Assembly (NCBI GenBank): GCA_003224815.1
Contig: QHZW01000110.1
Location: 1-34,543 of the forward strand
Origin: Acidobacteriota bacterium
GTDB lineage: Bacteria; Acidobacteriota; Terriglobia; Terriglobales; Acidobacteriaceae
DNA: 34,543 nucleotides
Direction of reading: 5' to 3'
The notes below the pieces were generated by a model. The model saw only the letters and a program-made list of their open reading frames with translations. It ran no database searches and was not told the DNA's origin. This document shows positions 1 through 34,543 of the stretch, piece by piece (position 1 is the stretch's first letter; each line of letters opens with the position of its first letter). The position numbers and the translations under genes were made by a program.

Positions 1-1169
1 ACAGTTGCGGTAAGCCGCGCGTCGAAGAATTCTTCCACTCGCGTGAGGATTTCCGGCGCAGTCTTCGAATCGTAAATTGCCTTCCGCAACGCAGCTCCGC
101 CCGGCACTCCGTGCGTGAACCACGACGCAAACTGCTTCATCTTTCCCGTCGCGTCCGGCAGCTCTTCTTCGATCAACATACGAAAATAGGTTCTGATCAT
201 CTCGTAACGATCGGTTTCGGAAGGTTCGTCGTAGGGGGTCGTCGAGCTTCGCTCGACCGGACGGGCGAGCGCGCCCGTCCCGACATGGCCTGTGCCCATA
301 TCGCTAATCCCCAGTTGGCCCGTGCCCACACGGTCTGCGCCGTGCCAGTCACAATACTGCTCAATCTGTCTGAATATCCAAGGATTTGCTGGGGCTGTGC
401 GGCCAATCATCACGGCATCGCATCGCGTTGCCGCAACCATCGCGCATGCGTCTTCCGGCGTTCGAATATCGCCATTGCCGATCACCGGAATTTTGACGGC
501 ATCTTTCACCGCCGCGATCCATTCCCAACGCGCATTGCCGCTATAACCCTGCTCGCGAGTGCGGGCGTGAAGGGCGACTGCGCTGAGCCCACAGTCCTCC
601 GCCATCTTCGCCAGTTCCATGCAGACGATCTCTTCGTCATTCCATCCGGCTCGGAACTTCACGGTGAAGGGAATCGTCACCGCTTTTCGCACCGCCTCAA
701 AAATTCCGCCGATACGTGGCAGATCACGGAGCAGGCCCGATCCGCCGTTACATTTCACAACCTTCTTTGCGGGACATCCGAGATTCAAGTCCACCAGATC
801 GAAACCGAGGTCTTCGACTATGCGCGCGGCATCCGCCATCACTTGCGGATCACTCCCAAACAACTGGGCCGAAATCGGGTGCTCGTCTTCGTAAAAATGT
901 AGGTAGCGTTTGGCCTTCTGATCTTTCGCGCGCAGGACGCCGTCAGCGGACGTAAACTCCGTCATGATCAGTCCGCATCCCCCAAGATTCCGAATGAAGC
1001 GGCGGAAAACCGTGTCGGTAACCCCCGCCATGGGTGCGAGGACCGTCGCGGGCGAAATAACAACTGAGCCAATCTGGAGTGAGGCCGAGACTCGTGTGGC
1101 GCGTGCGCCCTCGCCCGCGAATCCGAGTGCCTGACTAGCGCCGTCCGGATTGTCCCAAAACTTCTTCAC
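1..1169 (-). CDS. dusB: tRNA-dihydrouridine synthase (Dus family), 3' end cut off by window edge
   Basis: Reverse-strand reading from GTG at 1169: MKKFWDNPDGASQ...ATVLAPMAGVTDTVFRRFIRNLGG...DLNLGCPAKKVVKCNGGSGLL...VIGNGDIRTPEDA...MIGRTAPANPWIF...MKQFASWFTHGVPGGAALRKAIY. Absent from the ORF track because the stop lies outside the window. Confidence 0.9.
   Translation of the reverse strand, partial: MKKFWDNPDGASQALGFAGEGARATRVSASLQIGSVVISPATVLAPMAGVTDTVFRRFIRNLGGCGLIMTEFTSADGVLRAKDQKAKRYLHFYEDEHPISAQLFGSDPQVMADAARIVEDLGFDLVDLNLGCPAKKVVKCNGGSGLLRDLPRIGGIFEAVRKAVTIPFTVKFRAGWNDEEIVCMELAKMAEDCGLSAVALHARTREQGYSGNARWEWIAAVKDAVKIPVIGNGDIRTPEDACAMVAATRCDAVMIGRTAPANPWIFRQIEQYCDWHGADRVGTGQLGISDMGTGHVGTGALARPVERSSTTPYDEPSETDRYEMIRTYFRMLIEEELPDATGKMKQFASWFTHGVPGGAALRKAIYDSKTAPEILTRVEEFFDARLTAT
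241..280. repeat. Two adjacent perfect hairpins (REP-like) inside the dus coding sequence
   Basis: gtcgagc-ttc-gctcgac (241-257) and ggacgggcg-agcg-cgcccgtcc (259-280). Confidence 0.75.
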
Positions 1170-1240
1170 TAATCCATTTTAACCGGTCGGGAACTGTCCT
1201 TGAGTGTTGCCCCCGATCAAGTTTGATGCGGGCAGTGAGA

Positions 1241-1480
1241 CTACTGGTCGCTCGCTAACTGCGCGTCCAAGTCTTTCAATGCCGATTCGAGCATCTGGCG
1301 ATGCTTCGGGTTCGAGGCCGCCTCAAGTTGCTGAGCAATGCGCGCCCGGGAGAGCTCAAGACTGCGGCGTTTCTGTTTTTCGGCAACTTGTTCGGGAGTG
1401 AGGCGAGGTCCTCTGGCGACGTTCGCCGTCGCCTCCTCTTGCTGCTGCTCGACCGATTTGCTCTCCCATCCTCGTGCCAA
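1241..1480 (-). CDS. Small conserved hypothetical protein (79 aa)
   Basis: ORF MARGWESKSVEQQQEEATANVARG..., charged and helical, abuts the upstream oxidoreductase ORF (1481-2899). Confidence 0.65.
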   Translation of the reverse strand: MARGWESKSVEQQQEEATANVARGPRLTPEQVAEKQKRRSLELSRARIAQQLEAASNPKHRQMLESALKDLDAQLASDQ

Positions 1481-2899
1481 TTACCCCATCCTCTTCAAGG
1501 CGAGTTTCGCAGCATGATATCCACACATACCGTGCACGCCTCCACCCGGAGGCGTCGAAGACGAACAAATGTAGAGATGCGGATCAGAGGTCGCGTACCC
1601 TCGCCAAGTGGGGCGAAACAGCAGTTGAGAGATTTCCATATCGCCGCCGCTGATATCCCCGCCCACCAGGTTCGCGTCCATGGATTCGAGATCAGCCGGC
1701 GAGAAAGTCCGGCGAGCCAAGACGCAATCGCGAAATCCCGGAGCGAAGCGCTCGATTTGATCTTCGATGGGGTCAAGCATATTCACGGTCGAGCCGTTTG
1801 GCACGTGACAGTAGGCCCACGCTGTATGGCTGCCAGCAGGAGCGCGGCTCGGATCGAACAAACTTGGCTGCACAAATAGAACAAACGGCTTCTCTGAATG
1901 CTGGCCATTCCGGATGGCAGATTCTGAAGCCGCGATTTCTTCGAAGCTCCCGCCCAGGTGCACCGTCGCCGCGCGCGAGCATTCTTTCGATTGCCAAGGG
2001 ACAGGCGCGTTCAACGCAAAATCAACTTTGAAAATGCCGGGACCGCGACGGAACCCGGCCAGCTTGCGTTTGTAGCCATTCGATAAGCGAGTGCCTGCGA
2101 TCTTGAGTAGCTGGCCGGGACCTACATCGCAGAGGATTAGTTCGTAGCTGTTAAGTTGATCGACATTGTCGATTCGACTGGAAGTCTTGACCGCGCCTCC
2201 CAATGAAGTCAGATGCCTGCACAATGCGTCCGTCAGCGACTGCGCCCCGCCGCGAGCGATTGGCCAGCCGACGGCATGAGCAGAAATCGCCATGATCAAA
2301 CCAAATGCGCCGCTCAGCGACTCGTCTAACCTGAGAAACGAATGTGCCGCCATTCCAGCGAACAGCGCGCGTGTTCGCTCGCTCTTGAACTTCCCGGCAA
2401 TGATTTTCGCCGAGAGCAGAGCATTTAGCCCAAAATGTGCCATTAGAACCGGATGTCTCGGAACTCCGACAACCGGCCGCAGCAACTCCGGAGCAAACTC
2501 AGCCCAGCGCGCAACAAACGGTTCCATCAGGTTGCGCCAAGTGTTTCCATCTGCTTCGAGCGCGATACGAGCTTCCGCGAGATCTCGCTCCAGGACTACT
2601 GCGGTTCCATCGTCGAGAGGGTGAGCAAGCGGTGCAGGCGAATGAATCCATTCCAGTCCGTGGTCGCGCAGAGGTAGGGAAGAAAAGAACGGAGATCCCG
2701 CAGCTAGCGGATACACTGCCGATCCGAAATCGTGGCGGAACCCGGGTAGGGTCAATTCCATCGTGCGCACGCCACCGCCAGGGATTGCCTCGGCTTCGAA
2801 CACTTCTACTTGCAATCCGCCCTGCGCAAGCACGATCGCGGCCCCGAGTCCGTTCGGCCCCGATCCCACAACACATGTGCGTTTCCTGTTCCCGTTCAT
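1481..2899 (-). CDS. FAD-dependent oxidoreductase, phytoene dehydrogenase/CrtI-like
   Basis: N-terminal Rossmann motif CVVGSGPNGLGAAIVLAQGGLQVEVFEAEAIPGGGVRT and C-terminal TPPGGGVHGMCGYHAA. Confidence 0.85.
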   Translation of the reverse strand: MNGNRKRTCVVGSGPNGLGAAIVLAQGGLQVEVFEAEAIPGGGVRTMELTLPGFRHDFGSAVYPLAAGSPFFSSLPLRDHGLEWIHSPAPLAHPLDDGTAVVLERDLAEARIALEADGNTWRNLMEPFVARWAEFAPELLRPVVGVPRHPVLMAHFGLNALLSAKIIAGKFKSERTRALFAGMAAHSFLRLDESLSGAFGLIMAISAHAVGWPIARGGAQSLTDALCRHLTSLGGAVKTSSRIDNVDQLNSYELILCDVGPGQLLKIAGTRLSNGYKRKLAGFRRGPGIFKVDFALNAPVPWQSKECSRAATVHLGGSFEEIAASESAIRNGQHSEKPFVLFVQPSLFDPSRAPAGSHTAWAYCHVPNGSTVNMLDPIEDQIERFAPGFRDCVLARRTFSPADLESMDANLVGGDISGGDMEISQLLFRPTWRGYATSDPHLYICSSSTPPGGGVHGMCGYHAAKLALKRMG

Positions 2900-2920
2900 C
2901 TCAACCCGAAGAGATTTTCA

Positions 2921-2952
2921 ATTACCCGATTACAAAATTACGCGATTACAAA
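2921..2952. repeat. Octamer tandem repeat ATTACNNN x4
   Basis: attacccg attacaaa attacgcg attacaaa read directly; equivalent to a 16-mer duplicated with one mismatch. Confidence 0.85.
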
Positions 2953-2957
2953 ATGTC

Positions 2958-4478
2958 TCATTCTCGTGGCGCCAGAGTTGGCCAATCCGTCACTTCAACC
3001 TTGCCATCCGCCTCCATCCGAAGAACTGGCCCATATAATCCCAGCAGTTCGCGCCGCCACCAGTTTCCAGTCGTGCGTTTCTCGTCCATGCTGGTGAACC
3101 AGTACTGCCACAGCATCGCTCGCACTTGTGGCGGAGGCGCACCAGCAAACGGATTTCGCGCGAACAACGCGAGCACATCTTTGTCGTTCGTCAGCAGCCG
3201 CACTTCGGTATTGGTCACGAAGGGGTATTCGCGGTACGAGCCCAGCGACGCAAACCACAAGTTCCAATCAAAGCGTGGCTGATACGGTGCGTAAATTCGC
3301 GGCGCCTCATTTAGCTCTTGTGGCTTGTTGCGGAATTTGTAAGGCGTCCAGGTCACGCCGTCGTTCGACCCTTGAAACTCGATCTCGTAGCGGGCTCGGG
3401 TCATGACCGCGAACAACCCGTACTGATTGGCAATTCGAAATGGTTCCAGCGCTACCACCGGAGACGTGGGCAACGGTATCCGCGCAAACATCCAGATGAG
3501 TTCCGCAGTGGTTGCGTAGAAGATCCACGTCAGTACTACTGCGCTGACGGCGAGGCCGATCGCACGCCAGTGTTGCCGGATTCTCCCAGCGGAGCCTGCC
3601 GTTATTGTGTCCTCTGCAGGTGTCTCCGCCTTTGCTTCGGATGGCGCCGGGACCACTTGCGATTTCCACCTCAGCGGCATGATTCCGGAAAGAAACTTGT
3701 CGTCCAGCAGCAACACCCCGAGTACGAGCACGAGATAGTTCAGGAAAGCATAGTTCGCCGTCAGAATCACGGGGATTTGCCAGATAGTCGCGATGAAGAA
3801 GCAGACAATCCGCCAACGCCGTGGCAAAGACAGCATCCACACGATCCCGAGTTCAAGAACGAAGGTTGCGACAACCGATCCCGCATGGAACCAGTGCGGC
3901 AGATGCTGGGCGTACCAGCCAATCCAGGTTGGCAGCGGGCCATTCTGGTAGTACTCATCCATGGCCGTGAAGTTGCGCCACTGGACATCGTGACTGAGCA
4001 GCTTTACCGCGCCGGATTGAAAGTAGATGCGAAACCACTCCCATTGAAGCAGGAACAAACTTGCGCGCGATGGCGGACTGGCAGCGCCCAACCCTGGCCA
4101 GAATCCCGCGGGAGCGAAGAATAAAGAAATAATCCCGGCTTCGAGCAACATGCCATCCGACTGATAACTTGAAAAGTCCTGCGCGGCGCTGACAAACGAA
4201 AGAAAACAGATGAAACAAACGACCAGCATTCCGCGTGGCCACACATTCACGACCAGCAGCAGGGAAGCGGCCATGCCGATCCAGCACAGGCCCATGAGCA
4301 TATGCGAACTGCTCGAAAACCAAAGCAGAGTAGGCGCATACCACAGCCGTTCCCATCTGCCGAGCGATTCCGCCGCCTGCTGTAGATAGCGGCCCGCCGG
4401 AAGTATTCCATCGGGGCCGATCAGGCCACGAATCTGGAAAAACATCCCATTGATCGCAGATGCGGGAGCGAAACTCAC
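2958..4478 (-). CDS. Lipase maturation factor (LMF1-like) family membrane protein, N-terminally short
   Basis: QIRGLIGPDGILPA near the N-terminus, several hydrophobic segments, and C-terminal YEIEFQGSNDGVTWTPYKFRNKPQELNEAPRIYAPYQPRFDWNLWFASL typical of the family. Confidence 0.75.
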   Translation of the reverse strand: MSFAPASAINGMFFQIRGLIGPDGILPAGRYLQQAAESLGRWERLWYAPTLLWFSSSSHMLMGLCWIGMAASLLLVVNVWPRGMLVVCFICFLSFVSAAQDFSSYQSDGMLLEAGIISLFFAPAGFWPGLGAASPPSRASLFLLQWEWFRIYFQSGAVKLLSHDVQWRNFTAMDEYYQNGPLPTWIGWYAQHLPHWFHAGSVVATFVLELGIVWMLSLPRRWRIVCFFIATIWQIPVILTANYAFLNYLVLVLGVLLLDDKFLSGIMPLRWKSQVVPAPSEAKAETPAEDTITAGSAGRIRQHWRAIGLAVSAVVLTWIFYATTAELIWMFARIPLPTSPVVALEPFRIANQYGLFAVMTRARYEIEFQGSNDGVTWTPYKFRNKPQELNEAPRIYAPYQPRFDWNLWFASLGSYREYPFVTNTEVRLLTNDKDVLALFARNPFAGAPPPQVRAMLWQYWFTSMDEKRTTGNWWRRELLGLYGPVLRMEADGKVEVTDWPTLAPRE

Positions 4479-4579
4479 TGGTAGCGAATTATAGGATGCA
4501 ACGGTCAGGCCCCGCTGCCGGGCTTAAGGTCCGGAAAAGCAGGTCCTCTCTTACAGCAGATATTTCGGCTTGGAACGGC

Positions 4580-4608
4580 TTGCAATAAGGAGTCCGGGCC
4601 TTTAGAAT
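4580..4608 (+). promoter_or_regulatory. Sigma70-type promoter of the rrf2-suf operon
   Basis: TTGCAA (4580-4585), 17 bp spacer, TAGAAT (4603-4608), upstream of ATG 4656. Confidence 0.55.
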
Positions 4609-4615
4609 AAAAGTG

Positions 4616-4629
4616 TACTGATTTAGTCC
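4616..4629. promoter_or_regulatory. Candidate Rrf2/IscR-type operator at the expected transcription start
   Basis: Reverse strand GGACTAAATCAGTA fits the core of the IscR type-1 motif as remembered (GACTRWWWYAGTC) at 12 of 13 positions; it follows the -10 box by 7 bp. Confidence 0.5.
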
Positions 4630-4655
4630 TATTTGCAGGTGGAAGCCGGAACCCC

Positions 4656-5138
4656 ATGATTCGTCTCAGCAAACTCGCTGATTATGGCTTAGTGATCATG
4701 ACCCACGTAGGCCGGAAGCGCAGCGGGACGCTGCATACAGCCCGCGGACTGGCCCTCGAATCTGGACTGCCGGTTCCAACCGTAAGCAAGCTGCTGAAGG
4801 TGCTTTTGCAGAATGGATTTCTGGTTTCAACCCGTGGGACGAAGGGCGGGTACAGCTTGGCGCGGGACGCAAGAGACATATCAGTCGCAGAAATGATCGC
4901 GGCCTTGGAAGGTCCGATTGCGCTCACCGATTGCAGCACTGACATTACCGGTCTCTGCGAGATCGAGCGCGGCTGCCCGGCAAAACACAATCAGCGAATC
5001 ATCAATCAGGTGGTCCGCGGCGCGCTGGAGCGTCTGACCCTCGCTGATCTGGTGCATCCGTTGCGCGTGACGGCCATCAAAACCAGTACTGGTAATTTCA
5101 TTCCGAGTCTCACGTTGACTTCCGGAAGGACGCAATAG
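4656..5138 (+). CDS. Rrf2 family transcriptional regulator (SUF/IscR-like)
   Basis: MIRLSKLADYGLVIMTHVGRK...GTKGGYSLAR... with Cys cluster DCSTDITGLCEIERGCP; directly upstream of sufB. Confidence 0.92.
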   Translation: MIRLSKLADYGLVIMTHVGRKRSGTLHTARGLALESGLPVPTVSKLLKVLLQNGFLVSTRGTKGGYSLARDARDISVAEMIAALEGPIALTDCSTDITGLCEIERGCPAKHNQRIINQVVRGALERLTLADLVHPLRVTAIKTSTGNFIPSLTLTSGRTQ

Positions 5139-5141
5139 CAA

Positions 5142-6599
5142 ATGAGCACAAACGTTGACACAATTCGTGACCTCGCCGAACGCGAGTACAAATGGGGATT
5201 CATCAGCAATATCGAGGAAGACCGTGTCCCCAAAGGCTTGAACGAAGAGACCATTCGCCTGATCTCCGCCAAGAAGCAGGAGCCGGAGTTCATGCTGGAG
5301 TGGCGGCTCAAGGCTTACCGGCACTGGATGTCACTTGAGGCATCACAGGCAGAGCCGAAGTGGGCCAATGTAAAGTACCCGCCCATTAATTATCAGGACA
5401 TCGCTTATTACTCTGCGCCTAAGCAGAAACCGAAGCTCGAGAGCATGGAACAGGTTGATCCGGAGCTGCTGCGCACTTATGAGAAGCTCGGCATTCCGTT
5501 GCAAGAGCAGAAACTTTTCGCCGGAGTAGCTGTAGACGCGGTGTTTGACAGCGTATCCGTGGCGACGACATTTAAGGGCAAGCTTGCGGAGATGGGCATT
5601 ATCTTCTGCTCGTTCTCGGAAGCCGTTCGCAATCATCCTGAACTGGTGCAGAAGTATCTGGGCTCAGTGGTTCCTTACACAGACAACTTTTTCGCAACGC
5701 TCAACTCGGCCGTATTCACTGACGGATCGTTCGTTTATGTTCCGAAGGGCGTGCGCTGTCCTCTGGAACTTTCTACTTATTTCCGCATCAACGCCGCGGA
5801 AACAGGGCAGTTCGAGCGCACGCTGATCGTCGCCGACGAAGGCGCATCGGTCAGTTATCTCGAAGGCTGCACTGCGCCGATCCGCGATGAGAATCAACTG
5901 CACGCGGCAGTCGTAGAACTCGTTGCCCTCGACAACGCCCAGATCAAGTACTCCACCGTGCAGAACTGGTATCCCGGAGACAAGCAGGGTAAAGGCGGAA
6001 TCTACAACTTTGTCACCAAGCGCGGCAGCTGCCGTGGCGTGAATTCCAAGATTTCCTGGACGCAGGTTGAGACCGGCTCGGCGATCACCTGGAAATATCC
6101 CAGCTGCATTCTGCAAGGCGACAACTCTGTCGGCGAGTTCTATTCGGTTGCGCTGACGAATAACTATCAGCAGGCTGACACCGGTACCAAGATGATCCAC
6201 CTTGGCAAGAACACTCGTAGCACGATTGTGTCGAAGGGCATTTCGGCTGGACACGGGCAGAACACGTATCGCGGACAGGTCAAGATTCTGAAAGGCGCGA
6301 CTGGCGCTCGTAATTACACGCAGTGCGATTCGCTCTTGATCGGCGACAAGTGCGGTGCGCATACGTTCCCGTACATTGACGTGCGCAATGCCAGCGCCCG
6401 CATGGAGCACGAAGCTTCCACGTCGAAGATTGGCGAAGACCAAATGTTCTATCTGCGCCAACGCGGTCTTACGGCTGAAGACGCAGTCTCCATGATCGTA
6501 AACGGTTTCTGCAAGCGCGTCTTCCGCGAGCTGCCGATGGAATTTGCTGTCGAAGCCCAGAAGCTGCTCAGCGTGAGCCTTGAAGGCAGCGTCGGATAA
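5142..6599 (+). CDS. sufB: Fe-S cluster assembly protein SufB
   Basis: 485 aa; [64 protein letters not shown]. Confidence 0.98.
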
Positions 6600-6609
6600 A
6601 AGTCAAAAT

Positions 6610-6644
6610 CCCTACCCTGTCGCACAGAACGCGACAAGGATGGG
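6610..6644. repeat. Imperfect inverted repeat in the sufB-sufC gap
   Basis: ccctaccctgtcgc-acagaac-gcgacaaggatggg; 11 of 14 arm positions pair. Confidence 0.55.
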
Positions 6645-6674
6645 CACCCGAACATTGAAAAACTGAGAGAGCAA

Positions 6675-7442
6675 ATGAGCTTACTTGAAATCAAAGACCT
6701 GAAAGTGCGGGTCGATAATCACGACATTCTGAAGGGCATCAATCTCACCGTGAATCCGGGTGAAGTGCACTCGATCATGGGCCCGAACGGTTCCGGCAAG
6801 AGCACGCTGGCGCAGGTGCTGGCGCGTCGGGAAGCGTACGCAGTGACCGGCGGCGAAGTGCTGTTCAACGGCAAAGATCTTTTGGCCATGAAGCCTGAAG
6901 AAGCTGCCTGCGAAGGCATCTTTCTAGCATTTCAATATCCGGTCGAAATTCCGGGAATCGGGAACGCATATTTTCTTCGCTCGGCGCTGAACGCGGTCCG
7001 CAAATACCACGGTCAGGATGAGATGGACGCCATGGACTTTCTGCCGCTCTTCCGCGAAAAACTGAAGCTGCTCGACATGGACGAGAAGCTGATGAACCGC
7101 TCTGTAAATGAAGGCTTTTCAGGCGGCGAAAAGAAGCGCAACGAAATTTTGCAGATGGCGGTTCTGCAGCCGCGGCTTGCGATTCTCGATGAAACCGACT
7201 CTGGTCTCGACATCGACGCACTGAAGATCGTCTCCAAAGGCGTGAACGCAATGCGCAGTCCTGATCGGGCAATGATCGTAGTGACCCACTATCAGCGTTT
7301 GCTGAACGAAATCGTGCCTGATTTTGTGCACGTTCTGGCGAATGGACGGATTGTGAAATCCGGCGGGCCGGAACTTGCGCTTGAACTTGAAGAAAAGGGC
7401 TACGCTGAAATCGAAGACACGCGCCAGCCGATGCCGGCATGA
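6675..7442 (+). CDS. sufC: Fe-S cluster assembly ATPase SufC
   Basis: Walker A GPNGSGKST, GFSGGEKKRNEILQM signature, LAILDETDSGLDIDALK. Confidence 0.98.
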   Translation: MSLLEIKDLKVRVDNHDILKGINLTVNPGEVHSIMGPNGSGKSTLAQVLARREAYAVTGGEVLFNGKDLLAMKPEEAACEGIFLAFQYPVEIPGIGNAYFLRSALNAVRKYHGQDEMDAMDFLPLFREKLKLLDMDEKLMNRSVNEGFSGGEKKRNEILQMAVLQPRLAILDETDSGLDIDALKIVSKGVNAMRSPDRAMIVVTHYQRLLNEIVPDFVHVLANGRIVKSGGPELALELEEKGYAEIEDTRQPMPA

Positions 7443-7452
7443 GGAACAAATC

Positions 7453-8838
7453 GTGATTGCAGCAGATGAACAAATAGGGACATACCTCGAGCTGTTCTCG
7501 CAATTCCAGAAACGCGCCCCCGGACACGACGTGCGGTGGCTGCGCGATCTGCGCGAGAGCGCGTTCGCGCGTTTCTGTGAAGTGGGATTTCCAACCACCC
7601 ACAACGAAGACTGGCGCTTTACCAATGTTTCGGCGATTTCGCGCGCCACATTTGAGCTTGCTCCGAAGTCCGCGGTTGCGGCTCGGGATCTGGGGTCCTA
7701 TCGCATCGCGAATGCCGCGTGTCAGCTCGTTTTCGTGAACGGCCACTTTTCCCGTGAACTCTCAAATCTGGGCGATACATCCCCGGGCCTGACCGTCAGC
7801 AGCCTCGGAGAGCAGATCAGTGTCGATCCCGCATCTCTCGAAGCGCACCTTGGGCGATATCTCAACATCCAGCGTGACGCGTTTTCTGCTCTGAACACTG
7901 CCTTTGCCGAAGACGGAGCTTACGTTCACATTCGGCGCGGCACAGTGCTCCTAAATCCGATTTGCTTTCTATTTATTTCGACTGCGAGGGATCGGCCTGT
8001 GATTTCAAGTCCGCGGAATCTGATTGTGGCCGAAAGTGAAACTCAGGCAACCATCGTAGAAGATTATGTTTCGCTCGGCGGAGACGCGACCGCCTTCTGC
8101 AATACCGCCACGGAGCTTTTTGCCGGTGACAACGCCGTCATTTCGCATTACATGATCGAGCGCGAACACCAGGAAGCGTTCAACGTTTCCACGTTGCGCC
8201 TTCAACAGGAAAGAAGCGCGAACATTTCCTCACACTCCGTTCTCCTCGGTGGAGGGCTGGTGCGCAACAACGTTCATCCCGTTCTGGCCGGCGAAGGTTC
8301 CGAATGCCTGATCAATGGCTTGTTCATTGGCAATGGCCACCAGCACCTCGACAACTACATGCTGGTTGAGCATGCCAGCCCGCATTGCGCCAGCCGCCAG
8401 TTCTACAACGGCATCCTGGATGATCGGGCGCACGGCGTCTTTCACGGCCGCATCATCGTTCACAAAGACGCACAGAAGACGGATGCCAAGCAGACCAATC
8501 GCAATCTGCTGCTCTCAGATGACGCTCGCATCGATACCAAGCCTCAGCTTGAAATCTATGCCGACGATGTGAAGTGCACGCATGGGGCGACTATCGGACA
8601 GATCGAAGAAAACGCGCTTTTTTATCTCCGCTCACGCGGCATTGACGAGATTTCAGCCCGCAAGCTGCTTCTGCTCGCGTTCGCGAGTGAATGCCTGGAG
8701 CGGATGGCAGCAAATCCGGCTCGCGATCATGTGGAGCAATTGATCCACGGTCATCTGCTTAAGATCGCGAACTCGACCAAGAACCTGGCCAAACTGACGA
8801 CCGAAGACCGCGATCGCAACTGGGAGGAAATCGGATGA
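7453..8838 (+). CDS. sufD: Fe-S cluster assembly protein SufD
   Basis: NEDWRFTNVS..., QTNRNLLLSDDARIDTKPQLEIYADDVKCTHGATIGQIEENALFYLRSRGI. Start chosen at GTG 7453 behind GAGGAA. Confidence 0.95.
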   Translation: MIAADEQIGTYLELFSQFQKRAPGHDVRWLRDLRESAFARFCEVGFPTTHNEDWRFTNVSAISRATFELAPKSAVAARDLGSYRIANAACQLVFVNGHFSRELSNLGDTSPGLTVSSLGEQISVDPASLEAHLGRYLNIQRDAFSALNTAFAEDGAYVHIRRGTVLLNPICFLFISTARDRPVISSPRNLIVAESETQATIVEDYVSLGGDATAFCNTATELFAGDNAVISHYMIEREHQEAFNVSTLRLQQERSANISSHSVLLGGGLVRNNVHPVLAGEGSECLINGLFIGNGHQHLDNYMLVEHASPHCASRQFYNGILDDRAHGVFHGRIIVHKDAQKTDAKQTNRNLLLSDDARIDTKPQLEIYADDVKCTHGATIGQIEENALFYLRSRGIDEISARKLLLLAFASECLERMAANPARDHVEQLIHGHLLKIANSTKNLAKLTTEDRDRNWEEIG

Positions 8839-10106
8839 CCACAACAACGAACCTGCCCAGCGCTGCCGAGCTTCACACCGTAAAGCGCGCCTACGACGTT
8901 CAGAGGATTCGCCGCGACTTTCCCATCCTGGCCCGTGATGTGCGTGGCAAGAAGCTCGTCTATCTCGACAACGCCGCCACCTCGCAGAAGCCTCAGATTG
9001 TGCTAGATGCCATCGCCCGCTACTACGAGCAGGAGAACGCCAACATTCATCGCGGCGTGCATTTTCTCTCGGAACTGGCAACTTCGAAGCACGACCACGC
9101 GCGCCAAATCGTGCAGAAATTCATCAATGCGCCGCATGCGCACGAGATCGTCTTTGTTCGCGGCGCGACCGAAGCTATCAATCTGGTCGCGCAGACCTAC
9201 GGCCGCAAGCACGTCAGCTCGTGCGACGAAGTCCTCGTTACAGCCATGGAGCACCACTCCAACATCGTTCCCTGGCAGATTCTGTGCGATGAAAAAAACG
9301 CCAAGCTGCGAGTAGCTCCGATCAATGAACTTGGCGAACTGATCATGGCCGAATTCGAGAAACTGATTGGCCCGCGCACAAAGATCATCGCCATTCCGCA
9401 TGTCTCAAACGCCCTCGGAACTGTGAATCCAGTCGCGAAGATTGTGGAACTTGCTCACACACGAAATATCCCCGTTGTTGTCGACGGCGCGCAGGCTGCC
9501 CCACACACTAAGATTGATGTGCAGTCGCTTGGCTGCGACTTCTACGCCTTCTCTAGCCACAAGATGTTTGGGCCGATGGGCATGGGCGTTCTTTACGGGA
9601 AGACAGAGTTGCTCGAAGCCATGCCGCCGTACCAGGGCGGAGGTGACATGATCAGCTCCGTTACATTCGAAAAGACGATCTATAACAAGTTGCCATTCAA
9701 GTTCGAAGCTGGCACGCCCGACGTTGCAGGAGCAATCGGCCTGGGCGTCGCAATCGAATACCTGAACGCGATCGGAATGGACAACATCGCCGCATACGAG
9801 CACGAATTACTCGCGTATGCGACTGAAAAAGTTTCCGCAATCTCCGGGGTTCGCTTGATCGGTACAGCCAGAGACAAGGCCGGCGTACTTTCGTTCGTGA
9901 TGGACAACGTTCATCCGCACGATATCGGCACCATTCTTGACCAGGAAGGCATCGCCATCCGCACTGGACATCACTGTGCGCAGCCGGTGATGCAGTGTTT
10001 CGGAATTCCCGCTACGGCGCGGGCGTCGTTGGCTTTGTACAACACAAAAGACGAAGTCGATGCGCTCGCAGCAGGCATCAAAAAGGTGCAAGAGGTTTTC
10101 TCCTGA
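8835..10106 (+). CDS. sufS: Cysteine desulfurase SufS
   Basis: YLDNAATSQKP, FVRGATEAINLVAQ, AFSSHKMFGPMGMGVLYGK (PLP Lys), RTGHHCAQPVM; ATGA overlap with sufD. Confidence 0.97.
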   Translation: MTTTTNLPSAAELHTVKRAYDVQRIRRDFPILARDVRGKKLVYLDNAATSQKPQIVLDAIARYYEQENANIHRGVHFLSELATSKHDHARQIVQKFINAPHAHEIVFVRGATEAINLVAQTYGRKHVSSCDEVLVTAMEHHSNIVPWQILCDEKNAKLRVAPINELGELIMAEFEKLIGPRTKIIAIPHVSNALGTVNPVAKIVELAHTRNIPVVVDGAQAAPHTKIDVQSLGCDFYAFSSHKMFGPMGMGVLYGKTELLEAMPPYQGGGDMISSVTFEKTIYNKLPFKFEAGTPDVAGAIGLGVAIEYLNAIGMDNIAAYEHELLAYATEKVSAISGVRLIGTARDKAGVLSFVMDNVHPHDIGTILDQEGIAIRTGHHCAQPVMQCFGIPATARASLALYNTKDEVDALAAGIKKVQEVFS

Positions 10107-10552
10107 TGGCTGACCTTCGCGACTTGTACCAGGAAGTGATTCTCGAGCACAGCAAAGCCCCGCGTAATTATCGCGAGCTTGCCTCGGGACAGAGCGCGGA
10201 AGGCTTCAATCCGCTTTGCGGCGATCACTTCACAGTTTTTCTAAAACTCGAAAACGACGTAGTGAACGACGTCAGCTTTCAAGGCTCTGGCTGCGCGATT
10301 TCAAAAGCCTCTGCCTCGATGATGACGCAGGCCGTGAAAGGGAAGAGCAAAACAGAAGCCAAAAAATTGTTCGACACGTTTCACAAGCTGGTGACTGAGG
10401 GAGATGCTAACGGCGACCGTGCCGATCTCGGCAAACTCGCCGTATTCTCTGGCGTATCAGAATTCCCAGTCCGTGTGAAATGCGCCACCCTGGCATGGCA
10501 TACACTGAAAGCCGCGATCGAGGGCAAGCAAGGATCGGTTTCGACCGAGTAG
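10106..10552 (+). CDS. sufU: Fe-S scaffold/sulfur acceptor SufU
   Basis: MADLRDLYQEVILEHSKAPRNYREL, NPLCGDHFTVF, GSGCAISKASASMM, FPVRVKCATLAWHTL; TGATG coupling with sufS. Confidence 0.95.
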   Translation: MADLRDLYQEVILEHSKAPRNYRELASGQSAEGFNPLCGDHFTVFLKLENDVVNDVSFQGSGCAISKASASMMTQAVKGKSKTEAKKLFDTFHKLVTEGDANGDRADLGKLAVFSGVSEFPVRVKCATLAWHTLKAAIEGKQGSVSTE

Positions 10553-10559
10553 ACTCGCG

Positions 10560-11102
10560 ATGAATCAGACAGTAAAACTAAGTCGCACAACCGAGGTCAT
10601 TGAGATTCCCAGCGGTCGCGTCAGCACATTGCCCGAGAACATGTCGGTGCGCATCATGCAGTCGCGTGGCGACAGCTACACGGTGTGGACTGACTACGGA
10701 CAGATGTATCGCATCGAAGGCAAAGATGCCGACGCGCTCGGCATGCAGCCGCACGACGGTTCTTCAACTGCGGAGCCGCCGCGCGAATTTAATGAGCAGA
10801 TGGTCTGGGACGTTCTCAAATCGGTTTACGATCCTGAGATTCCAGTCAACATCGTGGACCTTGGCTTGATTTATTCATGCAAGATCAATCCCATCGACGC
10901 TGAGTCAGATTCGAAGCGCATCGACATTGAAATGTCCATGACCGCACCGGGATGCGGGATGGGCGGCGTGCTCAAAGCTGATGTGGAGAGCAAACTTTCT
11001 CGTTTGCCTTCAGTTAAGGAAGTGCAAGTTGAAGTTGTGCTCGACCCGCCCTGGGACCAGAGCAGAATGTCCGAAGCCGCAAAGCTGCAGCTTGGGTTCT
11101 AA
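10560..11102 (+). CDS. sufT: SUF system protein SufT (DUF59/MIP18-like)
   Basis: Domain VWDVLKSVYDPEIPVNIVDLGLIYSCKI...MTAPGCGMGGVLKADVESKL...VLDPPWDQSRMSEAAKLQLGF. Confidence 0.92.
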   Translation: MNQTVKLSRTTEVIEIPSGRVSTLPENMSVRIMQSRGDSYTVWTDYGQMYRIEGKDADALGMQPHDGSSTAEPPREFNEQMVWDVLKSVYDPEIPVNIVDLGLIYSCKINPIDAESDSKRIDIEMSMTAPGCGMGGVLKADVESKLSRLPSVKEVQVEVVLDPPWDQSRMSEAAKLQLGF

Positions 11103-11137
11103 GTAGCAGCCGCCTGGGCGAGGACGCCGTGCCTCCA

Positions 11138-12967
11138 TCACAACCTGCAAATCAACAACTCCCGCTCATACACCAACTCCGGCGGCAGGTGCGCGTGGAG
11201 CAAAATGAAAAGTTCTTCGTGGTCGATCACTTCGCGCTTCCACGCTGCGCGATCAACTTGCTGTAGTTCTTCGAATGTTTCGCGCGGAAAATCCAGGCCT
11301 CGCAGATCCATGTCTTCGTAAAACGGCGTCCAGCCGATTGGTGTTTCTTTTGTCCGCGTTCGTCCATGCACACGATCGACAATCCATTTCAGTACGCGAA
11401 AATTATCACGGAAGCCAGGCCATAGAAATTCTCCGTTCTCGCCTTTCCGGAACCAGTTCACGTGAAAGATGCGCGGCGTCATGCTCAACGACCGCTGCAT
11501 TTTGATCCAGTGGCGGAAATAATCGCCCATGTGATAACCGCAGAAGGGAAGCATCGCCATTGGGTCGCGCCGCACTTTGCCGACTTCGCCGGCTGCCGCC
11601 GCTGTAGTTTCCGATCCCATAGTCGCGCCGGCATACACGCCTGAACTCCAGTTGAATGCCTGATATATAAGCGGAGTCGTATGTGCCCGTCTGCCGCCGA
11701 AGATAATTGCACTGATCGGAACACCGGTCGGCGCTTCCCAATCGGGATCAATAGTTGGACATTGCTTGGCCGGTGCGGTAAAACGCGCGTTCGGGTGCGC
11801 TGCTTTGGCACCGGTTTTCTTTGCGATCTCCGGAGTCCAGCGATTACCTTGCCAGTCAATGCATTCGGCCGGCGGCTGGTCGGTCATTCCTTCCCACCAC
11901 ACCCCGCCTTCAGGTGTGAGCGCGACGTTGGTGAAAATCGTATTCCGGGAAAGCGTTGCCATCGCATTCGGATTCGTCTTCACCGACGTCCCTGGCGCTA
12001 CGCCAAAAAATCCAGCTTCAGGATTGATCGCCCGTAATCGCCCTTGCTCGTCCGGCGTGATCCACGCAATATCGTCGCCAACGGTGGTGATCTTCCACCC
12101 TTTGAATTCTTCCGGCGGCACCATCATGGCGAAGTTGGTTTTCCCGCACGCGCTCGGAAACGCCGCAGCCACATAGGTCTTCTGACCGTCCGGATCTTCG
12201 ACCCCGACGATCAGCATATGTTCCGCCATCCAGCCCTCGTCGCGCGCCATGTTCGACGCAATCCGCAACGCAAAGCACTTTTTACCAACCAGCGCATTCC
12301 CGCCGTATCCCGACCCGTAAGACCAGATTTCACGCGTCTCCGGGAAATGCACAATGTATTTCTCTGGGTTGCACGGCCACGGAACATCCTTCTGCCCCGG
12401 CGCAAGCGGCATGCCCACGCTGTGCAGGCAAGGCACGACGCGCTTGTAGTCCTTGTCGATTTCTTTAAAGACAGGCAGCCCGATCCGCGACATGATTCGC
12501 ATGTTCACAACAACGTAGGGCGAGTCCGTCAGCTGCACTCCAATTTGCGACACAGCCGCGCCCACCGGCCCCATGCTGAACGGTAGAACGTACATCGTCC
12601 GTCCGTTCATGGAATTTCGGAAGAGCCCGCGCAGTTTCTTCCGCATCTCGTAGGGATTTTCCCAATTGTTGGTCGGCCCGGCACTGTCTTTAGAAAGGGA
12701 ACAGATAAACGTCCGGTCTTCCACTCGCGCCACGTCACTCTTATCAGAACGCGCCAGATAGCATCCCGGCCATAACTTCTCATTCAGGCGAGTAAGCGTT
12801 CCACTCGCAACCATCTCCTGGCAAAGCTGATCGTTCTCTTCCTGTGATCCGTCTACCCAATGAATGTTCGCTGGCTGGGTGAGTTCCGCCATCTTCTCAA
12901 CCCAGCGGAGCAAATGTTGATTTTTAGTCAGAGGCACTGCCGAAGTGGCTTGGGTAATGGTTGCCAT
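11138..12967 (-). CDS. pckG: Phosphoenolpyruvate carboxykinase (GTP)
   Basis: [64 protein letters not shown] extends to 13039; MATITQATS at 12967 is the likelier start. Confidence 0.96.
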
Positions 12968-13197
12968 GCGATCTCCTGGGCGCGCGACATGAAGCGCCTC
13001 GTTGTTTGGACGGGGACGAGAGACTAATAAAGAGTGCAATCCATGTTAACTCACCCGGCAAATGTCAGAAAAGTCGAGGCTGTGATCCGCTGAATGCCGC
13101 TCTACGCCTGGCCTTCGCTCAAGCCTTGTTAAGCGAATGTTAGTTTTCTTCCTTCTTTTGATGAACTTGCGCACCGCAGGTACATGAACTCTTGTTA

Positions 13198-13215
13198 CCG
13201 TCATTTAACTATTTT
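13198..13215 (+). promoter_or_regulatory. Possible Pho box upstream of the phosphoesterase gene
   Basis: ccgtcatttaactatttt matches about 13 of 18 positions of the remembered Pho-box consensus. Confidence 0.25.
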
Positions 13216-13355
13216 CTAAGGTGTTCCCCTGATTGTTGATGTAAAACATCGACAGTAGTTTGGCGCTAGGGGCTCCTACATTCCTGGAATTTTACAGCCG
13301 TACTGCGCGTACCGGACGGACGTGTGCCTTGGGCGCGCACAGGACTGGAGGATGC

Positions 13356-14861
13356 ATGAAGTACCTGGCTTTAGGCCTGCTGATTTTGAGCAGCGCGGTG
13401 TGGACGATTGCGCCGTTTACAACTAACGCACATACTGCCCAGCCGATGATCGCCAAGGCTGACCCCGATTTTTCCATCGTTCTGTTTCCCGACACGCAGT
13501 ATTACAACGGCCAGAATTCGTACGTCTTTCAGGACCAGGCGAATTGGGTCGTGAGCCATCAGGCCGCACTGAACATCAAAATGGTGATCGGCCTCGGCGA
13601 CATCATCGACGGCGGCGGCTATCCGGTAGACAACAACGGCAACGTCGTGGGACTCTGTGCCAATGCGCCTGCCGCAACCTGGCAGGCACAGTGGCAGAAC
13701 GCTCAAGCAGCAATCAACATTCTCAACAGCCACGGAATCTACTATCAACCGACCATTGGCAATCATGACTACGATTGCGAAGGTGATCGCCCGCAGCCGC
13801 GGAGCACGACCAACTACTTCCGCCATTTCGGAGGCCTGAGCATGCCTCCGACGGCCTACATTCTCGATTCCGCCGGAAATCGTACCCCGAATTTCTACAA
13901 AATCATGGACACGGGTTCGACGAAGTACATGATCTTGTCGCTTGAACTATTCCCGCGTCCGTGGGTAGTGACTGCGGCCAACAACCTGATTTCCAATTTC
14001 AAGGGGCCGGTGATCGTTGTCACGCACGCGTATCTCTCAAACGATGGATCTGGCCCAACCTTCGGCAACAGCATGCAACCCGGCAGCGCATATCCACTTT
14101 GCTCCGGATTTCCCGGCAGCGTTTACAACTGTCGCAGCGATTCGCTAGCTTCCTACAAGCCGACTGGCGGCGGAACCGATGGTATCGGCCTCTGGTACAA
14201 CCTCATCGGCGCTCATCCCAACCTATTCATGGCGCTCAGTGGGCATATCCGCTTACCGAAACCTGGAGATTTTCCCAATGTCCCCGCTTACAACGGCGCC
14301 GGCCGCGTGGATTGCAATGTGCAAGCCTGGACTACGCTTTGCTCCAATCCCTATCGTCCGATTCAGATCCTGTCCGACTTTCAAGGGCAGGGAAATGGCG
14401 GGTATTTCGGATACGGGTACCTGCGCATCCTGACCGTCAGTCCGGCGAAGAAAACCGTGAGCGTATTCACGTACTCGCCTTCAGTGTCTGGACGGAAAAG
14501 CAAATTTCCCGCCGCACTGCCGGCCTACAAAACTGATTCTTACAATCAGTTCACCGCCAACTTTCCCAACACCTTCGGTGGTCCTGAGAGGGAGATAACA
14601 CAGATCACGTCCCCCCTCGATGGCAGCCACGTTCCCCGGATTTTTCCACTGTCTGCCGCGGCTCACGGCCCCGATAGAACCAGTCACATGCAGATTTACG
14701 TGGACGGAACGAAGTACGCAGATTACCGCAATGTCAATAGTTTGCCGACAGGTACTAAAGTAGTTCTTCCACGTGCGGGCGTGCACCGGGTCGCAGTGCA
14801 GACGCACGATTCAAGCACGGGTAATTGGGTGAAATCGGTGATCTATGTGACCAGTCCGTAA
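13356..14861 (+). CDS. Secreted metallophosphoesterase (calcineurin-like)
   Basis: Signal peptide MKYLALGLLILSSAVWTIAPF; FSIVLFPDTQYY, GLGDIIDGG, TIGNHDYDCEGDR, VIVVTHAYL, LSGHIR. Confidence 0.88.
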   Translation: MKYLALGLLILSSAVWTIAPFTTNAHTAQPMIAKADPDFSIVLFPDTQYYNGQNSYVFQDQANWVVSHQAALNIKMVIGLGDIIDGGGYPVDNNGNVVGLCANAPAATWQAQWQNAQAAINILNSHGIYYQPTIGNHDYDCEGDRPQPRSTTNYFRHFGGLSMPPTAYILDSAGNRTPNFYKIMDTGSTKYMILSLELFPRPWVVTAANNLISNFKGPVIVVTHAYLSNDGSGPTFGNSMQPGSAYPLCSGFPGSVYNCRSDSLASYKPTGGGTDGIGLWYNLIGAHPNLFMALSGHIRLPKPGDFPNVPAYNGAGRVDCNVQAWTTLCSNPYRPIQILSDFQGQGNGGYFGYGYLRILTVSPAKKTVSVFTYSPSVSGRKSKFPAALPAYKTDSYNQFTANFPNTFGGPEREITQITSPLDGSHVPRIFPLSAAAHGPDRTSHMQIYVDGTKYADYRNVNSLPTGTKVVLPRAGVHRVAVQTHDSSTGNWVKSVIYVTSP

Positions 14862-14898
14862 GCTAACGCGTGAACACTTAACCAGATAAGCACACGTT

Positions 14899-15615
14899 CT
14901 ACGCACTTTGAGTATTGAGCCGCGACTTAATCTGCTGTAATACTCCGGCCCCTGCTTCGCCGGCGTCAAGCAGCGAGAAATCGCGGCTCAGTTCTATTAC
15001 CGGCACACTCACACATGCTGATTGAAACGCCACATCTGCGTTCGCATCACTGTCTGGCCCGCGCACGATAGCGTCAAATTTGGTGATGCGCGAAAGGAGT
15101 AGCGCATCCTTAAGATGGGCTGTGGTCTGAACGTCGTATCCCGCGCTGCGTAGCATCGCGCGGAGAAAAGAAAGTACGTCGGGGTTGCGTTCCAGGCAAA
15201 GTATGCTGCGCCCGCTGCGCTCTGGAGCTTCGAGTTTCAGGTCCTTGCCGTAAAATGCCCTGACTGCTCCCTCCTCGGATTCGTGGGTATCGAAAACATC
15301 TGCCAGATGGGACATCGCCAACACTTTGCGTACGATCTCCGGAACCTTGCAGAGTTTCAGGTCTCCGTGTGCCTTGCGCGTACTGGTTAAGCTGCGAACA
15401 ATGGTGCCGAGGCCGCAACTGTCGATGAACTCAACTTCGCCCAGGTGCAGGACAATGGCACGCCGGTCCCGCAATAACCATGTGACGTGGGAGCGCAACG
15501 AATCGCATTCGCTGCCAGCCACAATGCGGCCTTTACAGCGAACAATTATTACGTGTCCAACTTCACCGGTTTCGAGCGATAGGCGCAAATGGGCCTCCAA
15601 CGCGAATGGGACCAT
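14899..15615 (-). CDS. STAS domain (anti-anti-sigma type) fused to a degenerate receiver domain
   Basis: STAS motif VLHLGEVEFIDSCGLGTIVRSL; C-terminal half ILCLERNPDVLSFLRAMLRSAGYDVQTTAHLKDALLLSRITKFDAIVRGP. Confidence 0.75.
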   Translation of the reverse strand: MVPFALEAHLRLSLETGEVGHVIIVRCKGRIVAGSECDSLRSHVTWLLRDRRAIVLHLGEVEFIDSCGLGTIVRSLTSTRKAHGDLKLCKVPEIVRKVLAMSHLADVFDTHESEEGAVRAFYGKDLKLEAPERSGRSILCLERNPDVLSFLRAMLRSAGYDVQTTAHLKDALLLSRITKFDAIVRGPDSDANADVAFQSACVSVPVIELSRDFSLLDAGEAGAGVLQQIKSRLNTQSA

Positions 15616-15700
15616 GGCTGCGAAATCGTCACATTATAGCGGCGAGAGGGAACATCGCGGGCAAATTTGATAGGTACGGCGCATCGTCGTTGCGGTCTTG

Positions 15701-16942
15701 TTAAACCGTGACCTGATCTTCAGACCTCGCGGCGTAGTGAGAGTTTACGTATTCGTCAAGGATGGTGATGAACTCAGCCACGATGGCGTCGCCCTTGAGA
15801 GTAGTGAACAGTCGGCCGTCCACGTACACCGGAGCTTTCGGTTCTTCGAATGTGCCGGGAAGGGATATGCCGAGACTGGCATGCTTGGATTCGCCGGGGC
15901 CATTAACCACGCACCCCATCACCGCAACCTTCATCTCTTCGACCCCGGAGTAGCGTTCTTTCCACACCGGCATCTGCTCGCGCAGATAACTCTGTATCTG
16001 CTCGGCCATTTCCTGGAAGAAGGTGCTGGTGGTGCGTCCGCAACCGGGGCAGGCGGTCACTTGCGGTGTGAAGCTGCGAATGCCTAGCGACTGCAAGATC
16101 TGCTGCGCCACGCGAACTTCTTCCGCGCGATCTCCGCCCGGAGCAGGCGTGAGCGAAACGCGAATGGTGTCGCCGATGCCTTCCTGCAAAAGGATTGAGA
16201 GTCCAGCGCTCGATGCCACGATGCCTTTTGCCCCCATGCCCGCCTCAGTAAGCCCCAAGTGCAGCGGATAGCTGCACCGCGCAGCTAACGAGCGATAAAC
16301 ATCAACCAAGTCCTGCACGCCGCTCACCTTCGCGCTGAGAATGATCTGGTCCGAGCGCAAACCATATTTCTCGGCCAATGCTGCAGAGTTCAGCGCGCTC
16401 ACCACCATCGCTTCCATGGTCACCTCGCGCGCGTCTTTTGGCTCGGAAGCCCGCGAGTTCTCGTCCATCATGCGCGTCAGCAGCGACTGATCGAGCGATC
16501 CCCAATTGACGCCGATGCGCACGGGTTTTTGATTCTCGACCGCAACCTCGACCATGGTACGGAAATTCGAATCATCTTTACGCCCAATTCCGACATTGCC
16601 AGGGTTGATGCGATATTTCGCCAGCGCCTGCGCGCACGCCGGATATTTCTTCAGCAGAATGTGCCCGTTGTAATGAAAGTCACCGATGATTGGAACATGA
16701 ACTCCGCGCCTGTCGAGCTGCTCAAAAATGTGCGGGACGGCCGCAGCGGCATCTTCATTGTTGACCGTGACCCGAACCAGTTCCGACCCTGCCCGTGCGA
16801 GGGCCGCGACTTGCTCGACCGTGGAGGACACGTCGGCGGTGTCCGTGTTGGTCATGGATTGCACCACAACCGGTGCATCGGAGCCGACGCGGACATTGCC
16901 TATACTGCAGGTTATGGACTTACGGCGTTGGATTGAGGCCAT
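15701..16942 (-). CDS. ispG: 4-hydroxy-3-methylbut-2-en-1-yl diphosphate synthase
   Basis: [38 protein letters not shown]...FHYNGHILL...[17 protein letters not shown]...[21 protein letters not shown]. Confidence 0.96.
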
Positions 16943-17010
16943 GGAAAGAATTAGTTTAACAGAGAGGAAATCGCGACTCACTCCGAGCTTTAAGCTATCG
17001 GCAAGGACAC

Positions 17011-18023
17011 TCATCGCAGGCTGGTAGGAATCGCGAGTTTGATGATCCTCCCGTTCGCGCCAGCGGCATAGGTTATTCCATCCTTTGAGTCCACTGCATT
17101 GAATCCTCTGTTGCGTTAACTCCTTGTAAGTGTACAGGCCATCCGACAAAAATGCGGTTACACCAGAGCCAACCATCACCAGCGAAGTTCCCTTGACGTA
17201 CGAAATGCCGGAGAAGAATCTTGTTTGCGGAGGTGTGGCCAGCTTCCAGTTTTTGCCGCCGTCTGCGGTTGTTGCCAGGTTTGTGCCACCCTGGTCGGGA
17301 TGCGCGTAGTCGCCTCCGGCGATAACTCCGTGTAGCGGATCTCTAAATGCAATCGAGAAAATGCCCTCGGATGCCGCGCCGTGCATGATCGGCGTTTCGG
17401 TGACGCCCCAGGTCGCGCCGCTATCGCTCGAGTGAAAGACACGCGCCGCCGAGCCTCCGGTCGCAAACCAGACATCCTCTTTGCCGTTCACGGCAATGCA
17501 GGAGTTGCTGGCGGCGAATGCGCCTTCTCCATCAAGGGCAGCGGGCATATTTTTTGGATCGGCATAACGCCAGTTCTTCCCGCCGTCTTCGGTGTGAAGA
17601 ATTTGAAATTTGCCGCTCACCGGGTCTCCGACAACGATCCCGTGCTGTTTGTCAGAGAAGGCCATGCAGTCGAGAAAGCCTTTCGCCTCATGATTGGCGA
17701 ACTGCAGTTCCCAGTTGTTGCCGGAATCCTTCGTGTGATAAATGCGCGACTGCTCGCCCGGGCCAGCAGCGAGCAGAAATACTTCTGCGCCAAAAGCCCT
17801 CACGCCACGAAGGTCGAGATGCTCAGCGCCACGAACCTGATGCGCTGTCCAAGTTTTTGCCGCCATCACTAGTAATCACGTAAGTGCCGTGCGTGCCGCT
17901 CGCCCAAGCCGTGTTCTCATCCACGACGTTGACGCCACGAAGAGATTCCTTCGTATGGCTATCCTGCATTTGCCATTGGCCTAGTGCGCAGGATGAAAAG
18001 AGAAGGAGTATGGCCAGACGCAT
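17011..18023 (-). pseudogene. YCF48/BNR-repeat beta-propeller secreted protein with two frame breaks
   Basis: Signal peptide and first repeat are in ORF 17823-18062 ([11 protein letters not shown]). Repeats continue in another frame ([10 protein letters not shown]...SGNNWELQ...DGGKNWKLA) and the C-terminus in a third ([30 protein letters not shown]). Confidence 0.8.
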
Positions 18024-18091
18024 GAACCACAGAATAATCGGTTTGGCCCTTATGAAGAGCAAAGAGGTAACAGCTAAAGGCTAAGAGCCCC

Positions 18092-19498
18092 TCACGGCAA
18101 CCTTTGCGCAATCGTCTTCGCGATGTCGTTGTAGATGACCATCGCAGCGAACAGCACCAGGAACACAAACGCGGCCTGATATATGCGCTCTTTAATCGAC
18201 ATACTGATATCTCGCCGCATCAGGCCTTCAATAAAGAGCAGCAAGATGACACCGCCATCCATGATTGGGATGGGCAGTAGATTGAAGATGCCAAGATTCA
18301 GGCTGATCATTGCCGTGATGGCAAATAGTGGTGCCCAGCCCTTTTCCTGAGCTGCTTCGCCGGTTATTTGGGCAATACCGATCGGGCCAGAAATGGTTTT
18401 AGGAGAAATCTTACCCTGTACCAGCTTGCCAACGAGATCAACCAGCATGACCGAGTTGCTCTTGTTCTCTACCCAAGAGCGATACAGCGCGTCAACAAAC
18501 CCAAGGCTGCCAACCTTCAGCTCTGGCGTGCCTGAGAAACCAATTCGATAGCGCTCCTCAATCGGGGTAGACTTGCTGGAAAAACCTAGCCTGCGCATCA
18601 GGGCACTGAACCAACCCTCTTTCGTACTCTGGGTTGGCCCAACTGCAGCGAGAACTGGCTGAACAGCGATGTTCAGAGTTTTCCCGCCGCGTTCAATGGA
18701 GAAGTTCACAGGCTTATCTTTGCTCTGCTGAAGACTCTGGATCATCACCTCGATGGACGGAATAGGCTGCCCATCCATGGCGAGGATCTTGTCGCCTGGC
18801 TGAATGCCGGCCTTAGCCGCTGGCATGTTCTTTTCGAGGTCGCCAACAACGACGGGCTCATCGGGATACCAACCAGACGCCCCGACCTCATTCACGGTGG
18901 TGGGCAGAGGCGTGACCTGTCTTTCGATTCTCTCCTTGCCGCGCATCAGCACGACAGAAAGCGGCTGATTGGGATTAAGCATCTCCTTGGCATGTAGTTG
19001 CGCCCACGTAGGATTCTGCTCGTCGGCTATCTGGATGATGCGATCGCCATGCTGAGCACCGATTTTCGCGGCTGGGGAATTGGGCTCGACGAAACCGACA
19101 ACTGCGGGCTGATCCATGTACGCTGGATATTCGTAGTGCACCATATACATCACAGTCAGCAGCACGATCGCGAGCGCGATGTTCATCGCCGGCCCCGCTA
19201 TCGCAATCAGAAACCGGTGCCACCGCGGATGATTCACAAACTCCCGCGGATCATCCGTGTGGCTGTCCATCGGGTTCTCGCCGCTCATCTTCAGGTATCC
19301 GCCTAGTGGAATGGCGTTAATCCGATAATCGGTCTCCCCTTTGCGGAAGCCGATCAGGCGCTTACCAAATCCGATGGCGAACTGCTCGACGCGGACGCCG
19401 AGCAACTTGGCCACCGCATAGTGGCCGAATTCGTGGATTAAGATCATGAAGCCGAGAATGACGGCTACAGGGACGATGTAAAAGAAAAGTTGACTCAT
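18092..19498 (-). CDS. rseP: Site-2 protease RseP (M50, PDZ-containing)
   Basis: LIHEFGHYAVAKLLGVRVEQFAIGFGKRL, PDZ segments, NLGIFNLLPIPIMDGGVILL. Confidence 0.96.
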   Translation of the reverse strand: MSQLFFYIVPVAVILGFMILIHEFGHYAVAKLLGVRVEQFAIGFGKRLIGFRKGETDYRINAIPLGGYLKMSGENPMDSHTDDPREFVNHPRWHRFLIAIAGPAMNIALAIVLLTVMYMVHYEYPAYMDQPAVVGFVEPNSPAAKIGAQHGDRIIQIADEQNPTWAQLHAKEMLNPNQPLSVVLMRGKERIERQVTPLPTTVNEVGASGWYPDEPVVVGDLEKNMPAAKAGIQPGDKILAMDGQPIPSIEVMIQSLQQSKDKPVNFSIERGGKTLNIAVQPVLAAVGPTQSTKEGWFSALMRRLGFSSKSTPIEERYRIGFSGTPELKVGSLGFVDALYRSWVENKSNSVMLVDLVGKLVQGKISPKTISGPIGIAQITGEAAQEKGWAPLFAITAMISLNLGIFNLLPIPIMDGGVILLLFIEGLMRRDISMSIKERIYQAAFVFLVLFAAMVIYNDIAKTIAQRLP

Positions 19499-20612
19499 AG
19501 ACTCCGGTTAATTCGGTTCGACTCCAACCGCGGCGGGGTTCTTGCGGCCCAACGCAGCCACCTTCACGCGCGGGTATTTCCTCGAACCGGATGCCCCCGT
19601 CCAGAAACGCCGAAACTGCCACTTCGTCTGCCGCATTCAGGGCAATGGTTTTGCCGCCCCCATCCTTTGCTGCTTTGTACGCCAGCCGCAGACAAGGGAA
19701 TTTTTCCATGTCCGGGGGGCTGAAATCGAGGTGCCTTAAGTCATTCATACTAAAGTTCAGATCAGAAGCGATTCTGTCCGGGTAAGTTAGCGCATACAGG
19801 ATCGGCAGGCGCATATCGGTCACCGAAAGTTGAGCAAGAATGCTGCCATCCACAAACTCGACCAGCGAGTGGATCGTGGACTGCGGATGCACGACGACCG
19901 AGATCTGCTCCGGCGGCAAATTGAATAAGCGGCACGCCTCGATCACCTCAAATCCTTTGTTCATCAGGGTTGCCGAATCAATGGTGATGCGGTTGCCCAT
20001 CTTCCATGTCGGATGATTCAGTGCCTGCTCAATGGTAATTTCTGCGAACTTGGATTTGGGGGTATTCAGGAACGGCCCCCCTGACGCCGTCAGCCATATG
20101 CGCCGAACTTCATCCATCCGGCCCCCGCGTAGGCATTGATGAACGGCGTTATGTTCGCTGTCAATTGGAAGCAACGGCTTGCTCTGACGGCGAGCTTCAG
20201 CAGTGATGAGCTCTCCGGCAGCTACGAGGCATTCCTTGTTTGCAAGGCCGACGGTCTTGCCAGCTTTGACCGCCTCGTAAGTTGCTTCGAGGCCCGCCAC
20301 GCCAACAATAGCACTAACCACGAAATCCACTTCAGGATGCGTGGCTACTTTCACCGCTCCCGCTGCGCCATGAACGATCTCGATTCCGGTCACGCCCGAC
20401 GACTTCAGGCGGGTCTTTAAATTTTCCGCATGGGATTCCAGTGCGACCGAAATCAGCTTTGGCCTCCAGCGCTGCACCTGCTCGAAAGCAACGTCCAGGT
20501 TGCGCCCGGCCGCGAGCGTGACCACCTGAAATCGGTCGGGAAACGACTCAACCACACTGAGAGTGCTGCGCCCGATGCTTCCGGTCGACCCCAAAATCGC
20601 AATGCGCTTCAT
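19362..20612 (-). CDS. dxr: 1-deoxy-D-xylulose 5-phosphate reductoisomerase, 3' end probably frameshifted
   Basis: AILGSTGSIGRSTLSVVE, PIDSEHNAVHQCLRG, NKGFEVIEACRLF. After FLDGGIRFEEIP the frame overruns into rseP; the +1 frame gives PRVKVAALGRKNPAAVGVEPN* ending at 19507. Confidence 0.93.
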   Translation of the reverse strand: MKRIAILGSTGSIGRSTLSVVESFPDRFQVVTLAAGRNLDVAFEQVQRWRPKLISVALESHAENLKTRLKSSGVTGIEIVHGAAGAVKVATHPEVDFVVSAIVGVAGLEATYEAVKAGKTVGLANKECLVAAGELITAEARRQSKPLLPIDSEHNAVHQCLRGGRMDEVRRIWLTASGGPFLNTPKSKFAEITIEQALNHPTWKMGNRITIDSATLMNKGFEVIEACRLFNLPPEQISVVVHPQSTIHSLVEFVDGSILAQLSVTDMRLPILYALTYPDRIASDLNFSMNDLRHLDFSPPDMEKFPCLRLAYKAAKDGGGKTIALNAADEVAVSAFLDGGIRFEEIPAREGGCVGPQEPRRGWSRTELTGVYESTFLLHRPCSRHSRLHDLNPRIRPLCGGQVARRPRRAVRHRIW

Positions 20613-20672
20613 GAATGAGAATATGGTACAGGAAGGATCGTTCTTTAAACCTATCGAGCTAAAGCAGTCAGT

Positions 20673-21530
20673 TCATTTTTTTGACGCTCTGCAACGTGGC
20701 ATAGAACTTTGCAACAGAAGCATCGCGCCCACGAAAGAGGCAGAAAACCTAGCATCCGTTGTATTGCAATGGATAATGCGAAGGTTTGGGTTCTCCCGGA
20801 TATGCTCATACACGGGCACGTATTCCCGGCACGTTACCGATTCGCTGCCCGCTAATACTGTGCGGACTGAAATGATTCTTTCGCTTGAAGTTCTCCGGAC
20901 TGCATGATCGCCCGAAGCCGTTGCCCAGAAAGACATCCCGGCAGCCGGCGGTTCACGATGCCAATAGCTAGCGAAGCCAGCCCACAGCGGGCCCCGACAC
21001 TCCAGTGCGCTGGCGTAAGACCGCTCTCGATTATCTGTAATCCCATCTTCTGTGATGATCCACGTTAGCGGTAAGCGCACCTCGTATCCGAGGAGTTTTG
21101 CAGGCGAAGAATAGAAAAAATGGCTCACAATACCAATCGACTCCGGCAAGAACAATGCCAATGCGCCTACAAGAAGTGCTGGAACAAACAGCAGTAGTCT
21201 TGTTGTGCGGAGGGATGCTCGTTCCTGCGGAGATGCTCTTCGGCCGCCAGAAGCAAGCCATCGTTCCGCTTCATGGCGAACGGTTCGCCGATGTGTTATC
21301 CACCCAAAAATGAAATAGCTGATAGAGCCGATAACGAAAGGTGCTATCAACGGCACCACGATTGCAATTTTTTGTGGCAGTACGATAGCTAGGAGGGTGG
21401 CAAGGACAAGTTGCAACAAGATACCCGCGACGAAGCAAGTGAAGACCAAAGTCTTGCTGGCAAATAGTCGGAGAACCCTCGGCAGAGTCATACCTTGATC
21501 AAGACACCAATTCACAACCCGGGGTTCCAC
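20673..21530 (-). CDS. Uncharacterised membrane protein
   Basis: 285 aa with several N-terminal hydrophobic segments and a Cys-containing C-terminus (ESVTCREYVPVYEHIRENPNLRIIHCNTT). Confidence 0.7.
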   Translation of the reverse strand: MEPRVVNWCLDQGMTLPRVLRLFASKTLVFTCFVAGILLQLVLATLLAIVLPQKIAIVVPLIAPFVIGSISYFIFGWITHRRTVRHEAERWLASGGRRASPQERASLRTTRLLLFVPALLVGALALFLPESIGIVSHFFYSSPAKLLGYEVRLPLTWIITEDGITDNRERSYASALECRGPLWAGFASYWHREPPAAGMSFWATASGDHAVRRTSSERIISVRTVLAGSESVTCREYVPVYEHIRENPNLRIIHCNTTDARFSASFVGAMLLLQSSMPRCRASKK

Positions 21531-21560
21531 GCCGAATCTGAAATTACCGTCCTGCTCTTC

Positions 21561-22460
21561 TCACTGCATGATCACTCGCCACGCCATGTAGCACCACAGC
21601 ACCGGAGCGGCGAACAGCAGTGCGTCTATGCGGTCAAACATGCCGCCATGACCTGGCAGGATCGCGCCTGAATCCTTCATCCCGGCGCCACGTTTGATGA
21701 GTGACTCGACGAGATCTCCTAATTGCGCTGCCATGTTCAGCACAATCGAGAGCACGATGATCGGTACAAGGGACGATTGCTCGCTGAATATCCCGTCTTG
21801 CTGTTTGATTAGATGCATCCGTAACAGCGTCCTGCTGATTGGCAGGGCATAGTGGAACATCAGGATCCCCACCCCGACGCTCGCTACCACTGATGCGACT
21901 GCCCCTTCCCACGTCTTATTCGGGCTCACCCTCGGCGACATGCGATGCCTGCCGAACGGCTTGCCTATGAAATACGCAAAAATATCTCCTGCCCACACCA
22001 GCAGAAGCAAAAAGAGCAGAAAAAATCCTCCGCGCCACTGCTCGCGAAGTTGCACCAGCGATGCCATAGGCAGGGCAATGTAAACGAACGCGAAGACCGA
22101 GATGCGCGCTGCTGGAAATCCCAACGACAGCTCGTTGCTGTACATCCCAATCGCAAGAAAGATAAATGGCGCCAGCACAGCGAAACAAAGCCCCACATAA
22201 GCAAAGCCGCCAGTTGAGAGCAGATCCGTTGCGCCCGGATGAACCGCAATCACGAAAAAGAAAGCACCGCAGAAAATATACGTTGGTATATGCAGTGGCT
22301 GATTGCCATATGCTTCGGCGAGCTTCAGTAGTTCGTGTATGGCGAGCAGCGCCACAATTCCTGCCACAAACGCCAGCACAGGCACCGGCGCTCGCAAAAC
22401 CAAAATAAGAACTACTGGAATGAGAACAACTGCGGTAAGTACTCGTTTAACGAGTTCCAA
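21561..22460 (-). CDS. cdsA: Phosphatidate cytidylyltransferase
   Basis: Signature SPRVSPNKTWEGAVASV...LGDLVESLIKRGAGMKDSGAILPGHGGMFDRIDALLFAAP. Confidence 0.95.
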   Translation of the reverse strand: MELVKRVLTAVVLIPVVLILVLRAPVPVLAFVAGIVALLAIHELLKLAEAYGNQPLHIPTYIFCGAFFFVIAVHPGATDLLSTGGFAYVGLCFAVLAPFIFLAIGMYSNELSLGFPAARISVFAFVYIALPMASLVQLREQWRGGFFLLFLLLLVWAGDIFAYFIGKPFGRHRMSPRVSPNKTWEGAVASVVASVGVGILMFHYALPISRTLLRMHLIKQQDGIFSEQSSLVPIIVLSIVLNMAAQLGDLVESLIKRGAGMKDSGAILPGHGGMFDRIDALLFAAPVLWCYMAWRVIMQ

Positions 22461-22466
22461 TTCGTC

Positions 22467-23303
22467 TCAGCTCCGCCCCGCGCGCGATGCGCCCCGCGAT
22501 GCCACAGCCGGAGCGGGAGCCGAATGCGAATCGTTCAGCCCCCCATATCGCCGATCCCGCTTTTGATAGTCGGCGATGCCTTCCAGCAAATGCGTTCCGC
22601 GAAACTCGGGCCACAGCGTGGGCGTCACATAAATTTCCGCGTAAGCAAGCTGCCAAAGCAGAAAATTGCTCAGCCGCATCTCGCCGCTGGTTCGGATCAC
22701 CAGATCAGGATCCGGAAGATGAGACGTATAAAGATGCTGTGAGATCGTGTCCTCGTCGATTTTCAAATGCTCGATGCCGCCATTGCTGGTCGCCGCACGG
22801 ACTACGGACTTGAAGGCGTCCACGATCTCGGATCTTGCGCTGTAATTCAGCGCCAGCGTCAGCACCATGCCGCTGTTGCGCGCCAACTCCTTGCGGGCCC
22901 ACTCCATTTTTTCCTGCACACCCGTCGGAAGCTCGTGCAAGCGCCCAATGTATTGCAGTCGTACATTGTTCTTGTGCAGCGTTGGGACTTCCTGCTTCAG
23001 GTAACGCCCCAGCAATTGCATCAGGAAATCGACCTCAGCTTTGGGCCGCCGCTTCCAGTTTTCTTCTGAAAATGCGTACAGGGTAAGCGAGGGAATCCCG
23101 ATCCGCGAGGCACACTCCACTACGTAGCGCACCGAGGTCACTCCGGCGCGATGTCCGGCAACCCGCGGCAGGTGGCGTTTGCGCGCCCACCGGCCGTTGC
23201 CGTCCATAATAATAGCGATGTGCTTTGGAAGCCGTGCCGGATCGAGCCGTCCGTATATCTCGGCCTCTTTTTCGTCCAGCCCGGCAGGAACTGTTGCCTG
23301 CAA
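22467..23303 (-). CDS. uppS: Isoprenyl transferase (undecaprenyl diphosphate synthase)
   Basis: HIAIIMDGNGRWARKRHLPRVAGHRAG, LTLYAFSEENWKRP-like, LALNYSARSEI, PDPDLVIRTSGEMRLSNFLLWQLAYAE. Confidence 0.96.
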   Translation of the reverse strand: MQATVPAGLDEKEAEIYGRLDPARLPKHIAIIMDGNGRWARKRHLPRVAGHRAGVTSVRYVVECASRIGIPSLTLYAFSEENWKRRPKAEVDFLMQLLGRYLKQEVPTLHKNNVRLQYIGRLHELPTGVQEKMEWARKELARNSGMVLTLALNYSARSEIVDAFKSVVRAATSNGGIEHLKIDEDTISQHLYTSHLPDPDLVIRTSGEMRLSNFLLWQLAYAEIYVTPTLWPEFRGTHLLEGIADYQKRDRRYGGLNDSHSAPAPAVASRGASRAGRS

Positions 23304-23413
23304 GAGGAAATCCTTCCGTTTCAGAAACTAACATACGAAAAAAGGAGTTGCAACGAAGCCAAAACGCGCCTTACCCGCGCAGCTGGTAGAGCGATGTCCC
23401 ACGAAATAAATCG

Positions 23414-23438
23414 ACTGAGATATCCTCAGTGCTGAGGA
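23414..23438 (+). promoter_or_regulatory. Two mutually exclusive hairpins in the ClC leader overlapping the probable SD
   Basis: ACTGAG-atatc-CTCAGT (23414-23430) and TCCTCAG-tg-CTGAGGA (23423-23438) share CTCAG; GAGGA in the second is the only SD-like motif before ATG 23451. Confidence 0.4.
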
Positions 23439-23450
23439 CATTCGTGCAAG

Positions 23451-25103
23451 ATGATCGAAAGTGATCAGGCTTCGGCCCGCACTTGGTGGAACACTCCGCT
23501 ATTAAGCCGCTTTGGGAAACTTCAGCAGCGCGAAGACCAGGTATTTCTCGTATTGGCGTTGGTCATAGGCGGCTTAACCGGGGCCGCAGTGGTAGCTTTC
23601 ATTCTGCTGACCGAGCGAATGGGAATGCGGTTGTATCCGGTCGGTGGCGCTCCATGGCGAAGACTGCTTTTTCCGGTGGCTGGATCGCTCGGTATCGGCT
23701 ATCTCCTCTACCGTTACTTTCCTAACGCCCGTGGCAGCGGAGTACCACAAACCAAGGCGGCCCTCTATGCTCGGGAAGGACGCATCACTCTTCGCACCGT
23801 TCTCGGAAAATTCTTTTGCACGTCTGCAACTCTGGCCAGCGGAATCCCTCTTGGACGCGAAGGCCCTTCGGTTCAGGTGGGTGCCGGCATTGCATCCGTC
23901 CTGGGACGTTTTCTCGGACTACGTCCCGAAAAAGTTAAGGCACTTCTGCCTGTAGGCGCAGCTGCAGCCATCGCCGCTGCCTTTAATACACCCTTGGCTG
24001 CAGTAGCTTTTGCCCTTGAAGAAATAGTCGGCGACCTTCACGCGCCGGTCCTGGGTTCGGTAGTACTGGCTTCAGCAACCTCTTGGGGAGTGCTCCGCCT
24101 CCTACTCGGCAACAGCCCTCTTTTCAAGGTTCCGCAATATCAGTTGGTCCATCCGGCCGAATTTGCTATATATGCGGTGCTCGGCGTGGCTGGCGGATTG
24201 GTTTCAGTTGCCTTCACAAAAATGTTATTAGGCATGCGGGAACGCTTTCTGCGCCTGCCGGTGAATGGCAACATGGCCTTAACGCTCATGGCTGTGCTGG
24301 TGATTCTAAAACTCATCACAGTTACTACGAGCTACGCTTCCGGCAATGCAGGCGGCATTTTCGGCCCGGCCCTGTTTATCGGTGCCATGCTGGGAGGTTC
24401 TCTGGGAACAGTCGCACATCGTTTGTTCCCTGCCTATACAGCAAGTTCGGGGGCCTACGCGTTAGTTGGGATGGGCGCAGCATTTGCTGGCATTGTGCGC
24501 GCCCCGATGACCTCCGTATTAATGATTTTTGAGATGACCCAGGATTATGCAGTCATCGTCCCCCTGATGATTTCGAATCTTGTCAGTCTTTTCATCTCGT
24601 CGCGATTGCAGCCAGAGCCCATTTACGAAGCTCTCGCAATTCAGGATGGGATTCATCTCCCCAGCTCAGAGGCTCGACAACGACATGGGCAGCGCTCAGT
24701 GTTGGGGATCATGCGGTCTCCCACCCAGTCTGTGTCCGGCGAACTCACGGTCCGGCAGGCGATTGAACAGCTTGGCGCTAATCACTCCCGGGCGTGGCTC
24801 GTCGCTGACCAGCGTGGAGCCATCGGCATTATCACGCTGTGGAGACTGCAGCATGAATTGACTGAAGGCGCTGATAAGAAGTTGGCAGAACTCGTGGATG
24901 TCGTTCATTTTCCCCACGTCCACTCTGATCAGGCACTCGACTTGGCGCTCGAGCGTATGGGAGCAAACCAGGTCGAGCTTTTGCCAGTGGTCAGTCGGGC
25001 CGATGTTCACAAAGTGCTTGGCGTGGTGACCCTCGACGACGTCCTGCACGCATACGGTATCAGCCGCGCTGATAGGAGTAATTCAGCAGCCGCTCAGTAT
25101 TAA
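23451..25103 (+). CDS. ClC-type chloride channel/antiporter with C-terminal CBS pair
   Basis: GSGVPQTK, GREGPSVQVGAG, AAFNTPLAAVAFALEEIVG, GNAGGIFGPALFIGAMLG; C-terminal CBS-like LTVRQAIEQL... and HSDQALDLALERM...VLGVVTLDDVL. Confidence 0.92.
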   Translation: MIESDQASARTWWNTPLLSRFGKLQQREDQVFLVLALVIGGLTGAAVVAFILLTERMGMRLYPVGGAPWRRLLFPVAGSLGIGYLLYRYFPNARGSGVPQTKAALYAREGRITLRTVLGKFFCTSATLASGIPLGREGPSVQVGAGIASVLGRFLGLRPEKVKALLPVGAAAAIAAAFNTPLAAVAFALEEIVGDLHAPVLGSVVLASATSWGVLRLLLGNSPLFKVPQYQLVHPAEFAIYAVLGVAGGLVSVAFTKMLLGMRERFLRLPVNGNMALTLMAVLVILKLITVTTSYASGNAGGIFGPALFIGAMLGGSLGTVAHRLFPAYTASSGAYALVGMGAAFAGIVRAPMTSVLMIFEMTQDYAVIVPLMISNLVSLFISSRLQPEPIYEALAIQDGIHLPSSEARQRHGQRSVLGIMRSPTQSVSGELTVRQAIEQLGANHSRAWLVADQRGAIGIITLWRLQHELTEGADKKLAELVDVVHFPHVHSDQALDLALERMGANQVELLPVVSRADVHKVLGVVTLDDVLHAYGISRADRSNSAAAQY

Positions 25104-25126
25104 CACTCTGTACTGAAACTTCACTC

Positions 25127-25849
25127 ATGACCCGACGCCGCTGGATCGCCGACGAAGTTTCCGGAAATCGCGCCGCACTCATCGGAGAGCATGCCCGCCA
25201 TCTCTCGCAGGTCCTGCGGGCAAAAGTAGGCCAGGAATTCGATATCGCTGCTGCCGGCGAAATCCGCCATGGGAGAATTTCCAGCGTTGGCCCTGAGCGC
25301 GTCGAGTTTGAACTCGGTGAAGTAATCACCAACTCTGGGACCGTCCTTGCAATCACCATCGCACTCTCAATCTTCAAGTTCGATCGTATGGAATGGGCAA
25401 TCGAGAAATGCACGGAACTCGGCGTAGCAAAAATTATTCCAGTGATGGCAGCGCGGACCGAACCGCACCTTGCCTCCGCAGCAGGCAAACGAACCGAACG
25501 CTGGAAACGCCTGGCACATGTAGCGTCTGAACAATCGCGCCGAATCACACCGCCGGAGATCTCTCAACCAATCAGAGTGGACGAGTTACTCTCAGCTTCA
25601 TCCGGTGTCCGGATCGTGCTGTCAGAAATCAAGGAAGAAGTCATGCTGAAGGATGCCCTTCCTCAAGATGCCGCTTCTTTAGCCCTGGCTCTTGGCCCCG
25701 AAGGTGGATGGAAGCAGGAAGAGCTCGATGCATTCCAGTCCGCTGGATGGATCTCAGCCTCACTCGGCCCCACCATCCTCCGCGCCGAAACCGCCGCAAT
25801 TGCCGCGGTAGTGATCGCCACATCAGTGCTCCATCGCCAAACTTCATAA
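25127..25849 (+). CDS. rsmE: 16S rRNA (uracil1498-N3)-methyltransferase RsmE
   Basis: HARHLSQVLRAKVGQEF, KFDRMEWAIEKCTELGVAKIIPV, EQSRRITPPEI, ALGPEGGWKQEELDAF, GPTILRAETAAIAAV. Confidence 0.95.
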   Translation: MTRRRWIADEVSGNRAALIGEHARHLSQVLRAKVGQEFDIAAAGEIRHGRISSVGPERVEFELGEVITNSGTVLAITIALSIFKFDRMEWAIEKCTELGVAKIIPVMAARTEPHLASAAGKRTERWKRLAHVASEQSRRITPPEISQPIRVDELLSASSGVRIVLSEIKEEVMLKDALPQDAASLALALGPEGGWKQEELDAFQSAGWISASLGPTILRAETAAIAAVVIATSVLHRQTS

Positions 25850-25903
25850 ACTGAATACGTCCATAGCAGCGACACAAGTCCCCTAAAGTGCATATCCGGG
25901 AAG

Positions 25904-25952
25904 GGCACGGCCTTAGCCGTGCCACAGGCTACGGGGTTGCGGCTTTAGCCGC
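25904..25952. repeat. Twin-hairpin intergenic repeat
   Basis: ggcacggc-ctta-gccgtgcc (25904-25923) and gcggc-ttta-gccgc (25939-25952). Confidence 0.75.
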
Positions 25953-26065
25953 CGAGGCTAACTACAATGCGGGCCGGGGACAGCTTATGACCGTATCGGC
26001 TACGGAGACCTGCGAGCGAATGACTCCCACTTTTCCTCTGTCCAACTCTGGTATTCTCCACCTCA

Positions 26066-28966
26066 ATGGCTGTCTCCCGTAGGGTTCCCGCATTTTTACC
26101 TGATCCGAACCAGCAACACGCCATCGAGCACGTTTCTGGGCCCATGCTGGTCGTCGCTGGCGCTGGCACCGGCAAAACCACCGTCCTAACGCGCCGCATC
26201 GCCCGATTGGTTGAGACGGGACATGCTCGTCCCGACGAGATTCTTGCTGTCACCTACACCATCAATGCCGCCAACGAAATGCGGCAGCGCGTCCAGGCGG
26301 AACTCGGCAAAGCCGGCTCCAAAGGGCTGCAGGTTGAAACCTTTCACGCCTTTTGCAACAACCTGCTCATTGCGGAGAAGCGCGACTTCAACGTTCTCGA
26401 CGACAAACAGCTCTGGATCTTTCTCCGCCGTAACATCCGCGATTTGCGACTGAACTACTACGTTCGCGCCGCCAACACCGCTCAGTTTCTCGATCACCTG
26501 CTGGAATTTACTCGGCGCTGCCACGACGAACTTGTAGGTCCAGAGCAGTATGCCGAATATGTTCGCCGTGTCGAACGCGGCGAACTGCCGGTCCCACGCG
26601 TCAGCAAATCCAAAGACGCTGAGGAACTGAGCGATGAAGAGGTTCTGGGGCGCTGCCGCGAGATAGCTTTTGTATTTGAAACGGTCGAGGGCATGTTGCG
26701 CGAACGCAACTTCGGCACATTTAGTCACCAGATCCTCCGGGCCAACGACCTTCTCGCCTCAGATCCGGCTCTGCTCGAACGGACGCGCGCCCGCGCCCGC
26801 TTTGTTCTCGTCGACGAATTTCAAGACGCCAACTTCGCGCAGCTTAAAGTTCTTGAGAAGCTGGCTGGCTCGGATCAAAACATCTTCGCAGTCGGCGATC
26901 CCGATCAGGGTATCTACCGCTTTCGTGGAGCTTCCAGTGGAGCCTTTGAACTGTTCCAGAATGCGTTTCCCGAATCCAAGCTGGTAGTTCTTTCCAAAAA
27001 TCGCCGCTCGACCACGCCGATTCTCAAATGCGCGCACGCCATCATCGCCGAAAATCCTGAGTTTTCGTTGCAGTGCGGTACGGAGCAGTACCGCCGTGTA
27101 CCTCTTACCTCGGCTCGTGACGAAGAAAAGACTCAGCGCACGCCAAGCGAAATCTTTGAAAAATTGCAGGAATTAGAACCATGGGGTGGAGGCTTCGTAT
27201 CCGCTAGGGGTGCAGGTCAGATTCGTGAGGAAATCTCTAACATGGGAATTCAGCCGGTCCAGGCTGTCCTCGTTACCAGCTCCTTCATGGAAGCCAATGA
27301 TCTGGTTTCCACACTCATGGAACGCAAGCGTACCTCCCGCTGCGATTGGAAGGACATTGGCATTCTCTACCGAATCCACTCGCACCGCGACGAAGTTGCC
27401 GCCGAACTCGCAAAGAACGGCATTCCGTTTTCAATTGAAGGCTTGGATGTCCTGGACTCGCCTGAAATCCGCGACCTGCTCTCGTGCCTGGGGGCAGTGG
27501 TCTCGACTGGCGACAGCGCTGCGTGGTTGCGAGTTGCTGCGCTGCGACAATTCTCGGTCGATCCGGATCAGCTTCGCAGCGCGCTCAAAGCCTTGCCGCG
27601 AGACTCTGCTGCCTCCGTGGCGTTTGTACTTCCGAAATTAAAAGGCGGCGCAGCTCTACTGGAATCCGTCGAACAGGCAAAAAAGGAAGTTGCTGGAGTC
27701 AAAGCGTATCCAATGCTGCTGACCCTCTGCCGTCACTTCCAGATTCCCCGCGGCCCGGCAATTGACGCGTTGCTGCAATTTGCCAATCAATGGGAGCAGT
27801 ATCCGATTACCGAAAGTGGCACTCCCGCGGAGTTCCTCGAATATCTCGAGTATTTCCGTGAGGCGCACGGAACGATCCCGATTGCTTCCAGTGATGACGA
27901 CGAGAACACAGTCAAGCTGATGTCCGCGCACTCAGCCAAGGGGCTTGAGTTTGATTACGTTTTCATCCTTCGCGCCGTCACCAATTGCTTTCCCACGAGC
28001 TATCGTGAATCGCTGATCGAACTTCCTGACGATCTTCGAAGAACTCCACCTGGCTATCTTCGCGAACTGATGAAGCACCGCGAACTCAAGCTCTGGCTTA
28101 AAGAAAAAAACTGTCGTGAGTTCCAGACTGACATTTTTGGTGCCGCCGAGCCACAACTGCTCTCGCGTATCGGAGAGTGGGTCGAGAAATCTCCAGCCTC
28201 CGATCTGGCCAGCGCTCTCAGCGCCAGTGCATTGCAGAGCTACAAGATTTGCCCATTGCGATTCAAACTAGAGCGCGAGTGGCGCATTCCCTCCGATCCT
28301 TCCGCCGCCCTGCAGTACGGCGCCTCGATTCATCGTGTCCTGCACACATATTTCGAATCGGTGCGTCTGGGCCGTCCGAAAACCGATGCCGAAGTCCTCG
28401 ATCAGTTCCGCGCAGACCTCACCGAGGCTGGAATCGCCGACCGCTATCAGCACGATTTATATGAGCAGCAGGGAATTGCCCAGCTTACGGAATTCCTGTC
28501 CAAGGCCCCACAGCCTGACATTCTCCATAATGAAGAGCGTTTCAGTATCAAAATCGGAAGTACGACTCTCGTTGGCCGCATTGACCGCATGGATCGCGCA
28601 GCAGATGGGCACGTAATCGTCATTGATTACAAAACTGGCAAGCCGAAGTCGCAGGAAGACGCCGATGAAAGCTTGCAGCTCTCGATCTATGCTCTCGCCG
28701 CCCGCGAAAAGTGGGGATACATGGCCGAACGGCTCGTGCTTCATAATCTCGATGGGAATACTGCGATCAGCACTCATCGGGACGAGGCGCAGCTCAATGA
28801 AGCGAAACTGGAAGTTGAAGATATTGCGGGCAAGATTGCCTCAGGAAAGTTTGATCCGAAAAGCGGGCCGCACTGCGCATCCTGCGTCTATCGCGTGCTT
28901 TGCCCAAAAACTGAAAAGCGTCTTCCGCAGGCGCTTGTGCAATTGGCTGCCGGACACGTCAACTGA
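26066..28966 (+). CDS. UvrD/PcrA-like helicase fused to PD-(D/E)XK (AddB/RecB-like) nuclease, motif VI apparently missing
   Basis: Motif I GAGTGKTTVLTRRI, motif II FVLVDEFQDANFAQ, VGDPDQGIYRFRGAS, motif V KLMSAHSAKGLEFDYVFI. Nuclease LVGRIDRMDRAADGHVIVIDYKTGKPK and Cys set CPLRF...CASCVYRVLCP. Confidence 0.9.
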   Translation: MAVSRRVPAFLPDPNQQHAIEHVSGPMLVVAGAGTGKTTVLTRRIARLVETGHARPDEILAVTYTINAANEMRQRVQAELGKAGSKGLQVETFHAFCNNLLIAEKRDFNVLDDKQLWIFLRRNIRDLRLNYYVRAANTAQFLDHLLEFTRRCHDELVGPEQYAEYVRRVERGELPVPRVSKSKDAEELSDEEVLGRCREIAFVFETVEGMLRERNFGTFSHQILRANDLLASDPALLERTRARARFVLVDEFQDANFAQLKVLEKLAGSDQNIFAVGDPDQGIYRFRGASSGAFELFQNAFPESKLVVLSKNRRSTTPILKCAHAIIAENPEFSLQCGTEQYRRVPLTSARDEEKTQRTPSEIFEKLQELEPWGGGFVSARGAGQIREEISNMGIQPVQAVLVTSSFMEANDLVSTLMERKRTSRCDWKDIGILYRIHSHRDEVAAELAKNGIPFSIEGLDVLDSPEIRDLLSCLGAVVSTGDSAAWLRVAALRQFSVDPDQLRSALKALPRDSAASVAFVLPKLKGGAALLESVEQAKKEVAGVKAYPMLLTLCRHFQIPRGPAIDALLQFANQWEQYPITESGTPAEFLEYLEYFREAHGTIPIASSDDDENTVKLMSAHSAKGLEFDYVFILRAVTNCFPTSYRESLIELPDDLRRTPPGYLRELMKHRELKLWLKEKNCREFQTDIFGAAEPQLLSRIGEWVEKSPASDLASALSASALQSYKICPLRFKLEREWRIPSDPSAALQYGASIHRVLHTYFESVRLGRPKTDAEVLDQFRADLTEAGIADRYQHDLYEQQGIAQLTEFLSKAPQPDILHNEERFSIKIGSTTLVGRIDRMDRAADGHVIVIDYKTGKPKSQEDADESLQLSIYALAAREKWGYMAERLVLHNLDGNTAISTHRDEAQLNEAKLEVEDIAGKIASGKFDPKSGPHCASCVYRVLCPKTEKRLPQALVQLAAGHVN

Positions 28967-28985
28967 TTTCCTTCACAAAAACTTA

Positions 28986-29005
28986 GGGGACGCTTTCGCG
29001 TCCCC
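28986..29005 (-). terminator. Intrinsic terminator between convergent units
   Basis: GGGGACGC-GAAA-GCGTCCCC followed on the minus strand by TAAGTTTTTG. Confidence 0.75.
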
Positions 29006-29031
29006 GAGGTTTACTTTTGCGATCGGCCGAT

Positions 29032-29079
29032 TTAGTGCTTTTTCTTGGTGGCCTTCTTCGCCTTTTTCTTGGTTGCCAT
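29032..29079 (-). CDS. 15-aa Lys-rich micropeptide MATKKKAKKATKKKH
   Basis: ATG at 29079, stop at 29032; upstream minus-strand ggaagggagaatagttaacATG provides an SD-like purine run. Confidence 0.6.
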   Translation of the reverse strand: MATKKKAKKATKKKH

Positions 29080-29143
29080 GTTAACTATTCTCCCTTCCAT
29101 TGTTCATGGATGATGCAACGGTCTTTTGTTGCGACTGTCTGAA

Positions 29144-29172
29144 TGTATAGAGTCAATAAAATGCGAAGTCAA
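29144..29172 (-). promoter_or_regulatory. Sigma70-type promoter of the micropeptide transcript
   Basis: Minus strand TTGACT (29172-29167), 17 bp spacer, TATACA (29149-29144). Confidence 0.55.
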
Positions 29173-29266
29173 GCAAAAAATGACGAACGAGAACGAACGA
29201 AGTGCAGTACGAAAGTCATTTGCGATGAAGTCCATCACAAAATTCTCAGAGCGCACTCGAGATCCC

Positions 29267-29286
29267 AAGTGAATTTGAATTCACTT
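29267..29286. promoter_or_regulatory. Perfect palindrome AAGTGAATT-tg-AATTCACTT, candidate operator
   Basis: 9-nt arms with 2-nt centre, upstream of the thiolase gene. Confidence 0.45.
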
Positions 29287-29438
29287 TCAGCTTGTCTCAA
29301 GACATTCTGAGCTATTCCAATCACGAACCGAATGGTCGATGCAGCGCTCATCATCACCGCTATGCAGCTCAGCGGGCGCGCCGGTCAAGGCTCCTCGCGC
29401 ATCTATAATGTGTCGAGAGAAATCGCAGGAGCACACAT

Positions 29439-30632
29439 ATGTCCGCTGAAAATGAAGTCGTCATCATCTCCGGTTGTCGCACACCGGTGGGAAAATTTCA
29501 GGGCAGCTTGTCTGATTTAAGCGCCACCCAGCTCGGCGCAATTGTGGTGCGTGAAGCTGTGAAGCGGGCCGGCATCGATTCCGCTCAAGTCGACGAATGC
29601 ATCATGGGTAACGTGGTTTCCGCCGGTCTCGGACAGAATCCCGCGCGTCAGGCTGCGATCTACGGTGGACTCGCTCCCGAGGTTGGAGCCATGACTATCA
29701 ATAAAGTTTGCGGTTCTGGACTCAAAGCCGTTGGTCTTGCCGCACAGGCAATTCAGACCGGCAATAGCTCGTTGGTCATAGCTGGCGGCATGGAATCCAT
29801 GACTAACGCTCCTTATCTGTTGCCACAGGCCCGCAAAGGCTACCGTCTCGGCGATGCTCAAATCGTCGACTCGATGATTCGCGATGGCCTCTGGGATGTG
29901 TACAACGATTACCACATGGGTGTTACCGGCGAGAATGTAGCCGAAAAATACGGCATTACCCGCGAAGAGCAGGACGAGTTCGCGCTCAACTCACATCGCA
30001 AAGCAGTTTCGGCGATCAAAGAATGCCGCTTCAAATCACAGATAGTCCCGGTAGAGCTGCCTGCAAGAAAGAAAGGCGCCGCACCGGTCATCTTTGATAA
30101 AGACGAATCTCCTCGCGAAGACACCACTATCGAAATCCTGCGTTCACTCAAGCCCGCATTCAAGAAAGACGGAACTGTGACCGCCGGCAATGCTCCCGGA
30201 GTGAACGATGGCGCCGCGGCCGTGGTTGTGACAAGCGCTGCGAATGCCAAGCAACTTGGCGCGAAAGCGATGGTCCGCATGGTTGCTCAAGCGACCAGCG
30301 GGATTGATCCGAAGTGGGTCATGATGGCCCCCGTCGGTGCCGTTCGCAAACTGTGGCAGAAGACTGGCTGGAAGAACGAAGATGTGGATCTATACGAGCT
30401 GAACGAAGCTTTCGCGGTTCAGGCTCTCGGAGTTATGCGCGAACTTGACCTCAATCCTGAGAGGGTCAACGTGAACGGCGGAGCAGTTGCCATAGGCCAC
30501 CCTATTGGCGCTAGTGGCGCGCGCGTTCTGGTGACGTTGATCTACGAAATGATCCGCCGCGATGTACACCGCGGAATTGCGGCACTATGTCTGGGGGGCG
30601 GAAACGCCGTGGCTATGGCAGTCGAGCGGTAA
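29439..30632 (+). CDS. Acetyl-CoA acetyltransferase (thiolase)
   Basis: [18 protein letters not shown] (nucleophile Cys), [41 protein letters not shown] 7 nt before ATG and TATAAT at 29404. Confidence 0.95.
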
Positions 30633-30642
30633 TCAGAGGACA

Positions 30643-30669
30643 TTTGAGGTCGCAATTTGCGACCTCAAA
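30643..30669. repeat. Palindrome A: tttgaggtcgcaa-t-ttgcgacctcaaa
   Basis: 13-nt perfect arms around a 1-nt centre, between the thiolase stop and the ORF6N remnant. Confidence 0.9.
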
Positions 30670-30677
30670 ACAACGTT

Positions 30678-31144
30678 TCAAGCGAGCGCGGCTAGAGCGA
30701 GCGTCTTGCGAGAAGAACCCTTGATACTGCTGACCGGCACTTCGAATCCAATGCGACGTCGCTTACGAACTGCTCGAATCATTAATTGCCGGATTGCTAG
30801 CATCAGGTCTTCAATCTTCTCATCATGATTTTCCCATCTCTGTTCAAGTTCCGCCAGCTTTGCTGCGAGTTGACGGTAAATGCATATGGCGGATAACGCC
30901 TTCCGCCATGCTCTTTACTTGAGGTCACAATTTGTGACCTCAAGTTTGCCGCTTCTCGTGCAGAAACTCGAAATACGAAATCTTCAGGAAATCGCTTTCG
31001 ATTGCGTTTGATTTGCTGGTTGAGATGCTTCACTTCCACTCCGTACAGTGTGGCCAAATCTGAATCAAGGATCACCTTCTGACCGCGTAGGAGCAGAATC
31101 CGGGAATTCACATGTCGTGCAATCGCCACTGGCGCCTTTTTCAT
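30678..31144 (-). pseudogene. ORF6N-domain DNA-binding protein, internally deleted and frameshifted
   Basis: MKKAPVAIARHVNSRILLLRGQKVILDSDLATLYGVEVKHLNQQIKRNRKRFPEDFVFRV...LRSQIVTSSKEHGGRRYPPYAFT, then out of frame RQLAAKLAELEQRWENHDEKIEDLMLAIRQLM...RRRIGFEV (family C-terminus). Confidence 0.8.
30917..30945. repeat. Palindrome B: acttgaggtcacaa-t-ttgtgacctcaagt, inside the ORF6N coding sequence
   Basis: 14-nt perfect arms; encodes LRSQIVTSS on the minus strand; differs from palindrome A core by one symmetric base-pair change. Confidence 0.9.
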
Positions 31145-31340
31145 AGACTCTCCATGATTTGTTTGGACCCCTTTGCCCCACGAACTATAGAGCGAATTTT
31201 CCTCAGGAAACAAGTTCATCCGTCACACTCCGAATGTGACGTCTCACAGACTTTCCTTGTCCCGTCAATTAGAGTGATTGCGCCAAACCCTCGTCTTCCT
31301 CCCATATTTCCGTCGGAACGAGTACGCAGGCATTTCTCAC

Positions 31341-32892
31341 ATGCTTTACAAGACCCTCAGCGCCGCCGTGTACGGCATTGACGCCAGCATCATTGAAGTC
31401 GAGGTGGACGTTTCTGGCGTCAAGTGTGACGAGGACCACTTTCACACCGTCGGTTTACCCGATGCGGCGGTCCGTGAAAGCCGCGACCGGGTTCGCGCCG
31501 CACTTAGAAACTGCGGCTACGACATCCCGCTGACGCATATCACCATCAATCTTGCACCTGCAGATATCAAGAAAGAAGGTTCTGGATTTGACCTGCCTAT
31601 GGCGCTTGGAATCCTGGGTGCCTATGGTGGTTTGAATAAATAAGGACCTATCCGATTGCCTGTTCGTCGGCGAACTCTCGCTCGACGGCGGCATTCGCAA
31701 TGTTCGCGGCACCCTGCCGATTGCGATCGAAGCTCGGGGCCGCAAGATCTCACGCATTGTTGTTCCGGAAGTCAACGCCAAAGAAGCGGCCATGGTAAGC
31801 GGCATCTCGGTGTACCCGGTCAAGTCCCTTATTGATGTCGTCCATTTTGTGAACAGCGGAAACGGCATCCTTCCGGTCACAATTGACCAGCAGGCGCTCC
31901 TCAGCGAATCCCAACACTTTCCATCCGACTTCAAAGATGTCCGTGGCCAGCAAACCGCCAAACGAGCTCTCGAAGTCGCCTGCGCCGGCGGTCACAATAT
32001 TCTGATGATTGGCCCGCCAGGATCTGGCAAGACGATGCTCGCCAAGCGCGTTCCCACAATCCTGCCGCCGTTCACTTTTGAAGAGGCCCTGGAAACCACG
32101 AAAATCCACAGCGTGGCTGGCGTTCTCGACCCAGGGGCTGGACTCGTCGGCTGTCGCCCCTTCCGTTCCCCCCACCACACCATTTCTGACGCAGGACTGA
32201 TTGGCGGGGGCATCATTCCGCGCCCGGGCGAGGTCTCGCTTGCTCACAACGGCGTTCTTTTTTTAGACGAGCTGCCGGAGTTCCCGCGTAACGTGCTCGA
32301 AGTAATGCGCCAGCCACTTGAAGATGGCACTGTCTGCATCGCCCGCGCTTCCATGTCGTTGACGTTCCCGGCGCGTTTCATGCTTGCAGCGGCCATGAAC
32401 CCTTGTCCGTGCGGATTCTTCAATGACCGCTCACGCGAATGCCGCTGCACGCAGCCGATGGTTCAGCGATATATGCAGAAAATCTCCGGCCCGCTCATGG
32501 ATCGCATCGATATCCACATTGACGTTCCTGCTGTGAACTATAAGGAAATGCGTTCGGTGTCGGATCCGGAAGCCTCCGCGCAAATTCGAGAGCGCGGCAT
32601 GCGCGCCCGGAATATCCAGTTACGCCGTTTTGCTGGCACGCCTTTAGTCAAGGTTTTTTGCAATGCTCAAATGACCCCGCGGCACATTCGTACGTTTTGC
32701 GAACTCTCGCCCGATTGCGAGCGTCTGCTCGAACGCGCTATGACTCAGCAGGGACTGACTGCCCGTGCCCACGACCGCATATTAAAGGTTGCTCGAACCG
32801 TGGCCGATCTCGAGGGTGAGCAGGGAATTCAGCCCAAACACATTGCCGAAGCAATCCAGTACCGCATGCTTGATCGCAGCTTTTGGGCGTAG
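31341..32892 (+). pseudogene. comM: Mg-chelatase-like AAA+ protein ComM/YifB, interrupted by one +1 frameshift
   Basis: MLYKTLSAAVYGIDASIIEVEVDVS...[18 protein letters not shown] then, one base later, [23 protein letters not shown]...[22 protein letters not shown]...MNPCPCGFF...[14 protein letters not shown]. Confidence 0.9.
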
Positions 32893-33010
32893 ATGCGCCG
32901 CGACCAGGCGAAACGTTGCAGAGTTGGCAACAAAATCGAATGCCGGCCCACGCTGAATGAGCGATGGACCGGCACATGGCAGTAGCTCCACAGATCTCTC
33001 AGGTCATTTC

Positions 33011-34117
33011 TCAAGGTGCTGGAACCGCGACCCGGTTGCCCGGAACGATCTGCTCCTGATACGCAAAAACCTCACGGCTGCTGGCGTCCACCAGGACCTT
33101 GAGCCAGTGAACGTCATTGGTGCCGTTCTCCTGATGGTCGCCAAACGTTTCAACGCGCGTGAAGTTTTCCAGTCTGCGCCCCTGCTCATCCAGGAAAGGT
33201 TTATCGATTCTAAAATAGTGGGAATCGCCATGCACGTAGACAACGGGCTTCTTGAAGGCGACTACCTGTTGCCGCAAAGCTACCAGGAAATCCTTAAAGC
33301 CATCAGCGAAACCGTCCGTCTCTGCCAGGGTCTTAGAGTCGCGTATCGGTGCGCGAGTGGCATCCGTCGCGTCGAATCCCGGATCGGCTTGCGAGATGAA
33401 CATGACGGCTGCCGAGTGCCGTTGGTTGGCTTCATCAAAAGTCTGTTGCGTCCAAGCGATGTCAGCCTGATTGCGCGCAGCGTACTCTGCGGGGTCAGGT
33501 GCCGTGTCGCAGAGATTGTTGCAGGAGCCTTGGATATTCAGGGTCGCGTATGTCACTCCGTTTACTGTCCAGCGCCGGTTCTCCACGCATGGCGTCGGAC
33601 CTCCCACTCCAGGACAGAGCGGCGTGGATTGTACTTCCTGGTGCAGCTGATGTTGGCCCAGAGTAAAGGGAGTGCTGAAGAACAGCGTTCGCTCAAAGTC
33701 CAGTTGAGCAAGCGATGAATATCCTGGTGTGCGGTCACAATCCACCCAGTCGTTATCTCCGGGAGTAAACGCAGCAGGCGCGCGAAGCGAGTTGAGATAC
33801 GAAAGACCTTGCGTGTAAACGGAGTCGGAGCACACGCTCGAACCACTTTTCAGATCGCCGTCGTGGACCGTGAACACCAGTTCCTGCGAGTTCATGTCAG
33901 CTATGAGATTGGTTACTCCTACCGTTGCCTGAACCGCGGAGTAGGGCAGATCACCCCAGAGCCCGATGGCGTAAGCCCCGCCGTTACCATGTCCTTGCGC
34001 CTGCCCGTTCTGCGCGACGCATGCAGTCACAAATGTGAGAAACATGGCTGTTAAGAGAACGATGTTCATGCCGCTGTTCTGTTCGAAGTTCAGTCGTCTT
34101 ATGCTGCCGATCTTCAT
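33011..34117 (-). CDS. Secreted metallophosphoesterase-like protein
   Basis: Signal peptide MNIVLLTAMFLTFVTACVAQ (internal Met at 34069 possible); GLWGDLPYS, VHDGDLKSGS, FTPGDNDWVDCDR, VYVHGDSHYFRIDKP. Confidence 0.82.
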   Translation of the reverse strand: MKIGSIRRLNFEQNSGMNIVLLTAMFLTFVTACVAQNGQAQGHGNGGAYAIGLWGDLPYSAVQATVGVTNLIADMNSQELVFTVHDGDLKSGSSVCSDSVYTQGLSYLNSLRAPAAFTPGDNDWVDCDRTPGYSSLAQLDFERTLFFSTPFTLGQHQLHQEVQSTPLCPGVGGPTPCVENRRWTVNGVTYATLNIQGSCNNLCDTAPDPAEYAARNQADIAWTQQTFDEANQRHSAAVMFISQADPGFDATDATRAPIRDSKTLAETDGFADGFKDFLVALRQQVVAFKKPVVYVHGDSHYFRIDKPFLDEQGRRLENFTRVETFGDHQENGTNDVHWLKVLVDASSREVFAYQEQIVPGNRVAVPAP

Positions 34118-34360
34118 TTACTCTTCTTCCTCGGGCGAGTGCCCTGATTTGAATTTTGAAAGCAGACCTGCTGGGCAATCTAGAGGAATTGTTTTTACAG
34201 AGGCGTAAATACTTCCTTAATACCTGATTTACTGCCGATTTATCGAACTCCTTGTTGCTCGCCTGACGCCAAACTCAACTGCTTACGCCATTTCCGCTGT
34301 CCCATTTCTGGAAGGCGCGGTCAGCGGTGAGCACGAACCCTTAAACAAAAACTTGTTGTT

Positions 34361-34419
34361 AGCAAGTTAAAATGTCCGGTTTTCTTAGCAGGTGACATGT
34401 CCGGTTTGAGTTAATGAAC
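34361..34419. repeat. Two imperfect direct repeats TTAGCA-(N)-ATGTCCGGTTT
   Basis: ttagcaagttaaaatgtccggtttt and ttagcaggtgacatgtccggtttga. Confidence 0.55.
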
Positions 34420-34431
34420 CAGCAGCAGTCG

Positions 34432-34533
34432 GGGCTGTGGGAAAGTGGGAATCCCGCGGTTTTTGCGGGATTTCCAAGCGCGGTGGGAAAGTCGGGTTTT
34501 TGACTTTTCCACCCCGCGTCTTTTCCACAGCCC
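34432..34533. repeat. Nested cloverleaf-like palindrome
   Basis: Outer arms gggctgtgggaaag (34432-34445) / cttttccacagccc (34520-34533) pair at 13 of 14; inner hairpins aatcccgc-ggttttt-gcgggatt (34450-34472) and cgcggtgggaaagtc-gggttttt-gacttttccaccccgcg (34479-34518). Confidence 0.7.
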
Positions 34534-34543
34534 GTCGCGCCGG

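Follow-up and report, generated by a model that had tools for sequence, protein, structure and literature searches.

A conserved minigene for a lysine-rich 15-residue peptide with a structured message in Acidobacteriota

The window analyzed here is a stretch of 34,543 nucleotides of the Acidobacteriota contig QHZW01000110.1. On its minus strand, flanked by a thiolase gene (divergent) and a UvrD/PD-(D/E)XK helicase gene (convergent), lies a short element with the following features.

29207–29218, minus strand: upstream block, TGACTTTCGTAC here and GTGACTTTGGTRC in relatives (alignment of 30 loci)
29144–29182, minus strand: promoter region, conserved in the family
29182–29173, minus strand: T-rich stretch CATTTTTTGC ahead of the -35 box
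29172–29167, minus strand: -35 box TTGACT
29149–29144, minus strand: -10 box TATACA, separated from the -35 box by a 17-nt spacer
29115–29132, minus strand: leader hairpin 1, GCAAC-aaaagacc-GTTGC (from the fold, the complementary arms and a shuffle control)
29096–29110 (approximate), minus strand: leader hairpin 2, TCCAT-gaaca-ATGGA (from the fold and leader comparison)
29090–29095, minus strand: Shine-Dalgarno (SD)-like AGGGAG inside the near-invariant AAGGGAGAATAG
29032–29079, minus strand: open reading frame MATKKKAKKATKKKH, ATG to TAA, 15 amino acids including 8 Lys
28976–29005, minus strand: intrinsic terminator, GGGGACGC-GAAA-GCGTCCCC (29005–28986), TAAG and a T-run to about 28977

The original prediction, made from this DNA alone, placed here a TTGACT-17-TATACA promoter, an SD-like run, an ATG, the MATKKKAKKATKKKH frame, a stop codon and a GAAA-loop terminator, and the coordinates of all of them on the minus strand were confirmed. 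The proposed transcript of about 160 nt also holds, with the two leader hairpins to be added to it; it folds better than 200 of 200 shuffled sequences (z = -3.4). The element had further been described as antisense-convergent to the helicase gene. The two are indeed convergent, but the predicted transcript ends about 10 nt short of the helicase stop (28966) and does not overlap its coding part, so that the word antisense is misleading.

The promoter appears to be of the sigma-70 type. A consensus promoter scan of the window did not list the TTGACT-17-TATACA site because TATACA lacks the required last T, and the promoter is still conserved across the family, as is the terminator. The upstream block sits about 35 bp ahead of the -35 box, is kept in homologues, and may be either part of the divergent thiolase promoter or a regulator-binding site. 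The SD-containing AAGGGAGAATAG is invariant in all 26 of the 26 aligned loci. Elsewhere in the same genome a GGGAGAATAG..ATG arrangement was found just once more, the ATG there lying 1 nt past the block, and the possibility that the same leader serves further genes of this genome was rejected on that count. An upstream in-frame ATG (reading MEGRIVN-MATKKK...) was likewise rejected as the start codon, since the SD-to-ATG spacing varies outside multiples of three and is therefore not frame-kept, as a conserved start would require.

Both leader hairpins vary in sequence among relatives while their arms stay complementary. For hairpin 1, 40 different complementary arm pairs occur among 111 distinct leaders, including GCAAC/GTTGC, TGCAGT/ACTGCA, TGCGGTTTT/AGGACCGCA and CTGCAGCA/TGCTGCAG, a count that leans towards structure because the best stem was picked for each leader. 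The shuffle control on the leaders is independent of this choice of stem and gave a median z of -2.5, with 82% of leaders below -2. Hairpin 2 is variable in the same way (TCCAT/ATGGA, TCCAC/GTGGA, TCGATG/CATCGA) and is weak or lost in g34, a genus with many finished genomes. These patterns point to compensatory changes in the leader hairpins.

The reading frame was compared in 116 distinct homologues, where it spans 12–17 codons (24 codons in one of them, and one 12-codon reading has an odd end) and differs in length by whole codons only. The spacers on either side behave differently: the SD-to-ATG distance (4, 5 or 6) and the stop-to-terminator distance (16–35) fall in all classes modulo three. 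A KKH C-terminal end is present in 101 of the 116 homologues, AAA and AAG exchange freely as synonymous Lys codons, and third codon positions differ at 0.34–0.45 as against 0.05–0.18 for the other positions. Within length groups pN/pS is 0.07–0.20; most of the 116 homologues were retrieved with a pattern in which codons 1–7 are partly fixed, and 34 homologues found without that pattern gave much the same result (0.09–0.18). The whole-codon length differences and the pN/pS values indicate purifying selection on the frame. A chance ORF flanked by chance signals would be hard to dismiss on one sequence, given that 15 codons are too few for single-sequence statistics and that the promoter scan listed no site here, but conservation of the element, the keeping of the frame and the pN/pS values contradict it and leave it a probability close to nil. 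Comparative evidence thus strongly indicates that the minigene is transcribed and translated, and its promoter, SD and terminator suggest that it would be strongly expressed. The claim of an autonomous Lys-rich minigene is thereby strongly supported (frame kept in 116 distinct homologues, pN/pS about 0.1, promoter, SD and terminator conserved). Frame conservation in relatives, on which the original prediction had staked itself, was found, with the exception of one genus, g65, which has lost the ORF.

A short Lys-rich ORF followed by a terminator could also act in attenuation, as a leader peptide through which lysine or lysyl-tRNA is sensed. However, in nearly all of 30 loci examined the neighbors keep their orientation and similar sizes: the downstream ORF is long and convergent, and the upstream one is divergent and of thiolase size (judged by size and orientation). 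Because the next downstream gene is convergent, there is no same-strand gene to control; the free AAA/AAG exchange also speaks against such a sensor, and with the gene order rejecting a leader we consider this function highly improbable.

Within its own family the element is widespread. Covariance model R1 matches 173 of the 201 family genomes, representing 75 of the 80 genera, in a set of partly incomplete genomes and with rough model E-values; some genera have no match, and about 55 of the 173 positive genomes (counted by eye) have a second one. When the 197-bp DNA was used as a query, homologues spanning most or all of the element were found in about 60 of 151 family genomes at roughly 70–88% identity. 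A GTDB-wide pattern scan returned 110 stretches, and the 80 titles listed are all from Acidobacteria, most of them metagenome assemblies under names such as Acidobacteriaceae or Terriglobales. The exact pattern was not found in viral contigs, and carriage by phages was rejected on this ground.

Other genera of the family have longer variants, for example MATKKAAKKAPAKKAAKKATKK, whose promoter, leader and terminator are laid out in the same way; in two of these genera that were checked, the gene again adjoins the thiolase gene. On another contig of the same genome there is a second copy, MPAKKKAAKKKKH, with its own SD and terminator (L174, G000:C317, about 3807–3848). A promoter-like TTGACA...CAATATCTTG precedes this copy and is common to the paralogues in L175–L178. 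Longer Lys-rich proteins also exist in the family. In genus g31 (L190, L191), which has no minigene match, a long protein combines an acidic N-terminal part with a tail of AKKA repeats.

Beyond the family, minigenes such as MAKKAKGGKKKAGKKR or MAKKAAKKKAAKKAKKR were found in about ten other Acidobacteriota families, either single or as tandem twins about 150–290 bp apart; all of them have an SD, and most a terminator. Often the first member of a twin has the shared promoter TTGACA...CCATAATCT and the second the SD GGGGGG (twin loci L230–L233, L235–L238, L240, L242, L243, L245, L248, L249, L312 and L313). The structure of model R2 pairs the SD with the terminator and results from misalignment of the terminator; R2 served as a sequence profile only. 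Outside the own family it matched strongly (E below 1e-10) in about 37 of the genomes sampled, from ten families (by eye), a number that includes the 16 sequences of the model itself. Those strong matches that were checked are minigenes; weak matches in other families (E above about 1e-7), which are partly tails of longer Lys-rich proteins, were not counted. Common descent of these minigenes with the gene in the window is plausible. Some of them (L179, L180, L182, L184, L186, L187) seem, by eye, to be convergent to a 3' end resembling that of a cyclophilin-type peptidyl-prolyl isomerase.

No known family accounts for the element. Rfam gave no match at the gathering score, and its matches at E up to 10 were at chance level only. 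The 15-residue peptide of the window is too short for a family-model scan, and the longer variants used in its place had no match above the curated cut-offs of Pfam and NCBIfam, the best being HC2 in Pfam (19.2 bits against a cut-off of 40, one 32-aa variant only) and an H1-like model in NCBIfam (14.7 against 80). A search of the accessible literature found no description of this lysine-rich micropeptide gene of Acidobacteria.

The composition of the peptides is distinctive, with a net charge of about +8 (+7 to +10 across peptides), no hydrophobic residue, and KKxKK or KKAAKK spacing like that of histone H1 or HU tails. A hydrophobic, membrane-active type I toxin peptide was rejected, there being no L, I, V, F, W or Y. 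A Lys-rich tail is absent from those HU proteins that were found in the same genome. Our best explanation, which we hold at a probability of about 55%, is a joint one: the element would be a monocistronic gene with a promoter, a two-hairpin leader, an SD, a 15-codon ORF and its own terminator; this gene would belong to a group of minigenes for peptides of 12–27 aa that extends across several Acidobacteriota families, often in two copies; and its product would bind nucleic acid as a free polycation of the kind seen in histone H1 or HU tails. The peptide is presumably disordered. Its composition and its likeness to H1 tails suggest that it would act as a free-standing tail and bind nucleic acid non-specifically, and the bound peptide would neutralise or compact the nucleic acid; the transcript might also function as an RNA in its own right. 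DNA, rRNA, polyphosphate or another partner would each be compatible with the peptide as a ligand, and a nucleic-acid ligand is what we infer; the original label of a nucleic-acid-binding micropeptide fits both the composition and the longer H1-like variants such as MATKKAAKKAPAKKAAKKATKK.

Two other functions of a polycation were considered. The peptide might bind rRNA and be a small component of the ribosome or of its hibernation machinery, like bTHX and eL41, which are small basic ribosomal proteins of about 25 aa rich in Lys and Arg. Their size and charge are similar, but bTHX and eL41 have a fixed sequence, whereas here length and spacing vary (12–24 codons) and second copies are frequent, a pattern seldom expected of a specific site on the ribosome; nor is the locus tied to ribosomal genes in the window or in the 30 loci, and we regard a ribosomal role as rather unlikely. 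Organisation of polyphosphate by the peptide would have a precedent in the H1-like AlgP, reported to organise polyphosphate granules (PMC9239181), and would agree with the H1-like composition; no link to polyphosphate genes was seen within the window, however, and this role is less probable still.

Genus g65 bears on whether the message does more than encode this peptide. At its locus, four species keep the promoter, the leader, GGGAG, a 3' segment resembling the one in relatives and the terminator, and have no ORF. The block from the -35 box to the terminator is conserved and its flanks are not, and the terminator stem has changed in a compensatory manner (GGGGGACGC/GCGTCCCCC, AGGGAACGC/GCGTTCCCT, AGGGAGCGC/GCGCTCCCT). 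In the g65 loci L261–L264 (also L253:2830–3040) the leader hairpins and the GGGAGCGCAGGCAAACGCAACC core are retained and the Lys ORF is absent. Either an RNA function of its own or slow decay could produce such a locus, and the four diverged species together with the compensatory changes would favor an RNA function. The peptide is thus not needed in g65, where the RNA persists although the ORF is gone; the RNA may play a part of its own, and some of the conservation seen elsewhere may be owed to it.

The element could accordingly be read as a dual-function RNA, a regulatory transcript that also encodes a peptide and of which g65 retains the RNA function alone. The kept promoter, leader, GGGAGCGCAGGCAAACGCAACC core and terminator of g65, with compensatory terminator-stem changes in this one lineage, argue for it, as do the covarying leader hairpins of the coding relatives. 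On the other side, the stretch between stop codon and terminator is not conserved in the clade of the window, so that no conserved pairing seed is evident there, and the conservation of leader and terminator could also reflect mRNA stability and expression. We treat a dual function as a tentative reading, somewhat short of even odds. The same tentative standing applies to a two-layer gene, in which a structured small RNA would encode a protamine-like polycationic micropeptide and also have an RNA function of its own that survived clean loss of the ORF in one genus. As for the dual-function sRNA proposed at the outset, its coding half is borne out by selection on the ORF, and its RNA half, which gains independent support from g65, where the ORF is absent and the RNA kept, may hold as well.

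On the comparative evidence, the element is a real, unannotated gene, predicted to make a 15-residue, Lys-packed peptide from its own small structured message. Acidobacteriota rank with the most abundant bacteria in soil, and they seem to possess a very small peptide, similar to a histone tail, that gene finders have overlooked; to our knowledge, DNA packaging in this phylum has been little studied. If the reading is true, a gene for a polycation of 12–27 aa, often in two copies, would add a new kind of component to the nucleoid or the ribosome, and histone-like tails could exist as separate genes. The ORF-less genus g65 is a natural experiment in which coding and RNA function could be told apart.

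Among known systems, sRNAs that also encode a small protein, such as Spot 42/SpfP and SgrS/SgrT, share with this gene a short structured transcript, a very short ORF and an intrinsic terminator. They differ in that the conserved core of the present gene is, in most genera, its ORF, and the indication of an RNA role comes from one genus. Chlamydia Hc1/Hc2, Pseudomonas AlgP and the H1-like protein of Burkholderiales resemble the peptides in their strongly basic, Lys/Ala-rich repeats of the KKAAKK type, and the 22–32-aa variants resemble one stretch of an H1-like tail (weak HC2 match, one 32-aa variant). The H1-like proteins are much longer, with 165–237 aa given for Hc2 (PMC2848022), whereas here the whole protein has 12–27 aa and comes with its own promoter and terminator. 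Similarly, the Lys-rich C-terminal extensions of HU and other proteins have the same composition, but in these Acidobacteriota the tail is a separate gene.
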